Shown here piece by piece: positions 1-64,000 of a stretch of 64,000 nucleotides of DNA. Positions within the stretch are counted from its first letter, which is position 1; each line of letters begins with the position of its first letter. Origin of the DNA: a virus; IMG/VR virus record IMGVR_UViG_3300028173_000003, positions 1-64,000 of that record; one strand, written 5' to 3'. The position numbers and the translations under genes are program-made. The notes below the pieces were generated by a model. That model made no database searches. It was not told the DNA's origin and was given only the letters and a program-made list of their open reading frames with translations.

Positions 1-279
1 CAAACAGTTCAATTTAGTAACACTACAGAGCTGAACAGCACGATCTATTTCTGTAGACTAAATCAGAACGAGTTCAATATGAGTTCTAATCCAACATATA
101 CAAGTGGATCAGAAATTCTTGTCAAAGATGGACAACACAAGACACCTCCACATGCTTACGTTTCAACTGTTGGACTGTATGGTGCAGATAATTCCTTATT
201 GGGAGTTGCAAAGTTGTCAACTCCCCTGAAAAAGTCCAGTGAAAACTCACTTACAATTAGGTGCCGCGCAGACTATTAG
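1..279 (+). CDS. Virion/fibre structural protein, C-terminal fragment
   Basis: The reading frame is open from base 1 to the stop at 277-279, so the gene begins upstream of the window. The first in-frame ATG (79) has no Shine-Dalgarno and is not taken as a start. The end of the protein matches the end of the protein encoded at 836-1981: both carry the pattern S-[TS]-V-x-[LI]-Y-x-x-[DE]-x-x-L-[LI]-x-V-A-K-[LM]-x-x-P-[LV]-[KR]-K about 15 residues from the terminus. The two genes are therefore paralogues. The beta-rich, Ser/Thr/Asn-rich composition suits a virion surface or fibre protein. This is inferred; the family is not named. Confidence 0.6.
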   Translation, partial: QTVQFSNTTELNSTIYFCRLNQNEFNMSSNPTYTSGSEILVKDGQHKTPPHAYVSTVGLYGADNSLLGVAKLSTPLKKSSENSLTIRCRADY

Positions 280-315
280 GCGACTTCCTATTTCTTTTAA
301 TTAAATAAAACCAAA

Positions 316-330
316 TACTAATTATATTAT
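316..330 (+). promoter_or_regulatory. Late-type promoter box CTAATTA
   Basis: CTAATTA at 318-324 is followed by TATTATAC. It ends 24 nt before the ATG at 349, which has its own AAAGGAG. It is one of 14 copies of CTA(A/T)TTA at this distance from starts in the window. Promoter function is inferred from recurrence and position. Confidence 0.5.
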
Positions 331-348
331 ACAAAGGAGCGACTTGTT

Positions 349-834
349 ATGCCAAAGAAACGGAACATCTCTATCTGGATTCCTGTGATCATATCTATCA
401 TTGTCAGCTTGACAGGGATCACTACCGCCTTCATTGGCAAGATGGACTTTGACGATAAAGGGAAAGCTCTTCAAGAACAAGTTGTTAAGAAAGATGTTCA
501 ACATGAGAAAGCCCTAAATCTGCTATTGCCAGAAGTCTTTAAGATTAAAGATGATGTCGCAGACTTGGCAACACAACAGGCAGAGTTTGAAAGGAAGATG
601 TATAAATTAATTCTGGATAGGAAAGTTGTACAAGTTTTCCCAGAAGAAGATGATTATGACGATGAGACTTTATTCTATGATGACGAATTTGATGATGAAT
701 TTGACGAAACAATGGAAGATGAGGTTATCATTATGGTTGCCCCAAAAAAGTCTCCCAAAATGAAAGGGCACAAAGTAAAGGTAAATGTTCAAATTATGCA
801 ATTTGAATTTGACAAGATGGAAGAAGTATTTTAA
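349..834 (+). CDS. Membrane-anchored acidic protein, unknown function
   Basis: 161 aa, started at the ATG behind AAAGGAG. After a basic N-terminus (PKKR) residues 9-30 form one hydrophobic segment, so the protein is probably anchored in the inner membrane by its N-terminus. A charged, probably helical region follows. Residues 100-125 are almost all Asp/Glu/Tyr, and the tail is Lys-rich. One TM plus a helical domain is compatible with a spanin-like or membrane-associated phage protein, but no family motif is recognised. Confidence 0.6.
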   Translation: MPKKRNISIWIPVIISIIVSLTGITTAFIGKMDFDDKGKALQEQVVKKDVQHEKALNLLLPEVFKIKDDVADLATQQAEFERKMYKLILDRKVVQVFPEEDDYDDETLFYDDEFDDEFDETMEDEVIIMVAPKKSPKMKGHKVKVNVQIMQFEFDKMEEVF

Positions 835-835
835 A

Positions 836-1981
836 ATGTATTTATACGAATTTGAAAGAAATGATGTAATCAATAACAGAATTAAAATGTATCCTTATAG
901 TCAATTTTTTATGTATCAAGGGGTGACATATTATAACAGTGACAATCAAAGTAGCTCATTAGGAAGTGTCCCGAGCGGGTACATCGATCTGTATGAACTA
1001 AATATTCACAGAGAAGAGAATGGATATGATCTGGTATATCCTTACATAACAAAAGATAGTGGATTAACTGCATTTAAGACAATCAGTACTGACGAATATA
1101 ATCAAGACTTTGTATATGGAGACGTAATTACAGGATCTTATCCAATGTCTGCAAGCATTACGAGCGAGTTTGTTTATCCTTCTACTGCCGAGACAGACGA
1201 AAGAAAACTTGATGCACTATATAACACACTAAATTATAATGCCAAATTGTCTCCATCGTATGTTGTGTCTTCGTCAATTAGAAACTTGTATGATGAAGAT
1301 TGGAGATTGATCTCAATTCCAAGTATCTTTTATGGGTCAACAATTAAGAAGGGAACTGTAGATTTAAAGTTCTATTTGTCGGCAAATTTGTCCTCAAGAC
1401 TACAAGACACAAACAAGAACGGAGAACTAATCGAAACGACAGGGAGTCATGCCGGTAATGTAGCAGGAGTTGTCTTGTATGATCAGGGATTCGTTCTTCT
1501 GACAAGTTCTTACGACATATCTGACGGAGCACACACAGAACCTTATCTTGGATCTGGCTCAATAACTCCACAATGGAGATACTTCATGTCAACAGAATCA
1601 AGTATTCCATCATCTTCATTTGATATGACATTTAACGGAACTAGTTATACCAACACCATGACAATGTTTGCAAAAGCTCCAAAAGGGGAATTGAATAGCA
1701 GCAATAACCCGACATTCATTACTCATGGGCAAGAATTGTCAGCCTCTGTTGGTGATGATAACTATTTCGAGAAGAACAACATAACAGTAAAGAATATTCA
1801 ACAAAGTCCATATGGAGCAGAGATGGATACGACAGCATCATTTGAGAGAACAACATACCTATCATCAGTCAATATTTATGATGAAGATAGGAACTTAATT
1901 GCTGTTGCAAAGATGGCAAATCCTGTACGTAAGAGAGAACAGGATGCATTCAATTTTAAATTAAAGATAGACTTAACATAG
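836..1981 (+). CDS. Virion structural / fibre-type protein
   Basis: 381 aa from the ATG at 836. An in-frame ATG at 785 exists but would overlap the preceding gene by 50 nt, whereas 836 lies 1 nt after its stop behind GGAAGAAG. The N-terminus (MYLYEFERNDVINNRIKMYP) is polar and the rest is rich in Ser, Thr, Tyr and Asn with beta-strand spacing, as in T4-type fibre and neck-associated proteins. Its C-terminal 40 residues are paralogous to the gene truncated at the left edge. I infer a virion protein repeated in tandem; the exact role is unknown. Confidence 0.6.
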   Translation: MYLYEFERNDVINNRIKMYPYSQFFMYQGVTYYNSDNQSSSLGSVPSGYIDLYELNIHREENGYDLVYPYITKDSGLTAFKTISTDEYNQDFVYGDVITGSYPMSASITSEFVYPSTAETDERKLDALYNTLNYNAKLSPSYVVSSSIRNLYDEDWRLISIPSIFYGSTIKKGTVDLKFYLSANLSSRLQDTNKNGELIETTGSHAGNVAGVVLYDQGFVLLTSSYDISDGAHTEPYLGSGSITPQWRYFMSTESSIPSSSFDMTFNGTSYTNTMTMFAKAPKGELNSSNNPTFITHGQELSASVGDDNYFEKNNITVKNIQQSPYGAEMDTTASFERTTYLSSVNIYDEDRNLIAVAKMANPVRKREQDAFNFKLKIDLT

Positions 1982-1990
1982 AGGTGAAAT

Positions 1991-2539
1991 GTGAAGTATT
2001 ACTTTGGGTACGACGTTAGTTCAAGTGCGATTGGAGTTTCTGTGATGGATGAGGATAAAAAGATTATTGTGTCAAAGGCATTACTTTTCGATCCTAAGAA
2101 GGAAACACTAGAGCAGAGAGCACAATTCTTTGAACAAGATTTAAAAATTATGTTGACAAAGTATAAGCCATGTGATATATTTGTAGAAGAACCTGCCAAA
2201 GCATTCGGACAAGGCAGCAGCAATGCCCAAACGATAGGTACTCTTCAAAGATTTAATGGAATGATTTGCTATGCTATCTATAGGAATACAAAGATACAAG
2301 CAAACCTCATTAATGCCAGATCTGCCAGAAAGTTAGTTGGTATCCCATATGTTCGAGGATTGTCAACAACTCAGTTAAAGAAATACTTGACAAGACATGT
2401 CAAAGAGATGTATGATGACTTTGAGATTGTATACACTACAAAAGGAAATTTGAAACGCGGAATTGCCGACAAAGCCGATTCCGTGATTGTCAATTTGGCA
2501 GGAATGAAAACAGGAGAAGAAGAGAGTGAAAGAACCTAA
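1991..2539 (+). CDS. RuvC-like Holliday junction resolvase
   Basis: 182 aa, started at GTG 1991 behind GAGGTG (the preceding ATG reads straight into a TGA). The protein has an RNase H-like RuvC fold. GYDVSSSAIG (residues 6-15) carries the first catalytic Asp (D8). IFVEEPAKAFG (63-73) provides the second acidic residue. IADKADSVIV (158-167) provides the last acidic pair (D160/D163). RuvC-family enzymes cut four-way junctions, here presumably in recombination intermediates before packaging; T4 uses the unrelated endonuclease VII for this. It overlaps the next gene by 14 nt, so the two are probably co-translated. Confidence 0.8.
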   Translation: MKYYFGYDVSSSAIGVSVMDEDKKIIVSKALLFDPKKETLEQRAQFFEQDLKIMLTKYKPCDIFVEEPAKAFGQGSSNAQTIGTLQRFNGMICYAIYRNTKIQANLINARSARKLVGIPYVRGLSTTQLKKYLTRHVKEMYDDFEIVYTTKGNLKRGIADKADSVIVNLAGMKTGEEESERT

Positions 2540-2768
2540 AGAGATGGTAAATCATCCAGATCACTATAAGGGTCATAACATTGAAGTTATTGACATCATT
2601 GAGGATTTTGATTTGGGATTTAGCTTGGGGAACATAATTAAGTATGTATTACGAGCCGATAGTAAAGGAAATGATGTACAAGATTTAGAAAAAGCTCTTT
2701 GGTATTTGCGGAGAGAACTTGATAACAGAGGAGTAAAACAAAATGAAGAAATTGGAAAAACTGCTTAA
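2526..2768 (+). CDS. DUF3310 (SaV-like) small phage protein
   Basis: 80 aa. The GTG at 2526 follows AGGAGAAGAAG and overlaps the stop of the resolvase gene; ATG 2544 is an alternative start. The signature is clear: VNHPDHYKG at the N-terminus, IEVIDIIEDFDLGF with LGNIIKYVLRA in the middle, and KALWYLRRELD near the end. This is the common DUF3310 nucleotide-metabolism-associated family of phages, whose biochemical role is not established. It overlaps the following gene by 26 nt. Confidence 0.85.
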   Translation: MKEPKEMVNHPDHYKGHNIEVIDIIEDFDLGFSLGNIIKYVLRADSKGNDVQDLEKALWYLRRELDNRGVKQNEEIGKTA

Positions 2769-3087
2769 AGAGCAAATCCTTCAAGAGATCCATGCGTTAG
2801 GGATGAATCAAAATAAGCCAGCACCAGCATTGGGATCGTCAACTATGATTGACGGATCGATTGAGGAGATTATTGCACACCTTAAACAAGCACTTGAAAC
2901 ATCTTCGTCATTTGGACTATTGCTTGTGACGCAGACAATTCAAGATGCCTTGACGATGGCAGTTGCAGCACTCGAACAGTTCAAGATGGACAACCGAATT
3001 GGGATGACCGATCCAACTGCTGATATTTATGTCCCACAAGATGACGGCCCTGTGGCTCTCTGGGAAAACAAAAAGCACAATAGATAA
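2743..3087 (+). CDS. Hypothetical protein with LLKEQILQE N-terminus
   Basis: 114 aa, overlapping the DUF3310 gene; AGAGGAG precedes the ATG. The first 20 residues form a Leu/Lys/Glu amphipathic helix of the kind that starts at least six other unrelated proteins in this window (see findings). A helical region around 38-80 follows (EEIIAHLKQALE and IQDALTMAVAALEQFK). No family is recognised. It could be an internal head protein if the N-terminal helix is a capsid-targeting peptide, which is speculative. Confidence 0.55.
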   Translation: MKKLEKLLKEQILQEIHALGMNQNKPAPALGSSTMIDGSIEEIIAHLKQALETSSSFGLLLVTQTIQDALTMAVAALEQFKMDNRIGMTDPTADIYVPQDDGPVALWENKKHNR

Positions 3088-3104
3088 CTAATTAGAGTAT
3101 AGGT
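3086..3104 (+). promoter_or_regulatory. Late-type promoter box CTAATTA
   Basis: CTAATTA at 3088-3094 followed by GAGTATAGG, directly after the stop of the preceding gene. It is 101 nt before the homing-endonuclease ATG at 3196, the longest spacing among the 14 copies; two hairpins lie in between. Confidence 0.45.
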
Positions 3105-3117
3105 CAAAGGTGAGGAC

Positions 3118-3156
3118 AGCACTGGCCAGTGTTTTTCTCTTTCCTCGTAAGAGGAA
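3118..3156 (+). terminator. Two small hairpins, possible weak terminator
   Basis: A perfect palindrome CACTGGCCAGTG (3120-3131) is followed by TTTTTCTCTTT. Then TTCCTC-GTAA-GAGGAA (3141-3156) forms a six-base-pair stem closed by a GNRA-type tetraloop. Together they could slow transcription or structure the leader of the endonuclease gene. The stem of the first is short, so the terminator call is weak. Confidence 0.35.
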
Positions 3157-3195
3157 TTACTCACACTTGATTTGCTACACAACGAGGAACAAACA

Positions 3196-4140
3196 ATGAC
3201 AAACAAAACAAGTGGTATCTATCAAATTAAAAACATAAAGAATGGGAAGATGTATATAGGACAATCCACTTGCATTAAAGAAAGGTGGGAAGTTCATCGA
3301 AAACTTTTGAATAGAAATCGACATACAAATCTTCATTTGCAAATGGAATATGATCGTTATGGTGAAAAGTCGTATGAGTATTCTGTTTGCGAGTTGGTTG
3401 AAGAGGAAAGACTTGACGAGCGGGAGATTTATTGGATATCTCGTCTCGATACTTTTCTGGATTGTGATAAGGGCTATAACAAATCCTGCGGAGGAGAAGG
3501 GGTAGGAAAAGGAGAAAATCATCCTTGTGCAAGGTTTGACAAAATGGCGATTGTCGAAATTAGGAAAGAATACAAAGACAACTCAGAATTGTTAATTAGA
3601 GACATTTGCCGAAAACGCAAAGTAGACGAGATGACAATTGGGAGAATCATTAGAAACAAAACATATTTTGATAAAGATTATATTCCACCAACAAAAGAAG
3701 AAATAAACAAAAAGAAAAGTAACAATGCCGCTGTCCGAATGATTGGGGATAAAAATCCTAATTTTGGAAAGTATGGAGAGGCAAACTCTAATTTTGGAAA
3801 GTATGGGGTAGATTCTCCAAATGCTGTTTTTACTAATGCTCAAATTGTTGAAATTAGAAAAAAATACAACGATAATGTGTCTCTAATTAGACTTGCCAGC
3901 ATGTATGATGTAAGTGATTCGACAATTGGAGCGATTGTAAGAAATGAAAGATATGTGGATGATAATTATCATCCACCAGAGAAGAATGTTATAAGGGTTA
4001 AAGTGACATGGGAACTTGTTGAAAAGATTCGAGAGAGATTTAATAAAGATAGTCCAACTCAAGTTTCGTTAGCAAGAGAATTCAAAGTTTCAGTTTCTTG
4101 CATTAACAACATTGTTCGAAACAAAACTTGGGTTATTTGA
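3196..4140 (+). CDS. GIY-YIG homing endonuclease with three HTH repeats
   Basis: 314 aa from ATG 3196 behind CGAGGAAC; an upstream in-frame TTG at 3172 is less likely. GIYQIKN with KMYIGQS (residues 6-22) is the GIY-YIG core, followed by the conserved Arg region (IKERWEVHRK) and a Glu in LDEREIYWI. The C-terminal half contains three modules of about 55 residues of the type IVEIRKKY - LA.MYDVS - TIGAIVRNE.Y, which read as helix-turn-helix DNA-binding repeats. It sits between the small-gene cluster and primase and is free-standing, a mobile gene rather than a phage-function gene. Confidence 0.85.
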   Translation: MTNKTSGIYQIKNIKNGKMYIGQSTCIKERWEVHRKLLNRNRHTNLHLQMEYDRYGEKSYEYSVCELVEEERLDEREIYWISRLDTFLDCDKGYNKSCGGEGVGKGENHPCARFDKMAIVEIRKEYKDNSELLIRDICRKRKVDEMTIGRIIRNKTYFDKDYIPPTKEEINKKKSNNAAVRMIGDKNPNFGKYGEANSNFGKYGVDSPNAVFTNAQIVEIRKKYNDNVSLIRLASMYDVSDSTIGAIVRNERYVDDNYHPPEKNVIRVKVTWELVEKIRERFNKDSPTQVSLAREFKVSVSCINNIVRNKTWVI

Positions 4141-4156
4141 TTTTGCATGATTTTCT

Positions 4157-4185
4157 TTGACAATTTATAGAATATGTTGTATAAT
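4157..4185 (+). promoter_or_regulatory. Consensus sigma-70 promoter before primase
   Basis: TTGACA at 4157-4162 and TATAAT at 4180-4185 are separated by exactly 17 nt, a perfect host-type promoter. It lies 27 nt upstream of the primase ATG (4213), in the gap after the endonuclease gene. It probably drives primase through the gp47/46 genes early in infection. Confidence 0.75.
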
Positions 4186-4212
4186 ATATCTATAACAAGT
4201 TAAGGATGTTTT

Positions 4213-5178
4213 ATGAACGAAGCTCAAAAGAAAATGGAGATTTTAAAACAAGTTCTTGGGTCTTCCATTCGCCAGGGAGATGAAAGTCTTTTTTATTGTC
4301 CATATTGTAAAAGCTCAAATCTAGATAAAAAGAAATTATCTATTAATATTAAGAAGGGATATGCAAAATGTTGGACGTGCGACAAGTCTTTTAAGAAGTT
4401 ATCAAGACTCGTCAAGCACTTTGGCACTAGTGAACAGCTATCTAAGTGGTATGAATTAACAAACGAATTTGTTCTTGACGGAACAGACTTAACAAATCTC
4501 TTTGGGAAGAAAGAAGAAAAACCAAAGAACATCAATAACTTAAAACTTCCATCTAATTTTCATTCTCTGACAGGAAGAACAAAGAATGAAAAGGAAGCAA
4601 GAGAATATCTTAAATCCAGAAACATTACAAATAGACAAATATTAAGATACCGCATAGGATATTCAGACTGGGGTGGTGAGTTTTCTTCAAGGATTATTAT
4701 TCCATCTTTTGATAATTATGGTCTTCTTAATTTCTTCATTGCAAGGGATTATCTCAAAAGTGCAAAGAGGAAAAGGTATTGGAATCCTGCCGTACCAAAA
4801 CAAGATGTTATCTTTAACGAGATTGATATCAACTTCAAAGAAGATATAGTTCTTGTTGAAGGTGTATTTGACGCCATTGTTGCAGGAGAGAATGCAGTTC
4901 CCATTTTGGGATCATCACTGGGAAAGAAAACAAGATTATTCAGAAAGCTTGTTGAAAATGATCCTCGTGTTTTCTTGGCATTAGATCCTGGAGCCAAAAA
5001 GAAAGAAATAAACATTATCAAGAAGTTGTTGGAGTTCGGTGTCGAATGTTACAAAGTGTCAATTGATGGATATGATGATGTTGGAATGATGACAAATGAT
5101 GTCTTCGAGAAGAGAAAGAAAGAAGCAGTATATATAAATCAACAATATTTAATGAGGTATCAAATGGGTATGGTATAA
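4213..5178 (+). CDS. DNA primase (DnaG / T4 gp61-type)
   Basis: 321 aa. An N-terminal CHC2-type zinc ribbon has YCPYCK (C29, C32) and CWTC (C53, C56). A TOPRIM catalytic domain follows: VEGVFDA (215-221), GSSLG (233-237) and LALDPGA (255-261) supply the Mg-binding acidic residues. It synthesises RNA primers for lagging-strand replication. No helicase domain is fused, so a separate helicase gene is expected outside the window. It sits behind the sigma-70 promoter at 4157 and its stop overlaps the next ATG (TAATG). Confidence 0.85.
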   Translation: MNEAQKKMEILKQVLGSSIRQGDESLFYCPYCKSSNLDKKKLSINIKKGYAKCWTCDKSFKKLSRLVKHFGTSEQLSKWYELTNEFVLDGTDLTNLFGKKEEKPKNINNLKLPSNFHSLTGRTKNEKEAREYLKSRNITNRQILRYRIGYSDWGGEFSSRIIIPSFDNYGLLNFFIARDYLKSAKRKRYWNPAVPKQDVIFNEIDINFKEDIVLVEGVFDAIVAGENAVPILGSSLGKKTRLFRKLVENDPRVFLALDPGAKKKEINIIKKLLEFGVECYKVSIDGYDDVGMMTNDVFEKRKKEAVYINQQYLMRYQMGMV

Positions 5179-5375
5179 TGAAATTTAAAAAAGGAGATAT
5201 TGTAAGATTAAGACTCTATCCACAAGGAAGAGATCTTTTTCTTATAAGTGTAGAATGTGAAGACTATCAGTACGGAAAGTTAACAAGGGTTCTCCCACTT
5301 CAAGGAAAGTATAAAATGCATGAACAGACATTCCCTCATCATTATCTTAAAGAGGCAAAATTGGTGAGCAGATGA
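5178..5375 (+). CDS. Small hypothetical protein
   Basis: 65 aa, translationally coupled to primase (TAATG overlap). It opens with FKKGDIVRLRLYPQGRD, a beta-turn pattern typical of small SH3/KOW-like barrels, and is basic. No family is recognised. The following gene overlaps its stop (ATGA). Confidence 0.55.
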   Translation: MKFKKGDIVRLRLYPQGRDLFLISVECEDYQYGKLTRVLPLQGKYKMHEQTFPHHYLKEAKLVSR

Positions 5376-5596
5376 AAAGAAGATGCAAAGCAAACGACAT
5401 TATAGTTACAAAGTGGCCAAACGAAGAGAGTGAAAAGAGATTTTTCAGAGTCGTTACTACAGATAAACCTTGGAAATCAACATTCCCAACAATAGAATTG
5501 GAAGTGTTGAGTGGTCCAATGAGGGGCGAGTCAGTTTGGGTATATGAAAAGACATTTGAAGGAGAATTTATAAATGAAGAGGAAGATAATGAATAA
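5372..5596 (+). CDS. Small hypothetical protein
   Basis: 74 aa, coupled to the previous gene by ATGA. The short beta-strand-like segments (DIIVTKWPN, FFRVVTTDKPW, TIELEVLSGP) and acidic tail suggest a small beta-barrel, as for its neighbour. No known function. Confidence 0.55.
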   Translation: MKRRCKANDIIVTKWPNEESEKRFFRVVTTDKPWKSTFPTIELEVLSGPMRGESVWVYEKTFEGEFINEEEDNE

Positions 5597-6887
5597 AAAC
5601 AAAGGGTTACGGATCTTGCATTTATCAGATTTGCACGTACAAAATCTAAAGTACCAAGAAGAATACAAGACAATCTTTGAGGAACTTTACAAGAAAGTAA
5701 AGGTACTAGATCCTGACGGGATCGTTATTACTGGAGACATCTTCCACTCAAAGACCCCATCTTCAGAAGCTTACGACATGGTGTCTAAGTTATTGAAGTC
5801 ATTGGCAGATATTAAGAAGACATATGTTCTATGTGGTAATCACGATATGAATGTGCGTAATAAAGATCGTCTTGATAGCATTACTCCTGTTGTAGATACG
5901 TTACAACATCCTAATATTGAATATCTTAAGTATTCAAGTATTCACCATATTAAGGATAATTTCTATTTTAATGTTCTTTCTCTTTTTGATGAGGACAATT
6001 GGGTTCCTTCCCCAAAGGATGATGGTAATGTCTACATTTCTCTCTATCACGGAGTTGTATCTGGAAGTCAGACAGAGTTTGGGTATAAATTTGAAAAGGG
6101 ACAGATTGATGACAATATTTTGTATTCAAGTACTTTTGGACTGCTGGGAGATATTCACCTACGTCAAGCATTAGGTGGCAGTGATCGTTTTTGGATGGCA
6201 GGGTCTCTAATTGCGACAAACTTCGGAGAGACAGAAGATAAAGGATTTCTTGTATGGGATATTGAAGATAAGGATGAATACAATATTGAATTTGTCAAAC
6301 TTAATAATCCTCATCCATTTATTAATGTTAAGGCAGAAGAACTTGATGATAAGATTGATTCTTTAAGAAGTGCAAGAGTAAGATTGATCACTGAACAAGT
6401 CTTGACCAAGGAAGAAGAAAGAAATATCAAGTTTAAAATTAATCAACAGTATCCTTATAGTATTAAGTTCCATACGAAGGTGAAAAAGTTAGCAGAAGAT
6501 GTAATGTCAACATCTGATGGTTTAACTGGGGATGTCCGTATTCAATCTGTGCAGGAACGATTGTTTGAAGAATTTGTAGGAGATGCACTTGATGAACGAG
6601 AGTTAAAGGAACTATTAGAATTAAACAAACAATATTCAGCCTTACTAGAACAAGAAGAAACAGCAAGAGGAACGACTTGGAAGGTGAAGACTTTAGAGTG
6701 GGATAATCTATTCAACTATGGAGAAGGGAACAAGATCGACTTCGAGAAATTGCAAGGCAATATTGTAGGAATATTGGGGAACAATTATAGTGGAAAGTGT
6801 GTGGATAAAAAAACCGAAATCGAAATAGAATTTGATGAAGAAGAAATTATAAATAAATTAGGATTCCTTCCAGATGAATTGAGTTAA
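5574..6887 (+). CDS. Fused gp47 nuclease + gp46 N-terminus + N-intein
   Basis: 437 aa. Residues 13-340 are a calcineurin-like phosphoesterase of the T4 gp47 / SbcD / Mre11 type: HLSDLHV (D19, H21), TGDIFH (D55), CGNHD (88-91), YHGVVSG and GDIHLRQ. Where gp47 should stop, the chain continues into the N-terminus of the SbcC/gp46 ATPase (WKVKTLEWDNLFNYGEG), reaching the P-loop GILGNNYSGK (399-408). The next residue, C409, starts a 29-residue intein N-half and then a stop. With the gene at 8096 it should give one gp47-gp46 recombination nuclease after trans-splicing. ATG 5589 (behind GAGGA) is an alternative start; both lie in the overlap with the preceding gene. Confidence 0.85.
   Translation: MKRKIMNKNKGLRILHLSDLHVQNLKYQEEYKTIFEELYKKVKVLDPDGIVITGDIFHSKTPSSEAYDMVSKLLKSLADIKKTYVLCGNHDMNVRNKDRLDSITPVVDTLQHPNIEYLKYSSIHHIKDNFYFNVLSLFDEDNWVPSPKDDGNVYISLYHGVVSGSQTEFGYKFEKGQIDDNILYSSTFGLLGDIHLRQALGGSDRFWMAGSLIATNFGETEDKGFLVWDIEDKDEYNIEFVKLNNPHPFINVKAEELDDKIDSLRSARVRLITEQVLTKEEERNIKFKINQQYPYSIKFHTKVKKLAEDVMSTSDGLTGDVRIQSVQERLFEEFVGDALDERELKELLELNKQYSALLEQEETARGTTWKVKTLEWDNLFNYGEGNKIDFEKLQGNIVGILGNNYSGKCVDKKTEIEIEFDEEEIINKLGFLPDELS
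6798..6884 (+). other. Split-intein N-half (29 aa)
   Basis: Begins with Cys directly after the P-loop GK and ends at the stop codon. It is very acidic (TEIEIEFDEEEI) and contains only intein block A. The complementary half (8096-8467) supplies blocks B and F, ends in His-Asn, and is followed by Ser. The short N-half places this among atypically split inteins. Confidence 0.85.
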
Positions 6888-6942
6888 TTCTTAAATAAAG
6901 TTTTCCCAGAGTAGTTACTACTTAATAATGGGGGAAAGTAAT

Positions 6943-8103
6943 ATGAAAAAAATATGTAAAACGTGTAAAGAGGAAAAGAGTAAGGAAGATTTTCCTCTTC
7001 ATGGCTATGTTAGAAAAAGTGATGGAGCTTCTTCTCGTCGTTCTGTTTGTAAAGAATGTTACAAAATTGTTGTAGCAAAAAATCATGTTAAAAAATACAA
7101 ACAAAAGAACAAACATGACAGAGATTTGGTTAGGTGCGAAATTTGTGGATATGAGGCAACATTATTAACGTCTCATATTCACTTTAAACACAAAATCAGT
7201 ATGGAGGAGTATAAGAAAAAATATAATACACCCATTTCATCTCCCTTTACACAAGAAATGAAAGATAATAGGAAAGAAACATCACCAACTTCAAAATTGT
7301 ATTGGATTAAAAAAGGATATACAGAAGAAGAGGCTGTCTCGATAGTTTCAAAAAGACAATCCACCTTTTCTTTGGAGAAGTGTGTTGAAAGAGATGGGGA
7401 AAAGAATGGAAGAAAAAGATGGGAAGAGAGACAAGAGTTATGGCAAAAATCTCTATTGAACAATACAGAAGAGTTTATTGATGATATGAATGAAAGAAAG
7501 AACCCTTGGAAGGAGGAGTTTTGGGAAAGGGACAGTTGGAAGGAGGATTACGCATCGAGAGTAAAAAAGGGTAACGGAGTTGTTCCTAAATTGCTTCTTG
7601 AATGTTTTGATGTTAAAGATTTGATTAAAATGCTGCCAACCATAGTTACTTACGAAAAATTAAGACAATATTTAAAGATAAAAGGGCTTCGAATAGCATT
7701 TAAAATTACAGAACAAAATGAAGAACACATATACAGAGAGATGATGAAAGAGTATTCTTTCGAACTTCCAAAAAATAGTAAGTCATTTGGACAAAAGTGT
7801 TATTATAATGGGATTATGTTTCGCTCTCTCGGGGAGGCAGAAATTGCGAAGTTTTTGGACAAAGAAGGAGTTTATTTTCTGTACGAGAGACGATATCCAA
7901 TAAAAGAAACAAGGTATTTGTATGATTTTTATTTGCCAAAATACGACTTGTATGTTGAGTATTATGGCCTTTCTTTGTACGGACCTTATAAGGAAAGGAT
8001 GGAAAAGAAAAAGAAAGAATTATTAGACAACAATATAAAATGTGTGTTTTCGGATGATGTGGAAAAATTAAAAGAATATTTAAAAGAGGAAATAAATGAA
8101 TAA
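6943..8103 (+). CDS. Homing endonuclease between split-intein halves
   Basis: 386 aa from ATG 6943 behind GGGGGAAAG; ATG 6928 is in frame but lacks a ribosome site. The N-terminus has two zinc-binding segments: CKTCKEEK...CKECY, and CEICGYE with a following H-x3-H and SMEEYKKKY. The C-terminal 110 residues resemble a PD-(D/E)XK / Vsr-like nuclease: FRSLGEAEIAKFL, LYDFYLPKYDLYVEYYG, and a Lys-rich helix. Position and type fit the fractured-gene arrangement in which a free-standing endonuclease gene lies between two split-intein genes. All three genes are in different frames. Its stop overlaps the next start by 8 nt. Confidence 0.75.
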   Translation: MKKICKTCKEEKSKEDFPLHGYVRKSDGASSRRSVCKECYKIVVAKNHVKKYKQKNKHDRDLVRCEICGYEATLLTSHIHFKHKISMEEYKKKYNTPISSPFTQEMKDNRKETSPTSKLYWIKKGYTEEEAVSIVSKRQSTFSLEKCVERDGEKNGRKRWEERQELWQKSLLNNTEEFIDDMNERKNPWKEEFWERDSWKEDYASRVKKGNGVVPKLLLECFDVKDLIKMLPTIVTYEKLRQYLKIKGLRIAFKITEQNEEHIYREMMKEYSFELPKNSKSFGQKCYYNGIMFRSLGEAEIAKFLDKEGVYFLYERRYPIKETRYLYDFYLPKYDLYVEYYGLSLYGPYKERMEKKKKELLDNNIKCVFSDDVEKLKEYLKEEINE

Positions 8104-8467
8104 AAAAATTACAATGGAAAAGTATTATGATTTTTTTAATAAATATGGGGATTGCAATGTAAAAGTGAGCACTCCTTATGGATTTAGAAAAATTGAAGCA
8201 ATTGCGATCACTGCCTTTGATAGTCAAGTTATGGAAGTAAGAACGAAAGAAGGGTTAAAATTAAAAACATCCCCAGACCACTTAATCAAATTAGCAAACG
8301 GAACCTTCACTAAGACAAAGACTTTGAATCCAGGAGATGACATTCAAACTGTAAATGGTTTAGATAAAGTTTCTGTTATTGTCACTCTTCCTTATAGAGA
8401 TGATTTGTACGATCTGCAAGTTGAAGAAGTTAAGCAATACTATTCTAATGGGATTGTTTCTCATAAC
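8096..8467 (+). other. Split-intein C-half (124 aa)
   Basis: Runs from the ATG to the HN before S125. It contains block B and the C-terminal splicing block with its His-Asn; no endonuclease domain is inside. The break between blocks A and B, rather than at the usual endonuclease position, is the atypical feature. Confidence 0.85.
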
Positions 8468-10372
8468 TCTTCTGCAATCTTATCTTTAATGTATACAATG
8501 TATAACACCACCATTAAGAAGGATAAGACATCAAGAATTATCAATGACAATAAAGACAACGCCTATGGCAAGGTTGTTATCGAGTCGGGTGGTGAAGATT
8601 ATGTAATTGAACGTTCTTGTGAAAGGGCAAAAGGAGAGGATTCAAAAACAACACTAGAGTTCTATAAGTTATTGGATGATGGTAGTCACTTTAGTTTAAA
8701 CGGAACATCAAGAGTAGAGACAGACAAAAATATCAAAAGAGTATTTGGTACGATTGATGACTTTTTATTGACAGCTTTGAGTGGACAGAAGAAGGCAGAA
8801 CAATTCCTTGAACAAGGTATGACAGAAAGGAAGAAGACGTTGGCAAAGTTTCTTGATCTTGAATCGTTTGATGTCAAACACAAGCTGGCAAAGAAGGATA
8901 GTGCAGAACTAAAAGGACAACTGAAAAGAAATGTTGATAGAGACTTTGAAGAAGAAAAGGAAACTTTAGAAGATGATATTGAAGACATCTTGGAGGAAAG
9001 GGCAGAACAAGAAGAGAAACTTTCAGAAGTAATTTCAAATCAAGATAGTGTTGTGCAAAAAATTGCAAATATTGCTGCAGAATTAAACCTTAAACCTATC
9101 AAGGATATTAATATTGAAGATGTAGTTTCTCAAATTGATAGATTATCTTACAAAATTAAAGATAATGTTGAAGAAATTGTCAAATTAGAAGAGGAACTTG
9201 GGAAGATGATCTCCAAGAACACCCAGGCACAAAAAATGCTTGATGGATTTAGTGATACGAATTATGAGGAACAATTAGAATATCACAATAAAAGACAGAG
9301 AGCGATTACAGATTTGAAGAAGACAATCGCGTTTGAAGAAAGAGTTCTCAAAGAACAAGAGAAGAAGACGAATATTCTTGATGAAGTACCTTGTGCGAGT
9401 AAATATGGGACTTGCCCATTCTTACAAGATGGATTTGAGGCCAAAAGTTGTCTCCCTAATAAGGAGGCAGAGATTGAGGCACTAATCAAAGAGAAAGAGA
9501 TCGAAGAGGATGCCAATGCCAAGTTTGATGTAGGACATGTTGAGAGAAAAATTGAACAACACAATAAACTTATCCAATATTGCCAAACAGCAAAAGATAA
9601 GATTACATCAATGACGTTTGAGAAGGAAAGAAAAGGAATCGATCTTAAGAGAAACAAGAACAATCTTCAAGAGCAGAAAGATAAAGAAGCAGAATACAAT
9701 AAGAGCAAGAAGGCGCAAGAAGATAAGGAAGAGAATAAGAAAAAGTTAGTAATATCAAAGAAATTGTTGAAAGAAATTAAAATATCAGTAACTTCAATAC
9801 AGGACACTATTAGTTCGTATAATAAGAAGATTGGGTATCTCGAACAATCAATTGAGCAAATTTGCAAAGAAGAAAAAGAAAGAAGTGTTTTAGAGAAAGA
9901 GTACAAGATTTATGAAATGTTCATTAAGGCTACTCATAGTAGCGGGATTGCGAGCAGCATTGTTGGAGAGAAGTTGCCATTCATTAATAGAATTATTGAA
10001 AGCATCTTGAAAGATCTTGTAGATTTTAAAGTTTATTTTGATAAGAAGTACAACATCTTTATCGAACACGAAGGTCAAAAGCCAAGAATGATTGAGATGG
10101 GTTCTGGAGCAGAGACATCGTTGGCATCATTTGCAATTCGTGTTGCATTAAGTGCAGCGAGTAATCTGCCTTTGGGCAATCTTTTGATCTTAGATGAGCC
10201 CGCGACCGATCTTGACGGAGAACATTTGGAGAGTTATATTGAAAATCTAAATGTATTAAAGAACTATTATGATGTCATTATTCTTATTTCTCATCTCGAC
10301 GTTGTAAAAGATGCTGTTGATGTAACTTTAGACATTGAACAAAAAGAGGGTTTTGTAACTATTTATTCTTGA
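8096..10372 (+). CDS. C-intein + gp46/SbcC-type recombination ATPase
   Basis: 758 aa with its own SD (AGAGGA) and ATG, so it is translated separately from gp47. Residues 1-124 are the intein C-half: TSPDHLIKL is the block B TxxH element and YDLQVEEVKQYY...GIVSHN is block F/G. Extein starts at S125 (SSAILSLMYTMYN), completing GKS of Walker A. The rest is an SMC-like ATPase: long coiled coils, an apex with C433 and C440, signature motif EMGSGAETSLASFAIRVALS and Walker B LLILDEPATDLDG. Spliced to the upstream product it would give about 1040 residues. It acts in DNA end resection and recombination-dependent replication. Confidence 0.85.
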   Translation: MNKKITMEKYYDFFNKYGDCNVKVSTPYGFRKIEAIAITAFDSQVMEVRTKEGLKLKTSPDHLIKLANGTFTKTKTLNPGDDIQTVNGLDKVSVIVTLPYRDDLYDLQVEEVKQYYSNGIVSHNSSAILSLMYTMYNTTIKKDKTSRIINDNKDNAYGKVVIESGGEDYVIERSCERAKGEDSKTTLEFYKLLDDGSHFSLNGTSRVETDKNIKRVFGTIDDFLLTALSGQKKAEQFLEQGMTERKKTLAKFLDLESFDVKHKLAKKDSAELKGQLKRNVDRDFEEEKETLEDDIEDILEERAEQEEKLSEVISNQDSVVQKIANIAAELNLKPIKDINIEDVVSQIDRLSYKIKDNVEEIVKLEEELGKMISKNTQAQKMLDGFSDTNYEEQLEYHNKRQRAITDLKKTIAFEERVLKEQEKKTNILDEVPCASKYGTCPFLQDGFEAKSCLPNKEAEIEALIKEKEIEEDANAKFDVGHVERKIEQHNKLIQYCQTAKDKITSMTFEKERKGIDLKRNKNNLQEQKDKEAEYNKSKKAQEDKEENKKKLVISKKLLKEIKISVTSIQDTISSYNKKIGYLEQSIEQICKEEKERSVLEKEYKIYEMFIKATHSSGIASSIVGEKLPFINRIIESILKDLVDFKVYFDKKYNIFIEHEGQKPRMIEMGSGAETSLASFAIRVALSAASNLPLGNLLILDEPATDLDGEHLESYIENLNVLKNYYDVIILISHLDVVKDAVDVTLDIEQKEGFVTIYS

Positions 10373-10388
10373 ATAAGGAGAACAGATC

Positions 10389-10577
10389 ATGGAAGAAGAT
10401 AAGGCAGGAGCAGTTGATTCTTTTTTAAAGAAGATTATGTCTCGTAAATTGATGGTATGGTTAACGACTACGGGCTTATTGTTTGGATCGGTTATTACCG
10501 GAGAACAGTGGCTTACTGTTTCTATGATCTACATTGGCACGCAAGGGCTAATGGACATCGTTGCTAAAAGAAAGTAA
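10389..10577 (+). CDS. Small membrane protein, holin candidate
   Basis: 62 aa behind AAGGAGAACAG. A charged N-terminus (MEEDKAGAVDSF) is followed by hydrophobic stretches around residues 23-38 and 40-55 separated by GEQW, giving one or two membrane segments, and a basic tail. Size and position next to two other TM/coiled-coil genes suit a lysis cassette, but no holin family signature is recognised. Confidence 0.5.
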   Translation: MEEDKAGAVDSFLKKIMSRKLMVWLTTTGLLFGSVITGEQWLTVSMIYIGTQGLMDIVAKRK

Positions 10578-10598
10578 AACACAAAAGGAAATAAAAAC

Positions 10599-10823
10599 AT
10601 GGACAAAGAAACGATCAGAGAAGTTATTAAAGAAGAGTTTGATAGGCTAGATAGGAGTTTAAATCTCGATCCTCTTGAAGACCCAAAACAATCGTGGGAA
10701 GATTATAAAGGTCGTAGGAAGAATAAGGGTGGTGAGTTTTTCAAATTACTCACCCTTCTTGACAAACTTCAAAAAGAACAAGAGTCAGTCATTAAACAAC
10801 TTAAACTTATGAGAATGGAGTAA
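10599..10823 (+). CDS. Hypothetical protein with IREVIKEEF N-terminus
   Basis: 74 aa with AAAGGA upstream. Starts MDKETIREVIKEEFDRLDRS, the amphipathic [LI]-[IV]-K-E-E motif shared by several other proteins here. The C-terminus (FKLLTLLDKLQKEQESVIKQL) is a probable coiled coil. Function unknown. Confidence 0.55.
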   Translation: MDKETIREVIKEEFDRLDRSLNLDPLEDPKQSWEDYKGRRKNKGGEFFKLLTLLDKLQKEQESVIKQLKLMRME

Positions 10824-10825
10824 GA

Positions 10826-11230
10826 ATGTTTATAGCAAAATTAAAATATTATTTTAATAAGTTTTGGTACATTGTAGCAACGATTTTGCTTGTTGTACTT
10901 TGGATCTTTGCTCATAAAAGAACAAATAAGCTTGCTGACATTGTTGATTTTAAAACCGAAGCAAATGAAAAGGTCTTAAGAGAACGTAGGAAGAATCTTG
11001 AGAAAGAAGAAAAAGAAAAAGTTGATAACAAGATCAAGTATGAAAATACAATGAGAAGACTTGAAAAGAATTATCAAGTTAATACGAAAGAGATTTCGAG
11101 AAAGAAGAAGAAAAGAATTAAAGAACTGGTCGCAGAATATAAAAATGATCCTAAAAAGTTCGCAGTGATGTTCGCAGAAGAAATGAATTACTTACCAGAG
11201 GAGGGAAGATATGAGAACCTCCTTGATTAA
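10826..11230 (+). CDS. TM + coiled-coil protein, possible inner spanin
   Basis: 134 aa. N-terminal basic segment, one TM helix at about residues 14-30 (WYIVATILLVVLWIFA), then a long Lys/Glu-rich coiled coil (residues 45-105). This N-in topology with a periplasmic coiled coil is that of an i-spanin, and the overlapping downstream gene encodes an exported protein, as in spanin pairs. That gene has no lipobox, so the spanin call is tentative. Confidence 0.5.
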   Translation: MFIAKLKYYFNKFWYIVATILLVVLWIFAHKRTNKLADIVDFKTEANEKVLRERRKNLEKEEKEKVDNKIKYENTMRRLEKNYQVNTKEISRKKKKRIKELVAEYKNDPKKFAVMFAEEMNYLPEEGRYENLLD

Positions 11231-11639
11231 TTTATTAAAGATACTTTTTGTTATAGCGATATTTGTATCATACCCTTCAGCAGCATCTGCACAACAAGAT
11301 TGCGATCTCTGCCTGTCAGCAGAACAAGCATCAGAAATGATTGCAACAAAGGAAGAGACAATCTCAAGGATGAAAGAAACTTGTCTGTTAAAGTTAGGGT
11401 CACAAAAGGCAAAGAGTGACTTAAAATATGAAGATGCTCTATCAAAATTGACAAGGGTACGAGAAGACTATAAGGTAGAGATTGTTGAGGCAAAGAAAGA
11501 AAACAAACAGTTAATTGAGATGATTAAGCAATCTGAAGCAGGAGAAGATAAGATAATCTATGGAAGTTTAGGGTTTATAGGTGGAGTGACAGTAACTGCA
11601 TTTATAACATGGGTTGTGATTTCTGTAGCAGGTAAATAA
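11211..11639 (+). CDS. Exported / membrane protein with signal peptide
   Basis: 142 aa overlapping the previous gene by 20 nt, behind GAGGGAAG. Residues 1-27 are a signal peptide (Arg, hydrophobic core, then SAASA before QQDCDLC). The centre is a charged helical coiled coil and residues 115-140 form a second, Gly-rich TM helix. The protein is therefore probably periplasmic and tethered at its C-terminus. A role in lysis is inferred only from context. Confidence 0.5.
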   Translation: MRTSLINLLKILFVIAIFVSYPSAASAQQDCDLCLSAEQASEMIATKEETISRMKETCLLKLGSQKAKSDLKYEDALSKLTRVREDYKVEIVEAKKENKQLIEMIKQSEAGEDKIIYGSLGFIGGVTVTAFITWVVISVAGK

Positions 11640-11643
11640 AAAT

Positions 11644-12615
11644 ATGGAAGTTTGTAAGATTTGTGACAAAGAGATAAATACGAATAGAGGGTTAGCGATT
11701 CATATAAAAAGAATTCATAACCTTTCAAGCGAGGAGTATTATAATAAATATGTACAAACAGATCCAAATGAAGGGAAGTGTTTAAGTTGTGGCAAAAAGA
11801 CAACTTTCGAAGGAAGAGAAGTCATTAAATATCGAGAGTTTTGTTCAACAAAATGTTCCCACAGTTTCGAGAGAACAAAAGAAAGAAAAAAGAAAGTATA
11901 TTTAGAAAGATATGGTGTAGAAAACATTTCTCAATTGGAATCAACCAAGAAGCAAAAAGAAGAAGCTTATCTAAGAAAGTATGGAGTTAAAACTCCCTTG
12001 TCAGATAAGGACAAAATGAAAAGGGCAATTCAAGATAAATATGGAGAAGAATATACGAACATTTCACAAGTTCCCAAGATAAGAGAAAAAATTAAAAATG
12101 TAGTATTGGAAAGGCACGGTGTAGAAAACGTATCCCAATTAGAGTCGGTCAAGAAAAGGAAAGAAGAAACGACATTAGAACATTATGGAGTACGTCATCA
12201 TATGCATATTCCAGAAATTCAACAAAAGGTTTCTACAAATTCTTCTACTGCTTATAAATTGTTAGAATATAAAACAAAGTTTGGAGATTTAATTCATTAT
12301 CAGTCAACATTTGAATTGAGCTATATCAAACAGTGCGAAGAAGATGGTATCAAAATTGTTGATGGTGATGATGTTTCTTACACATTTGGAAACGAAGAGA
12401 GAAGATATTATGTAGATTTTAAGATTTTTGATGAGAATGATAAGCCACAATTAATCGAAATTAAAGGTACTCATAAATGGTATTGGAAAGATTTGAAAAG
12501 TGGATTGTTGAGTGCTAAAAACAAAGCTGCACAAGAGTTTTCAAGTACAAATGGCTATTCCCCATTTAAGATGATCTTGAACGGAAATGTGGCAGATTTA
12601 GAGGAGATATTATAA
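11644..12615 (+). CDS. Free-standing homing endonuclease (PD-(D/E)XK-like)
   Basis: 323 aa. The N-terminal zinc finger CKICDKEI...LAIHIKRIHNLSSEEYYNKY matches those of the endonucleases at 6943 and 33714. A second CxxC...C zinc cluster follows. The central region repeats [RK]YGVENVSQLE[ST] and variants four times. The C-terminus has STFELSYIKQC, YYVDFKIFD and QLIEIKG, the spacing of a PD-(D/E)XK nuclease core. It lies 4 nt after the previous gene with only a weak ribosome site. It probably targets DNA near this locus. Confidence 0.65.
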   Translation: MEVCKICDKEINTNRGLAIHIKRIHNLSSEEYYNKYVQTDPNEGKCLSCGKKTTFEGREVIKYREFCSTKCSHSFERTKERKKKVYLERYGVENISQLESTKKQKEEAYLRKYGVKTPLSDKDKMKRAIQDKYGEEYTNISQVPKIREKIKNVVLERHGVENVSQLESVKKRKEETTLEHYGVRHHMHIPEIQQKVSTNSSTAYKLLEYKTKFGDLIHYQSTFELSYIKQCEEDGIKIVDGDDVSYTFGNEERRYYVDFKIFDENDKPQLIEIKGTHKWYWKDLKSGLLSAKNKAAQEFSSTNGYSPFKMILNGNVADLEEIL

Positions 12616-14781
12616 ATGACAAAGAAGCTTCGAGTCATGGATTTTGATGACACTTTGGTTCGCACTGGAGCAATGGTAATTGTAAATCATGCCAACGGTG
12701 TAACAGAAGAAATGACACCAGGAGAGTATGCAATATATGATCCTCAACATGGGGATCAATTTAACTATTCTCAGTTTGATGGCCCTTTAATTAACCCAAG
12801 ACAAATTGGGCAAGTCTTTAATGCTTTTAAGAAGGACTTGTTAATTACTACCCATAATAAGATTGTATTGATCTTAACTGCAAGAGGGGCACAAAAACCT
12901 CTTCGTGATTATTTGACAAGTATCGGTATTGATCCAAAGAAGAATAGAAACCTTCGTATTGCAACTTTGGGTTCGGGAGATCCTCAACATAAAGCTGGCG
13001 TAATTGCTGCACTGATTGAAAAGAAGGGATTTGATGATGTTGAATTCTTTGACGATTCTGTCAAGAACAGAGATGCAGTAGCAGCGTTGGCAGATATTCC
13101 AAGATACTCTCATGCCAGAATTGAAGTAAAACCATATACTTGGGAGAATGAAGATCTTAACGAGAAAAAGAAAAAAGAATATAATGACTTAGCATTACTT
13201 CACGATTCAGATTATAACACAGATGACAACATGTCAGACACAATCGAAGAAGTTATTCAACTTCTAACAACCAATCTTGGTAACAAAATCAAACCATTTT
13301 CAAAAAAAAAATTAATTAACGAGATTACTCAAAGAGGGTTTGAGAGTCGTCTAAGGGATGGTCTTGAGGATTTTTCTAATATTGATATGCGTGGTCTTGA
13401 TTTGGGTGGTCGAGACTTGAGTGATCTTGATTTTTCTGGGGCAAACTTGAGAGGCGTTAATTTGTCTGGAGCCAACTTAATGGGGACTTCTTTTCGCAAT
13501 GCAAACCTAACTGACGCCGATTTAGAAGATTCAGAATTTGATGAAGATACGAACGTCGATGGGACGATAATGTCAAGAGAACAAAGATTATATATTACCG
13601 GAGATGATGTCGGTCCTTCTGCCGAACAAGATAACGAAAGAGATTACGATGGAAACGCTGTAGATCTCGAAACAATGTCAAAAGAAAGACTACTTGGACT
13701 TCTTTATAGCAGTGAATTAAACGAGCCTGAAGAGTTCTATGCAATTCTTCGAAATCCAAATACAGATGCAGATATTATTAACAGTTTGTGGGAAGAATCC
13801 CCAGATGACGAAGCAATTGATATTGCTATCGCAATGCATCCTTCGGCAGATGAGAATATTTTATCTAGTATTCAAAACTATCACAATACCACTACGGTAA
13901 ATGATATAGTTAGACGATTACGTAGCGGAGAAATCTCAAGAAGTATTCCGCCAAGAGAATCCCAACAAGAAGAACCCGAATACATGCAAGGATTTCAAAT
14001 AGGAGATAGTGTACAATTTTACAATGAGTTTAATAGATTTATAAGAGGACGAATTACTGGTTTCGAAGATAACCTATTTATAGTATCGGATGGTCGAGAT
14101 ACACACTTTGCGGCACCCGACGAACTATCAAGAAGTCAAACATCATCCAGTGACGATCAAGAAATTCAAATTGGAGACGAAGTAGAATATCACCCAGAGA
14201 GTGATGAACAAACTCGTCGTGGACAAGTTACAGAAATAGAAGACAATTATGATGGGTCAATGGCCTACAGAATCAAAGGTTTGAACGATAATTCGGAAGG
14301 GTTTTGGTATAATGATGACATCGATATAAGAAAAGTATCATCCAATATTAACGATCAACCTACCCCAAAATATCAACGAGGAGATGTCATTTCTGCCTAC
14401 GCCTCTCAGGGCGGGATCAAACAAATAGTACAAGGTGAAATTCAAAACATCGATAATGACAGGATTGTTCTATTGCTGCCAAGTGGTAATCGTGTCAACA
14501 TTAAGGCGAGTGATGTACGAGATGTCTTAAAGAAGAAAAAAAAGAAATCAACAAAACAATCAAAACATCCAATCCAAACAAGATTTGACATGTTAGATAT
14601 GGACGATGATAAACTAACTACATCAAAACCAAAGGAATCAAGTAGGTTTGACATGTTGGACATGGAACCAACAGATGAAGACGAGAAGAGAAGACAACAA
14701 CTAAAGGCAATGGGTCTTGATGAACAAAGAATGAAAAGGTTGATCAAAGAGGAACTACTTAACATCAAAGGAAATAAATGA
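12616..14781 (+). CDS. HAD phosphatase + pentapeptide + SH3-repeat protein
   Basis: 721 aa, multidomain. Residues 1-175 are a HAD phosphatase: VMDFDDTLVRTG (nucleophile D9, D11), LTARG (88-91) and FFDDSVKN (145-151), like the HAD domains of RNA-repair-type phage enzymes. Residues 253-315 are pentapeptide repeats (ANL.G, SGANL). Residues 350-420 resemble variant Leu-rich repeats (RNPNTDADII). Three SH3/KOW-like barrels (459-505, 516-573, 585-637) follow. The tail has two copies of RFDMLDM (656, 677) and ends RLIKEELLN. The same barrels and RF-motifs occur in the gene at 38133. Position among head genes suggests a virion or head-associated protein; this is inferred. Confidence 0.65.
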   Translation: MTKKLRVMDFDDTLVRTGAMVIVNHANGVTEEMTPGEYAIYDPQHGDQFNYSQFDGPLINPRQIGQVFNAFKKDLLITTHNKIVLILTARGAQKPLRDYLTSIGIDPKKNRNLRIATLGSGDPQHKAGVIAALIEKKGFDDVEFFDDSVKNRDAVAALADIPRYSHARIEVKPYTWENEDLNEKKKKEYNDLALLHDSDYNTDDNMSDTIEEVIQLLTTNLGNKIKPFSKKKLINEITQRGFESRLRDGLEDFSNIDMRGLDLGGRDLSDLDFSGANLRGVNLSGANLMGTSFRNANLTDADLEDSEFDEDTNVDGTIMSREQRLYITGDDVGPSAEQDNERDYDGNAVDLETMSKERLLGLLYSSELNEPEEFYAILRNPNTDADIINSLWEESPDDEAIDIAIAMHPSADENILSSIQNYHNTTTVNDIVRRLRSGEISRSIPPRESQQEEPEYMQGFQIGDSVQFYNEFNRFIRGRITGFEDNLFIVSDGRDTHFAAPDELSRSQTSSSDDQEIQIGDEVEYHPESDEQTRRGQVTEIEDNYDGSMAYRIKGLNDNSEGFWYNDDIDIRKVSSNINDQPTPKYQRGDVISAYASQGGIKQIVQGEIQNIDNDRIVLLLPSGNRVNIKASDVRDVLKKKKKKSTKQSKHPIQTRFDMLDMDDDKLTTSKPKESSRFDMLDMEPTDEDEKRRQQLKAMGLDEQRMKRLIKEELLNIKGNK

Positions 14782-15092
14782 AAGTTGACAAGAACGATTT
14801 CGAAAAGATAAACAAACTCGAAAAGGCCATCGAGAAAAAGTATGGTCACGATGCAGTAAAACATCCAAAAAGTGACTGGTCAGATGAAAAAGAAAAAATA
14901 TACTTAGCAGAAATGAAAAAACTGGTAGAAAAGGAAGATAAGAAAGTAATTACATCAAGTAGGAAAGACAACAGTCAAAGAGTTTGTACAATGTGTAATA
15001 CTTATTCTATGAATAAACTTGACGATTTGTATTTAAACAAATTTGATTGTTGCCAAGAATGCTACTTTTTACACGTAGAAGGGAGAAGGTAA
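14778..15092 (+). CDS. Small zinc-ribbon-like protein
   Basis: 104 aa, ATGA overlap with the previous gene. The N-terminal two thirds are charged and helical. The C-terminus has CTMCNTY and CCQECYF, a likely four-Cys zinc site. Family not recognised. Confidence 0.55.
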   Translation: MKVDKNDFEKINKLEKAIEKKYGHDAVKHPKSDWSDEKEKIYLAEMKKLVEKEDKKVITSSRKDNSQRVCTMCNTYSMNKLDDLYLNKFDCCQECYFLHVEGRR

Positions 15093-15095
15093 AAC

Positions 15096-15407
15096 ATGAA
15101 CGACAAGGTTAAGATTAAGAAGAAGAGACTGGAAGAACTTATCTTAGAAGAAGTTGAAAAGTATATTGAGAAGAAGAATGAAGTATATTTTATTAACAAA
15201 AAGTCCCTCAAAGAGAATGCATCAGCATACGAAATGACATCTGGGAATATTGCGTATGGTGCAGCAGAAGAGGCGGCATCTTTGTTTGTGCAAAAGTTAT
15301 TTGAGAATAACCCAATTCCAAACGAAGATAAGTATGCATATCGACAAGATATCTTTTCATGGCTATTCGATCAGGCACAAGAGATCATTGGCAGAAGTGA
15401 TCGATAA
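15096..15407 (+). CDS. Hypothetical helical protein
   Basis: 103 aa, 3 nt after the previous gene, with GAAGGGAGAAGG upstream. The N-terminus contains KRLEELILEEVEKYIEKK, another version of the recurrent Leu-Ile-x-Glu-Glu helix. The remainder is helical and neutral. No known family. Confidence 0.5.
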   Translation: MNDKVKIKKKRLEELILEEVEKYIEKKNEVYFINKKSLKENASAYEMTSGNIAYGAAEEAASLFVQKLFENNPIPNEDKYAYRQDIFSWLFDQAQEIIGRSDR

Positions 15408-15426
15408 CAAGAAGGAATAAATCAAA

Positions 15427-15975
15427 ATGGCAACAATTGAAGAAGTAGTAAATGGTATCTCTCAAGTAATTGGGTTATACGGTCACGATGGAGCATTGGA
15501 TGACAAAGGTGATCCTATCGCTATTGGACTTAAACGAGAAGAAGAGATCGAGATTACAGACAGAAGAGTGATGGATGGATTTGGTGTGAAGGTGATGGCA
15601 AACAAGCTAACCATTTCATACCATTCAGAATGTATGTTAGAGGATGTTCATAATCCACGTTTTGAAAACGAAATTGAACAGATGATTGAGAAGGTAGCTT
15701 CTTTCTTAAAGAAGTATTACAAGATGATTACAAAGAACACTTTATCTCTGAAGAAAGATGGAGAGGTTGAAGCAATTGTTCAAAACACATCAAGAGTAAG
15801 GGCGTGGGTTCAAGCAACTGTTGTGTATACAATTCAAAACATTGATGCAGTAGACGAAGTTGTTCAAACATCGGATGAAAAGTTAGACAAAGCAATCAAA
15901 TCCTGGCTTGATCAGAGCACAGACAAAAAACCTCAAAACGTATCCATTTCCAAAGCCGACAATCAAGCAAAATAA
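15427..15975 (+). CDS. Conserved-looking protein just upstream of terminase
   Basis: 182 aa behind AAGAAGGAA. Contains KREEEIEITDRRVMDGFGVKV, a segment LTISYHSECMLEDVH, then a helical stretch (IEQMIEKVASFLKKYYKMIT). By position it could be the small terminase subunit, which usually precedes TerL in T4-type genomes. However, the beta-rich N-terminal half and lack of an obvious HTH make a virion component as likely. Function left open. Confidence 0.5.
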   Translation: MATIEEVVNGISQVIGLYGHDGALDDKGDPIAIGLKREEEIEITDRRVMDGFGVKVMANKLTISYHSECMLEDVHNPRFENEIEQMIEKVASFLKKYYKMITKNTLSLKKDGEVEAIVQNTSRVRAWVQATVVYTIQNIDAVDEVVQTSDEKLDKAIKSWLDQSTDKKPQNVSISKADNQAK

Positions 15976-15990
15976 AAACATTACACAATC

Positions 15991-16004
15991 AACTATTTAT
16001 TACA
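15991..16004 (+). promoter_or_regulatory. Late-type promoter box CTATTTA
   Basis: CTATTTA at 15993-15999 inside AACTATTTATTA, 30 nt before the terminase ATG at 16030. Member of the 14-copy CTA(A/T)TTA set. Confidence 0.55.
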
Positions 16005-16029
16005 AAACAATAGGATAGGTTTATAATAA

Positions 16030-17625
16030 ATGGCAAAGAAAAAAAACAGAGAGATGACAAAGAAGGAGATTCTTGAAGAACTCCAAAAGTGTGCGAATGA
16101 TCCTGTATACTTTATTAATCATTACTGTCAAACTACCCACCCAACAAGAGGATTGATTCCTCTTCATCTTTATGAATTTCAAGAAGAAACAATTCAAGCA
16201 TATCAAACGTACAGATTTAATATTATCTTAAAGGCAAGGCAGTTAGGGATTTCGACAATCACTGCAGCTTATGCTTTGTGGTTAATGTTATTCCATCGCG
16301 AAAAGAACATCTTGACAATTGCAACAAAACAGGGAACAGCAGCTAACGTTGTTAAGAAGACGAAGAGCATGTTTCATAATTTGCCAAAGTGGATGAAACA
16401 ATTGGTATCTATTGTAACAGATAACAGGGCAGCGTTGGAATTTAATAACGGGTCACAATTCAAGGCAGAAAGTACATCATCAAGTGCAGGACGTTCAGAA
16501 GCTTTGTCTTTACTGATCATTGATGAGGCTGCTCACGTAGAGGGTCTTGAAGAGTTGTGGACAGGGTTGAGACCTACTCTTACTCTTGGTGGGGCATGTA
16601 TTGCTCTATCAACCCCGAATGGCGCAGCAGGTTGGTTTTATGAGACATATGAAAAGGCAGTAAATGATGAGGATGAATCTGATTTTAATCCGATTGAGTT
16701 AATGTGGTGGGTTCATCCAGATCACGACGATGAATGGTTAAAGAAAGAATCGGCAGACATGAGCAAGAGACAACTTGCTCAAGAGCACTTGTGTAGTTTC
16801 AATGCATCTGGAGATACGGTGTTTGAAACAGATCACATCGAGAGAATAAGGAACGCAATTAAAGAACCAATAACAAGGGCAGGATTTGATAGGAACGTTT
16901 GGATTTGGAGAGATCCGCAAGTTAGTGTTCAATATCTGATGTCGGTAGACGTTGCAAGAGGTGATGGGCAAGATCATTCAACATTTCTTATATTTGATTT
17001 ATCGACGATGGAATGTGTTGCAGAGTATCGAGGAAAGCTCCCAACCGATACGTATGGAGAATTGATTTATACTTGGGGAACAATGTATAATCTTTGTACT
17101 GTAGTTGTAGAGAATAACACCTATGGTGACGGAGTATTGAGAAAACTTATTGAAATGGAATATTCTAATATTTATTATTCAATGAAGGGTAGTGGAGAAT
17201 ATGTTTCTCCATTAAGGGCGGCATCTGTTGAAAATGCTATTCCAGGATTTTCTACTTCATGGAAGTCTCGTCCACTTGTTATTAGCAAGATGGAAGAGTA
17301 TGTAAGAAACAAGATGTTGACATTATATTCGAAAAGGATTGTGTACGAAATGACAACTTTTGTTTGGAAGGATGGTAAACCTCAAGCACAAAGAAAGAGA
17401 AATGATGACCTCATAATGGCATGTGCAATTGCGTGTTGGGTCAAAGATGTTGTATTTGCCACATCATTACGAGATGTAGAGTATCAAAAAGCATTCCTTG
17501 GAGCAATCTCTAGACAAGGAATGGAACTGGATTCAACAATTCCAGGGATGAAAGGGCGTGGAACTATGACTAATTACGATCATCAAGAGCACGTTAGAGA
17601 ATATCGATGGCTATATAGTGGATAA
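16030..17625 (+). CDS. Terminase large subunit (T4 gp17-like)
   Basis: 531 aa. The ATPase domain has the variant P-loop KARQLGIST (68-76), Walker B LLIIDEAAH (161-169) and coupling motif LSTPNG (193-198). The RNase H-like nuclease domain has SVDVARGDG (D307), VVENNTYGDG (E361) and KRNDDLIMA (D459/D460). It pumps DNA into proheads and cuts the concatemer. The adjacent portal, and the promoter box 30 nt upstream, fit a packaging operon. No intein is seen in this copy although TerL genes often carry one. Confidence 0.92.
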   Translation: MAKKKNREMTKKEILEELQKCANDPVYFINHYCQTTHPTRGLIPLHLYEFQEETIQAYQTYRFNIILKARQLGISTITAAYALWLMLFHREKNILTIATKQGTAANVVKKTKSMFHNLPKWMKQLVSIVTDNRAALEFNNGSQFKAESTSSSAGRSEALSLLIIDEAAHVEGLEELWTGLRPTLTLGGACIALSTPNGAAGWFYETYEKAVNDEDESDFNPIELMWWVHPDHDDEWLKKESADMSKRQLAQEHLCSFNASGDTVFETDHIERIRNAIKEPITRAGFDRNVWIWRDPQVSVQYLMSVDVARGDGQDHSTFLIFDLSTMECVAEYRGKLPTDTYGELIYTWGTMYNLCTVVVENNTYGDGVLRKLIEMEYSNIYYSMKGSGEYVSPLRAASVENAIPGFSTSWKSRPLVISKMEEYVRNKMLTLYSKRIVYEMTTFVWKDGKPQAQRKRNDDLIMACAIACWVKDVVFATSLRDVEYQKAFLGAISRQGMELDSTIPGMKGRGTMTNYDHQEHVREYRWLYSG

Positions 17626-17651
17626 GGAATATTCGAGAACAAAGAAAATAA

Positions 17652-17667
17652 AACTAATTAGCTATAA
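17652..17667 (+). promoter_or_regulatory. Late-type promoter box CTAATTA
   Basis: CTAATTA at 17654-17660 within AACTAATTAGCTATAAC, 22 nt before the portal ATG and just after terminase. Confidence 0.5.
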
Positions 17668-17682
17668 CAGCAAGGAGTCAGA

Positions 17683-20600
17683 ATGAAAGGTCTTAAAAAT
17701 CCAAACCCAAGAAATCCAGATACAAAATTATATAAGAACTTAACAAGATTACTATCAGGACCATTGGTAGTATATCGAAGTCAACTACCAGTACAAGGGA
17801 AGAGAAGATTCCTTGACAAGTACGGTTCAAAGTTCCGCTCTGCCAGTGGGCAGCAATTTAAAAGATCACAACACAATCCATTCGATCACCTAAATGCAAA
17901 CATGATTGCTAACCAAGTCAGGTCAGAAAGATACATTGACTTTGACCAGATGGAATACGAGCCAATTATTAACTGTATTACGAAAGATTCAGTCATAAAC
18001 ACCCCTTCTGGGGACTTCACAATAGAACGGTTGTTGGAGATGTACCCAAATGGGGAAAACTTCTCTGTGTACGCTTATGACGAATCTAAAGGATGCTTGA
18101 CGGTCGGAAATGCTCATAGCGTTCGTTATACAAAGACAGATCAAGTCTACAAGGTTACATTGGATTCTGGGGAAAGTATTCGGTGTACTAGTGATCACAA
18201 GTTTTTAACAAGAGACGGTAATTGGGTAGAGGCAAAAGATTTGAAAGAGGAACAACCTCTTATGCCATTTTATCGCAAATATGTAAAACGAGACAAGGGA
18301 TATCCTTCTGTTTATACAATTAATGATGGTTGGCAGAGAGAATATCGTTTTGTTGCTGAGAAGACAATTCTTGGAAGAAAGCTTGGAGAATACCCTGTCG
18401 AAGTTGTTCATCACGTCGATCACAACAAGAGCAATAGCAATCCTGATAATCTGCAAGTCGTTTCTGCCAAAGAACATGCAGCAATTCATGGAAGAGACTG
18501 GTACGAGTTCTTCGAGGAAGAAAGAAGAAATAAAATTAGAGATGCCGTTTCAAAAGCTAATAAGGGAAAGGCAGCTTGGAACAAAAATCTAATTGGATGG
18601 TTAGAACACACTCCAGAAGCAAGAAGAAAGATCTCAAAAAAAATGAAGGCAATTTGGGAAGTTGCAACTAAAGAAGAAAAGGAGAAGATGCTTTTCGGGA
18701 TGAGAAAGTGGATGAAGTCTGATATTGGGAAAGAAGTGATGTCTCAAAGAAGGACAAAAATGAACTTGGAAATGTGGAAGGATGAAGAGTTTGTTGAAAG
18801 AGCTTCAGAGAGAAGTTCAAAACACATGAAAGATTTGTGGGACAATGAAGACTGGGCTATCTGGAAGAAGGAACACCATTCAGAAGTGATGAAAAAAAAG
18901 TATCAAGAGGATCCAGAGTATTATAAAAAGAGCGTTAATTATGGAGATAAGAATGGGAGATTTAATAAAGCAATTAATACCGAATTCATTTTAACTTCTG
19001 GAGCGCAGTATGAGGATTTTGAAGATTTCTTAAAAGACGTGGATCTTGGAGAATTTAAAACTAAGGCACGGAAGCGTCAATTTGTTTTAAGAAGGTTGAT
19101 GACGAAAGGATTTGATAGTTGGAAAGATTATAAAGAAAATTATGTTTATGAAAATCATAAAGTAGTTTCTGTTGAAAAGATGGGCATCGAAGATGTGTAT
19201 GATCTTACAACCGATGTATATCACAACTTCGCGTGTAGCGGAGTCATTATTCATAACAGCGCCTTGGACATGTATGCAGACGAGATTACAACATCATCTG
19301 CATTGAGAAAGATGTTGACAATTAACTCAAGTAATGGAGAGATCAAATCAATTCTTCAAGCATTATATTATGATGTATTAAATGTAGACTTTAACCTATA
19401 TCAATGGGCAAGAGCATTTTGTAAGTATGGTGATTTTTTCTTATATTTGGATATCGATGAAGACATTGGTATTCAATCTGTAATTGGTTTACCATCATCT
19501 GAGATTGAAAGGCTGGAGGGAGAAGACAAAACAAACCCAAGTTATATCCAATACCAATGGAATAGTGCAGGGATGACGTTTGAAAATTGGCAGATTGCTC
19601 ACTTCCGCAATGTTGGAAATGAAAAGTTTGTGCCCTACGGGTCCAGTGTTTTGGAAGGAGCAAGAAGAATCTGGAGACAAGTAATCCTTCTTGAGGATGC
19701 AATGATGGCATATCGTATTGTACGATCACCAGAAAGAAAGGCATTTTATATTGATGTTGGGAACATTCCCCCACAAGAAACTGAGCAGTTTGTTCAAAAG
19801 ACGATTACAGAGATGAAGAGAAACCAATTGATTGACTCTAGCACTGGGAGAGTAGACTTAAGATACAATCCATTTTCGATTGAAGAAGATTACTTCATCC
19901 CTGTTAGAGGTGGAACTTCACAAACTCGTATTGAATCAATTCCTGGTGGACAATATACTGGAGATATTGATGATGTAAAATATCTTAAAGACAAGTTGTT
20001 TGCAGCACTTAAAGTTCCTCAATCGTACTTGTTCCGAGGAGAAGGAGCAGAAGAAGACAAGACAACATTAGCACAAAAAGATATTAGATTTAGTAGAACA
20101 ATTCAAAGACTGCAAAGAGCAATCATTTCAGAGTTGGAAAAAATTGGTATCATTCACTTATACACTTTGGGGTACAGAGGATCAGACCTGATCTCTTTTA
20201 CTTTATCTTTGAATAATCCATCAAAGATTGCAGAACTACAAGAGCTTGAATATTGGAGAACAAAGTTCGACGTAGCTTCTGCAGCAGTAGAAGGATATTT
20301 CAGCAAGCGATGGATTTCCGAGCATCTATTTGGAATGTCTGATGAAGAGTTCTTACGAAACCAAAGAGAGATGTTCTATGACCGCAAATTTGAGGCAGCT
20401 TTGGCAGTTGCTGCAGAAGATGAGGGCGAAGGTGATGGTGGTCTCGAAGACTTTGGTGGAGGTGGAGGAGCATTTGGTGGTGGATTTGAAGATGAAGAAG
20501 GTATGGGAGGAGAGGCAGAGTTAGAAGATCTCGAAGGTGGGGAAGATATGGACGAGCTACCACTTGATGATGGTGGTGGAGATGGTGGAGATGAAGATGT

Positions 20601-20940
20601 CTTGTTAGCAGCCCCTGCAAAGAGAGATGATGACGAGGGATATGTAACTCCTGGCAGTAAGGGTAAAAAGTACAAACCAGTTGCTTCTGATAAGCGGAGT
20701 ATGGGAGCACGCAAACGTCACATGAAGGGGCAGTATGCGTCAGAGTTGGGAAGTAATACCCCAAGAAATACTCACAAAGGATATGGAGATCTCAAGTCTC
20801 TATCGAAGGGAATCTTTGAGCAAGAAGAAAGAAAACTAATGCAGACACAGAGGGAAATCGAATTCCTTGTTGAAAGTCTAAAGACAAAAGAATCTTCAGT
20901 TATTACAGAAAATGTAGCAAAAGCTGTAGGAGAAAAGTAA
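17683..20940 (+). CDS. Portal protein (T4 gp20-like) with HNH intein
   Basis: 1085 aa, of which residues 98-525 are an intein; the exteins join as EYEPIIN + SALDMYADEITT, a typical T4-type portal segment, giving a 657-aa mature protein. The mature sequence shows the portal core (YDVLNVDFNLYQWARAFCKY, YGSSVLEGARRIWRQ, GAEEDKTTLAQKDIRFSRT). The C-terminal tail is unusually acidic and Gly-rich (about residues 900-990), followed by basic residues. It forms the dodecameric vertex through which DNA enters. SD AAGGAG precedes the start. Confidence 0.92.
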   Translation: MKGLKNPNPRNPDTKLYKNLTRLLSGPLVVYRSQLPVQGKRRFLDKYGSKFRSASGQQFKRSQHNPFDHLNANMIANQVRSERYIDFDQMEYEPIINCITKDSVINTPSGDFTIERLLEMYPNGENFSVYAYDESKGCLTVGNAHSVRYTKTDQVYKVTLDSGESIRCTSDHKFLTRDGNWVEAKDLKEEQPLMPFYRKYVKRDKGYPSVYTINDGWQREYRFVAEKTILGRKLGEYPVEVVHHVDHNKSNSNPDNLQVVSAKEHAAIHGRDWYEFFEEERRNKIRDAVSKANKGKAAWNKNLIGWLEHTPEARRKISKKMKAIWEVATKEEKEKMLFGMRKWMKSDIGKEVMSQRRTKMNLEMWKDEEFVERASERSSKHMKDLWDNEDWAIWKKEHHSEVMKKKYQEDPEYYKKSVNYGDKNGRFNKAINTEFILTSGAQYEDFEDFLKDVDLGEFKTKARKRQFVLRRLMTKGFDSWKDYKENYVYENHKVVSVEKMGIEDVYDLTTDVYHNFACSGVIIHNSALDMYADEITTSSALRKMLTINSSNGEIKSILQALYYDVLNVDFNLYQWARAFCKYGDFFLYLDIDEDIGIQSVIGLPSSEIERLEGEDKTNPSYIQYQWNSAGMTFENWQIAHFRNVGNEKFVPYGSSVLEGARRIWRQVILLEDAMMAYRIVRSPERKAFYIDVGNIPPQETEQFVQKTITEMKRNQLIDSSTGRVDLRYNPFSIEEDYFIPVRGGTSQTRIESIPGGQYTGDIDDVKYLKDKLFAALKVPQSYLFRGEGAEEDKTTLAQKDIRFSRTIQRLQRAIISELEKIGIIHLYTLGYRGSDLISFTLSLNNPSKIAELQELEYWRTKFDVASAAVEGYFSKRWISEHLFGMSDEEFLRNQREMFYDRKFEAALAVAAEDEGEGDGGLEDFGGGGGAFGGGFEDEEGMGGEAELEDLEGGEDMDELPLDDGGGDGGDEDVLLAAPAKRDDDEGYVTPGSKGKKYKPVASDKRSMGARKRHMKGQYASELGSNTPRNTHKGYGDLKSLSKGIFEQEERKLMQTQREIEFLVESLKTKESSVITENVAKAVGEK
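17974..19257 (+). other. Large intein in portal, with HNH homing endonuclease
   Basis: 428 residues. Block A CITKDSVINTPSGDF begins with Cys1. Block B is RCTSDHKFLT. The HNH nuclease is VVHHVDHNKSNSNPDNLQVV followed by a H-x3-H stretch (residues about 241-269 of the precursor). NUMOD-like helices lie around ARRKISKKMKAIW. Block F/G is VYDLTTDVYHNFACSGVIIHN, followed by Ser+1. All splicing residues appear intact, so an active full-length intein that still carries its endonuclease is likely. Confidence 0.9.
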
Positions 20941-20944
20941 ATCA

Positions 20945-22219
20945 ATGATCGTTAATGAGATTACAAGATACAAGAAGGAGGGTGTCAAGATTAATGATAC
21001 CTTACAAATCTTGAAAAAATATGCCAAAGAAGATCGATATTTTGTTCAATTTTCTGAGATTAAAAAGTTAGGAATACATATTAGATCGAAGTATGAAACT
21101 CCACTTGGGGTTTATTCTTATTTTCTTAACGATCAGTTTGTACAAGATTTTGAAGAGGACGAGATCCCTTTTGCTAGTGAAAGAAAATATATGGTTATTT
21201 TTGAGACAAAAGATGATGCTAAAGTTTGGGAAATCAAAGAAGAAGACATGCCAGAAGAAAACTTCTATGTATGGATTGAAGAAATCATAGATCTTGTTAT
21301 TGCTGGAGCTATAAGGCAGAATAAAATTAAAATGTACGGGATGGCAGGAACTCACAACTTCATAGAAGATGGAGAACACTACAACATCCTGCGAACGTTT
21401 AAGACTGACTACCAAGATTTTTATGATAAATATGGCCATCATCCAAGTGGAAAAGAATTTTTTGTATGGTCAGAGATGTTCCAAGAACTTGTGGACGGCT
21501 CTTACAAAGAAGAGAGAACAGGTGTATTGTGGAATATTTTGAGAGTTATTGCTGGCAATCCACGACAATGGAGAAAGTTATTTGTATTGCTTGGCGTTGA
21601 TGGTGTTGTGGATTATGATACAGGAACAATTCACGAGAATGAGCCGGAACAGGCAGTCTTCTTTGCTCTTGGCAGCTTGAGGCTTGTTGACATTATTGAT
21701 AACAAAGAACCTCGTAAGAAAAAGCAAAATTTGAAGAACACAAACGCATATTCAATCATTAAGAATAATCCAGAATCATTAGATCCTTCAAATTTCGAAG
21801 CAACTCCTTATACAGGAAATGAATATTATACAACTGCAATGCATTCAAGTGAATTTGGGGGTGATATTTGGGTTAGATTTGAATATAAAATAAAGATTAT
21901 TAATGAACAGTTTCCAAAAGGTCAAGAGGTTTCGATTGATTACAAGATTAACTTTAGCGAAGAGAGTGTTAAAATTTTTGGACAAGGTGGAAACAAAGCT
22001 ATTGGAACATCTGATTTCAAATCATTTCCGCTTAAAAAAGAGATGTATGAAATTGCAGAGAAAGACAAAGAATCAAATGGGCTTAGCTTATATATGGTCC
22101 ATAGACAAGAACTTATGGAATTATCGGCATCAAAAGAGGTTGTAGACCGTGTAAGGCAAGACCTTTTAAATCAAGAGAAGCTTAGATCACGAATATTATA
22201 TATGGCTTTGACAAAATAA
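20945..22219 (+). CDS. Phage virion-associated protein, unknown role
   Basis: 424 aa, 4 nt after portal. Contains KLGIHIRSKYETPLGVYSY with PFASERKYMVIF nearby, and later VVDYDTGTIHENEPEQAVFF. I associate both patterns from memory with uncharacterised phage and virion proteins. No catalytic motif is evident. Placement between portal and other head genes suggests a head or internal protein. Function unknown. Confidence 0.6.
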   Translation: MIVNEITRYKKEGVKINDTLQILKKYAKEDRYFVQFSEIKKLGIHIRSKYETPLGVYSYFLNDQFVQDFEEDEIPFASERKYMVIFETKDDAKVWEIKEEDMPEENFYVWIEEIIDLVIAGAIRQNKIKMYGMAGTHNFIEDGEHYNILRTFKTDYQDFYDKYGHHPSGKEFFVWSEMFQELVDGSYKEERTGVLWNILRVIAGNPRQWRKLFVLLGVDGVVDYDTGTIHENEPEQAVFFALGSLRLVDIIDNKEPRKKKQNLKNTNAYSIIKNNPESLDPSNFEATPYTGNEYYTTAMHSSEFGGDIWVRFEYKIKIINEQFPKGQEVSIDYKINFSEESVKIFGQGGNKAIGTSDFKSFPLKKEMYEIAEKDKESNGLSLYMVHRQELMELSASKEVVDRVRQDLLNQEKLRSRILYMALTK

Positions 22220-22248
22220 GATTTGACAACAACAAGGAGAAAATAAAA

Positions 22249-23037
22249 ATGGCAAATCACCACAATAAGAAAAGAAACACAGCACTACTTTATGAGGTAT
22301 TGGTAAAAAACCTTTCAAAGGCAATCCTCGACAAAGATCAGACAAAGAAAAAGAAAACATTATCTCTACTAAGAGAGTTTTTTAACAAGAAGACAATTCT
22401 GAATGCAGAACTAAAACTTTATCAAAGTGTTATCTTGTCAAAAGAATTAGATAAAGAATTGGCAGAGAGGATGTTAGAGGAGGCATTGAAGCAACACTCA
22501 ATGATTAATCAAAAGATGATCTTCTCTGAGCAAAGTAGATTAATTTCCCAAATCAATAGAGCCTTAACAAAACAAGCGTATTCTGTATTTGTTCCTAATT
22601 ACAAATCTATTGCAACGGTATATCAAATGTTCCATACCCGAGATCCAAAGGAAAAGATCCTTCTTGAAAACAAAGTTATCGAAGAGATGACGATGCTTGA
22701 GAAGAAGGAAAAAGAATTAAAACCTCTTGATCAGTTAACAATGAAGACATTCATCAATAACTTTAATAAGACATACGGTAAAGAACTGTTAGATGAACAA
22801 AAGAAACTACTTAATAAGTTTGTATTTTCAGATACAGATGGAGGAGTTGATTTCAAAATTTACATTAATGAAGAGATTACAAGATTGAAAGCTCATCTTG
22901 AAAAGTCAGATGAACCAAAATCAAAACAAGTTATTGAATTGTTAGAGTCTCATCGCAAAGGAAAGGTTGACATTGAACTAATTAGGAAAGTAATGCAAGT
23001 ACAAGAATTGGTACTTGAAATGTTAAAGGACAAATAA
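22249..23037 (+). CDS. Conserved helical head-region protein
   Basis: 262 aa with ACAAGGAG upstream. It is almost entirely alpha-helical and Lys/Glu-rich, beginning NHHNKKRNTALLYEVLVKNL. The centre has a putative coiled coil (LENKVIEEMTMLEKKEKELK). No domain is recognised. It ends 3 nt before the next gene, so the two are probably made together. Confidence 0.6.
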   Translation: MANHHNKKRNTALLYEVLVKNLSKAILDKDQTKKKKTLSLLREFFNKKTILNAELKLYQSVILSKELDKELAERMLEEALKQHSMINQKMIFSEQSRLISQINRALTKQAYSVFVPNYKSIATVYQMFHTRDPKEKILLENKVIEEMTMLEKKEKELKPLDQLTMKTFINNFNKTYGKELLDEQKKLLNKFVFSDTDGGVDFKIYINEEITRLKAHLEKSDEPKSKQVIELLESHRKGKVDIELIRKVMQVQELVLEMLKDK

Positions 23038-23040
23038 ACA

Positions 23041-23673
23041 ATGGCAGATGATATTGTATTCAAGATTGGAGCAGAAGCAAACGAAGATGACAATTCTCCC
23101 GAGAAGAAAAAGTTTCTTCAAGCCAAGGCATCATTAAATATTAGAAGAACTTTGGATGGAAACTTGATCATCTTTGATCATAAGTATATTGATATTGCAA
23201 TCATTCCAAAGACAAATAAGATTATGGCATTCCCAAAGGAAGAGATGGGAGAGTTAATCTATGCAACACAAGATAGATTATTTAAGTATCTTGCAAAGCA
23301 CGGAGTAATTGTTGGAGACAGTATTCAAGGTGGGAATGTGTATTCTTCAATTGAGGCAGCATACCCAGAAACGGCGAGTGAAGTTGATGCAATTCAAATA
23401 ATTGTATTCACGATTGCAAAGTTTATTGAAGAAGATAGTATTGGAATGGACTTTGAAGACGAATACCTTGAAGACCTTGATAACTTCTTTACAAATCCTG
23501 ACGAGGAAGATAGTACGTCGCTGGGAGAAATTCCACAAAACGTGTCGAAAGGGAGTATTCGCCCGTCATTACGGCCTTATGGGATGTCTACCATGTACAA
23601 AGTGTACGAACAACGAATTAAAGACCGTGCCAAAAGATTGCGACTTCTAAAAGAACAACAAAAAAATAAATAA
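23041..23673 (+). CDS. Hypothetical head-region protein
   Basis: 210 aa. A beta-rich N-terminal half (ASLNIRRTLDGNLIIFDHKY, DIAIIPKTNKIMAFP) is followed by an acidic helical section and a basic C-terminus (RIKDRAKRLRLLKEQQKNK). It lies in the packaging/head operon and is followed by a mobile endonuclease gene. Function unknown. Confidence 0.6.
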   Translation: MADDIVFKIGAEANEDDNSPEKKKFLQAKASLNIRRTLDGNLIIFDHKYIDIAIIPKTNKIMAFPKEEMGELIYATQDRLFKYLAKHGVIVGDSIQGGNVYSSIEAAYPETASEVDAIQIIVFTIAKFIEEDSIGMDFEDEYLEDLDNFFTNPDEEDSTSLGEIPQNVSKGSIRPSLRPYGMSTMYKVYEQRIKDRAKRLRLLKEQQKNK

Positions 23674-23717
23674 ATCTTCCAAATTGAGTGTAAAACTCTT
23701 CCCTTTCCTATTTTGCA

Positions 23718-23733
23718 AACTATTTATAGTATA
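23718..23733 (+). promoter_or_regulatory. Late-type promoter box CTATTTA
   Basis: CTATTTA at 23720-23726 in AACTATTTATAGTATAGG, 24 nt before ATG 23751. The best-looking copy of the motif. Its reverse complement contains TATAAATA, the T4 late box, but no minus-strand gene would use it. Confidence 0.55.
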
Positions 23734-23750
23734 GGCAAAAGGAGAAATCT

Positions 23751-24986
23751 ATGAAGTTCAATTGTGGTATCTATCAAATTTTAAATACAAAAACAGGCAA
23801 ATCATACGTAGGAAGTTCATCTAATATTCGAAAAAGATGGGCAGGGCACAAGAGACAGTTGAAAAGGGGAGAACACCACTCGACTCATTTACAAAGATCT
23901 TGGAACAAATATGGCGAAGAAGAATTTAAATTCTTACTTATTGAAGAAGTAAAGGAATCTCAAAACTTAATTAAAAAAGAACAAAGCTATCTTGATATTT
24001 TTAAAGTTTATGATAGGGAATTCGGATTCAACATCAGTCCAACGGCGGGAAGTACACTGGGGATTCCTTGTTCTGAAGAGACGAAAATAAAGTTGAGAGA
24101 ATTTAATAAAGGGAAGAAACTATCAGAAGAAACGAAACGCAAAATGAGCGAAATAAGGAGGGGAGTGAAATTAGGACCAAGAGGGCCAATGTCAGAAGAA
24201 AACAAACAAAAGATAAAAGATTCTTATTTAAATAGGACAGCATGGAATAAGGGATTAAGGTGCCCACAAATGGCAAAATGTGGAGAAGACAATTCTCAAG
24301 CAAAACTAACGTGGGGAGAAGTTGGAGAAATAAGGGAAAAATACCTAACAGGTGATTTCAAGAGAGATTTTCTGGCAGAAGAGTATGATGTGTCTTGTTT
24401 CGCAATTTCTAAAGTTATCAATAATAAGAGATGGATAGACAAAAACTATACTCCTCCAACTCACAACCAAGCTCAAAAATTGACGGAAGAGAAGGTAAAA
24501 GAAATAAGAATAAAATATGCAACAGGAAAACATAAACAAACAGATATTGCAAAAGAGCACGGGATTGATGGAGCAACGGTTTGCGAAATTGTTAATTACA
24601 AATACTGGATAATCGAAGGAGAAGAAAGGATTGAAAAGCCAGAGTATGGTTGTGGTCACAAACTAACGTGGGAGAAGGTACATGAGATAAGAAATTTATA
24701 TTCTATTGAAAGAAAACATTCGATTAAAGAGTTGGCAGAATTATATGAAGTTTCAAATTCGTTAATTGCTCTCATTATTAGAAACGAACGTTGGTATGAT
24801 GAAAACTATACTCCACCAAAACACAAAAACAAAGGGAACAAGTTGACTTGGGAACTGGTAGTCGAAATGCGCGAGAAGTATAAAAAGAAAAATCACCCAA
24901 CACAAATCAAGTTAGCAGAAGAATACGGAATAGATAAAAGAACGGTATGTGACATCGTAAATTATAAAGCTTGGAAGGAAGAATAA
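23751..24986 (+). CDS. GIY-YIG homing endonuclease with four HTH repeats
   Basis: 411 aa behind AAAAGGAG. GIYQILN and KSYVGSS form the GIY-YIG core with IRKRWAGHKRQLKRG after it. Two or three NUMOD3-like segments follow (SEETKIKLREFNKGKK, SEETKRKMSEIRRG, SEENKQKIKDSYLNR). There are then four tandem modules of about 60 residues, each opening with LT.E.V.EIR..Y and ending in an I.NN..W-type segment, read as HTH DNA-binding repeats. Free-standing and mobile. It sits between head genes and has its own promoter box. Confidence 0.87.
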   Translation: MKFNCGIYQILNTKTGKSYVGSSSNIRKRWAGHKRQLKRGEHHSTHLQRSWNKYGEEEFKFLLIEEVKESQNLIKKEQSYLDIFKVYDREFGFNISPTAGSTLGIPCSEETKIKLREFNKGKKLSEETKRKMSEIRRGVKLGPRGPMSEENKQKIKDSYLNRTAWNKGLRCPQMAKCGEDNSQAKLTWGEVGEIREKYLTGDFKRDFLAEEYDVSCFAISKVINNKRWIDKNYTPPTHNQAQKLTEEKVKEIRIKYATGKHKQTDIAKEHGIDGATVCEIVNYKYWIIEGEERIEKPEYGCGHKLTWEKVHEIRNLYSIERKHSIKELAELYEVSNSLIALIIRNERWYDENYTPPKHKNKGNKLTWELVVEMREKYKKKNHPTQIKLAEEYGIDKRTVCDIVNYKAWKEE

Positions 24987-24997
24987 CCCATTCAGCA

Positions 24998-25010
24998 ATC
25001 TAATTATGTT
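24998..25010 (+). promoter_or_regulatory. Late-type promoter box CTAATTA
   Basis: CTAATTA at 25000-25006, 26 nt before ATG 25033. The ATG that begins at 25006 overlaps the box, which argues against using it as the start. Confidence 0.45.
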
Positions 25011-25032
25011 AATCAAAAGGAATACAACAAAT

Positions 25033-25269
25033 ATGTCAAATTTACAGAAGTTAATTAAAGAGGCTATCTTGAAAGAGATGGGAAACTATGAAAGTACAAT
25101 TCTTGAAGGTGAAATTGACAATGTCATTCAGGCAATGATTACGAGTGGCAGGGTTGATGAGCAAGGTGTTGTAGGAGCACTAGAAGCATTGATGGTTAAA
25201 TATGAAAACATGCCACCTTCATATGAAGAGGAAGGAGATTTGGACCTATACGAGAATAAGGAGAAATAA
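25033..25269 (+). CDS. Small hypothetical protein with LIKEAILKE N-terminus
   Basis: 78 aa from ATG 25033 (AAAGGAA upstream); ATG 25006 is in frame but overlaps a promoter box. Begins SNLQKLIKEAILKEMGNYES, the clearest example of the recurrent (L/I)-x-K-E helix with consecutive (L/I)xE sites. The C-terminus is acidic. It precedes the protease gene by about 1 kb. Function unknown. Confidence 0.55.
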   Translation: MSNLQKLIKEAILKEMGNYESTILEGEIDNVIQAMITSGRVDEQGVVGALEALMVKYENMPPSYEEEGDLDLYENKEK

Positions 25270-25270
25270 A

Positions 25271-25585
25271 ATGACAACATTCATTCTGACCTGTTATGGT
25301 ATAACACTAATCTTAACTCAAGGGTCAATCTTTGAAGGGGTAAGAACCCTTTTAGAAAAGGTTTGGAATAAGATTCCTTTAATCAAGAAAGCAAAATCAC
25401 CATTTAGGTGTTCAATGTGTGTGGGCTTTTGGGTAGGGTTGGCAATGTCTTTTGTATTACCAACTCAATTGACACTATCAGTTCCTTATTTTGTCAATTT
25501 CCTTCTTGCTTGTGTTTCTTCTGGTACATCATATATCCTTGTCACATCCTTCTCGGATAAGGGTTTTCGAGTTTCAAAGAAATAA
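25271..25585 (+). CDS. Small membrane protein with CSMCVGFW motif
   Basis: 104 aa from ATG 25271, 1 nt after the previous stop, behind AAGGAG. Hydrophobic segments lie at about residues 2-18, 50-66 and 70-92. Between the first two lies FRCSMCVGFWVG, a C-x2-C-x-G-F-W motif that I associate with DUF1360-like phage membrane proteins. Probably an integral membrane protein; role unknown. Confidence 0.55.
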   Translation: MTTFILTCYGITLILTQGSIFEGVRTLLEKVWNKIPLIKKAKSPFRCSMCVGFWVGLAMSFVLPTQLTLSVPYFVNFLLACVSSGTSYILVTSFSDKGFRVSKK

Positions 25586-25600
25586 ACAAAGATTAAAGAA

Positions 25601-25614
25601 CAACTATTTAGATC
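25601..25614 (+). promoter_or_regulatory. Late-type promoter box CTATTTA
   Basis: CTATTTA at 25604-25610 in CAACTATTTAGATC, 24 nt before ATG 25635. Member of the 14-copy set. Confidence 0.5.
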
Positions 25615-25634
25615 ATAATCAAGGGAACTATTGC

Positions 25635-26375
25635 ATGAAAACAATTAATAAAGAAACATTAAGAAAAGTTGTCAAGAAGATCTTGGAAGAAGGTCGATGG
25701 CAAGATTTAGCAAGAGAACAAGGGGTATTGAAAGATCCTCAACCAGAATCTGATACAGGAACTATTGAAGTTGGAGATCTTGTAGAGTATCTCAAAACAA
25801 TTACTGTATATTTAAAAACACTTAAACAAGATACTCAAAAGAGAAGAGCCAGACCATCAGTTAAAAAAGATATCCATCCAAGAGGAGATGTCGAAAAGAT
25901 ATTTACATCAAGCACGACAGGAAAAGAGATGGCAATTGTAATATGGCATAATGCCGGAAAGTATTGGCAGAATGCAATTCGATACGTCCCACTATCAGAT
26001 TTAAAATTAATCAGAAAAAGCGAACCAGAAAAGGAAAAGCAAGAGTCTCCATATGAACGAGTATCAAGTTTTAATGTTGGAGACCTTGTCGCAAGAGATT
26101 CTTATGGTGATACGATTGGTCTAAATTCAAAAATCTACACTGGAAGAGTCACGTCTCTCGATGCGGGACATCCAGAAGTTGATTGGACAAATTGGTATTC
26201 TGGGAACATGAGAGGGTATACTTCCTATAAAGTAGGCCAATTATACAAAATCAAAGAAGGAACGGAAGAATATAATTATACTTTAAAAAGAGCAAAAGAA
26301 GATGAAGAGAAAGGAGGCCCTGATTGGTGGATGCAAAAATCCTCGCTTTCAAAAATCCCACTTTCAACTAATTAA
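25635..26375 (+). CDS. SH3-like-barrel protein with LIKE-type N-terminal helix
   Basis: 246 aa from ATG 25635 (AGGGAAC upstream; an in-frame ATG 144 nt earlier lies inside the preceding gene and before the promoter box). The N-terminus is TINKETLRKVVKKILEEG. At least two barrels of the type seen in the proteins at 12616 and 38133 follow: IEVGDLVEYLKTI and FNVGDLVARDSYGDTIG. It seems to be a short relative of those giants. A head-associated role is inferred from its position next to the protease. Confidence 0.55.
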   Translation: MKTINKETLRKVVKKILEEGRWQDLAREQGVLKDPQPESDTGTIEVGDLVEYLKTITVYLKTLKQDTQKRRARPSVKKDIHPRGDVEKIFTSSTTGKEMAIVIWHNAGKYWQNAIRYVPLSDLKLIRKSEPEKEKQESPYERVSSFNVGDLVARDSYGDTIGLNSKIYTGRVTSLDAGHPEVDWTNWYSGNMRGYTSYKVGQLYKIKEGTEEYNYTLKRAKEDEEKGGPDWWMQKSSLSKIPLSTN

Positions 26376-26389
26376 GGATAATAGCCAAG

Positions 26390-27031
26390 ATGATAATTAA
26401 AGAAAACAAACAATATCTATTAAGAGAATTTTACGAAATGTGCCCAGATGGCAGATGCGGTATTGGGCTCCTGAATGAGAGTGAACAGAGCTATAAAAAC
26501 GAAGGGTTCACTTTATTGACAGGGAAGATGCAGACTGCCAACAAGAAAAATGCTAATGGCAGAATTTATAAGAAACCTTTACTTGAAAGAGAAATGCAAG
26601 TATATCAAAAGCTTGTAAGTGAGAACAGAGCTTATGGAGAACTTGATCATCCATCAGAAGCTATCGTAGAGGCAAAGAATGCATCTCATAGAGTGTTGAG
26701 GACTTGGTGGGATGGTGACGATGTAATGGGTGTTGTTCTTTTAATGAACACAAGAATGGGCAAAGATGCCCAAGCCATTGTTGAGTCTGGCGGAATGTTG
26801 GGGATCTCTTCGAGAGCACTAGGATCTTTAAGGAAAGAAAGCGATGCATTGATTGTAGAAGATGATCTTCAACTGATCTGTTTTGATTTAGTAACAGACC
26901 CAAGTACTGACGGGGCATTTATGATGCAAGACGTTTCGGTCAAACAAATTCAAGAGATCAGAGAAGGTAGATATCTGAGAGCGAATAGTAATAATAGACT
27001 TGAAGATTTGTATAACCAAATCTTAAATTAA
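26390..27031 (+). CDS. Prohead protease (T4 gp21-like)
   Basis: 213 aa. Matches the T4 gp21 / prohead serine protease family: ANGRIYKKPLLEREM (55-69), AYGELDHPS with catalytic His (H87), KNASHRVLRTWWDGDDVMG (97-114), and VESGGMLGISSRALGS with the Ser nucleophile (S140/S141). FDLVTDPST closes the core. In T4 this enzyme trims scaffold, capsid and internal proteins after (L/I)-x-E or A-x-E. Scaffold and capsid genes follow downstream as expected. Confidence 0.88.
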   Translation: MIIKENKQYLLREFYEMCPDGRCGIGLLNESEQSYKNEGFTLLTGKMQTANKKNANGRIYKKPLLEREMQVYQKLVSENRAYGELDHPSEAIVEAKNASHRVLRTWWDGDDVMGVVLLMNTRMGKDAQAIVESGGMLGISSRALGSLRKESDALIVEDDLQLICFDLVTDPSTDGAFMMQDVSVKQIQEIREGRYLRANSNNRLEDLYNQILN

Positions 27032-27033
27032 GA

Positions 27034-27048
27034 TACTATTTAGAAGAA
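27034..27048 (+). promoter_or_regulatory. Late-type promoter box CTATTTA
   Basis: CTATTTA at 27036-27042 in TACTATTTAGAAG, 19 nt before ATG 27062 and overlapping the approach to its GAAAGGAG. Confidence 0.5.
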
Positions 27049-27061
27049 AGGAGCACTAAAC

Positions 27062-27475
27062 ATGTCAACAGGCCCAGAAGGATATTTTAGAAAAAATTCA
27101 ATTCACAATACAGCACCATATTTGGTATCAGCATTGCCATATATTACATCTTCATTGGTAATTCCTGCAGATACAGAAGATCCGTTGGAACTCGAATTTC
27201 CATATGTTACAAGGTTTGTAACAATTAAAAACGATCATGCATCAGATGATTTGAGAGTTGGAGTGACATCAACAGGAACGTCAGGAAGTTACAACTATTT
27301 TGTACTAGCTCCAGACACAAGCTACACTGCAGAATGGAAGTTAACATCAATTTTTTTATTGAGCAATACAGGATCTGTTGGTGAAGCAACTGTCATTGCT
27401 GGGTTGACAAACATTAACGATGCAGAAGGATCTTTAGATTCAACTAATCTTGCATATACTGGAAGCGGGGCATAG
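27062..27475 (+). CDS. Virion structural protein, decoration-type
   Basis: 137 aa behind GAAAGGAG. It is beta-rich, Thr/Ser-rich and lacks charged helices: ELEFPYVTRFVTIKNDHASD, then VGVTSTGTSGSYNYFVLAP. First of five consecutive structural genes between protease and scaffold. Probably a capsid decoration or head-surface protein; no family name can be assigned. Confidence 0.55.
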   Translation: MSTGPEGYFRKNSIHNTAPYLVSALPYITSSLVIPADTEDPLELEFPYVTRFVTIKNDHASDDLRVGVTSTGTSGSYNYFVLAPDTSYTAEWKLTSIFLLSNTGSVGEATVIAGLTNINDAEGSLDSTNLAYTGSGA

Positions 27476-27481
27476 AAAACA

Positions 27482-27730
27482 ATGGCAGGATTTGACTATC
27501 CGGCAAAAGACATAGAATTGACAGGATCAGTAGATATTGCTGACGGTGATGTTATTGGTATTTCTGACGGGACAAATACTGCATCTGTTAATTCTGCATA
27601 TGGGCTTGAAGTTTCTTCGATGAGTGAGAAGGAATTGCTAGAGGCCATCTTAAAAGAGATGAGAGTGATGAATGTTCATCTCTCTTTAATCACAGATGAA
27701 AGAATCCATTCAGACACAGACCTTGTATAA
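27482..27730 (+). CDS. Small virion structural protein
   Basis: 82 aa, 6 nt after the previous gene. A beta N-terminal half (DIADGDVIGISDGTNTASV) is followed by a C-terminal helix SEKELLEAILKEMRVMNVHL. Such short proteins sit among head-surface genes of T4-like phages. Function unknown. Confidence 0.5.
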   Translation: MAGFDYPAKDIELTGSVDIADGDVIGISDGTNTASVNSAYGLEVSSMSEKELLEAILKEMRVMNVHLSLITDERIHSDTDLV

Positions 27731-27748
27731 GATAGGAGAATTATTGTA

Positions 27749-28327
27749 ATGCAATTGGAAGATGGGAAAGGGCAAGGGTATTTTGCGGGAGTTACAAACG
27801 AGAATCAACTACAAGCGAGAGCAGAAACTCATACTATGCAGCATCATGCCAGCCTTTTTTATGGGCAAGCATTTCAAATTATTGGAGATTTTGCAGCATT
27901 AAATAATAATACCTATAGAATTTTGCACATTAAAAATGTAGACCCAAATAGATTTTTGGTTGTAACATATATACGATTAGAAGTTGTTGGAGCTTCTGGT
28001 GGTGACTTTGGAAGTCCAAATACATATTTCCAATTTGGAAATGGAGTAACATATGCTAGTGGCGGTACGATAGTAACTCCTGTTAATGTTAATTTTACAA
28101 GTGGGAATGCTGCCCTTGTCGAAGCGTACGATAACAACCCAACACTAACAGGGACATTCTTAGAATATGACAGATGGTATCCAGATGCCAACGGGTCAAT
28201 GCAAACATTCAATAAAGAAGGTTCTGTAATTCTTGGATTAAATAATGAGTTAACAATTAGCTTAACAACAAATCATACTGCAGGAACTGCCTATGCAAGA
28301 GTGAGTTTCTTTATGGCAGGCAAATAG
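27749..28327 (+). CDS. Virion surface protein (dGxG N-terminus)
   Basis: 192 aa with GATAGGAGA upstream. N-terminus QLEDGKGQGYFAGVTNENQL matches that of the next gene (IEDGTGTGKRVKVNRYNHL), an N-terminal pattern I recall from phage virion proteins. The rest is beta-rich (RILHIKNVDPNRFLVVTYI, FQFGNGVTYASGG). Likely head-surface or fibre; paralogous neighbours support tandem duplication. Confidence 0.55.
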   Translation: MQLEDGKGQGYFAGVTNENQLQARAETHTMQHHASLFYGQAFQIIGDFAALNNNTYRILHIKNVDPNRFLVVTYIRLEVVGASGGDFGSPNTYFQFGNGVTYASGGTIVTPVNVNFTSGNAALVEAYDNNPTLTGTFLEYDRWYPDANGSMQTFNKEGSVILGLNNELTISLTTNHTAGTAYARVSFFMAGK

Positions 28328-28340
28328 TGGAGATCAAAAA

Positions 28341-28958
28341 ATGACTTTTATTGAAGATGGAACAGGAACGGGGAAGAGAGTGAAAGTAAATAGATACAAT
28401 CACTTGGTTGCAAGGTCTGTCGCAGAACCTCTTCTTTCTTTTGCTTCTCATAATGGAAATTCTTTTGGGCTAGGAACCCCTTTGACAGAAATCTCTGCCA
28501 GCAATTACCCAAACAATTTTAGAAAAGTATTTTGGTTCCAAAACAACGATCCAGGTAACTTTTTTCATGTTGATAGTTTTTTTCTTAATTACGTTCTTAG
28601 TGGCTCTTCTAATGCTGCTGCAACTATGACGGCCACTTGGCATTTTAATGAAAGCGTCCCAGAAGTCAGTGCATCACAAGGAGCGTTTGTTAACCTTAAT
28701 TTGGGGAAAAGTAATGTAGCTCTTGGAGATGTATATTATTGGAATGGTAGTGGAAGCGATGGGTTTTCTGGGCAAACAACGACTACCCCCGGCCTATTTA
28801 AAGAATCGACAGGAGTTGGTCGCATTTCGGTTGAGCTGGGTGGTGCTGTGAGTTTAGATTATGGAAACTCTGTTACTCTTTCTGTTGATGTGAGTGATGA
28901 TGGGTATTTTGCTCTTAGTGTTCTCGGATACTATCAAGGACAAGAAAATACGGTTTAA
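28341..28958 (+). CDS. Virion surface protein, paralogue of upstream gene
   Basis: 205 aa. Shares the DGTGTGK...N..L start with the gene at 27749 and a middle segment RKVFWFQNNDPGNFFHVDSF that mirrors RILHIKNVDPNRFLVVTYI there. The C-terminal half is Gly/Ser/Thr-rich beta sequence. Structural role inferred. Confidence 0.55.
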   Translation: MTFIEDGTGTGKRVKVNRYNHLVARSVAEPLLSFASHNGNSFGLGTPLTEISASNYPNNFRKVFWFQNNDPGNFFHVDSFFLNYVLSGSSNAAATMTATWHFNESVPEVSASQGAFVNLNLGKSNVALGDVYYWNGSGSDGFSGQTTTTPGLFKESTGVGRISVELGGAVSLDYGNSVTLSVDVSDDGYFALSVLGYYQGQENTV

Positions 28959-28964
28959 TAAATT

Positions 28965-29600
28965 ATGATTAAAACACAAGTAACAGGAGGTGGCAGAAAA
29001 TATATTACAGAAATATCCAAATATAATGCACTATCTGTTTCTCAAATTATCCCTGACATTCTCCCTAATGGTACAGAGAATCGATACCGTTTCTTTAACA
29101 AGATTGTTGGCAGTACAGGAGCAGACTCTGGAACTACCAGCATGAATGTTGACGGATCAGGAACATCTCAAGAGTTTTATATCGAAGCAAGTCAAGATTA
29201 TGATATTTATATTACAAGGGTAACAATTCTTATTGCAGATACTGCCATTGTTCATAGTGCTTTTGGTAACATTTCTGCGTTAGGAACTGGTTGGGACTTG
29301 TATACACAAGAGTCTGGAGAGGTTACATACCTTCTTGAGAAGGCAAAGACTGGTGGGCAAATTATTGCACGATCTGGTTTGTTTATGCCATATGGTGATG
29401 GAACTACGGCTTGGGAGCTATCAAACTGGACAGGAACTGCAGATGCACAAACAATCCTCCTGCCACTGTCAGACTATGTTCCTGGTGGAGTAAGGCTTGG
29501 CCGAGGAACAAGAGATAGAATTGTAAGCACAGTAAACGATGATTTAACAGGATTGACAGAATTTGAAGTAAGAGCCTTTGGATATAGGCATTACCCATAA
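28965..29600 (+). CDS. Virion surface protein, third of a paralogous set
   Basis: 211 aa, 6 nt after the previous gene. The N-terminus TQVTGGGRKYITEISKYNAL is a more diverged version of the same start. The DYDIYITRVTILIADTAIVH segment and Gly-rich loops indicate a beta-sandwich. Probably exposed on the head or used for attachment; not demonstrable from sequence alone. Confidence 0.55.
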   Translation: MIKTQVTGGGRKYITEISKYNALSVSQIIPDILPNGTENRYRFFNKIVGSTGADSGTTSMNVDGSGTSQEFYIEASQDYDIYITRVTILIADTAIVHSAFGNISALGTGWDLYTQESGEVTYLLEKAKTGGQIIARSGLFMPYGDGTTAWELSNWTGTADAQTILLPLSDYVPGGVRLGRGTRDRIVSTVNDDLTGLTEFEVRAFGYRHYP

Positions 29601-29614
29601 CATAGAGGATAAAG

Positions 29615-30103
29615 ATGAAAAAGAATGAATTAAAAAAAGTATTAAAGCCAATCATTAAAGAATGCATTCAAGATATGATTATTAATGAAGGGTTCTTAAT
29701 TCAATTGATCAAAGAGGTCTCGCAACCTGCCCAAACTATACCTCCATATTCAAATCCGATTGCAACACCGGATGGGAACCCTGTTCAGATGCGACCACCA
29801 ACAATTTCAGAAACACCAAACCAACCAGCAATCGAAAAATTGAGCAGAATGAGAAGCCAAATTCAAGAGCAGATTGGAATTGACGCTTATGACAGTCTTG
29901 ATTTGGGACCGGAGAATACTCCAATTACCGAAGTAAAGAAGGTCGGCAAATCAGGATTGGGAGATTTGGCAGGAACACCAGGGGCACAAAATGTTAAAGG
30001 CCCATTGGCAGGGATGGATCCTAGTGATGCAGGAGTATCAATTGATGGGTTATTCAAGCATGTCGGAAAGAAGTGGAACATGCACATGGATGCAGATAAA
30101 TAA
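29615..30103 (+). CDS. Hypothetical head-region protein, possible core component
   Basis: 162 aa behind AGAGGAT. Starts KKNELKKVLKPIIKECIQDM, then INEGFLIQLIKEVSQ, two amphipathic helices with repeated (L/I)-x-E sites. A Pro-rich disordered centre (residues 38-75) and a Gly-rich C-terminus follow. The N-terminal helices resemble capsid-targeting peptides of T4 internal proteins, and the gene lies between protease and scaffold. Role inferred. Confidence 0.5.
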   Translation: MKKNELKKVLKPIIKECIQDMIINEGFLIQLIKEVSQPAQTIPPYSNPIATPDGNPVQMRPPTISETPNQPAIEKLSRMRSQIQEQIGIDAYDSLDLGPENTPITEVKKVGKSGLGDLAGTPGAQNVKGPLAGMDPSDAGVSIDGLFKHVGKKWNMHMDADK

Positions 30104-30128
30104 CAACTAACTAACAAAGAGGTAAAAA

Positions 30129-30353
30129 ATGAGAAGGATCGAGAACAAGAAGAGAAATGTGAATGTAGAGATTGTCAAGAAGTGGCGAGACGAACCGATT
30201 GAAAGAATGCTCAAACGCTTTTCAAAGAAAGTAAAAAGAGAAGGTATCTTAGAAGATTATAAAGAGAGGATGCAATACAAAAAGCCATCAGTTGCAAGAC
30301 ACGCAAAGAAGAGACGTTGTAAGCATCTTCAAGATATTGGGGCTTGGAATTAA
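30129..30353 (+). CDS. Phage-encoded ribosomal protein bS21-like
   Basis: 74 aa, strongly basic, with AAAGAGG upstream. The core RDEPIERMLKRFSKKVKREG (positions 20-39) and the following ILEDYKERMQYKKPS track bacterial bS21 ([20 protein letters not shown], then the basic YEKP region), including the conserved EP, the LKRF helix and the Lys/Arg tail RHAKKRRCK. bS21 helps the 30S subunit bind mRNA; phage copies are known and are thought to replace the host protein. It sits unexpectedly inside the head operon. Lack of a structural alternative and the match over about 45 residues make this a fair call. Confidence 0.7.
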   Translation: MRRIENKKRNVNVEIVKKWRDEPIERMLKRFSKKVKREGILEDYKERMQYKKPSVARHAKKRRCKHLQDIGAWN

Positions 30354-30380
30354 GACCTTAAAGTAAATTTAATTATTTGA

Positions 30381-30396
30381 TACTATTTATTGTAAG
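30381..30396 (+). promoter_or_regulatory. Late-type promoter box CTATTTA
   Basis: CTATTTA at 30383-30389 in TACTATTTATTGTAAG, 26 nt before the scaffold ATG at 30416. Confidence 0.55.
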
Positions 30397-30415
30397 ATAA
30401 TGGGAGAAATGCAAT

Positions 30416-31825
30416 ATGTCAACAATGCTTGACCAGTCAATTATTGATGCAAACGAATTAAGAAAAGCAATGGAAAAGAATGCTGAAGGTATGCTTTTAG
30501 AGCGACATACTACAGAATTGAAAAGTATTGTTGAAAATCTTCTTAACGAGGAAGATCCAGAAGAAGAGATGAACGCTCTTGATTTTGGAAGTGAAGATGA
30601 TTTGGGACCAGCAGAGCCTAACGATTTTGTTAATTCTATTCCATCTGCAGCAACTGTTGGCGAAAAACTTTGTGCATGTCCCGATGAAGATGAAGAAATT
30701 GAAATCAGTTTTACAGATCTTGTAGATATGGCAGAAGAAGAACCAGCAGACATTTCGGATATGCATGATAGAGAAACGATGGCAGATGAACTAATCGATG
30801 ATGAAGATGAAATGGAATATAGTGATGAGGATTATCTTCGAGAAGATGTGATGGAAACATTGAAAGAGATGTTGGGGGAAGAGATGGAAGAAAGTAGAAC
30901 AGTAAGAAAGCTTCCTCCTTTTGCGAAGGATGACCCATCAGACTACACTATTAAGAGAAAAAGAGGGAAGATTGGAAATGAGATTGATGTAAGCGGTAAT
31001 GAAGTTGTATTTGGTCCAAATTCAAAAAGAACTGAGAAGAGAGACTTCGGGAGAAGTCGAAGAAGGGATCTGAAAAGAGATATCGATAGAGAATTTAAAG
31101 ATTTGGACGAAAGCCTAGAAGACAACATCACTTCAACTGATACTATCGATCCTGTTCCTACTCCTGATGACGAGCTTGGCGGTGGATTATCTACTAGCGA
31201 CGTTATTATGGACATCAACGGTCCCGAAGACATTATGACAGAAGAAGAGATTAATGAGATGTTGAAGGTGGATGTTGAATCTGTATCATCTGGCAATCAG
31301 AGGGCAAATAGAGCAGACTACAAAGACAACGAAAGAATTGAATTGGCAAGACTACAAGATACCAGAGTTAAAGAAGAGTTGAAAGAACTTAAAAAGAACT
31401 ATAGCGAATTGTACGAGAGTAATAAAACAATTTCAAAGAAATACAATGGTTTGCTAGAAGTAGCAAATAAAATTAAGAATAAGCTAAATGAGGTAAACAC
31501 TCATAATGCAAAACTACTATATACGAACAAAGTTTTGAATAGTGCCTCCTTGAATGAGCGACAAAAGACAAGAATTGTCGAAGCTATTGGGAAGACGAGT
31601 TCTGTAGAGGAAGCGAAGATCATCTTTGAAACACTTCAAAATGCAGTGAGAGAAATTTCTAAAAATAAGAAGTCTCCAAATTCACTGAATGAGGCAGTTA
31701 ATCGAGGTTCATCGCAAGTAATCCTATCTGCCGGGAGAAATAAAGGACAGAAAACACTTGATGAGAGTAAGAACCCAGAATTACAAAGAATGCAGGTTCT
31801 TGCAGGAATCAAACAGGCTAGATAA
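30416..31825 (+). CDS. Prohead core scaffolding protein
   Basis: 469 aa. The N-terminal 150 residues are very acidic and helical, the middle is charged with a basic patch (KRDFGRSRRRDLKRDIDREF). Residues about 305-430 are a coiled coil ending in a conserved-looking LLYTNKVLNSASLNERQK segment. Immediately upstream of the major capsid gene and downstream of the protease, as for T4 gp22. It contains many (L/I)-x-E sites for protease degradation (e.g. LLNEEDP). It assembles the capsid shell and is then removed. Confidence 0.75.
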   Translation: MSTMLDQSIIDANELRKAMEKNAEGMLLERHTTELKSIVENLLNEEDPEEEMNALDFGSEDDLGPAEPNDFVNSIPSAATVGEKLCACPDEDEEIEISFTDLVDMAEEEPADISDMHDRETMADELIDDEDEMEYSDEDYLREDVMETLKEMLGEEMEESRTVRKLPPFAKDDPSDYTIKRKRGKIGNEIDVSGNEVVFGPNSKRTEKRDFGRSRRRDLKRDIDREFKDLDESLEDNITSTDTIDPVPTPDDELGGGLSTSDVIMDINGPEDIMTEEEINEMLKVDVESVSSGNQRANRADYKDNERIELARLQDTRVKEELKELKKNYSELYESNKTISKKYNGLLEVANKIKNKLNEVNTHNAKLLYTNKVLNSASLNERQKTRIVEAIGKTSSVEEAKIIFETLQNAVREISKNKKSPNSLNEAVNRGSSQVILSAGRNKGQKTLDESKNPELQRMQVLAGIKQAR

Positions 31826-31847
31826 ACAAACAAGGAGGAACGTGAAA

Positions 31848-33584
31848 ATGGGTACTATTATGGACAGTTTAGCTCAAGGCGTTGTACAACGTAACCTAGA
31901 GCAGGAAGGGCAAGCCCTTTTGGACAAGTGGGAAAAGACAGGTCTTCTAGAGGGAATCGGTGATGATCATTCTCGTAAGGGTATGGCATTGCTTCTAGAG
32001 AACCAAACAAAGGAACTTCTTCGAGAAGCTTCAACGATGGCTGCTGGTGACGTAGAAGGTTTTGCTTCCGTAGCATTCCCTATTGTACGTCGAGTGTTTG
32101 GTGGACTTATTGCAAATGAACTAGTATCAGTTCAGCCAATGAGCCTTCCATCAGGACTGATCTTCTTCCTAGACTTCACCTTTACAGATACTAAGCTTAT
32201 GGCTGGTGCTCTTGCTGGTGAATCAATCTATGGTCAGGATCGAGTAGGTGCAGGTATCATCGACGGTGTCAATATTGAAGGTGGTGTTGGTGGATATGGT
32301 GATGAGTTGTGGAACCTTGAAAAGGGATTCTATTCACTTAACAACGCATATTCTGCCGCAACCGGTACGGTAGCATTATCAACGACTACAGTTCTTAGTG
32401 GCGCAATTGGTGATGGTGATGCAACTAGCTTGAACACTACACCAAAATTCGAAACTCTTGATGCTATGGTAGGTTATGACCCAGATATGATCGGTCTTAA
32501 CGTTGCATTTGGTATCTTCCCAACCAGTTCTATTGAAACTGGTACTGGAAAGATGAACTTCAAGAACCTTGTGGCATTCCATGCTCCTTATGGTTCTGGT
32601 AGTATGGTAAGACGACATACCAATTACTTCATCGACCACGATCAGGCTGACGGACATTACATTGCTGTCGCACTTGTGGCAACTGGTAGTGAATCAACAA
32701 ATGAGCTTTCTGGCGCATTGACTGGTTCTGTTACATTCAGTTACGCATACGCTGACAACTTTGAGGAAGGAACTGGTCTTGGAGCAATCAAGGGTACTAC
32801 ACTATGGCCTTTGGAAAACGAGACAGAGATTCCTGAAATTGACATCAAGATTGATAGCACTGCAATTACTGCAATGACTAAGAAGTTGAAGGCAAAGTGG
32901 ACCCCAGAATTGGGACAGGATCTAAACGCCTATCACAACCTTGATGCTGAAGTAGAGTTGACAAGTATTCTGTCTGAACAGATTGCTCTTGAAATCGATC
33001 AGGAAATCTTGAACGATCTAGTCAAGGGTGCAACTGCCGGTACTTATTACTGGTCACGCCGACCTGGACGCTTTGTTGACCGTTTGACTGGTGAGCTTAT
33101 CAATGTTCTCGAACAGGGTGACTTCACTGGTACTGTTTCTCAATGGTACGAGACCATGCTTGAGACAGTGAACGACATTAGCGCACAGATTCAACGCAAG
33201 GTGCTTCGTGGTGGTGCAAACTTCCTAGTTTGCGGCCCAGAGCTTGCCAATGTGTTGGAGATGACTTCTGGTTTCCGTGCAACCGTTACTGGTGACGAGG
33301 CCAAGGGTACCGCTGGTGTATTCAAGAGTGGAGCAATTAACAAGAAGTGGGATATCTACGTTGATCCTTACTTCCCACGTAATGTTGTTCTAGTCGGTCG
33401 TAAGGGTGGATCATTCCTTGAGAGTGGTTATGTATACTCACCTTATGTTCCACTACAGGTTACTCCTACTATCTTTGGTATCGAAGACTTCGTGCCTCGT
33501 AAGGGTGTCATGACTCGATATGCCAAGAAGATGGTTAGACCAGACATGTATGGCATTCTCATCGTGAGGGATTTGATGGGATAA
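31848..33584 (+). CDS. Major capsid protein (T4 gp23-like)
   Basis: 578 aa from ATG 31848 behind AGGAGGAA; an in-frame ATG 90 nt earlier lies inside the scaffold gene and is rejected. FASVAFPIVRRVFGGLIANE and SVQPMSLPSGLIFFLDFTF are the gp23 family N-terminal segments; the C-terminus VVLVGRKGGSFLESGYVYSPY is equally typical. The pro-piece has an (L/I)xE site at LLRE/A (after E60), close to the T4 cleavage position. Arg is coded mainly by CGT/CGA and Asn by AAC, unlike the AGA/AAT-rich neighbours, as expected for a very highly expressed gene. A strong terminator follows. Confidence 0.92.
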   Translation: MGTIMDSLAQGVVQRNLEQEGQALLDKWEKTGLLEGIGDDHSRKGMALLLENQTKELLREASTMAAGDVEGFASVAFPIVRRVFGGLIANELVSVQPMSLPSGLIFFLDFTFTDTKLMAGALAGESIYGQDRVGAGIIDGVNIEGGVGGYGDELWNLEKGFYSLNNAYSAATGTVALSTTTVLSGAIGDGDATSLNTTPKFETLDAMVGYDPDMIGLNVAFGIFPTSSIETGTGKMNFKNLVAFHAPYGSGSMVRRHTNYFIDHDQADGHYIAVALVATGSESTNELSGALTGSVTFSYAYADNFEEGTGLGAIKGTTLWPLENETEIPEIDIKIDSTAITAMTKKLKAKWTPELGQDLNAYHNLDAEVELTSILSEQIALEIDQEILNDLVKGATAGTYYWSRRPGRFVDRLTGELINVLEQGDFTGTVSQWYETMLETVNDISAQIQRKVLRGGANFLVCGPELANVLEMTSGFRATVTGDEAKGTAGVFKSGAINKKWDIYVDPYFPRNVVLVGRKGGSFLESGYVYSPYVPLQVTPTIFGIEDFVPRKGVMTRYAKKMVRPDMYGILIVRDLMG

Positions 33585-33609
33585 CGTAACCCTGTCATAA
33601 CGTAAAGTA

Positions 33610-33646
33610 AAAAGGGGTACTCATTGATTTGGGTGCCCCTTTTTTT
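33610..33646 (+). terminator. Intrinsic terminator after major capsid gene
   Basis: AAAAGGGGTAC (33610-33620) pairs with GTGCCCCTTTT (33633-33643), an 11-bp stem with one G-U pair and a 12-nt loop, followed by a continuing T run. It lies 26 nt after the capsid stop. It would insulate the capsid transcript from the mobile endonuclease gene downstream. Confidence 0.85.
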
Positions 33647-33676
33647 GTCTTTTATCTTGTCTTTTGTAAAAAAGGG

Positions 33677-33692
33677 TGCTAATTAGTATATA
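33677..33692 (+). promoter_or_regulatory. Late-type promoter box CTAATTA
   Basis: CTAATTA at 33679-33685 followed by GTATATAGC, 28 nt before ATG 33714, between the capsid terminator and the endonuclease gene. Confidence 0.5.
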
Positions 33693-33713
33693 GCATTAAA
33701 GAAGGAGAAAGAA

Positions 33714-35243
33714 ATGGAGACATGTTTAATTTGTGGAAAGGAAAAGAAAAGTAAAAGAGCATTGGCAACTCATCTTCAAATGGTTCACCACTTGAAATCA
33801 AAGGATTATACAATTCAATATATCTTAAAGGGAGAGCAACCAAAATGTTTGCTATGTAACAATGAGCCTCGTTATGTATCTTTTGAATTTAAACAATATT
33901 GCAAAGAACACAAGAACATTGCAGAAACAAAAGGAGGAAAGAGGGGAGGAAGAGGAGCGAAACTTTCTCTTGACGTTTTCGAAGAAAGATTAAAGGAATA
34001 TTGTTCTTTAAGAAATGTAGAAGATTTGAACAATAGGTATGAGGATTATATTAGCCAGAACGAAAAGAACATTAAAGTAAAATGTAACAAGTGCGAAGAG
34101 GAATTGACGACATCTTTAAATTATCTAAGAGATCATAGTTCAATATGCGGGAATTGTAGAGATCGTTCTACGTCTGAAGAGACAAAAGGCAAAATTTCAA
34201 ACACCTTAACGATGAAGAAGGAAGTATTTGAAAAAAGAGTACTGAATAAGTGCGACACGTTTAAAGTTTTAACAAAATATGAAGAATATGGCTCAAGAAA
34301 ATTACAAAAGAAACTGAAAGTAGAATGTGCAAAGTGTGGAGATATTACTAAAAGAACGCTACAACAACTTGACGAAGGGACTTTATGTTGGAAGTGTAAT
34401 CCGTCTTCAAAGCCGGAGAACGAAGTTGCCGAATGGGTAGAATCTCTTGGACTCGATGTTGTAAGAAACAGCAGAAAGATCATTGCTCCAAAAGAGATTG
34501 ATATTTACATTCCATCAAAAAAGGTTGCCATCGAATATAACGGATTGTATTGGCATAGTGAATTAAATAAAGAGAAATCATACCATTCAGATAAATCAAA
34601 GGCTTGCAAGGATAAGGGCATCTTTCTATTCCACGTGTTTTCAGATGATTGGGAACAGAAGCAAGATGTTGTTAAATCAATGATCAAAAACAAGTTAGGA
34701 CTTAACAAGACAAAGGTTGCAGCAAGAAAGTGCAAGATCATCGAGCAAGAGAAAAACAAACTAATGGATAAGTTTTTTAATGATAATCATTTATTAGGGC
34801 ATGTTCAAGCAACTAAAGGATTTTTCTTGGAATATAACGATCAGGTTGTTGCAGGAATTACGCTAAGAAAGCCTGCACACAGAAAATATAAAGGATCAGT
34901 TGAGGTTGCAAGGTTCACAACAAAGATCGATACAACAGTCCAAGGTGGATTTTCAAAACTTCTCAAGGCAGCAATCAAATGGGCAAAGGACAATGGTTAT
35001 GAAAAAGTTATTACATATGCAGACTTGTCTCACGGCAATGGCAATGTATATGAGAAGAACGGATTTACATTCCTAAACGAAACAAAGTTAAGTTATTGGT
35101 ATACCGATGGCATCTCACGCTACAATAGATTCAAATTCAGAGCACAAGATGGCAAAACAGAGAAACAAGTTGCAGAAGATAATGGTGTATTCAAGATCTT
35201 TGGTTGTGGGAATAATTTGTATGAACTGCCACTTTCTCCTTGA
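33714..35243 (+). CDS. Vsr-like (EDxHD) homing endonuclease with GNAT-like domain
   Basis: 509 aa behind AAGGAG. N-terminal finger CLICGKEKKSKRALATHLQM with H-x3-4-H, then three more CxxC pairs (residues 50-230). The nuclease core is SKPENEVAEWVESLGL, EIDIYIPSKKVAIEYNGLYW with HSE after it, and FLFHVFSDDW, which is the E-D-H pattern of Vsr-like EDxHD homing endonucleases. The C-terminal 180 residues (NHLLGHVQATKGFFL, VVAGITLRK, VEVARFTTKID, GGFSKLLKAAIKWA, YADLSHGNG) read as a GNAT/Mom-like acyltransferase fold. Free-standing, inserted between capsid and ligase genes. Confidence 0.78.
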   Translation: METCLICGKEKKSKRALATHLQMVHHLKSKDYTIQYILKGEQPKCLLCNNEPRYVSFEFKQYCKEHKNIAETKGGKRGGRGAKLSLDVFEERLKEYCSLRNVEDLNNRYEDYISQNEKNIKVKCNKCEEELTTSLNYLRDHSSICGNCRDRSTSEETKGKISNTLTMKKEVFEKRVLNKCDTFKVLTKYEEYGSRKLQKKLKVECAKCGDITKRTLQQLDEGTLCWKCNPSSKPENEVAEWVESLGLDVVRNSRKIIAPKEIDIYIPSKKVAIEYNGLYWHSELNKEKSYHSDKSKACKDKGIFLFHVFSDDWEQKQDVVKSMIKNKLGLNKTKVAARKCKIIEQEKNKLMDKFFNDNHLLGHVQATKGFFLEYNDQVVAGITLRKPAHRKYKGSVEVARFTTKIDTTVQGGFSKLLKAAIKWAKDNGYEKVITYADLSHGNGNVYEKNGFTFLNETKLSYWYTDGISRYNRFKFRAQDGKTEKQVAEDNGVFKIFGCGNNLYELPLSP

Positions 35244-35260
35244 TTTTCGAACGATTCTCC

Positions 35261-35289
35261 TTGACAAGTATCTTATATCATACTATAAT
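35261..35289 (+). promoter_or_regulatory. Consensus sigma-70 promoter before DNA ligase
   Basis: TTGACA (35261-35266), 17-nt spacer, TATAAT (35284-35289), 25 nt before ATG 35315. A perfect host-type promoter, fitting early expression of ligase inside an otherwise late region. Confidence 0.75.
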
Positions 35290-35314
35290 ATAAACAACAT
35301 GAGAGGAGAGGTAA

Positions 35315-36778
35315 ATGACAAAGGTATACGACATTCTAAAAGAGATCAAGGCGACATCAAAGAAGAACGAAAAACTTGCAATTCTTAAAAAGAATAAAGA
35401 TAACGAATTGTTAAAGCAAGTTATCTATCATGCCCTAAACCCGCATTATCGGTATTACATGACAGAGAAGACGATCCCAGAAGATTATAGTATGATTAAT
35501 CCTCAAATTACGCTTGGAGAAGCTATCGAAGATTTGTACAAACTTCATGAACGAAAGATCACAGGACATGCTGCAATTGAATATGTACATGGTCAGATGC
35601 TTGGGTTAACCCGAGAAGATGCAAATGTATACTATGACGTAATTCTCAAAGATCTTAAATCTGGATTCTCTGCCAAGACTGCAAATAAAGTGTTTGGCAA
35701 GAATTTCATTCCAACAATCCCATATATGAGATGTTCTAGTGATGATAAGCACCTTGCCAAAATCAAATATCCCGCCATTTGTCAAGAGAAAATGGATGGA
35801 GCATTCTGTAATATTGTTGTTCACGACAAGGAAGTTGATTTTATAACAAGGAATGGCACAGTATTCGCGGTAAACAATATTGTAAATTCTGTTCTAGGAA
35901 TGACCGAAGAACAGGTTCTTATTGGGGAGATGTTGTACTTGGTTGATGGGAAGATTGCCGAGAGAAAGGTAGGAAACGGCAAGATCAATAAATTAATCAA
36001 GTCAGAACAGACAAGAGAATCAATTGCAAAGAAATACCAAGAAGCCACAACAATCAGACAAAGAGAAAAGTTGGATGAAAAGATTGCAGCTTTAAATCTT
36101 GATTTGTATCATATTGATACGAACATCGTTATGAAGGTGTGGGATATGATTCCATATGAAGATTGGATTAATGGCGAATACAATATGGCATACGAGGATA
36201 GGTTTGAAAAGGTAAAGGAATTGTGCAAGCACTGGATGAATAATGGATCAATTCTCCCTGTTGAATCGCAAGATGTCCAAGACGAAGAAGAATTCAGAAA
36301 GACAACAAGAGCATACATTAAAGAAGGAAAGGAAGGATCGGTTCTAAAGAACAAGACATCATTTTTCAAAGATGGAACATGTCGAGAACAAATCAAAGGT
36401 AAGGCCAAGAGAGATACAGATTTAAGATGTATTGGATGGGAGAAGGGAAAGAGTGGATCAACATTTGAAAATGGTATTGGTAGTCTAATCCTCGAATCAT
36501 CAGACAAAAAGTTGAAGGTCAATGTAGGAACAGGATTTGCAAGATCTCAAAGAGGGCTTGAACCAATTGATACAAATAATATTGCAAAAGGATTGCAAGC
36601 CATTGAAGACTTTGACTTCGATCAGTATACAGGTAAGATTATCGAAGTTGAATATAACGAACTTATTGAAACAAAGTCCAACAGAGAGACGTACAGTCTA
36701 TTCCTTCCAGTATTTGTTGAAGTTCGAAACGACAAGGATGAAGCAGATGGATTAACAAAGATTCAGGAGGATAATTAA
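35315..36778 (+). CDS. ATP-dependent DNA ligase (T4 gp30-like)
   Basis: 487 aa behind GAGAGGAGAGG. The nucleotidyltransferase motif I is EKMDGAF with the adenylated Lys at K159. Then VDFITRNGTVF (motif III region), VLIGEMLY, VMKVWDMIP and EGSVLKNKTSFFKDG (motif IV/V), and an OB-fold C-terminus (LRCIGWEKGKSGSTFENGIG). It seals nicks in replication and recombination. Length and motif order match T4 gp30. Confidence 0.9.
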   Translation: MTKVYDILKEIKATSKKNEKLAILKKNKDNELLKQVIYHALNPHYRYYMTEKTIPEDYSMINPQITLGEAIEDLYKLHERKITGHAAIEYVHGQMLGLTREDANVYYDVILKDLKSGFSAKTANKVFGKNFIPTIPYMRCSSDDKHLAKIKYPAICQEKMDGAFCNIVVHDKEVDFITRNGTVFAVNNIVNSVLGMTEEQVLIGEMLYLVDGKIAERKVGNGKINKLIKSEQTRESIAKKYQEATTIRQREKLDEKIAALNLDLYHIDTNIVMKVWDMIPYEDWINGEYNMAYEDRFEKVKELCKHWMNNGSILPVESQDVQDEEEFRKTTRAYIKEGKEGSVLKNKTSFFKDGTCREQIKGKAKRDTDLRCIGWEKGKSGSTFENGIGSLILESSDKKLKVNVGTGFARSQRGLEPIDTNNIAKGLQAIEDFDFDQYTGKIIEVEYNELIETKSNRETYSLFLPVFVEVRNDKDEADGLTKIQEDN

Positions 36779-36779
36779 A

Positions 36780-36836
36780 ATGAAAGAAGAAATCAACATC
36801 CTCAAAGAACACCTCAAGAAGTTTGACAAACAATAA
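36780..36836 (+). CDS. Possible 18-aa microprotein
   Basis: ATG at 36780 sits 6 nt after a strong CAGGAGG inside the end of the ligase gene and opens an 18-codon frame (MKEEINILKEHLKKFDKQ) ending in TAA. The peptide would be a charged amphipathic helix. The strong ribosome site has no other obvious customer. Too short to confirm from sequence. Confidence 0.35.
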   Translation: MKEEINILKEHLKKFDKQ

Positions 36837-36850
36837 TTAACGCTTTCTTT

Positions 36851-36866
36851 AACTATTTAGAGTGTA
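36851..36866 (+). promoter_or_regulatory. Late-type promoter box CTATTTA
   Basis: CTATTTA at 36853-36859 in AACTATTTAGAGTG, 34 nt before ATG 36894. Member of the 14-copy set, here heading the neck/tail block. Confidence 0.55.
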
Positions 36867-36893
36867 TCATAATAGTTATGGAGAAGTGTATCT

Positions 36894-38126
36894 ATGTCAT
36901 ATCCTGAATTTTCTCCTGCTTCTCAAATAAGCAGCACAGTACTACCAGAGACAGGAAGCGAAGGAAGTGTCCTTGCAGCCTTGCCATTTGGTATCTATCA
37001 ATCAACTGCATTCCTTTCTGGAGCAGCAGATCAAGTAACATATGTGTATCGAAGATTAGGAGGAGACGTTCTTGATCTTGAGATTACAGAAGATAATGTG
37101 TATTCAGCATATGAAGAAGCTTGTCTTGAATATTCATATCTAATCAACATCCATCAAGCCAAAAACGTATTAGGTGATGTATTAGGTTCGACAACGGGTT
37201 CTTTCGATCAGGATGGGAACATTATCGATGGAGCACAGAATGTTGAATCAATGTACCCTAAATTTGGATATGCCTATTCAAGAAAGGTATCTGATGCTGT
37301 AGGATCTGCAATGGCTATTGGAGGCTCAGAACCCGTCTATTCTGCATCTTTCGTGATCAAAGAACACCAGCAAGATTATGACCTACAAGAGATCATTAGT
37401 ACATCAGTTGAACACTCTGGAGCAGTAGGAAACAATAGGGTTCTCATTAAAAGAGTGTTTTACAAGACTCCCCATAGTATGTGGAGATTCTATGGTTATT
37501 ATGGTGGACTCAATGTCGTAGGTAACTTGCAGAACTATGGGCAGTGGGCAGATGATAGCTCATTCCAGGTTATCCCAGCTTGGCAGAACAAGATGCAGGC
37601 AGGAGCATTTGAAGATCACCTATATACAAGAACATCTCACTACTCATTTCAGGTAAGAAATAACAAGTTGAGAATTTTCCCTGCTCCTACATTTGCAGAT
37701 CCTCACAACTTCTGGGTCGAATTCATGGTTGATGGAGATGCTTGGGATGAAGACCCAAACAATCCAACTGGGGTTACTGGGGTAAACAACATGAACACCA
37801 TTCCTTTTGAAAATGTACCTTACGAAAGTATTAACTCTATTGGTAAACAGTGGATCAGAAGGTTTGGGTTGGCCTTGATTAAGGAAACGTTAGGACAAGT
37901 TAGAGGAAAGTTCACATCTGGTATCCCATTCCCTAATGGTAACGTAACATTGAATGCGTCAGAACTATTGACACAAGCCAAAGATGAACAAGAGAAGTTA
38001 CGAGAAGAACTAAAAACAATCCTTGATGAATTGACGTATGCCAAATTGGCAGAGCGTGATGCCACAATTATGGATAACACATTAAAGGTAAATGAAAAGA
38101 TCCCTCTCTTCATCTTCCGAGGATAA
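36894..38126 (+). CDS. Neck / head-completion protein (T4 gp13-like, probable)
   Basis: 410 aa. ADQVTYVYRRLGGDVLDLEI near the N-terminus, and INSIGKQWIRRFGLALIKET with LGQVRGKF near the C-terminus, are the segments I associate with T4-type neck proteins of marine myophages. Location right before a gp14-like gene supports gp13. It would bind the portal after packaging and accept the tail. The family call is from remembered patterns rather than a catalytic motif. Confidence 0.6.
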   Translation: MSYPEFSPASQISSTVLPETGSEGSVLAALPFGIYQSTAFLSGAADQVTYVYRRLGGDVLDLEITEDNVYSAYEEACLEYSYLINIHQAKNVLGDVLGSTTGSFDQDGNIIDGAQNVESMYPKFGYAYSRKVSDAVGSAMAIGGSEPVYSASFVIKEHQQDYDLQEIISTSVEHSGAVGNNRVLIKRVFYKTPHSMWRFYGYYGGLNVVGNLQNYGQWADDSSFQVIPAWQNKMQAGAFEDHLYTRTSHYSFQVRNNKLRIFPAPTFADPHNFWVEFMVDGDAWDEDPNNPTGVTGVNNMNTIPFENVPYESINSIGKQWIRRFGLALIKETLGQVRGKFTSGIPFPNGNVTLNASELLTQAKDEQEKLREELKTILDELTYAKLAERDATIMDNTLKVNEKIPLFIFRG

Positions 38127-38132
38127 AAAAAT

Positions 38133-40745
38133 ATGAATAAAGAAACAATCAAAAATCTAATTTTAAATGAACATCAAAAGTTTCTTAGAGAGGCAACCAC
38201 TGGGAAAGGTCGTTATGGAGAAGATATCACCATTTCAGACATGTATTCTGATGAATTGATGCGCTTTTTGGATGATGAATATGATGAAGAAGAAATGACA
38301 GATTGGATGATTTTGAATAATCGAGCTACAGATATGAATTTGCTGTGGAATTTGGCAATGAAGACTCCAAACGTTGATACTTTAGTTTCTATTATCCGAA
38401 GCAACAAGATGTCAGACGATATGTTGGAAGAGTTGAGAGTAGAGCTTTCGAAAGAAGATTACACAACACAAGATGCCCAAAGATTAAGTGAAGAATTCAC
38501 AGAACGTTTGGGAGAAGAATTCCAAGTAGGGGATGCAGTATCTTATTATGATCACAGAAGACAAAGAACAATAAGAGGAACAATTGACGATATTCGAGGA
38601 GATAGGGCATTTATTCAAGAGCCAAATAGAGAAATGTTAAGTAACAGACCTTTTAGCGACTTGAGAAAGGTAAGGGAAATTTCTGCATCCGGCAGGATAG
38701 AAAGAGAAGATCTCGAAAGACTGCCAACAGAAGAATTCCAAGTAGGGGATGAAGTGGAATACACTACACAAGTTGGAACGAGACAAGAGAAAGAACGAGG
38801 CGTGATTAGTGATACCTACAATACTTACAATGATAACGCTATTTATACTATATCTCTTTCTAGAGGAAGAAGTGCAGAGGTAAGAAGAAATGAAATTACA
38901 TTAGTAAATAAAAAACCACCAATCCCAACCCAAGTCCTACAAACCGGAGATCGTGTATCTGTCAAATCAATGATGGGAGACAAAGAAGGACACATTATTG
39001 CAAAGCATGGCGACAAGTACAGCATTCAAATAGGACCAGACCATATCCTAAAAGGTGTGACATTGGATAGAATCAAAGTATTGCAAGCAAAGGCGAATAT
39101 GCCAAAATCTGCCAAGTCAGATGAAGAAGTCCGAATGTCAATGATGGATTTTGATGATGAACCCGAGACAGAAAAAAATAAAGATGATGATGGAACAAGA
39201 TTTGGTAGACTTGAACTTGATGAGGGCATTATTAAAAATTGGAAAGAAAATTTAAGAAAGGCCAAAGATCCAAACACATCACCTGACGAGTTGATAGAGC
39301 TGTCAAAAAACATTAGACCTGCAGTGAAAATGGCAGTTGCCGCAAATTCAAATACTCCAAGTTCTACACTGAAAGATTTGGCAAAAAGTAAACTAGGCAA
39401 AGTACAAGCTTTGGCGATCTTAAATCCAAATATCGAGGTTAGAGATATTCATATAGTTTTGGAGGAACTTGGAGTCAGTACTTCAACAAGATTAATTAGA
39501 TTACTTCGCAGAAAGTATGGTCGTCGTTGGGAGACCATAGAACGAATTGGAAAGTTTGAAGTAGGAGATAATGTATCATTCTTGTGGACAGGTAGAGTTG
39601 ATCCTCGGATATACGGAGTAATTGGAAGAGTTGAAGGAGAACGGGGTTATGGTACTGACAGTTATTGGATTGGTATTCCAAGAAGCCAACAAGAAAGGGA
39701 TACAACTCCAACGGGGACGTGGGTTGACGGCTCAGAACTTCGTCTTGAAACGGGGACATCTTCAGAAATGGCCCAAGGAAGGGTTCGTCAAGGAAGTATA
39801 ATTGAATTTGATGTATCTGGAGATACCTATATTGGGAGAGTTATTGGAATAGGCAGTGATGGGATGATTGTGGTTGATGTCGCAAATCATGAAGAAAATA
39901 TGCGTATATCAAGAGAAAGTGTTGTAAGCATATCTAATCCTTCTTCGACAACTCTTCGGCCAGGAATAGAAGATGATTTTGAAAGAGAATTGGAAAATGT
40001 TGTAGATAGATACAGAGCTTCTCTTGCAAGTAAAGAGCTAGCCCCTAAACAAGGTGATCGCGTTGAATTCAAGGACTCCTTTGGTATTGCAACTATTGGC
40101 AAGATCCAGACAATTCATGACAATGATACCTACACCGTTGGAGTGAAAGGTGGAACGAAGCAAGTTGCCAAATCAAAGATTACAAAGATCCTCGACAAGA
40201 AGAAAGAGAAAACAGATCAAAGAGATGACACCCAATCAAGATTTGATATGTTAGATTTTGATGGTGGCAATACAACAAGTACCCGAGACAAAGAAACAAA
40301 AGAAAGGAGATTCAATATGTTAGATTTAGATGAAGCTCGAAAATTTATTAACGATCTTGTAAAAGAAGAATTGGAGAATGTTCAATCAACTACTCCAAAA
40401 GTAGGAGATGAAGTAACCGTTTCTTTCCAAAGAAGGGAAGATGAGCATGGCATCATTATTGCACAAAACCGAGAGCAAACCAGATTCAATGTCAAGATTG
40501 GTAAGGCACAAGTCATTAAAGGACTACCAGCAGAAAGATTAATTATTACAAAGGTTGGACCATCCCCAGAAGATAAGGATGGTAAACGAAGATTCAACAT
40601 GATGGACCTTGACGATAAGGGTGTTGAAGTTGTTAACAATAGAGGCAGAGATGACGATCATTCAAGATTCAATCGACTTGAACTTGACGAGGCAAAAGAA
40701 ATGATCAAGAAGTTAGTTATTCGAGAAGGGAAAGAGAGAAAGTAA
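38133..40745 (+). CDS. Giant protein with seven SH3-like barrels and RF-motifs
   Basis: 870 aa with no known family. The N-terminus is NKETIKNLILNEHQKFL. Seven barrels of about 50 residues, each opening with a (Q/E)VGDxV pattern, lie at about 129-180, 202-258, 269-318, 474-537, 551-600, 638-687 and 755-808. A short variant-Leu-rich-like section occupies 380-435. Between barrels, RF[DNG][MR][LM][DE]x[DE] occurs five times (356, 703, 726, 820, 845), several followed by LDE-A. The same barrels and motif occur in the gene at 12616. It sits between gp13- and gp14-like genes, so a head/neck or internal virion protein is inferred. Confidence 0.65.
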   Translation: MNKETIKNLILNEHQKFLREATTGKGRYGEDITISDMYSDELMRFLDDEYDEEEMTDWMILNNRATDMNLLWNLAMKTPNVDTLVSIIRSNKMSDDMLEELRVELSKEDYTTQDAQRLSEEFTERLGEEFQVGDAVSYYDHRRQRTIRGTIDDIRGDRAFIQEPNREMLSNRPFSDLRKVREISASGRIEREDLERLPTEEFQVGDEVEYTTQVGTRQEKERGVISDTYNTYNDNAIYTISLSRGRSAEVRRNEITLVNKKPPIPTQVLQTGDRVSVKSMMGDKEGHIIAKHGDKYSIQIGPDHILKGVTLDRIKVLQAKANMPKSAKSDEEVRMSMMDFDDEPETEKNKDDDGTRFGRLELDEGIIKNWKENLRKAKDPNTSPDELIELSKNIRPAVKMAVAANSNTPSSTLKDLAKSKLGKVQALAILNPNIEVRDIHIVLEELGVSTSTRLIRLLRRKYGRRWETIERIGKFEVGDNVSFLWTGRVDPRIYGVIGRVEGERGYGTDSYWIGIPRSQQERDTTPTGTWVDGSELRLETGTSSEMAQGRVRQGSIIEFDVSGDTYIGRVIGIGSDGMIVVDVANHEENMRISRESVVSISNPSSTTLRPGIEDDFERELENVVDRYRASLASKELAPKQGDRVEFKDSFGIATIGKIQTIHDNDTYTVGVKGGTKQVAKSKITKILDKKKEKTDQRDDTQSRFDMLDFDGGNTTSTRDKETKERRFNMLDLDEARKFINDLVKEELENVQSTTPKVGDEVTVSFQRREDEHGIIIAQNREQTRFNVKIGKAQVIKGLPAERLIITKVGPSPEDKDGKRRFNMMDLDDKGVEVVNNRGRDDDHSRFNRLELDEAKEMIKKLVIREGKERK

Positions 40746-40748
40746 ATA

Positions 40749-41240
40749 ATGACAAACGAATGGCAACAACCCCCAAACCGCCCACCAGCCCTATTCGCAG
40801 GGGACAAGGAAAGAGATTTAACTCATCAAGTAGGAAATGAGCTTATAGAAAGAGTAATGGGTACAGAAGTATTCTATTACCCTATCTCAAGAGAGTTGAC
40901 AAACTACCATTCACTATATGGAGAAGCAATAACAAAAACATTCCTTCCAGCTATTAGAGTATATGCAGTAATTGCATGGGAAGGATACAAAACAGAGACG
41001 ACAGAATTAGGTATTGATAAGAGACCATCAATTAAAATACATTTTCATCATAGAAGGTTGACAACAGATCAAGATTTGAATGTGACAGTTGGAGATTTTG
41101 TAAAGTACGGAGATAGCTATTTTGAGATCACAGAATTAAACGAACCTACTCCCGTCTTTGGTCATATTGAACACCAAGTAGAAATTGAAGCGATGTGTAT
41201 CAAGGCAAGAAAAGGATTATTTCAAGGGCATGACGAATAA
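40749..41240 (+). CDS. Neck protein (T4 gp14-like)
   Basis: 163 aa, 3 nt after the giant repeat protein. LFAGDKERDLTHQVGNELIE with RVMGTEVFYYP, then LYGEAITKTFLPAIRVYA, and later GDFVKYGDSYFEI, match the gp14 neck family. It completes the head-tail junction with gp13 and gp15. Its stop overlaps the next ATG (TAATG). Confidence 0.7.
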   Translation: MTNEWQQPPNRPPALFAGDKERDLTHQVGNELIERVMGTEVFYYPISRELTNYHSLYGEAITKTFLPAIRVYAVIAWEGYKTETTELGIDKRPSIKIHFHHRRLTTDQDLNVTVGDFVKYGDSYFEITELNEPTPVFGHIEHQVEIEAMCIKARKGLFQGHDE

Positions 41241-42061
41241 TGGCAAACGATAATTCAACAATACCATTCCAAGCATCAACCTTGGAAACAATTGATGAAG
41301 GATTTTTCAACTGGGTTGACAAAGACCTTGATCTGTTTTGTGATACCAATACCGGATGGAAGAAGTCTCCCGTATTTTGGGTAGGAGCAGAACGATCATT
41401 CCAATCCAAAGATGACAAGGAGAGGTTTGACGACACTGGAGCATTGATCTTCCCTGCAATTACTATTGAGAGAAAGAGTATAAACAAAAATCCAAACAGT
41501 AAAGGATCTGCATGGGCAAACGTACCACCAGTAGGGGATCTCAAGGGTGGTAGCATCTCGATAACAAGAAGATTAAAACAAGACAAGACTGCCAATTACA
41601 CAAATACACTTTCAAAGAGAAAGACAGGACAAGAGAACTTCCCAAAGATTACCAACAAGATGGTATATGAAACTATCACAATCCCAATGCCAGTTTATAT
41701 TGACATCAATTATGAAGTAACATTGAGAACAGAATACCAACAACAGATGAATACATTGATGTCTCCATTTATAACAAAGCCTGGAGGAATTAACTACATT
41801 ACCTTCGAGAATGAGAATCACAGATACGAGGCATTTATTCAAGAAGATTTTGCACAATCTAACAACGTCGATTCAATGGGAAATGAAGAAAGAAAGTATA
41901 TCACAAAGATTACAGTTAAGGTCTTAGGATACATCTATTCCGAGGACAAAAATGAAGAACAACCAAAGATTGTAAGAAGAGAATCTATCGTAGAAGTAAA
42001 GATCCCAAGAGAAAGAGCACTAACCCAAGAAGAACAAGACTATATCACCCTAAATTCATAG
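41240..42061 (+). CDS. Tail completion / sheath stabiliser (T4 gp15-like)
   Basis: 273 aa, overlapping the gp14-like gene by one base. LETIDEGFFNWVDKDLDLF, SPVFWVGAERSFQ, and a C-terminal YIDINYEVTLRTEYQQQMNT with MSPFITKPGGINYITF are gp15-type segments. It would cap the tail tube and sheath at the head-proximal end. Order gp13-gp14-gp15-sheath-tube agrees with T4. Confidence 0.68.
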   Translation: MANDNSTIPFQASTLETIDEGFFNWVDKDLDLFCDTNTGWKKSPVFWVGAERSFQSKDDKERFDDTGALIFPAITIERKSINKNPNSKGSAWANVPPVGDLKGGSISITRRLKQDKTANYTNTLSKRKTGQENFPKITNKMVYETITIPMPVYIDINYEVTLRTEYQQQMNTLMSPFITKPGGINYITFENENHRYEAFIQEDFAQSNNVDSMGNEERKYITKITVKVLGYIYSEDKNEEQPKIVRRESIVEVKIPRERALTQEEQDYITLNS

Positions 42062-42087
42062 TATAAAAACAACTTTACATTTTTAAG

Positions 42088-42104
42088 AACTATTTAATAT
42101 AAAA
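42088..42104 (+). promoter_or_regulatory. Late-type promoter box CTATTTA
   Basis: CTATTTA at 42090-42096 in AACTATTTAATATAAAAG, 43 nt before the sheath ATG at 42140. Confidence 0.55.
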
Positions 42105-42139
42105 GTCGTAGTATGTTTGAATAAAGGAGATCTATCAAC

Positions 42140-44962
42140 ATGTCAGTAAAGCAATTTAAATTTGTATCACCAGGAGTTTTCCTAAACGAAATTGATAATT
42201 CACAACTTCCAAATGTAGGGGATGAAATTGGGCCACTAGTAATTGGTCGATTTAAGAAAGGCCCTTCAATGCAGCCAGTTCTTATTGAAGATACTGACAA
42301 GCTTGAGCAGACATTTGGATTGCCAGATCCTGGATTATCATCTGGGGATGCTTGGCGAGATGGTACCTATACTAGTCCAACATATGGCGGATATGCTGCA
42401 TATTCATGGTTAAAAAATTCAAATGTGCCTATCACTGTTGTTCGTTTGTTGGGTGAGCAGAATGATGATGCAACAAGCGACATTGGAGAGGCTGGCTGGA
42501 ATGCTGGGCAGATTACAGAAGAGAACTATGGTGGAGCATATGGTCTCTTTGTTTTCCCATCTTCAAGTTCTGCAACAAATATTACTGGAGCTTTGGCTGC
42601 AACTTGGTACTTCCCAAACGAAATGAGTGGTGGAATCATGTTGTCTGGGACAATCGCTGGGGCAATTACCGAAACGACTGCGAGTAATGCACTACTTTTC
42701 GAGTCGGCAAATCAAGCACTTACTGTAGTAATGTCATCTGGGTCTACATTGCTAGATGCAAAGAAGATTACTTTTGATATGGATACTGTCCGTGACAAGT
42801 TTAACATGGATCCAACATTGACAAATACTTCTGTCACGCTGGCGGCAGATCAAAAAACCTACTGGTTAGGCGAAACTTACGAAAGAGCTGCAAAAGAAAT
42901 TATTGGTACTGGTGAATATTGGGGAATGATTGTAGGATTAGAAGATTCGGCAGGAACTGTAGAGAAGTCAAATTACAATATGTCTCGTCAAGTTGCGAAG
43001 ACTGGTTGGTTCTTCTCCCAGGATGTTGGAACAGCTACATCATTCGTTCCTTCCGCGATGCAAAAGTTGTTTAGATTGCACACTCTAGATTCTGGAGAGC
43101 ACGATCAGAGAAATTATAAAGTTACAATTCAAGACATTAAAGCAGCAAAGGTAACTGGTGATTATGGTACTTTTACCATTCAAATCAGAGACATTAGGGA
43201 CTTGGACAGTAAAAAGAACATCGTTGAGCGTTATTCAAACTGTAGTCTTAACCCTGCTGCAGATAACTATATTGCAAAGAAGATTGGAGATCAATATTAC
43301 GAATGGGATTCAACACGAAATGTTCTGTTAGAGAAGGGAACTTTTGAAAATAAATCAAGGTTGGTAAGGGTTGAAGTAGATACGGTTGTTGCATCTGGTC
43401 GTGCCAATAAGGTATTTTTACCATTCGGTGTGTACGGCCCAGAAAAGATTAAAGATACAGTCATTACAGAAGCTGTTGTGACCCCAGATACGTTGGTTGT
43501 TGGTAGTGGTTCGATTTATAAAGATTTGGTAAACTGGGAAGAGGGAACAAACGAATTCTCAAGTTCTTTTGCAACAGATTTTACATCAAGCTTGCAGTTC
43601 CCTTCAATTCCGCTTGTTGAGTCAAACCACCCTTATGGTGGCACCTTGAAGGAAGATATGCACTTTGGAGTCGATCTTCTTAAGAGCGGAAGCTTGACAG
43701 CATTTGAAGGAAGTGTTGTTGATCTTGTAAGATCACTTCCCGCAGACGGGGCAAATCCAGGAAGTCCAATTGATTCTACCTTTACAGAGCAGTCTTGGTA
43801 CTTCACTCTTGACGATATTGCGTCAGGGTCTGTATCTGCAAATTATGATTATACTTCTGGTAGCCGAGCAGCAGAAAGATCAGTAACAGCCATTAGTGGA
43901 TGGTCAAACTTCTTGAACAACACCACAGGATTGAATAGATTTACTACAGTTCTCTATGGTGGGTTTGACGGTCTTGACATCACAGAGCGAGAGCCATTGG
44001 TGAACAACACACTATTGTCAGGGAAGACCGAACTAACAAGTTATTCTTTTAACACAATCAAGAGAGCGATTAGAATTGTTGAAGATGCCGAGGTTGTTGA
44101 ATACAATGTATTGACCGTTCCTGGCTTAACAAACGCATCATTGACCGATCAAGTCTTGGATACTTGTGAGACAAGGGCGGACGCTTTGGCAATTGTTGAC
44201 CTGCCATACGAATATACTCCAGAAACAGAAACTACAGATAACGAAGATACTCGTATCGGTAGTGTTAAAGATACTGTTGACGATGTGAAAGATAGAAACA
44301 TCAATACAAGTTATGGAAGTTCTTACTACCCTTGGGTAATGATTTCTGACCATCTTAATGGGAATGTCAATCTTTGGGTACCACCTTCAATTGTTGCACT
44401 TGGAACATTTGCATCAAGTGACACAGAGAAGGATGGAGCAGTTTGGTTTGCCCCTGCAGGATTTAACAGAGGTGGATTGGATGACGGTTCATCTGGCTTT
44501 AAGGTACTGCAAGTTCGAGATCGAGTATATGTTGCAGATAGAGATAATCTATATGAAAACAACATTAACCCTATTGCCAAGTTCGCAGGAGAAGGAATTG
44601 TAATCATGGGTCAAAAGACCTTGCAAAGAACACCTTCAGCACTTGACAGAATTAATGTTCGAAGAATGCTTCTATACGTTAAGAAGGAAGTATCTCGTAT
44701 TGCAACAAGTGTTCTGTTCGAGCCAAACTTGGAGAAGACTTGGGCACGATTCCGAGGACCAGTTGAGGCAATGTTGAGCGGTGTAAAGGCAGACTTCGGT
44801 TTGGCAGATTACAAAGTAATCCTTGACAAGTCAACAACTACCGAAGACCTTGTTGATAGAAACATCATGTATGCAAAGGTATTGTTGAAACCTGCCTATG
44901 CAGTAGAGTTCATTGCAGTTGATTTTGTTGTAACAAACTCTGGAGCATCATTCGCAGACTAA
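42140..44962 (+). CDS. Tail sheath protein (T4 gp18-like)
   Basis: 940 aa behind AAAGGAG. The N-terminus FVSPGVFLNEIDNSQLPN, a variable, Ser/Thr-rich inserted region, and the C-terminal INVRRMLLYVKKEVSRIAT with VLFEPNLEKTWARF are the contractile sheath hallmarks. It is longer than T4 gp18 (659 aa), with extra surface domains in the middle (about residues 130-700). Contracts around the tube during injection. Confidence 0.92.
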   Translation: MSVKQFKFVSPGVFLNEIDNSQLPNVGDEIGPLVIGRFKKGPSMQPVLIEDTDKLEQTFGLPDPGLSSGDAWRDGTYTSPTYGGYAAYSWLKNSNVPITVVRLLGEQNDDATSDIGEAGWNAGQITEENYGGAYGLFVFPSSSSATNITGALAATWYFPNEMSGGIMLSGTIAGAITETTASNALLFESANQALTVVMSSGSTLLDAKKITFDMDTVRDKFNMDPTLTNTSVTLAADQKTYWLGETYERAAKEIIGTGEYWGMIVGLEDSAGTVEKSNYNMSRQVAKTGWFFSQDVGTATSFVPSAMQKLFRLHTLDSGEHDQRNYKVTIQDIKAAKVTGDYGTFTIQIRDIRDLDSKKNIVERYSNCSLNPAADNYIAKKIGDQYYEWDSTRNVLLEKGTFENKSRLVRVEVDTVVASGRANKVFLPFGVYGPEKIKDTVITEAVVTPDTLVVGSGSIYKDLVNWEEGTNEFSSSFATDFTSSLQFPSIPLVESNHPYGGTLKEDMHFGVDLLKSGSLTAFEGSVVDLVRSLPADGANPGSPIDSTFTEQSWYFTLDDIASGSVSANYDYTSGSRAAERSVTAISGWSNFLNNTTGLNRFTTVLYGGFDGLDITEREPLVNNTLLSGKTELTSYSFNTIKRAIRIVEDAEVVEYNVLTVPGLTNASLTDQVLDTCETRADALAIVDLPYEYTPETETTDNEDTRIGSVKDTVDDVKDRNINTSYGSSYYPWVMISDHLNGNVNLWVPPSIVALGTFASSDTEKDGAVWFAPAGFNRGGLDDGSSGFKVLQVRDRVYVADRDNLYENNINPIAKFAGEGIVIMGQKTLQRTPSALDRINVRRMLLYVKKEVSRIATSVLFEPNLEKTWARFRGPVEAMLSGVKADFGLADYKVILDKSTTTEDLVDRNIMYAKVLLKPAYAVEFIAVDFVVTNSGASFAD

Positions 44963-44982
44963 GAAAATAAATAAGATAAAGC

Positions 44983-44998
44983 ATCTATTTATTGTATA
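44983..44998 (+). promoter_or_regulatory. Late-type promoter box CTATTTA
   Basis: CTATTTA at 44985-44991 in ATCTATTTATTGTATAAAAGG, 23 nt before the tail tube ATG at 45015. Confidence 0.55.
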
Positions 44999-45014
44999 AA
45001 AGGAGAATAATTAA

Positions 45015-45596
45015 ATGGGCGGTTTTTGGAGCGGAGAAAGAAATAAAGTAGTTGAACCAAAGAGAGCTTTTAGATGGCTAATTAACTTTCCAGGAGATGC
45101 CTCGACAGGTATTGAAAGTTGGGTCGCAACAGAAGTAAACAAGCCAGGGTTTGCAATTGGAGAAACTGAGCACGGATTTTTGAATTACAAGTTCAATTAT
45201 CCAGGGCATATCAAGTGGGATGACGTATCATTAACAATTGTAGATCCAGTCGATACAGATCAGACAGTTCAGTTAGTTGCAATGTTGGAGAAAGCAGGAT
45301 ATAGAGTCCCTCCTTCTCTGATCGATAGTCGCGGTCAAATTAATGTTCAAACCATTTCAAAGAAAGAAGCAACAAATGCGGTTGGGTCAATCACTATTGC
45401 CCAATACGGATCTGGAGACACTAAAGTAGAAGAGTGGGAACTTCACAATGCATGGATTAAAGAATGCAAGTTTGGAAAGCTTTCCTACGATTCAGAAGAT
45501 CTTGTAAAGATTGAACTTGTATTAAAATATGACTGGGCGACTCTTCGAACTGCAGGCGATCACTCTTTGGCCAATATGACAAGTCCACTTAACTAA
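45015..45596 (+). CDS. Tail tube protein (T4 gp19-like)
   Basis: 193 aa behind AAAAGGAG. RAFRWLINFPG, WVATEVNKPGFAIGETEH, FLNYKFNYPGHIKWDDVSLT and IVDPVDTDQT are typical tube-fold segments, and the chain ends in EDLVKIELVLKYDWA. It polymerises into the inner tube around the tape measure. The gene directly follows the sheath and has its own promoter box. Confidence 0.92.
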   Translation: MGGFWSGERNKVVEPKRAFRWLINFPGDASTGIESWVATEVNKPGFAIGETEHGFLNYKFNYPGHIKWDDVSLTIVDPVDTDQTVQLVAMLEKAGYRVPPSLIDSRGQINVQTISKKEATNAVGSITIAQYGSGDTKVEEWELHNAWIKECKFGKLSYDSEDLVKIELVLKYDWATLRTAGDHSLANMTSPLN

Positions 45597-45620
45597 TCAA
45601 AACAAACAAAAGAGGTATAA

Positions 45621-46496
45621 ATGTCAAACAGTAGACGAAACGAGGAACGCATGAAGACGGTTCCACACGACATAGCAATGTCTGCTATGTCTGCAATGTC
45701 GCAAAATCAAGAAAGCAAACCAGCACCATTCTCATTTGTAGTTCCTACTACATTTGTTGACCTTCCATCCAGAGGGAGACATTACACGGAGGGACATCCC
45801 TTTCATAATCAAAATCAAGTAGAAATCAGAGAGATGACAGCAAAGGATGAAGATCTGTTAACATCAAAGGCATTAATCAAGAAAGGTGTTGTAATTGATA
45901 GATTTGTTCAAAACATTTTAATGGACAAGTCTGTTAACGCAGAAACTCTTTTGATTGGCGATAAGAATGCCATTATTGTTGCAGCAAGAATCGCAGCATA
46001 CGGTTCAGTTTATGAGGGTTCTGCTGTTTGTCCTTCTTGTGGAGAAACTTTTGATAACTCTTTTGAGTTAGGAGACCTTGAAATTTATGAAGGGAATGAC
46101 TACGAAGATTATGATATTTCGAAAACAGAGAATAATACATTCATCATCCACATTCCAAAACTAGATGTTGATATTGAAACGAGATTGATCACAGGAAAGG
46201 AAGAAAAAAAGTTAGCAAGAATGGCCAAAGGAAAAAAGAAGAATAACCTTCCAGAAGCACCATTGACAGATATGTTAAAACTGATCATCGTATCGGTAGC
46301 AGAGAATAGGGATTCATTTTTAATTGATCAGCTTTTGGACGTACTCCCAGCATCAGATTCTAGATATTTAAGAGCAGCATATGCTAAGGTAGTGCCAAAT
46401 ATCGACATGAAGAGAGAAATCGTATGCCCAGAATGTGATGCAGTCAATGAAGTCGAGGTGCAGCTATCTGCTGACTTTTTTTGGCCTAAGCGATAA
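45621..46496 (+). CDS. T4 gp26-type baseplate / tail assembly protein
   Basis: 291 aa. FVDLPSRGRHYTEGHP, VEIREMTAKDEDLLTSKALI with KKGVVIDRFV, and LLIGDKNAIIVAARIAAYG are the T4_baseplate (gp26) family segments. Two zinc pairs (VCPSCGE at about 138 and VCPECDA at about 271) flank a central domain. It lies between tube and tape measure, where tail assembly chaperones are usually encoded. The last codons run over a T7 tract (46476-46482) and a second frame continues beyond the stop (see next feature). Confidence 0.75.
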   Translation: MSNSRRNEERMKTVPHDIAMSAMSAMSQNQESKPAPFSFVVPTTFVDLPSRGRHYTEGHPFHNQNQVEIREMTAKDEDLLTSKALIKKGVVIDRFVQNILMDKSVNAETLLIGDKNAIIVAARIAAYGSVYEGSAVCPSCGETFDNSFELGDLEIYEGNDYEDYDISKTENNTFIIHIPKLDVDIETRLITGKEEKKLARMAKGKKKNNLPEAPLTDMLKLIIVSVAENRDSFLIDQLLDVLPASDSRYLRAAYAKVVPNIDMKREIVCPECDAVNEVEVQLSADFFWPKR

Positions 46497-46659
46497 GTAT
46501 CAAGAGAACATCTACGAACAGTTCTTTTTCTTAAAATATCATGGTGGTTGGAGTTTCATTGAAGCTTACAACTTGCCAATCGGATTACGTAAGTGGTTTG
46601 TTGAGCGTCTAAATACTCAACTTGAAAAAGAGAAAGAAGCCAAAGAAGATAATAAATAA
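46435..46659 (+). CDS. Overlapping ORF, candidate frameshift extension
   Basis: Open in the frame +1 relative to the gp26-type gene from 46411 to the stop at 46657-46659. The only starts (GTG 46435, ATG 46438 and 46447) have no Shine-Dalgarno. Past the T7 tract the frame reads FFGLSDKYQENIYEQFFFLK, then a GGWSFIEAYNLPIGLRKWFV segment, a compact conserved-looking peptide. Either it is a separate small protein or it is joined to the upstream protein by a +1 or -2 shift at TTTTTTTGG, in the manner of phage G/GT tail chaperones. Confidence 0.6.
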   Translation: MMQSMKSRCSYLLTFFGLSDKYQENIYEQFFFLKYHGGWSFIEAYNLPIGLRKWFVERLNTQLEKEKEAKEDNK

Positions 46660-46666
46660 CAATCCA

Positions 46667-46685
46667 ATCTAATTATAGTGTACAA
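46667..46685 (+). promoter_or_regulatory. Late-type promoter box CTAATTA
   Basis: CTAATTA at 46669-46675 followed by TAGTGTAC, 36 nt before ATG 46712. Confidence 0.45.
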
Positions 46686-46711
46686 CATTTAATAATAGGG
46701 ATAATTATATC

Positions 46712-47050
46712 ATGAACAAGAAGAACCCTCCAATCATCGATCTCGGAATGGCAAAAAGAAACACAACAGATGATAAGCAATTGTTAAATGAGTGGCTTGA
46801 TGTTTTGGGAGCTTGGATAGAACATATCCTTGGAGGAATGTTTGGTAAATCTTCCTTATCAGGAACAGTCAAAGGAACGCAATCAGAAATTCAAGCTTTT
46901 TCTAATGCTCTGGCAGGGGAAAAGAGATATATGGAAGCATACAAAAGGTATGGCCTTGACAATCAGGCGACTTTGAATAACAAATATAAGCTTGAAGATG
47001 CAGTACGCAAATTTGAGCAAGAAACAAAATTAAAGTGGCCCTTTAAATAA
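46712..47050 (+). CDS. Small tail-module protein, unknown
   Basis: 112 aa. Starts NKKNPPIIDLGMAKRNTTDD, has one amphipathic hydrophobic stretch (WLDVLGAWIEHILGGMFG) and a helical C-terminus. It is weakly preceded by a ribosome site (ATAGGGATA). It directly precedes the tape measure gene; a tape-measure partner is possible but not shown. Confidence 0.55.
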   Translation: MNKKNPPIIDLGMAKRNTTDDKQLLNEWLDVLGAWIEHILGGMFGKSSLSGTVKGTQSEIQAFSNALAGEKRYMEAYKRYGLDNQATLNNKYKLEDAVRKFEQETKLKWPFK

Positions 47051-47065
47051 GGAAACTGTAAGACA

Positions 47066-49273
47066 ATGGCGGATAAGAACTACTCTGAAGAGATTGCAGC
47101 AACAAGAGAAATAATCAAACTCGGGAAAGAGAGAACCAAGGTCATGGAAGATATGGTTAGGGTTAGACTGCAAGCTGAAGTTTTGAATAAAGAAATTCTT
47201 GATGCCCAATCTGGAGAAATTGAATTAACAGAGGAAGAGATTGGTTTAAAGCAGGATTTATTAGACATTGCTCTTGAAAACATCGAAACACAAAAAACCT
47301 CAGTTAAAGCGCAAGAGTCGGCAATCCAAGTTCAAAAAGAAAGAATAAAACTACTAAGATTAGAAGTAGAAGTAGACAAAGAAAAGGAAGAACAATCAAA
47401 AAAGACAGAACAAGCTTTAGGAGGATTTGACAAAGTTTTAAAAAGCATCGCCTTAAGATACACATTGGTATCTTCAGATGCATTTAAGAATTCTCTTACT
47501 GGTCAGATCGTAGAAATGAAAAAGCTTGGATATACTTCTAAACACCTTTTGAAATCGATGGGTGAAATTTACACTGCCGGGAATATTGGAGCATCAATTT
47601 TAAGCAAAGTTAAAGTATCAACAGCGGGATTAGTAGCAGAACTGTTTTCTGCAAGAGAAAGATTCTTTGCAACAACTGGTGCGATGGAAGACTACACATC
47701 AGTAATGACAGAATCGTATTATGCGAACTTAGATGTTGGGATGTCGATGGGAGAAACTTCAGAAGCTTTTGCAAAACTATACACAGAGATGAGAACATTT
47801 ACAGAAGTAAGCGATGAAACGCAAATATCTCTTGTCAAAACTGTTGGAGCACTAACAAAATTGGGAGTATCGAATGCTCCGAAGATGTTGGATGATCTTG
47901 TCAAAGCTTTTTACATGACAGAAAGTGCAGCAGAATTGACAATTAGGCAAGTTGCAGGATTGGCAAAAGAACTTAATATCTCAATGGGGAAGATGACAAG
48001 CGACTTTGCATCAGCAATGAGTATGATGGCAGCACACGGGGATAAAGGACAAAAAGTATTTGAAGGATTGCAACGAATATTTAAAGCAACAGGAATTGAA
48101 ATGCAAAACTTGTTGGCAATTGTGGGGCAATTTGACACATTTAAAGGTGCTGCAGAAGTGGCAGGACAATTGAATGCAGTTTTGGGTGGACCTTTGTTGA
48201 ATGCAATCGATCTCGTTAATGCATCAGAAGAGAAGAGAATTTCAATGTTGAGACAGTCTCTTGATTTGACAAACAAATCGTGGGACTCGCTAGACAAGTA
48301 TAACAGATTGGCAATTATGAATGCTGCAGGAATTAAAGACATGACTGTTGCAAACAAATTATTTGGACAATCATTTAGCGAATATCGAAAGGCAGTTTCT
48401 GGGATGAAAGCTTTGGCAGTAACTCAAGAGCAATTGGCAGATGCAGCAAAGGATGCAACATCATTTTTACAAAAAGTAAAGTTGCTTGGATATCAACTTG
48501 CAGTACTTGTTGAGCCAATTGTATCACTTCTTTCCTGGATGGTCGATGGATTGTTGAACGTGTCAAAGGGCATGAAATGGTTTGGAGCAGTTTTGGCAGT
48601 TCTTGGCATTGTTTTAATGACGTTCGGAGCAAAAACAGCACTTGCGGCAGGAACAATCAAGCTTCTTGGATTGGCAGGGGCAACTGCAGCGCCTGGATTA
48701 ATTTCTCTTGGTGTGGCAGGAAAGATGGCATCTCCAGGAGTTGCGTTGTTTGGAGCATCTTTGGCAATTGTTGCATTTAGTGTAGGCTTGATTGTTGGAA
48801 GTATTGGATATCTAATTAACAGTTTTGCAAACCTATTCACAAGCATTGGCAATTTATCAGGGGCAAGCTTTTCAGGGGTTGTTGATGGAATCAAAGGAAT
48901 GGGCAGCGTTCTTGATGAATTACCTATGGATAAGTTGTATGCATTCGATTCTGCGTTAACCAATACAAGAGCAATTGGAGATTCAAGTACAAAGATTGTT
49001 GAAGTATTTGACAGTATGACGACAGTTATGCAAGAAGCAAAGAATGCAGAATCAATGAACAATTTGGCAAAAGCACTGAATGGTTTGACAAAGGCACTTG
49101 ATGGAGGTGGTAGTAATGACACAACATCGGGCTCATCTGGGAAGAATGACACAACATCGGGCTCATCTGGGAAGAAAGTTGTGTTGAAGATTGATGATCG
49201 AGTTCTCGGAGAGGTTATTGTTGAGAATGTAAAAGAATTGTTAAATGACACCAACTTGACATTGGCGAGATAA
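47066..49273 (+). CDS. Tape measure protein
   Basis: 735 aa. Residues 1-120 are coiled coil. The centre is helical with Ala/Ser/Gly-rich repeats. Residues about 470-600 contain several hydrophobic helices (AVLAVLGIVLMTFGAKTALA, SLAIVAFSVGLIVGSIGYLI), as in membrane-inserting tape measure proteins. Near the C-terminus is a perfect tandem duplication of NDTTSGSSGK. It sets tail length: at about 0.15 nm per residue it would suit a tail of roughly 110 nm (inference). T4 uses gp29. Confidence 0.75.
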   Translation: MADKNYSEEIAATREIIKLGKERTKVMEDMVRVRLQAEVLNKEILDAQSGEIELTEEEIGLKQDLLDIALENIETQKTSVKAQESAIQVQKERIKLLRLEVEVDKEKEEQSKKTEQALGGFDKVLKSIALRYTLVSSDAFKNSLTGQIVEMKKLGYTSKHLLKSMGEIYTAGNIGASILSKVKVSTAGLVAELFSARERFFATTGAMEDYTSVMTESYYANLDVGMSMGETSEAFAKLYTEMRTFTEVSDETQISLVKTVGALTKLGVSNAPKMLDDLVKAFYMTESAAELTIRQVAGLAKELNISMGKMTSDFASAMSMMAAHGDKGQKVFEGLQRIFKATGIEMQNLLAIVGQFDTFKGAAEVAGQLNAVLGGPLLNAIDLVNASEEKRISMLRQSLDLTNKSWDSLDKYNRLAIMNAAGIKDMTVANKLFGQSFSEYRKAVSGMKALAVTQEQLADAAKDATSFLQKVKLLGYQLAVLVEPIVSLLSWMVDGLLNVSKGMKWFGAVLAVLGIVLMTFGAKTALAAGTIKLLGLAGATAAPGLISLGVAGKMASPGVALFGASLAIVAFSVGLIVGSIGYLINSFANLFTSIGNLSGASFSGVVDGIKGMGSVLDELPMDKLYAFDSALTNTRAIGDSSTKIVEVFDSMTTVMQEAKNAESMNNLAKALNGLTKALDGGGSNDTTSGSSGKNDTTSGSSGKKVVLKIDDRVLGEVIVENVKELLNDTNLTLAR
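49115..49174 (+). repeat. Perfect 30-bp tandem repeat in tape measure gene
   Basis: Two identical 30-bp units (49115-49144 and 49145-49174) encode NDTTSGSSGK twice. The identity at synonymous positions indicates a recent duplication or active slippage. Confidence 0.9.
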
Positions 49274-49289
49274 AAATAGGATATAGAAA

Positions 49290-50066
49290 ATGGCATATAT
49301 AAACGGACCAAAACAAGTCGCAAATGCAAACAATGCTTATGTGTGGTTATATCACGTATCAACAGGAAGGCAAATTAAGTTTATGTCTTGGCTAACTCAA
49401 TACGAAGATAACTATGAATCAGATTGGAACCAAGAAGAAGTCTTTGGGAGAATGGATCCAATCCAGACATTTAAAGGAACAAAAAGAGTTTTATCATTGG
49501 GATGGGATGTTATTGCTGCAGATGTCAAAGAGGCAAAAGAAAATCTCAAATCTTGTGAGGCATTGTTTTCAATGCTATACCCAGTCTACGAAGGAAAGAA
49601 TGGTGGAGTAGGAAGAATGGTAGCTCCTCCTTTGTTTAAGATCAAATTTCTCAACCTGATCTGTGATTCAGACAAGCCATCTGCCAAAGATGCTCATCGC
49701 GGAGGATTATTAGGGACAGTTAAAGGATTTAAATATGATCCTGATGTTGAATCTGGATTCTTTATGACAAATGACAATGGCAACTCTGCCTTCCCTCAAA
49801 AGATTAACTTGAGCTTTACATTGACAGTTGCTCACACTCACAAATTGGGATGGGATTCGAAAGACGGTGCCAAAAGAGATAAGGGAAACTTTCCATATGG
49901 TTTGAATTCAAAAGATGTAGTATCATTGAAAGATAATTCTTCAATGATTGTTGACAACACTTTGCCAACGATTGAGGAGAATGTTGCAGAGGAGGCAATC
50001 TTCGAGAGTGCAGAGGAGGCAATTCTTGATGCTAACGGAAACGCTATGAGTTTAAATTTAAGTTAA
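49290..50066 (+). CDS. Tail tube initiator / baseplate tube cap (gp48/gp54-like)
   Basis: 258 aa. The segments SWLTQYEDNYESDWNQEEVF, GRMDPIQTFKGTKRVLSLGW and VAHTHKLGW resemble contractile-tail tube-initiator proteins that join the tube to the baseplate. A following LysM-type gene is the expected partner. The C-terminal 40 residues are acidic and Ala-rich. I cannot distinguish gp48 from gp54. Confidence 0.55.
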   Translation: MAYINGPKQVANANNAYVWLYHVSTGRQIKFMSWLTQYEDNYESDWNQEEVFGRMDPIQTFKGTKRVLSLGWDVIAADVKEAKENLKSCEALFSMLYPVYEGKNGGVGRMVAPPLFKIKFLNLICDSDKPSAKDAHRGGLLGTVKGFKYDPDVESGFFMTNDNGNSAFPQKINLSFTLTVAHTHKLGWDSKDGAKRDKGNFPYGLNSKDVVSLKDNSSMIVDNTLPTIEENVAEEAIFESAEEAILDANGNAMSLNLS

Positions 50067-50082
50067 CAATACGAGGTACAAC

Positions 50083-50427
50083 ATGACAAGAACAAGATAC
50101 GATAACAGACAAAAGATGAGGAACAATGCAGAACAGTATCGTTCTTATTTCGATAAAAGAAATGTAAAACATATCAACCAATATAACACACCAGAATTGT
50201 CATATCCATCAAGAGAACAGTTGAGAGACATAACAACAGTTCAGCACATATGGACATCTGGCGATAGTTATTGGAAATTGGCAGCAGAACACTATGGAGA
50301 TCCCAAGGTGTGGTGGGTTATTGCATTTTACAATCAAAAACCAACAGAGTTCCACGTTCAATTAGGAGAGCAGATAAACATTCCTTATCCTCTAGATAGG
50401 ATAATAACATTACTTACGATAGGATAA
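50083..50427 (+). CDS. LysM-like baseplate wedge protein (gp53-like)
   Basis: 114 aa. VQHIWTSGDSYWKLAAEHYG, VWWVIAFYNQKPTEF and LGEQINIPYP form a LysM-like domain in residues 48-105, as in T4 gp53 and small LysM baseplate proteins of contractile systems. It follows the tube-cap gene as usual. Probably in the inner baseplate. Confidence 0.7.
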   Translation: MTRTRYDNRQKMRNNAEQYRSYFDKRNVKHINQYNTPELSYPSREQLRDITTVQHIWTSGDSYWKLAAEHYGDPKVWWVIAFYNQKPTEFHVQLGEQINIPYPLDRIITLLTIG

Positions 50428-50431
50428 CGAG

Positions 50432-52948
50432 ATGGGAACACCAAAGAAATTAGAGAAGAAAAGACTACAACCTCAATGCGTGTTAATGAATGCACCAGAG
50501 ATCTTCCAAGATAGAAGTGATTTCAACAGAGAAGCTTGGGGAACTTATGAAGGAAAGACTGAAGACGAGCAAAAAGCAGCAATTGTAAAGGGGAAATTTA
50601 ACAACCTCTCAGTTTTAACAGGGAATATTCAACTTCTCATTAATGAAATGGTATCAAAGAAGAATATGAATTCTGTTATTAACGAGATTACCCCAGCACA
50701 GATGGCATCTTTAGTTCCAAAGATTCGTCTTTATGTAGTCAAACACAATTCTACTGGCAAGACCGTTCCTTTTGAAGTAGCCTTTCCTGATCATGTAGAC
50801 CCCTATTCTGTTGATAAGATTCTTCAAGACAGAAAGGGAAGAGTAGAAGGATCAGGTATTAAAGATATTAGTTTTGATTTCTATGGAACTAACATGGCAG
50901 AGACAAACAAGATGATTAAATGCAAGATTAAATATTATTTTGCATCAATGCAAGATGTCTTTGAAGTAAGAAAGATGAAAGAAGACTTGGAGCATAGTTT
51001 TGCAGATCTGATTATGTATGGTACACAAACTGTTGCGACAAAGAACGCTCTCTTAACACAGTCTGGGACATTCCATCACAGGGTTAGATTGGTTGTTGGA
51101 TGGAACTTGCCAACAGGACCAATTTTAAAAGAACTGTTTGACGATAGCCCAAAGCTTAAAGAAACATTAAAAAAGTTGAATATGGAAATGTTCCTTGGAC
51201 TAATCAGTCACAACATTGTATACAAAGAAGATGGAACGGTAGAAATTGATGCAGAGTATCAGGCAGCGATTGAAGGAGCTTTGGTAAGTCAAGATGCTGA
51301 CGTTCTAAATCTATCAGATGTTGCAATTATGGAAGCACATAAAGATTTCGAAGAGCTTTTTGACATTTTCGAAGCGGCAAAAGAATTGCAAAAACACCTA
51401 CAACAACAAAAGATAAAGATTGAGAATGTAGTCTTTTCTGGAGAGTCTCTTTCATCTAAGCCATCCTACAACGATACTCCGAATACGACCTCTGTTAGTG
51501 TAAGAACTCATAAAGACATTGAAATCAGAAACTTTGCAAAATTAGTTGAAAGAATTCCCATTTCTTTTGGACTTTTGAGAAGGACGGGAAAAAATCTTTA
51601 TTTTAAATCTATTGATGAAATTTTATCAGCAATTCAAAACGAAATTGACAAGGAAAGAAAAAAATATAAAGGAGAGGTATATTCTGCATTTTTAAGAAGA
51701 TTGTATTCATCTAACAAGATTTACAAAGCAATTGTAAGTGATCCTGTTGTCCTCGATATCTATAAAAACAAAGATGACGACGATAAGGATGATGAACTAA
51801 AAAAGGTATTAAAAATTAATGATAATAATGTCGAGGTTAAGCAGATTGTAACAGGGAAAACGGGAAACGAAGCTCACTTTCTTCTTAATAACAAGATGAA
51901 GAATGAAGCAAAAAAAGTAGATGCCAGTAATGTCAAAGAATTTGTAAATAACAGAATGAAAGTTGGAAAAGATGCTGTTGAAATCCCGTTTGTTTATTTT
52001 GGAGACTTTCTTGATCTTTGCTTTAGTTCGTATAATCCAAAAGAAAAAAAGGTACGATTTTTCTTGGGAACGTTAAGTTATGAAAATCCAATTGACGGTA
52101 TTACTAAAAGTGTAAGTTTGGCATATTTGCCAATTAGCCTTGGACTACTTGAGACGTGGTTCTTTGAGTATGTTGTCGCAAGAGAAAAGCAAAAATACTA
52201 TTTGAAAACACTAATCAGAGATGTCGTTACAACAATGATTAAGCCAATATTGGGCTCTGAATGTGTGTCTGACAAGCCCAATGATAACCTTGTAACTGTA
52301 GGATTGGAGCACATTGTAGTTCCTGGACGTAAGCACTATGGAGGATGGGGGCAATATATCCCAACAGATACCAACGAAATTGACATTTCAATGATGAAAA
52401 TTGCAAAGTTTGATGAAGATGTCTCGGAGAGTAATGATGCAGAAGCCCTTGAACACAGATGGACATACATTGTTCTCTATGTTAACAGTATAGCCTCAGA
52501 TACTTTGTGGGGAAACGAGAAAGAAGATGAAGACAAAGGAATTCACCACTTCAGATTGGCACAAGATACTGGATTTTTAAAGAAGGTAACGTTCCAAAAA
52601 ACAACACAACAATATCTTCCAGAGGCCAGAGTGGAATCGGAAGGAACATTAGATGCTCACCAATTAAGGGACAAATATGATGCAGATGTTGTATTGTATG
52701 GTTTACCAATCTTTAGACCAGGACAATATATTTATGTAGATCCTACAGTATTGGGGGTTCCTTCTGAACATCTCGATACACTAGGGATTGGCGGATATTA
52801 CATGGTGATTGATGTTGCAAATAATCTATCAAGAGATAGATATGAAACTACACTAAAAGGAGTTTGGCAAACGGGTGCAGACTTGAAAAGATCCCGTATT
52901 CAAGCCCTAACTTCTGAGAATGGTGCTGAAGTGTTAGATAATCCCTAG
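50432..52948 (+). CDS. Large baseplate / hub structural protein
   Basis: 838 aa, 4 nt after the LysM gene. The N-terminal half has long helical linkers and a Lys/Asp-rich low-complexity patch (KNKDDDDKDDELKK). The C-terminus has QYLPEARVESEG, LYGLPIFRPGQYIYVDPTVL and LGIGGYYMVIDVANN, a beta-rich ending reminiscent of gp5/VgrG-type hub domains, but lacking a lysozyme. I infer a baseplate component; exact identity unresolved. Confidence 0.55.
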   Translation: MGTPKKLEKKRLQPQCVLMNAPEIFQDRSDFNREAWGTYEGKTEDEQKAAIVKGKFNNLSVLTGNIQLLINEMVSKKNMNSVINEITPAQMASLVPKIRLYVVKHNSTGKTVPFEVAFPDHVDPYSVDKILQDRKGRVEGSGIKDISFDFYGTNMAETNKMIKCKIKYYFASMQDVFEVRKMKEDLEHSFADLIMYGTQTVATKNALLTQSGTFHHRVRLVVGWNLPTGPILKELFDDSPKLKETLKKLNMEMFLGLISHNIVYKEDGTVEIDAEYQAAIEGALVSQDADVLNLSDVAIMEAHKDFEELFDIFEAAKELQKHLQQQKIKIENVVFSGESLSSKPSYNDTPNTTSVSVRTHKDIEIRNFAKLVERIPISFGLLRRTGKNLYFKSIDEILSAIQNEIDKERKKYKGEVYSAFLRRLYSSNKIYKAIVSDPVVLDIYKNKDDDDKDDELKKVLKINDNNVEVKQIVTGKTGNEAHFLLNNKMKNEAKKVDASNVKEFVNNRMKVGKDAVEIPFVYFGDFLDLCFSSYNPKEKKVRFFLGTLSYENPIDGITKSVSLAYLPISLGLLETWFFEYVVAREKQKYYLKTLIRDVVTTMIKPILGSECVSDKPNDNLVTVGLEHIVVPGRKHYGGWGQYIPTDTNEIDISMMKIAKFDEDVSESNDAEALEHRWTYIVLYVNSIASDTLWGNEKEDEDKGIHHFRLAQDTGFLKKVTFQKTTQQYLPEARVESEGTLDAHQLRDKYDADVVLYGLPIFRPGQYIYVDPTVLGVPSEHLDTLGIGGYYMVIDVANNLSRDRYETTLKGVWQTGADLKRSRIQALTSENGAEVLDNP

Positions 52949-52960
52949 CTAATGGAGGAT

Positions 52961-52996
52961 ACCCAGTTTCAGACCCAGGTCTGGACTAAGATGGGT
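52961..52996 (+). other. Intergenic hairpin with no U tract
   Basis: TTCAGAC (52968-52974) pairs with GTCTGGA (52979-52985) across a CCAG loop, and ACCCA (52961-52965) can pair with TGGGT (52992-52996). It fills the 61-bp gap between the baseplate gene and the gene at 53010, which lacks a Shine-Dalgarno. Could be an mRNA processing or translation-control element. Confidence 0.45.
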
Positions 52997-53009
52997 TGCC
53001 AAAATAAAA

Positions 53010-54122
53010 ATGATTTTAACATCAAATACATTAAGAAAAAATAAGAAAGGCAAGATCGAATTACCAAAGGCAAGTAATGAACTTGTATCTTCAGATCTCT
53101 TTAAACAAAGAAAGTATTACAAAGACAACATACTTGTCAGAAATATCAGGACTATTGATCTTTGGGAAGAAAATAAATACTACGGTTTACTTGACAAGGA
53201 AGGGAATTCTATTAAATTAAAAGAGGAATATCTTGTCAACATAGATAAGATACAAGTATTAAATTTTGTTGCAGATGCTTTTAAAGAATTCCAATCCAGT
53301 ATGGAACGAGCATCAAATAACAAAACATTTGACAAGAAAAGTATCTTTACGAACATTACTCCAAAAGTAGGATGGATAGGCTTGGATGCAACATATGAAA
53401 ATTATTTCACAGGAGTCTTCAAGAAACCACTTTTCGATTCTGTAGATGATAAGAAGATTGTAACGTTTAACGACTATGTAAAGGAATTGTTGAAATCTTT
53501 TATGCTTAATGGTAAAATGCTTCCTATCACTCAATCTTTATTTTTGACATCAAACATGTTCTTTCAAAGAACAAATGGTCTCATTATCGAAATTGGAGAA
53601 GGGACATACGATGATGACAACGCGAAGTACAATAAATACATTAAAGACAATATGTTCAGCTTTTATAAGAACGAAGCGCAAAGGTTTGGATTTGCAGTTG
53701 ACAAGAATGTCCCTTGGAGATTGGTAGCACAATTAAATTCTCCAAAGATGCAAAGATATATGGACACATACGAGATTACCCTTGACAATATATTTGAAGT
53801 ATATTATAATATTGTATATCGAGATGAGTTAACAACACTTCAAAAAATGATTGAAGAATCGTATAAAGACTTCTTAAGAGAGAAGGGAGACTTCATCATT
53901 GAAGAGAGAACATGTTGTCAAAGACAAAGAGAAGTTGGAGTTGTATCAAGAAAGTACAATGACGACTATTGGTTTAACACCTATCTTGATATCAAATTCA
54001 TCGAAGCACAAAATGACTATTCCGATAAAGAAAAGAAAAAAATCAAATCAAAAGCACTCACTCTAAAGAAACACGTTGACATACAAAGATCCTTGTGGTA
54101 TATTAATACAGAGATTACATAA
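53010..54122 (+). CDS. Unknown protein upstream of DNA polymerase
   Basis: 370 aa. No ribosome site is visible before the ATG (ATAAAA), and the hairpin at 52961 is just upstream. Mixed alpha/beta with NVPWRLVAQLNSPKMQRYMD (about 230-249) and a Cys-containing segment EERTCCQRQREVGVV (about 299-313). No catalytic motif was found. It could be a virion protein closing the tail block or a partner of the short polymerase that follows 17 nt later. Confidence 0.6.
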   Translation: MILTSNTLRKNKKGKIELPKASNELVSSDLFKQRKYYKDNILVRNIRTIDLWEENKYYGLLDKEGNSIKLKEEYLVNIDKIQVLNFVADAFKEFQSSMERASNNKTFDKKSIFTNITPKVGWIGLDATYENYFTGVFKKPLFDSVDDKKIVTFNDYVKELLKSFMLNGKMLPITQSLFLTSNMFFQRTNGLIIEIGEGTYDDDNAKYNKYIKDNMFSFYKNEAQRFGFAVDKNVPWRLVAQLNSPKMQRYMDTYEITLDNIFEVYYNIVYRDELTTLQKMIEESYKDFLREKGDFIIEERTCCQRQREVGVVSRKYNDDYWFNTYLDIKFIEAQNDYSDKEKKKIKSKALTLKKHVDIQRSLWYINTEIT

Positions 54123-54139
54123 TATCATAAGGAGAAGTT

Positions 54140-55312
54140 GTGTCCCTTTTTCAAGTATTAGATGACAAAAACTACAACTGTAAGCGTATCTGTGTTGAAG
54201 GAACATTCTACGAATTAGAAGAAGTAGATAAGCCAATTATTACAGATACATGGAATTATTACCCATATCTCGAAGACCTACCAATCGAATATGCACAATT
54301 ATATGCTGAAGGTAAAACACCATCACAAGTATGTCCAGAAGGGTTAAAAGAAGAATTCAAACAAATCAACAATAAATTGAAAGCATACTATAGATCTTTT
54401 GCCACTTCAAAGATCAACTTGGATAAGTATTGTTTCTATGATCTTGTGCCGGATAAAGTTGTAAGAGAATATGCAAGAATTAAAGATCTAATATGCAAAT
54501 ATGTATTCGATACCTACGATAAACCAGAAAATTACAATCATATGTTGAAGATTATAAAGATAATCACAGATATTAGGCCATTAAATATTGATAAGAGAAT
54601 GGCAAAGATGATTAATTATAACAAATGCCCATCAGGAGTGCTTTCTTATAATCCATTTACATCTAAAACTGGCAGATTGGGGATTAATAGTAAATCATTT
54701 CCAATTCTTAATATTAAGAAGGAAGATAGAGTTGTAATTGTTCCTCACAATGACATGTTCGTCAATCTTGATTATAATGCAGCAGAATTGCGCGTTTTGT
54801 TGGGTCTAAATGGTGAGAAGCAACCAAGCATTGATATTCACGAGCACAATAGGCAAATATTAAAGAAAGATAAGACAAGAACAGAAGTAAAGAAGATGAC
54901 ATTTGCTTGGTTATATGGAAGTGAAAGAGAAGAACACGTTGAAGTGCAAGATTTTGGGTTTGCATACGATAAAAAGAAAATCCTTGACAAATACTATCGC
55001 GATGGTATAGTATATACAGACTTTAGAAGAAAGATTAAGGCAGATGACCATCACGCTTTGAGCTATATCATTCAAAGCACAGCATCCGATATGTTTCTTG
55101 AGCAAGTATACGAGATTAGAAAGCTACTAAAAGGAAAGAAGAGTTTTGTGTCATTTATGGTACACGATAATGTAGCAATCGACCTACATAGAGAAGACAG
55201 ATCGCTTGTCCGAGAGATAAAGAGAATATTCGAAGATACGAGATATGGGAAGATACTATCAACCCTTGAGATGGGAAAAAACTTTGGAGAAATGGAGAAA
55301 ATAAATATATGA
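54140..55312 (+). CDS. Short family A DNA polymerase
   Basis: 390 aa from GTG 54140 behind AAGGAGAA. SKTGRLG (175-181) with FPILNI is the motif 2 region. Motif A is DYNAAELRVLLG (211-222). Motif B has R247, K251, F255, Y259 and G260 in the O-helix spacing (RTEVKKMTFAWLYG). IIQSTASD (310-317) is the following conserved helix. Motif C is VHDN (341-344), with Asn where HDE is usual. The palm and fingers are complete, but there is no 3'-5' exonuclease domain and the thumb is minimal. T4 relatives use a family B enzyme, so this looks like a replication-module replacement. It overlaps the next gene (ATGA). Confidence 0.85.
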   Translation: MSLFQVLDDKNYNCKRICVEGTFYELEEVDKPIITDTWNYYPYLEDLPIEYAQLYAEGKTPSQVCPEGLKEEFKQINNKLKAYYRSFATSKINLDKYCFYDLVPDKVVREYARIKDLICKYVFDTYDKPENYNHMLKIIKIITDIRPLNIDKRMAKMINYNKCPSGVLSYNPFTSKTGRLGINSKSFPILNIKKEDRVVIVPHNDMFVNLDYNAAELRVLLGLNGEKQPSIDIHEHNRQILKKDKTRTEVKKMTFAWLYGSEREEHVEVQDFGFAYDKKKILDKYYRDGIVYTDFRRKIKADDHHALSYIIQSTASDMFLEQVYEIRKLLKGKKSFVSFMVHDNVAIDLHREDRSLVREIKRIFEDTRYGKILSTLEMGKNFGEMEKINI

Positions 55313-56118
55313 AAATCATATCACTAGGGGAAAAGTCGATAGCGTTGGCAAAAAAATTATCACAATATCCAGAATATAATTTAAAAGAGATAATGGAAGT
55401 AGGAAATCAAACACCAGAAGAATATGAGACAAGTGCATCTGATTTCAATATGGGGGTATTGTGTAACGACAAGGATGAAGAATTGACATTCATCGTAACA
55501 GGAGGATCATACATTTCTGGAATGACCTTGGCATTGATGGAAAAGGTAAAGGAAAAGTCATTAAAGGTATTGTACATTAAGCCAAACATATTAAACATAA
55601 CAGATGAAGTTGCATTAAAACAAGATAGGGCGACATTCCATATTTTACAAGAGTTTGCTAGATCAGGATTAATAACAGATATGTCAATTATATCTGTAGG
55701 ACAGTTGGCACACATTTTAGGCAATATGCCCATTATTGGCTACACAAGTAAGATTAATGATGCGATAGCCTACCCTTACCATATGATCAACGTATACACC
55801 AACACAGCCCCTCTCATGGGCAATATGAGTCCTGTCTATAAGACGGCAAGGATGTCAACGTTTGGTACATTTGACATTGAAGAAAAGAAAGATCTGTTAT
55901 ATTTTCCTATTGACAATATCAGAGAAAAGAGATATTATTATGCTGTACCTGAGAGCATTTTAAAAGAAGATGGGGAGTTGCTATCAACTATCCAAGACAA
56001 CATGAAGGAGCAGTCAAATAATGGAAAGATCAAAACAACGTATGGTATATATTCCACAGATTATGAACGTAGTTATTGTTTCGTTCAAGCTTTCAGTTCT
56101 CACATTCAGCCTTATTAA
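55309..56118 (+). CDS. Possible divergent tubulin/FtsZ-like protein
   Basis: 269 aa, ATGA overlap with polymerase. A Rossmann-like start (KIISLGEKSIALAKKL) is followed by FIVTGGSYISGMTLALMEKV (61-80), where FtsZ has its GGGTGTG loop and helix. Then KVLYIKPNILNITDE...R (86-107) sits where FtsZ has its PF-FEG-R segment, and TDMSIISVGQLAHILG (123-138) where it has the D-x-x-I-x-I-x-N strand. The Gly-rich loop is degenerate, so GTP binding is doubtful. Otherwise an uncharacterised Rossmann-type protein. The family call is tentative. Confidence 0.4.
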   Translation: MKIISLGEKSIALAKKLSQYPEYNLKEIMEVGNQTPEEYETSASDFNMGVLCNDKDEELTFIVTGGSYISGMTLALMEKVKEKSLKVLYIKPNILNITDEVALKQDRATFHILQEFARSGLITDMSIISVGQLAHILGNMPIIGYTSKINDAIAYPYHMINVYTNTAPLMGNMSPVYKTARMSTFGTFDIEEKKDLLYFPIDNIREKRYYYAVPESILKEDGELLSTIQDNMKEQSNNGKIKTTYGIYSTDYERSYCFVQAFSSHIQPY

Positions 56119-56164
56119 GGGACAGGTATTTCAAGGAGCGAGAACAAAAATTAAAAGAAAGGAC

Positions 56165-56193
56165 TTGACTATTTGGGGAACTTAGGGTATAAT
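56165..56193 (+). promoter_or_regulatory. Sigma-70 promoter for right-hand replication cluster
   Basis: TTGACT (56165-56170), 17-nt spacer, TATAAT (56188-56193), 26 nt before ATG 56220 (SD AAGGAGG). One mismatch from consensus in the -35. Presumably drives 56220 onward, including ssDNA-binding protein and perhaps RecA. Confidence 0.7.
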
Positions 56194-56219
56194 GTATTAT
56201 AACAATCAAGGAGGCTGCT

Positions 56220-56489
56220 ATGAAGGCGTATCGTGGAACATTTAAGAAGAAGAATGGGGAAAATAGGGACATGTTCTTTGTTCGTCTTTCTGACATGCCA
56301 ACGTTGGTAATGGAAGGACTTGTCAAAGGGACTGGCAAGAAGCGAACATTAGGAGAAGGATTGGAATTGGTTTATGATCTTGATGCAGATGGTTTTCGTA
56401 TTTTCAATTGGAAGGCTGCAATTGGAGATGTCGAAGATTTGGAAATTAGTGAAAGTAGATTTAATTTGACAGAAGGAGAATCCAAGTAA
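56220..56489 (+). CDS. Small SH3-like (WYL_2/DUF2693-type) protein
   Basis: 89 aa. YRGTFKKKNGENRDMFFVRL with DLDADGFRIFNWKAAIG is the pattern of the small Sm-like/SH3 beta-barrel family DUF2693 found in phages. The C-terminus is acidic. It heads the cluster behind the strong early promoter; molecular role unknown. Its last base overlaps the next ATG. Confidence 0.6.
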   Translation: MKAYRGTFKKKNGENRDMFFVRLSDMPTLVMEGLVKGTGKKRTLGEGLELVYDLDADGFRIFNWKAAIGDVEDLEISESRFNLTEGESK

Positions 56490-56791
56490 TGGAAGTGTAT
56501 AGAGTAACGATCAACGACAAGGGTACCACTATTTGGTATAACGAAGATGGTGTTTATCACCGCAATGATGGTCCTGCCATCAAAGACGCTGACGGTGCCA
56601 AATTTTGGTATCAAAATGGCAAGTGTCATCGCATTGACGGCCCTGCTGCCATTTACACCGATGGCAGGAAAAAATGGTATATTGAAGGTCTAAAATACAC
56701 AGAAGAAGACTATAACAAAAAATTAAATCCTTCATGTGAAGGACAAACTGTGACAATTGAAGGCGTCACATACAAACTGACAAAGGTATAA
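56489..56791 (+). CDS. MORN-like repeat protein
   Basis: 100 aa. Two and a half repeats of the form WY..(D/N)G..HR.DGPA(I/A)..(A/T)DG (residues 16-70) match the phage variant of MORN repeats. A short C-terminal beta segment follows. Role unknown. Confidence 0.7.
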   Translation: MEVYRVTINDKGTTIWYNEDGVYHRNDGPAIKDADGAKFWYQNGKCHRIDGPAAIYTDGRKKWYIEGLKYTEEDYNKKLNPSCEGQTVTIEGVTYKLTKV

Positions 56792-56804
56792 AAGGAGGTT
56801 CAAG

Positions 56805-57599
56805 ATGGGAGTTAATTTAGGTAAGATGGCAGATCGTGCCAAGAGTTTCAAAGCTGGAGGTTCCGGCGAGGACAAGAAAGATAATCTTTTTGCAAAGGTT
56901 ACAAAGGAACCACAAGTGTTCCGAATGTTGGAGGTTAATGGCGATGCTTGGGAGACTTATCATCTTCATTATTTGACAAAGAATGGAAAGACAATTGCAT
57001 CATTCCTTTGTCCTCGAAAGAATTTTGGGGAGGATTGTCCTGTATGCGATTGGGCAACAGAACTGTTCCAGAAGAGCAAGGAAACTGGTGATGAGACAAT
57101 GAAGCGACAGGCTATTAAGATGTTCGCCAATCAGCGTTGGTATTCTCCAGTACTAGTAAGAGGAAAGGAAGAGGATGGTCCTCGAATTTGGTCATATAGT
57201 AAGACAGTTGCGGCAGAACTTACTCGTAAGTTCACAAACCCTGACTATGGAGATCTTACAGACTCAGAGACGGGGACAGACTTGACAGTGTTTCATGCAA
57301 CGGCAGAAGGAAAGTTGTATCCTGATACTGTCATCGACCCTCGACGAATGCCAAGCAAGTTGGCAGAGACTGCAGAAGAGGTGCAGGGCATTATGTCTTC
57401 GATTCCCAATATTATGGAACAAATGCGAAGACTGACAAGAGACGAGATCCAAGAGAAGCTTGACGAGTCTCTTGGGCTAAATGATGCCCCTCCTGTTGAG
57501 AAGAATGCTACACAAACTCCAAAAGGAGAAGATCAGCCATCATCAGACCCGGAAGCAGACGAGATTGACCGCAAGTTTGCAGAATTGGATGAAGTATAA
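56805..57599 (+). CDS. ssDNA-binding protein (T4 gp32-like)
   Basis: 264 aa behind AAAGGAGG. The basic N-terminus (RAKSFKAGG) is followed by an OB-like core with zinc ligands FLCPRKNF (C69) and DCPVCDW (C78, C81), and possibly H53/H55. Then RQAIKMFANQRWYSPVLVRG and a very acidic, disordered tail (SSDPEADEIDRKFAELDEV) for partner binding. It coats single-stranded DNA during replication and recombination, next to the RecA gene. Confidence 0.85.
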   Translation: MGVNLGKMADRAKSFKAGGSGEDKKDNLFAKVTKEPQVFRMLEVNGDAWETYHLHYLTKNGKTIASFLCPRKNFGEDCPVCDWATELFQKSKETGDETMKRQAIKMFANQRWYSPVLVRGKEEDGPRIWSYSKTVAAELTRKFTNPDYGDLTDSETGTDLTVFHATAEGKLYPDTVIDPRRMPSKLAETAEEVQGIMSSIPNIMEQMRRLTRDEIQEKLDESLGLNDAPPVEKNATQTPKGEDQPSSDPEADEIDRKFAELDEV

Positions 57600-57624
57600 G
57601 AACACATAAGATTGGATAAATAAT

Positions 57625-57660
57625 GTGGAGGGATAGTATAGTTTAAGCCTATCCCTCCAC
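57625..57660 (+). other. 12-bp perfect stem-loop between SSB and RecA genes
   Basis: GTGGAGGGATAG (57625-57636) is the exact complement of CTATCCCTCCAC (57649-57660) around a 12-nt loop. No U run follows, so it is not a canonical terminator. It could stabilise the upstream mRNA, attenuate read-through into recA, or be a protein-binding site. Confidence 0.6.
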
Positions 57661-57694
57661 AAGTGCTATTATTAACAAGAAGGGAGAATAATAA

Positions 57695-58849
57695 ATGGCA
57701 AAGAAGAAGAAAGAGGCAGTAAAAGTGTCAACTGCTTTTGACATTCGAAAGATGATCAATAAGAAGGCAGGAATGAATGTTGCCTTCAACCTCGATAAAG
57801 ACGAAAACCCAACAGAAGTAAAGGGATGGATTCCAACAGGAAGTAAATGGTTAGATAATGTCATTGCATCTGGAAGAGTGGGAGGGATCCCAATTGGCAA
57901 GATTGTAGAATTGGCAGGATTAGAATCTGTTGGCAAATCTTACATGGCAGCGCAAATTGCAGCAAACGCTCTTGAACAAGGGATGGATGTGATTTATTTC
58001 GATTCAGAATCTGCAATTGATCCCGATTTTCTTGAACAAATTGGATGTGATTTGGAAAAGCTTGTGTATGTTCAAGCAACATCTTGCGAATTTGTTCTTG
58101 AAACTATTGAAGATGTATTGGGATCGTCTCCTAATCGAACATTGTTTGTTTTTGATTCTTTAGCACAAACACCAACAAATTCAGATATGACAGGGACTTT
58201 CAATCCTGCCGAAGATGTTGCAGTCAAAGCCCGAGTTATGTCTAAAGGATTGCGAAAGCTATTGATTCCAATTGCGAATCACGAATCGACATTGTTAGTT
58301 CTTAATCAGTTGAAGATCAACATTGATTCTTCGATTAATATGAAATATGCAACAATTAAAGAAAAATATTTCACACCAGGAGGAAAGTCGTTAACTTATG
58401 CCTATTCTTTGAGAATCTGGTTAGAAGGTAGGGCTGCTAAATCTTCATTCGTAGAAGATGATAATGGGTTTAGGATCGGATCGGAAGTAAAAGCTACAAT
58501 CATTAAGTCAAGATTTGGTACTCAATGGAGACAAGCGATCTTCAAGATCCTTTGGGGTGGAGACAAACTTGCAGTGCAGGATGAAGAATCTTGGTTCGAA
58601 GCTATTCGATCATCAGAACATTTTCATCCAGGAGCGTGGAATACTCTTGATTATGCTGACGGAACAAATAGTGGGAAGTGGAGGCAATCAGAGTGGATTG
58701 AAAAATTAAAAGAAGAGAAATTCTATAATCGTGTAGTTGAACTTCTTGATGAGGAATTGATTTACAAGTTTGCTCACAAGACGGGGAAGGCGTCAGACTT
58801 TTATGATGTCGAAGGCAACAATAATGGTATTCCTATAAAAGATGAATAG
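57695..58849 (+). CDS. RecA/UvsX recombinase
   Basis: 384 aa with AAGGGAG upstream. Walker A is GLESVGKS (75-82). Then VIYFDSESAID, the Walker B-like LFVFDSLAQTPTN, LLVLNQLKINID and EKYFTPGGKSLTYAYSLRIW are RecA/UvsX core motifs. It forms filaments on ssDNA for strand exchange, working with the gp32-like protein just upstream. The 46/47 complex encoded at 5.6-10.4 kb would supply the resected ends. Confidence 0.92.
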   Translation: MAKKKKEAVKVSTAFDIRKMINKKAGMNVAFNLDKDENPTEVKGWIPTGSKWLDNVIASGRVGGIPIGKIVELAGLESVGKSYMAAQIAANALEQGMDVIYFDSESAIDPDFLEQIGCDLEKLVYVQATSCEFVLETIEDVLGSSPNRTLFVFDSLAQTPTNSDMTGTFNPAEDVAVKARVMSKGLRKLLIPIANHESTLLVLNQLKINIDSSINMKYATIKEKYFTPGGKSLTYAYSLRIWLEGRAAKSSFVEDDNGFRIGSEVKATIIKSRFGTQWRQAIFKILWGGDKLAVQDEESWFEAIRSSEHFHPGAWNTLDYADGTNSGKWRQSEWIEKLKEEKFYNRVVELLDEELIYKFAHKTGKASDFYDVEGNNNGIPIKDE

Positions 58850-58860
58850 AGGAGAATAAA

Positions 58861-59112
58861 ATGTTGGATATCGAAAGAGAAACAGAAGAGTATATCAAGA
58901 ATTTGGAGAATGCAATTGAAGCATTGTGTTTAAAATTGGATAAGAAACCCAATCCAGTATGGTATGATAGTGCTTTTTGGTGTTCGAGGGAATGTCCGTA
59001 TGCAACAGTAACCTCAAGAAGTGATGAGTGGAAGATTGTGTGTGGTGTTGACAATGAAACAAAACACCAAGAAGATAGTAACTGTTACTACGGTTCTTTT
59101 GACGATGAGTAA
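58861..59112 (+). CDS. Small Cys-containing hypothetical protein
   Basis: 83 aa behind AGAGGAG. A helical N-terminus (IERETEEYIKNLENAIEALC) is followed by a Cys-rich half with WCSRECPYA, VCGVD and NCYYGSFDDE, a possible zinc site. No family. The following ATG lies within its last codons. Confidence 0.55.
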   Translation: MLDIERETEEYIKNLENAIEALCLKLDKKPNPVWYDSAFWCSRECPYATVTSRSDEWKIVCGVDNETKHQEDSNCYYGSFDDE

Positions 59113-59395
59113 TGATGAGTTTATTCCTCCATGTAAATTAATTAACGTATCTCCAAGAGTTTGGTGGTATGGCAAATTGTATGAAGAGGATGGTCAACAT
59201 TTTAAAATCTGTCCAATTTGTTCTTGCAATTCTATTACGGATAAGGTAAAATGGTATACAAGATGGAGAAGGAAGAGACAGGGTATTGAAAACATTGAAG
59301 AACTAAGATGTTCAAAATGTAAAACGAGATTCCTTGTCATCTCAAACACATGTAATAGTAAAGGAACTTGGATTTGGTGCAGATATGGAACTTAA
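59105..59395 (+). CDS. Zinc-ribbon-like small protein
   Basis: 96 aa from ATG 59105, overlapping the previous stop by 8 nt; longer in-frame starts would lie inside that gene. CPICSCNS and CSKCKTRF are the two knuckles of a zinc ribbon about 30 residues apart, with a basic segment between (RWRRKRQG) that could bind nucleic acid. Function unknown. Confidence 0.55.
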   Translation: MSNDEFIPPCKLINVSPRVWWYGKLYEEDGQHFKICPICSCNSITDKVKWYTRWRRKRQGIENIEELRCSKCKTRFLVISNTCNSKGTWIWCRYGT

Positions 59396-59576
59396 ATTTG
59401 GTACAATTTATTACTATAAAGAGTATAAACGATACGAAATGATACTTGAAATTCGAAAGACTCATTATCTTGTAATGGCTCTGAACGGGACAGAAGGAGG
59501 AAGAACATTCACAGAAGACTTAGCTTGGTATAAGCACGACCGCATTGTGCCGTTATTAGTCCATATTATAGGATAA
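59385..59576 (+). CDS. Tiny paralogue array, member 1
   Basis: 63 aa from ATG 59385. MELKFGTIYYYKEYKRYEM and later TFTEDLAWYKHD match members 2 and 3 downstream (K-x-G-[TD]-[IV]-Y start, TFTE...W[YF]K centre). First of five consecutive genes built on two small folds. Probably accessory early genes; no function known. Confidence 0.5.
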   Translation: MELKFGTIYYYKEYKRYEMILEIRKTHYLVMALNGTEGGRTFTEDLAWYKHDRIVPLLVHIIG

Positions 59577-59577
59577 A

Positions 59578-59775
59578 ATGAATATGAAAGTAGGTGACAT
59601 TTACCGTTATAATGATGTTGTAGAAATTATAACAAAGATAGATAAGGACGTAAATGACTCGTATTGTGTCGGATTTGTGGCAAAAGGTGGAATCCAAAAG
59701 AATAGGTTTATCCTTGAGACTGAGAGTTGGTATGAAGAAAATAAAAATGAAATCACTTGGATTGTAAAGCAATGA
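59578..59775 (+). CDS. Tiny paralogue array, member 2
   Basis: 65 aa, one base after member 1. MNMKVGDIYRYND start and TWIVKQ end. The end and start-stop junction are nearly the same in DNA as at the end of member 3, so the two are recent duplicates that have since diverged in the middle. Confidence 0.5.
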   Translation: MNMKVGDIYRYNDVVEIITKIDKDVNDSYCVGFVAKGGIQKNRFILETESWYEENKNEITWIVKQ

Positions 59776-59969
59776 ATATTAAAGTAGGGGACGTTTACTA
59801 TTTTCATGAAGGAACACTTAAGAGATGGGAAGTTGTAACAAAGATTATCTCTTCGTCAACAGTGGAAATGACAGTGTTGAATGGAAAATTAAAAGATAAA
59901 ACATTTACAGAACACAAGTATTGGTTTAAATCGAATGAAAAGTACATTACTTGGGTTGTAAAGCAATGA
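59772..59969 (+). CDS. Tiny paralogue array, member 3
   Basis: 65 aa from ATG 59772, ATGA overlap with member 2. MNIKVGDVYYFHEG start, TFTEHKYWFK centre like member 1, TWVVKQ end like member 2. The clearest link between the two sequences. Confidence 0.5.
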   Translation: MNIKVGDVYYFHEGTLKRWEVVTKIISSSTVEMTVLNGKLKDKTFTEHKYWFKSNEKYITWVVKQ

Positions 59970-60193
59970 ATCTTCGACAATATAGTATTTGGTATGATGA
60001 TGATTGTGGAGAATATGCATATCTCGATTCTTATCATGAAGATAGTGCAAGTAGATGGATGAAAGTAGTCTACTTTAGTGACAAAAAGATGATTTCAATA
60101 AGTCTTTGGGGATTTAACGAGGCATTTCACCTTGTCTGGGAAGATAAAACTAGACCAATTATCGGATACAGTGGAGAGCACCATGAAGATTAG
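59966..60193 (+). CDS. Tiny paralogue array, member 4
   Basis: 75 aa from ATG 59966 (ATGA overlap with member 3). The start MNLRQYSIWYDDDCGEYAYL is shared with member 5 rather than with members 1-3, so it belongs to a second sub-family. Aromatic-rich and acidic. Confidence 0.5.
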   Translation: MNLRQYSIWYDDDCGEYAYLDSYHEDSASRWMKVVYFSDKKMISISLWGFNEAFHLVWEDKTRPIIGYSGEHHED

Positions 60194-60398
60194 AAAACAC
60201 AGTATCTGGTATGATAAAGAATATGAAGAATATGTGACAATTTTGGAAGACAGAACGTACAGAGAGGTGATGTATTCTCGTTTTCTGGTATATTCTTCAC
60301 TACAATATTTAACATTTACATATGATTTAGAATATATACGAGAAAATTGTATACTCATTTTTGAGAACAGAGAAGAGGAAATTTTATATGACAATTAG
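60183..60398 (+). CDS. Tiny paralogue array, member 5
   Basis: 71 aa from ATG 60183, overlapping member 4. MKIRKHSIWYDKEYEEYVTI matches the start of member 4. Very Tyr/Glu-rich. Overlaps the exonuclease gene by 11 nt, so the whole array is probably co-expressed with it. Confidence 0.5.
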   Translation: MKIRKHSIWYDKEYEEYVTILEDRTYREVMYSRFLVYSSLQYLTFTYDLEYIRENCILIFENREEEILYDN

Positions 60399-61383
60399 AA
60401 AGAAAAGAATTATCGTTTGGGATACAACTATGGCATTTTTAAAGTCATATATTGTGGTACCAAATATCAGTTCAACGACAGGACATCCAATTGGGGGAAT
60501 TGTAGGGACATTGAAGTCGTTACAATTCCTTTGTGACAAGGTTAAGCCAGATATGATAGTAGCTGTCTATGACGGCCCAGGAGGGTCAAAGAAGCGTCGT
60601 ACTATCATGAAGGAGTACAAGGAGGGTAGAAAACCCATTCGTCGAAATTATGAGACAGAGGGGATGTCAGAGGAAGACCTTAGAGAGAACAAGTATTGGC
60701 AGATGGACAGATTTGTAGAGTTTTTATCACACCTTCCAATCCATCAATTTATGTTCCCGGAGACCGAAGCAGATGATGTTATTTCGTACATTTCATCCTT
60801 GACAAGTCTGGAAGAATATGGTAAGATTATTGTGTCCTCGGATAAGGATTTCATGCAACTTTGCAATGGTTCAACATTGTTGATGAGACCTACTCAAAAT
60901 GAACTATTAAATGTAGGGAACATAATTGAGCAGTATAAGGTACATCCAAGGAATATGGCATTGGCCAGGGCAATCATTGGTGATGCATCAGATAATTTAC
61001 ATGGAGTTCGTGGTGTTGGTTTTAAGACTTTGACAAAGAAGGTTCCATTTCTTCATGAAGATCGTGATATCTATATGAGCGATATTTACGATTACTGTTC
61101 TGACATGATTGACAAAGAAGAGAGCAAATTAAAGATCTATAACGATATCCTTGAAGGTAAAGACATCATTGAAAGAAACTATAAGATGATGCAGCTATCA
61201 TCTCCAATGATGACTATTAATGACAAGGACAAAGTAAGACTTACTCTCGAAGAGCAAAAGATGGAACTTCACGAACAAAAGTTTCAAAGGATGATGGGAG
61301 AAGATGGATTCATGGACTTGAATCTTGTAGGGTTATTTAAACACATGAGACGAATTGTAAGAGATTCGCAATTGGAGGATTGA
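60388..61383 (+). CDS. 5'-3' exonuclease / RNase H (FEN family)
   Basis: 331 aa from ATG 60388 (SD GAGGAAA). Conserved acidic residues occur in IIVWDTTMAF, VAVYDGPGGSKKRRTIMKEY, PETEADDVISYI, VSSDKDFMQL and IGDASDNLHGVRGVGFKT (the last also the helix-hairpin-helix). This is the T4 rnh / T5 exonuclease-type fold that removes RNA primers and flaps on the lagging strand. It complements the exonuclease-free polymerase at 54140. Confidence 0.87.
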   Translation: MTIRKKRIIVWDTTMAFLKSYIVVPNISSTTGHPIGGIVGTLKSLQFLCDKVKPDMIVAVYDGPGGSKKRRTIMKEYKEGRKPIRRNYETEGMSEEDLRENKYWQMDRFVEFLSHLPIHQFMFPETEADDVISYISSLTSLEEYGKIIVSSDKDFMQLCNGSTLLMRPTQNELLNVGNIIEQYKVHPRNMALARAIIGDASDNLHGVRGVGFKTLTKKVPFLHEDRDIYMSDIYDYCSDMIDKEESKLKIYNDILEGKDIIERNYKMMQLSSPMMTINDKDKVRLTLEEQKMELHEQKFQRMMGEDGFMDLNLVGLFKHMRRIVRDSQLED

Positions 61384-61384
61384 G

Positions 61385-61591
61385 ATGGCAAATCGATGGG
61401 AAGTGAATGACAATGGAGTAATCACAGTAACAACTTGTAGTAAGTGCCCCTTGAGAGATAGGGTGCAAGATTTTTGTGGAGTAAGCAAGACAGCCATTAA
61501 TGCGGCAAGATACTTTAAGAATGATATTCCAGAAGAATGTCCTTTGAAGAAGAGGATGTCAATCCAAGTTGTTGTTGGAGATAGAACCTGA
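61385..61591 (+). CDS. Small Cys-motif hypothetical protein
   Basis: 68 aa. ITVTTCSKCPLRDRVQDFCG and EECPLKKR give four Cys that could bind zinc or an iron-sulfur centre. The stop overlaps the next ATG by one base (TGATG). Function unknown. Confidence 0.5.
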   Translation: MANRWEVNDNGVITVTTCSKCPLRDRVQDFCGVSKTAINAARYFKNDIPEECPLKKRMSIQVVVGDRT

Positions 61592-61887
61592 TGTCTTATG
61601 TAATTCTTGAAAGAAAAGATAAAATGGTGGCAAAGTCTGATGATGATAAACCTCCAATTATGACTGAAATCAAGAAGAATGTGATTGTAGAGATTGCAAT
61701 CTTCAATAAGAAAGAAAAGATCCCAGAACGAGTTTGGGGCAAGGTTACATACAGAAAGGGAGATCAGTTAAAAGTAGCAATTGATGATACCTTATTTCAA
61801 CCAGATCTGTATGGCCTAAAGGCAGGGGATAAGTTAGATTTGACAAAGAAGCAAGTAATTAACATTTGGAGGAAAAATAATGGCTGA
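61591..61887 (+). CDS. Hypothetical small protein
   Basis: 98 aa. The middle VWGKVTYRKGDQLKVAIDDT suggests another small SH3-like barrel. The C-terminus is basic (KQVINIWRKNNG). It overlaps the next gene by 8 nt. Confidence 0.5.
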   Translation: MSYVILERKDKMVAKSDDDKPPIMTEIKKNVIVEIAIFNKKEKIPERVWGKVTYRKGDQLKVAIDDTLFQPDLYGLKAGDKLDLTKKQVINIWRKNNG

Positions 61888-62134
61888 TAAGAAACTAAGG
61901 GAAGCAAGATATCTTGAAGTTGTGATTGGAGAACATAGTTTTATTGACACAAAGGATCGACAAGAGTATCGTATTCTTGAGATTAAGTTGCCAATGAGAG
62001 AAGTTGCTCAGTCTATGGGTAGTCGTGGTGCAGACTATGCCTACGAAGAGCTTGGGGAAAAGATTAAGCAGGAATTTATCAAGGCAATGAGGCTTAAGCT
62101 TAGAGAAGAAACTCAGAAACGAAAAGTACGATAA
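61880..62134 (+). CDS. Hypothetical small protein
   Basis: 84 aa with TTTGGAGG upstream. Basic and helical in the second half (YAYEELGEKIKQEFIKAMRL). No family recognised. Part of the tightly packed replication-side cluster. Confidence 0.5.
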   Translation: MADKKLREARYLEVVIGEHSFIDTKDRQEYRILEIKLPMREVAQSMGSRGADYAYEELGEKIKQEFIKAMRLKLREETQKRKVR

Positions 62135-62156
62135 ACAAACAAAAGGAGAAAATAAA

Positions 62157-62699
62157 ATGAACATTACAGACATGCAGACAATGATGAATATGTGTAAGAA
62201 GCTTAACATTTGCTTTAAATATACATACGGAGACCGAGGAATTACTATTGACACTGATGATTTTACGCGAGAGGTATCTTTTTACTTTGATGAGGAAGAA
62301 AAGTTTGTCAATGCTTATTCTTGTTCGGCAGAGGATGAGGATGAAGTTGAAGGTCTTTGGCCTGGACTTTGGGACGATAGTGATATTGACGACGATGAAG
62401 ATGAGTACGACGATGACGAGTTTGATGACGAGTCAGAACCTGTTCATGGTGAAGATTTGGAAGTCCGTGAAGGTGGGTTTGTAGTCCGTGTCAAGCTCAT
62501 TTCTGTTAAAGACAGTGAAAATGATCGTACATTTATCGTTGTTGATGAATTTGCTGACACTACAAATCAGGCCATCACTAATGCCAAGGTTGAATTTCAT
62601 GAGGTAGCAGATGCAACGTCCTCCATCATGTTGGTTGAAGCCTTTACAAAGAAGGGTTGGGAATGGGCCAAAGACAATACTAATGGATATAACTGGTAA
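62157..62699 (+). CDS. Acidic hypothetical protein
   Basis: 180 aa behind AAAAGGAG. The centre is a long Asp/Glu run (DIDDDEDEYDDDEFDDESE). The C-terminal section (ITNAKVEFHEVADATSS, KGWEWAKDN) weakly resembles the end of the next gene (AIATFKVQAEVMHTT, EWEWINKH), so the two may be old paralogues. DNA-mimic or unstructured acidic protein possible; unknown. Confidence 0.55.
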   Translation: MNITDMQTMMNMCKKLNICFKYTYGDRGITIDTDDFTREVSFYFDEEEKFVNAYSCSAEDEDEVEGLWPGLWDDSDIDDDEDEYDDDEFDDESEPVHGEDLEVREGGFVVRVKLISVKDSENDRTFIVVDEFADTTNQAITNAKVEFHEVADATSSIMLVEAFTKKGWEWAKDNTNGYNW

Positions 62700-62733
62700 G
62701 ATCAAATAACTATAACAACAAAAGGAGAAAAAA

Positions 62734-63297
62734 ATGAATGATCTAAAAACGGCTAAGGATATGTTTGACAATTATGGTGCCCCTTCTGGACTATTTCGGA
62801 ATGGGCCATACGATAAGACTCTTCGTGTGGAGAGCGATGAGGGAGATATTGTTCTTTTTACTTTCGATGATGATGGTGTACTAATTGAACTTAATGTCGA
62901 AAAGCAGATTGAAGAAAATGAAATCGAAGAAGATGATGTCAATGAAGATCTTGAACCAGAAGGTAGTTGGTCATACGAACAAGATGCTTCAGGCAGAGAT
63001 GTCAATGGAGGATTGCATCAAGACGTTATCAACGTTCCTTATGCGCAAGTGACAACTCACAGTGATCCGGTAACACCAAGAGGGTTTGTCTGTCGTGGAC
63101 GATTCGCAACTGGGGGAGATGATACTTGGGTTTCTTCGAATACTCTATTTGACACCGTGCGTCCAACAAAAGAGCTTGCATATGAATATGCAATTGCAAC
63201 ATTTAAAGTACAGGCAGAAGTAATGCACACTACTCTACTGACCGTAGAGGTCCATACATCATCCGAATGGGAATGGATTAACAAGCATCGGGTATAA
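62734..63297 (+). CDS. Acidic hypothetical protein, possible paralogue
   Basis: 187 aa with AAAAGGAG. N-terminal KTAKDMFDNYGAPSGLF, an acidic linker (EENEIEEDDVNEDLEPEG), then a beta-rich C-terminal domain (PRGFVCRGRFATGGDDTWVS). It shares the helix plus terminal W-E-W pattern with the gene before it. Function unknown. Confidence 0.55.
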   Translation: MNDLKTAKDMFDNYGAPSGLFRNGPYDKTLRVESDEGDIVLFTFDDDGVLIELNVEKQIEENEIEEDDVNEDLEPEGSWSYEQDASGRDVNGGLHQDVINVPYAQVTTHSDPVTPRGFVCRGRFATGGDDTWVSSNTLFDTVRPTKELAYEYAIATFKVQAEVMHTTLLTVEVHTSSEWEWINKHRV

Positions 63298-63299
63298 TC

Positions 63300-63593
63300 A
63301 TGACAACTCTCGAAGAGCCAAGCCGTAAGTTCAAATTTGCAAAAGGTGCAGCAAGATTCCCGATTTTGGAAGAATACCCAGACGATTGGGATCGTGATCA
63401 GTTATTTCTTTTCATGAAAGAAGAAAAGGCCCCAATTGATGGAAGTCCTTCTGCAAATCTTGACTTGAAACTATTTTACAGTATGGAAGCTCTTCGAGAG
63501 TTTATGTCATACAGACAGTATGAAGAGTTCAAAAAGTTTATGATCGCGAAGAGAACAAGTAAGAAGAAATTAGACGAATTTTACAAGAATTAA
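63300..63593 (+). CDS. Hypothetical protein
   Basis: 97 aa, 2 nt after the previous gene. Basic, helical, with FPILEEYPDDWDRDQLFLFM and FKKFMIAKRTSKKKLDEFYK. No recognised family. Confidence 0.5.
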   Translation: MTTLEEPSRKFKFAKGAARFPILEEYPDDWDRDQLFLFMKEEKAPIDGSPSANLDLKLFYSMEALREFMSYRQYEEFKKFMIAKRTSKKKLDEFYKN

Positions 63594-63603
63594 GGAGACA
63601 ATA

Positions 63604-64000
63604 ATGCAACTAACACGTAATTTTTCAATGCATGAATTTGATTGCAAAGATGGAACAAAGGTAATCACAGAAGGACGAGACATCAAAGCAGAGATCCGAA
63701 CATTGGCATTGACCTTACAATTCATTCGAGATGAATGGGGTGGAGGATTGACAGTACTTAGTGGGTTTCGTACCTTAACCTATAATACGAGTGTAGGAGG
63801 GGAAACGACAAGTCAGCATGTTCGGGCAAGAGCGGCAGACATTCGTCCTAACGATTGGACAGAGGATACTACCCTCGAAGAGAAGCAAGAAGACTTGAAC
63901 AGACTGTATGATACGATCAACGTCATGCAGACAAATGGAGACATTTTGAAGGGTGGATTATCTGTCTATCTTGATGAGCATAATCTGTTTGTTCATGTGG
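63604..64000 (+). CDS. Peptidase M15-type endolysin (partial at right edge)
   Basis: At least 132 aa, continuing beyond the window; ATG 63604 follows TTAAGGAGA. NFSMHEFDCKDGTK, LTVLSGFRTLTYN, GGETTSQHVRARAADIRP (Zn ligands His and Asp) and the last His in LFVHV fit the M15_3 (VanY-type D-Ala-D-Ala / L-Ala-D-Glu peptidase) family. Such enzymes serve as phage endolysins or tail-associated peptidoglycan hydrolases. No signal peptide is seen, so a holin would be needed for release. Confidence 0.8.
   Translation, partial: MQLTRNFSMHEFDCKDGTKVITEGRDIKAEIRTLALTLQFIRDEWGGGLTVLSGFRTLTYNTSVGGETTSQHVRARAADIRPNDWTEDTTLEEKQEDLNRLYDTINVMQTNGDILKGGLSVYLDEHNLFVHV

Follow-up and report, generated by a model that had tools for sequence, protein, structure and literature searches.

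The gp47-gp46 fusion gene of a virus of bacteria (IMG/VR record IMGVR_UViG_3300028173_000003, whose positions 1 to 64,000 were analysed and are here called the window) appears to be broken by a class-1 intein, naturally split and of the VidaL type with a short IntN, which lies at the classic P-loop site in a fractured-gene arrangement. We put the probability of this reading at roughly 0.87. The anatomy of the locus, its homologies, the Hint fold predicted for a close relative whose intein is contiguous, and selection and lower synonymous divergence in relatives together carry the case, at the level of sequence and prediction. The kind of arrangement is already known; gp46 is a new host gene for it, and no description of gp46 as a fractured-gene or split-intein host was found in the literature open to search. 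The gp46 split intein is not a one-off: the same intein occurs in 36 gp46 loci, 32 of them split at one common position and four contiguous.

All parts of the locus lie on the plus strand. The N-gene (5574–6887, 437 aa, stop TAA at 6885) encodes gp47, an SbcD/Mre11-like phosphoesterase, the start of the SbcC/Rad50-like gp46, and the N-half of the intein. Its N-extein (5574–6797) matches PHROG 100 (SbcD-like) at 1.1e-29 in a profile search and Pfam Metallophos at 6e-12, and ends in GILGNNYSGK, the Walker A motif GNNYSGK (6777–6797) being cut immediately 3′ of its Lys, where homologues have GK|S or GK|T. The Cys1 codon of IntN (6798–6800) adjoins this Lys (GNNYSGK|C), and IntN (CVDKKTEIEIEFDEEEIINKLGFLPDELS; 6798–6887 including the stop TAA) ends the gene after 29 residues, counting the Cys; the earlier note likewise gave the N-half 29 residues. 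A leader (6888–6942) with the Shine-Dalgarno sequence GGGGG at 6930–6934 precedes the endonuclease gene (6943–8103), which lies between the N-gene and the C-gene in a third frame; the ORF may also open at 6928, and the ATG at 6943, with GGGGG ahead of it, is the better start. Within the end of this ORF stands AGAGGA (8085–8090), the Shine-Dalgarno sequence of the C-gene, 5 nt upstream of an ATG that gives an overlap of 8 nt between the two genes. Both the third frame and this separate signal, named in the earlier note, are read directly in the sequence, and so is the opening of the C-gene (8096–10372, 758 aa) with a 124-residue IntC (8096–8467; MNKKITMEKYYDFF...SNGIVSHN) that ends in HN and is followed by SSAIL, restoring GKS. 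The C-extein (8468–10372, beginning SSAILSL) comprises the remainder of gp46 with coiled coil, signature and Walker B; it matches PHROG 77 (SbcC-like) at 3.8e-33 in a profile search and is 27% identical to the intact gp46 of Microcystis phage Mel-JY01. The predicted joined product of 408 + 634 = 1042 aa would contain GNNYSGKS and would bring Walker A, signature, Walker B and coiled coil together in one chain, as judged from PHROG 77 and the Mel-JY01 alignment. Its P-loop agrees with 76 homologues, and in at least 76 intein-free homologues Lys is followed by Ser or Thr at exactly the insertion place. The sequence TATAAATA at 6848, upstream of the endonuclease gene, was considered as a T4-type late promoter and rejected: it shows no enrichment (6 occurrences, 3.9 expected), and the motif is found 3 times on the forward and 7 times on the reverse strand of the genome.

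IntC matches the Pfam profile Intein_splicing (PF14890) at 3.1e-10, scores above the cut-off of TIGR01443, and is matched over its full length by VidaL (PDB 6vgv), at 5.9e-8 by sequence and 4.6e-13 by profile. The window has the class-1 residues C1, the block-B His (in TSPDH), HN and S+1; Cys1, block-B His, HN, Ser/Thr+1 and the preceding GK are kept in 36/36 gp46 loci. The intein profiles, the profiles of gp47 and gp46 (1e-29 and 4e-33) and the 76 intein-free relatives with Lys then Ser or Thr argue that the intein is not a chance resemblance. The two halves also map onto the contiguous intein of locus L191, IntN on residues 1–26 (62% identity over 26 residues, E 5e-10) and IntC on residues 28–152 (56% identity). 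A Hint fold is predicted for L191 with a pLDDT of 95.1, the model being that of this contiguous relative and not of the window's own IntN–IntC pair; it has 63 matches in the PDB at E ≤ 0.001, the best of them VidaL (TM 0.82). Profiles, sequence and fold thus bear out the earlier reading as a split intein that would act by trans-splicing and is linked to fractured genes and to the VidaL/AceL short-IntN type.

Among solved structures, VidaL is the closest to the window intein by sequence and, via L191, by fold. Cys1, HN, a short IntN and a position in the P-loop of a recombination ATPase are common to both. Both are also broken between strand 2 and helix 1; for the window intein this resembles S1, a split directly after strand 2, except that an additional conserved helix (DEIIKKLGFLPDELK; residues 14–21 of the L191 model) comes ahead of the break. 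This helix makes the window IntN longer than that of VidaL, which has 16 aa. The VidaL host is of the UvsX type (as in the relative L063/L067), with the insertion after GESG, and that of the window is gp46, a Rad50-type ATPase, with the insertion after GK. AceL-TerL and GOS-TerL are likewise naturally split with a short IntN (25 and 37 aa), but their host is the terminase and they are split after helix 1 (S2), not before it as in gp46. In Pseudomonas phage PA5oct, UvsX (gp276/gp275/gp274) is likewise laid out as three genes with a P-loop insertion, namely N-extein plus short IntN, a Vsr-like endonuclease gene, and IntC plus C-extein; it differs in its IntN, which measures about 17 aa and lacks the additional helix, in the ATPase, and in an IntC identity of 28%. 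According to papers that cite them, Dassa et al. 2009 (doi 10.1093/nar/gkp095) reported fractured genes with split inteins and EDxHD/Vsr-like endonucleases, in which, as in the window, the intein-broken gene and a free-standing endonuclease between its parts occupy three separate frames. The features that the earlier note considered unusual are each known: short-IntN split inteins have an IntN of 15–37 aa and break between strand 2 and helix 1 (PMC13014065), and a position after the P-loop Lys and ahead of Ser/Thr has been described for the TerL1-a inteins of mycobacteriophages, which lie between the invariant Walker A Lys and Thr at the "classic P-loop site" (PMC5050341). The site type is the same, the TerL1-a inteins lying within the TerL protein of the terminase and the present one in a split gp46 gene. 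The acidic N-half, also singled out, does have a net charge of −7 in the window, but it is not a family trait, relatives ranging from −7 to +2. Charge complementarity as an assembly principle was rejected: IntN/IntC charges are −7/+1 here, and in many relatives about 0 and about −12.

Relatives were collected from alignments because single-protein scans with gp46C and the endonuclease returned near-identical records only. No relatives were found in a scan of cellular genomes, and a tblastn search of isolated phages found terminase and UvsX inteins and none of this gp46 type. IntN measures 23–31 aa over the 32 split loci, and the window IntN is conserved in relatives whose own N-half has 29–30 aa. 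Between the halves, relatives hold one of three endonuclease types, or a remnant or tiny gap only; in the four contiguous loci (L191, L192, L201 and L212) the same two halves are joined in one frame. Tests of selection and synonymous divergence were carried out in relatives because the window lineage (IntC identity 57% or less) is too diverged. In most of the related pairs dN/dS is about 0.1–0.25 for IntN as well as for IntC, which places the two halves under purifying selection. The synonymous divergence of IntC is lower than that of both flanking exteins in 15/15 pairs, and in 7/7 pairs that share no locus (sign test, p = 0.008), as is expected for a homing cassette.

The endonuclease of the window combines a Ros/MucR-type zinc finger, NUMOD-like repeats and a predicted C-terminal PD-(D/E)xK/Vsr-like nuclease domain. 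It matches PF05443 (1.6e-5) and phrog_9019, a Holliday junction resolvase (6.5e-6), and a profile search found no sequence relatives in the PDB. Its top fold match is the I-Bth0305I catalytic domain (probability 0.99, TMt 0.62), yet with an E of 0.12 and a model pTM of 0.38. In its predicted fold the enzyme would be Vsr-like, as are the free-standing endonucleases that the earlier note mentions for fractured genes, but the E..GD..H signature is incomplete: most relatives carry this signature (IIEYNGDxxH in L202, L204 and L222), whereas the window has VEYYGL.., lacking D and H, and a zinc finger where relatives have an HTH. The activity of the endonuclease is therefore uncertain.

In the mechanism that we propose, IntN, endonuclease and IntC form a homing cassette that separates the codons for Lys and Ser of Walker A in gp47-gp46, and N-gene, endonuclease and C-gene would be translated independently from starts of their own. 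The two intein halves would assemble into a single Hint domain, in which attack by Cys1, then transfer to Ser+1 and cyclisation of Asn124 with the help of His123 would ligate the two exteins into the recombination ATPase with an intact P-loop. It can soundly be inferred that the ATPase is inactive until spliced, as the earlier note held. Splicing, and the activity and target site of the endonuclease, we infer; the enzyme would be expected to cut the intein-free gp46 of co-infecting phages, and repair of the break would copy the cassette in.

It might be argued that a contiguous intein gene only looks split through a frameshift or a faulty assembly, since contiguous relatives exist. The chance of this is negligible: one other IMG/VR record (L001) is 100% identical to the window over 13,899 nt and another (L002) differs by 9 substitutions, without any indel, over 6,540 nt, which rules out the sequencing error considered in the earlier note and refutes this reading for the window, and 31 further loci share its split position. 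Joining in RNA, by an intron with an endonuclease ORF, would have a precedent in that phage introns commonly carry endonuclease genes; it is extremely improbable here, given that no Rfam family is found in the window, that the flanks encode conserved intein halves, and that contiguous relatives translate these as one protein. The separate frames and translation signals would also suit two parts that work unspliced as subunits, the intein halves being vestigial, but Walker A would then stay cut between Lys and Ser, and the catalytic intein residues are intact throughout the 36 loci with both halves constrained, so that we regard this as very unlikely. Alternatively, the split intein may work while the endonuclease is inactive or not aimed at gp46, the cassette now being inherited vertically. 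The missing D and H and the mere remnants held by several relatives point in this direction; the frame, which is open over its full length and has a Shine-Dalgarno sequence, the retained core D and E, the Vsr-like predicted fold and purifying selection on the relatives' endonucleases speak against it, and it is decidedly unlikely.

A further alternative concerns only the direction of evolution and is compatible with the split intein proposed here: the contiguous form may be ancestral, endonuclease genes having broken the same loop repeatedly. Contiguous forms stand at four places on the tree, which either direction allows, and many inner branches are weak. However, the split form is found in the outgroup loci and on early branches, L191 and L192 have an internal Met-Lys-Lys exactly at the IntC start of split relatives, and L199, with a gap of 27 nt, adjoins the contiguous L212. 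We consider a contiguous ancestor somewhat unlikely; contiguous forms that do not make up one clade suggest that they arose by re-fusion. One may speculate that phage gp46 was split from the beginning and that selection positively maintains this state, which would outlast endonuclease loss with occasional re-fusion, since a two-protein ATPase would delay or gate double-strand-break processing, and hence the homing of a cassette that needs the same recombination machinery; this is improbable.

The value of the finding lies in the evolutionary series. It is unusually complete in one host gene, at one insertion site and with one split position, from empty loci through split loci with three endonuclease types and split loci with a remnant or tiny gap to contiguous ones that look re-fused, so that one can test how fractured genes originate, persist and are reversed. 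For protein ligation, it adds some 30 new inteins that are split by nature, have N-halves short enough to synthesise and come with contiguous natural counterparts as controls. For the phage itself, the arrangement would mean that a recombination enzyme gains a post-translational assembly step.

The candidate split intein lies between the Walker A Lys and Ser codons of a gp47–gp46 fusion gene; its two halves and an endonuclease gene between them are in three reading frames on the + strand. The gp47–gp46N gene (5574–6887) carries the intein Cys as codon 409, right behind GILGNNYSGK, and stops 29 codons into the intein. An endonuclease gene (start at 6928 or 6943, end at 8103) overlaps by 8 nt the gp46C gene (8096–10372), whose product begins with 124 intein residues, the last being SHN, and continues with SSAIL. 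Plausible Shine–Dalgarno sequences precede both the endonuclease and gp46C genes. The sequence thus bears out the layout proposed in the earlier note, namely the three frames, the 29-codon tail after the Cys behind the P-loop, the 124-residue IntC ending in HN before S-S-A-I-L and a Shine–Dalgarno sequence proper to the gp46C part. A frame error as the cause of the split is ruled out, since a second IMG/VR record is identical across 13,899 nt and a third shows nine substitutions but no indel in 6,540 nt.

In profile searches, the N-extein hits SbcD-like and metallophosphoesterase models and the C-extein SbcC-like ones. The predicted joined product (1042 aa) is in the size class of single-chain homologues (~1055 aa). 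Among 80 gp47–gp46 homologues checked (81 listed, one without a match), the residue after the P-loop Lys in uninterrupted chains is Ser in 74 and Thr in two, four being unreadable. Most likely, the gp47–gp46N and gp46C proteins would associate via IntN and IntC and then splice, restoring Walker A. Because the Walker A Lys and Ser are on separate chains, the ATPase should be inactive before splicing.

The window IntC alone matches Pfam Intein_splicing (3.1e-10), an intein C-terminal model in a profile search and, along its full length, the structure of the natural split intein VidaL (PDB 6vgv, 5.9e-8). The fold was modelled for the contiguous intein of a related locus, L191, which shares 62% identity with the window IntN across 26 residues and 56% with the window IntC; the alignment rows included both window halves along with other relatives. 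The best PDB match of this model (pLDDT 95.1) is VidaL (E 6e-11, TM 0.82), followed by the NrdJ-1, gp41-1 and RecA inteins. The split point falls in a loop that has an extra helix (residues 14–21) on one side and the strand preceding helix 1 on the other. Apart from the extra helix ahead of it, this would be the split position of VidaL (S1 in PMC13014065), whose IntN of 16 aa has no room for such a helix. As modelled, the gp46 intein would combine the VidaL-type split position with a helical IntN extension, which is kept across the main clade. Natural split inteins with a short IntN (15–37 aa), and both of their known split positions, have been described (PMC13014065; PMC11766414), and the junction between P-loop Lys and Thr is a classic intein site (PMC5050341); neither the short N-half nor the P-loop location is therefore unusual, contrary to what the earlier note held.

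Scans with an alignment of IntC sequences found many relatives, and 36 gp46 loci were worked through. Each of the 36 has GK before Cys1, Cys1 itself, a block-B His, the HN pair and a +1 residue that is Ser or Thr, and all come from viral metagenome contigs; neither cultured phages nor one scan of genomes yielded a gp46 intein. Main-clade IntNs comprise 29–30 aa and end in EIIKKLGFLPDELK or close variants, the IntC starting M-(N/K)-K-ITIGEL; in an outlying clade the IntN has 23–31 aa. Thirty-two loci, a few of the 36 being near-copies of each other, are split, and four (L191, L192, L201 and L212) are contiguous. The AU test rejects a single clade of contiguous forms (p 9e-8), and four split/contiguous changes are required on the tree. 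The contiguous forms probably arose by re-fusion of split genes, since the split state is that of the outgroup loci and an internal Met-Lys-Lys persists in L191 and L192 at the IntC start site of split relatives. Repeated splitting of contiguous inteins at one loop is the less probable alternative, and several branches of the tree are weak.

Most relatives carry an HTH plus E..GD..H nuclease between the intein halves. In the window, L190 and L195, the enzyme instead combines a Ros/MucR-type zinc finger with a related nuclease core in which D and E are kept but the following D and H are missing; the predicted nuclease domain of the window enzyme is closest to the Vsr-like homing endonuclease I-Bth0305I (prob 0.99, TMt 0.62, E 0.12). 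The L194 gap holds a GIY-YIG enzyme (1.2e-10). Seven split loci in the tree set have a lost or broken endonuclease; L189 has a remnant (zinc-finger start and short tail), and the gap measures 40 nt in L218 and 27 nt in L199. Accordingly, the split position is constant while its occupant varies or vanishes. Downstream of their IntN stop, L032, L034, L036, L041, L042, L045, L050 and other loci share a conserved stretch resembling CCTTTTTGGTTAAACGGTTATATTTATA, which precedes an E..GD..H-type endonuclease gene; part of this stretch is retained in L030, which has lost the endonuclease.

Selection and synonymous divergence were assessed in relatives, the window lineage being too diverged to include. 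dN/dS is low for IntN and IntC alike in related pairs (for example, in L202–L220, IntN 0.08/0.82 and IntC 0.12/0.79). IntC is less diverged at synonymous sites than either flanking extein in 15 of 15 pairs, and in all seven pairs without a shared locus (sign test, p 0.008). The endonuclease shows this trend too, as does IntN for the most part, its value being high in two pairs. Such a pattern is expected if the cassette moves laterally between diverged gp46 genes, but gene conversion or a different codon constraint might also produce it.

The same three-gene layout occurs in UvsX of Pseudomonas phage PA5oct (NC_071039; 1757–4763 of locus L010), a fractured gene in which gp276 carries IntN, gp275 is a Vsr-like endonuclease and gp274 joins IntC to the UvsX C-part; their annotations read hypothetical protein or recombinase. 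Its relative MIJ3 has a split PolB (PMC6892783), and the UvsX-like gene 204 of Salicola phage SCTP-2 (3243–5213 of locus L009) encodes two contiguous inteins in one protein. No report of gp46 as a split-intein host was found in the literature searched, which excluded Dassa 2009, Neugebauer 2017 and Burton 2020; gp46 is thus provisionally a new host.

The terminase (gene at 16030–17622) groups the window phage with T4-like myoviruses, with no close isolate; the nearest are those of Flavobacterium phage immuto (42%) and Microcystis phage Mel-JY01 (39%). The portal protein gene (17683–20940) contains a full-length contiguous intein of ~428 aa with an HNH endonuclease (C-junction IIHN/SALDMYAD). 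Outside the window, at ~66.8–67.3 kb of the same genome (G000:C1; L004:1435–1989), a contiguous intein of 185 aa interrupts a gp41/DnaB-like helicase and shares 39–41% identity with the gp46 IntC at its C-terminal end. This intein occupies the same Walker A position (STSGGGK/C ... SHN/S), so that two different P-loop ATPases of this phage bear inteins at GK/S. Four more free-standing homing-endonuclease genes, GIY-YIG/seg-like or Hef/HNH-like (3172–4140, 11644–12615, 23751–24986 and 33714–35243), make this phage rich in mobile elements. In T4, homing uses break processing to which gp46/47 possibly contribute (PMC2988022), and the cassette may therefore depend on the product of the gene that houses it.
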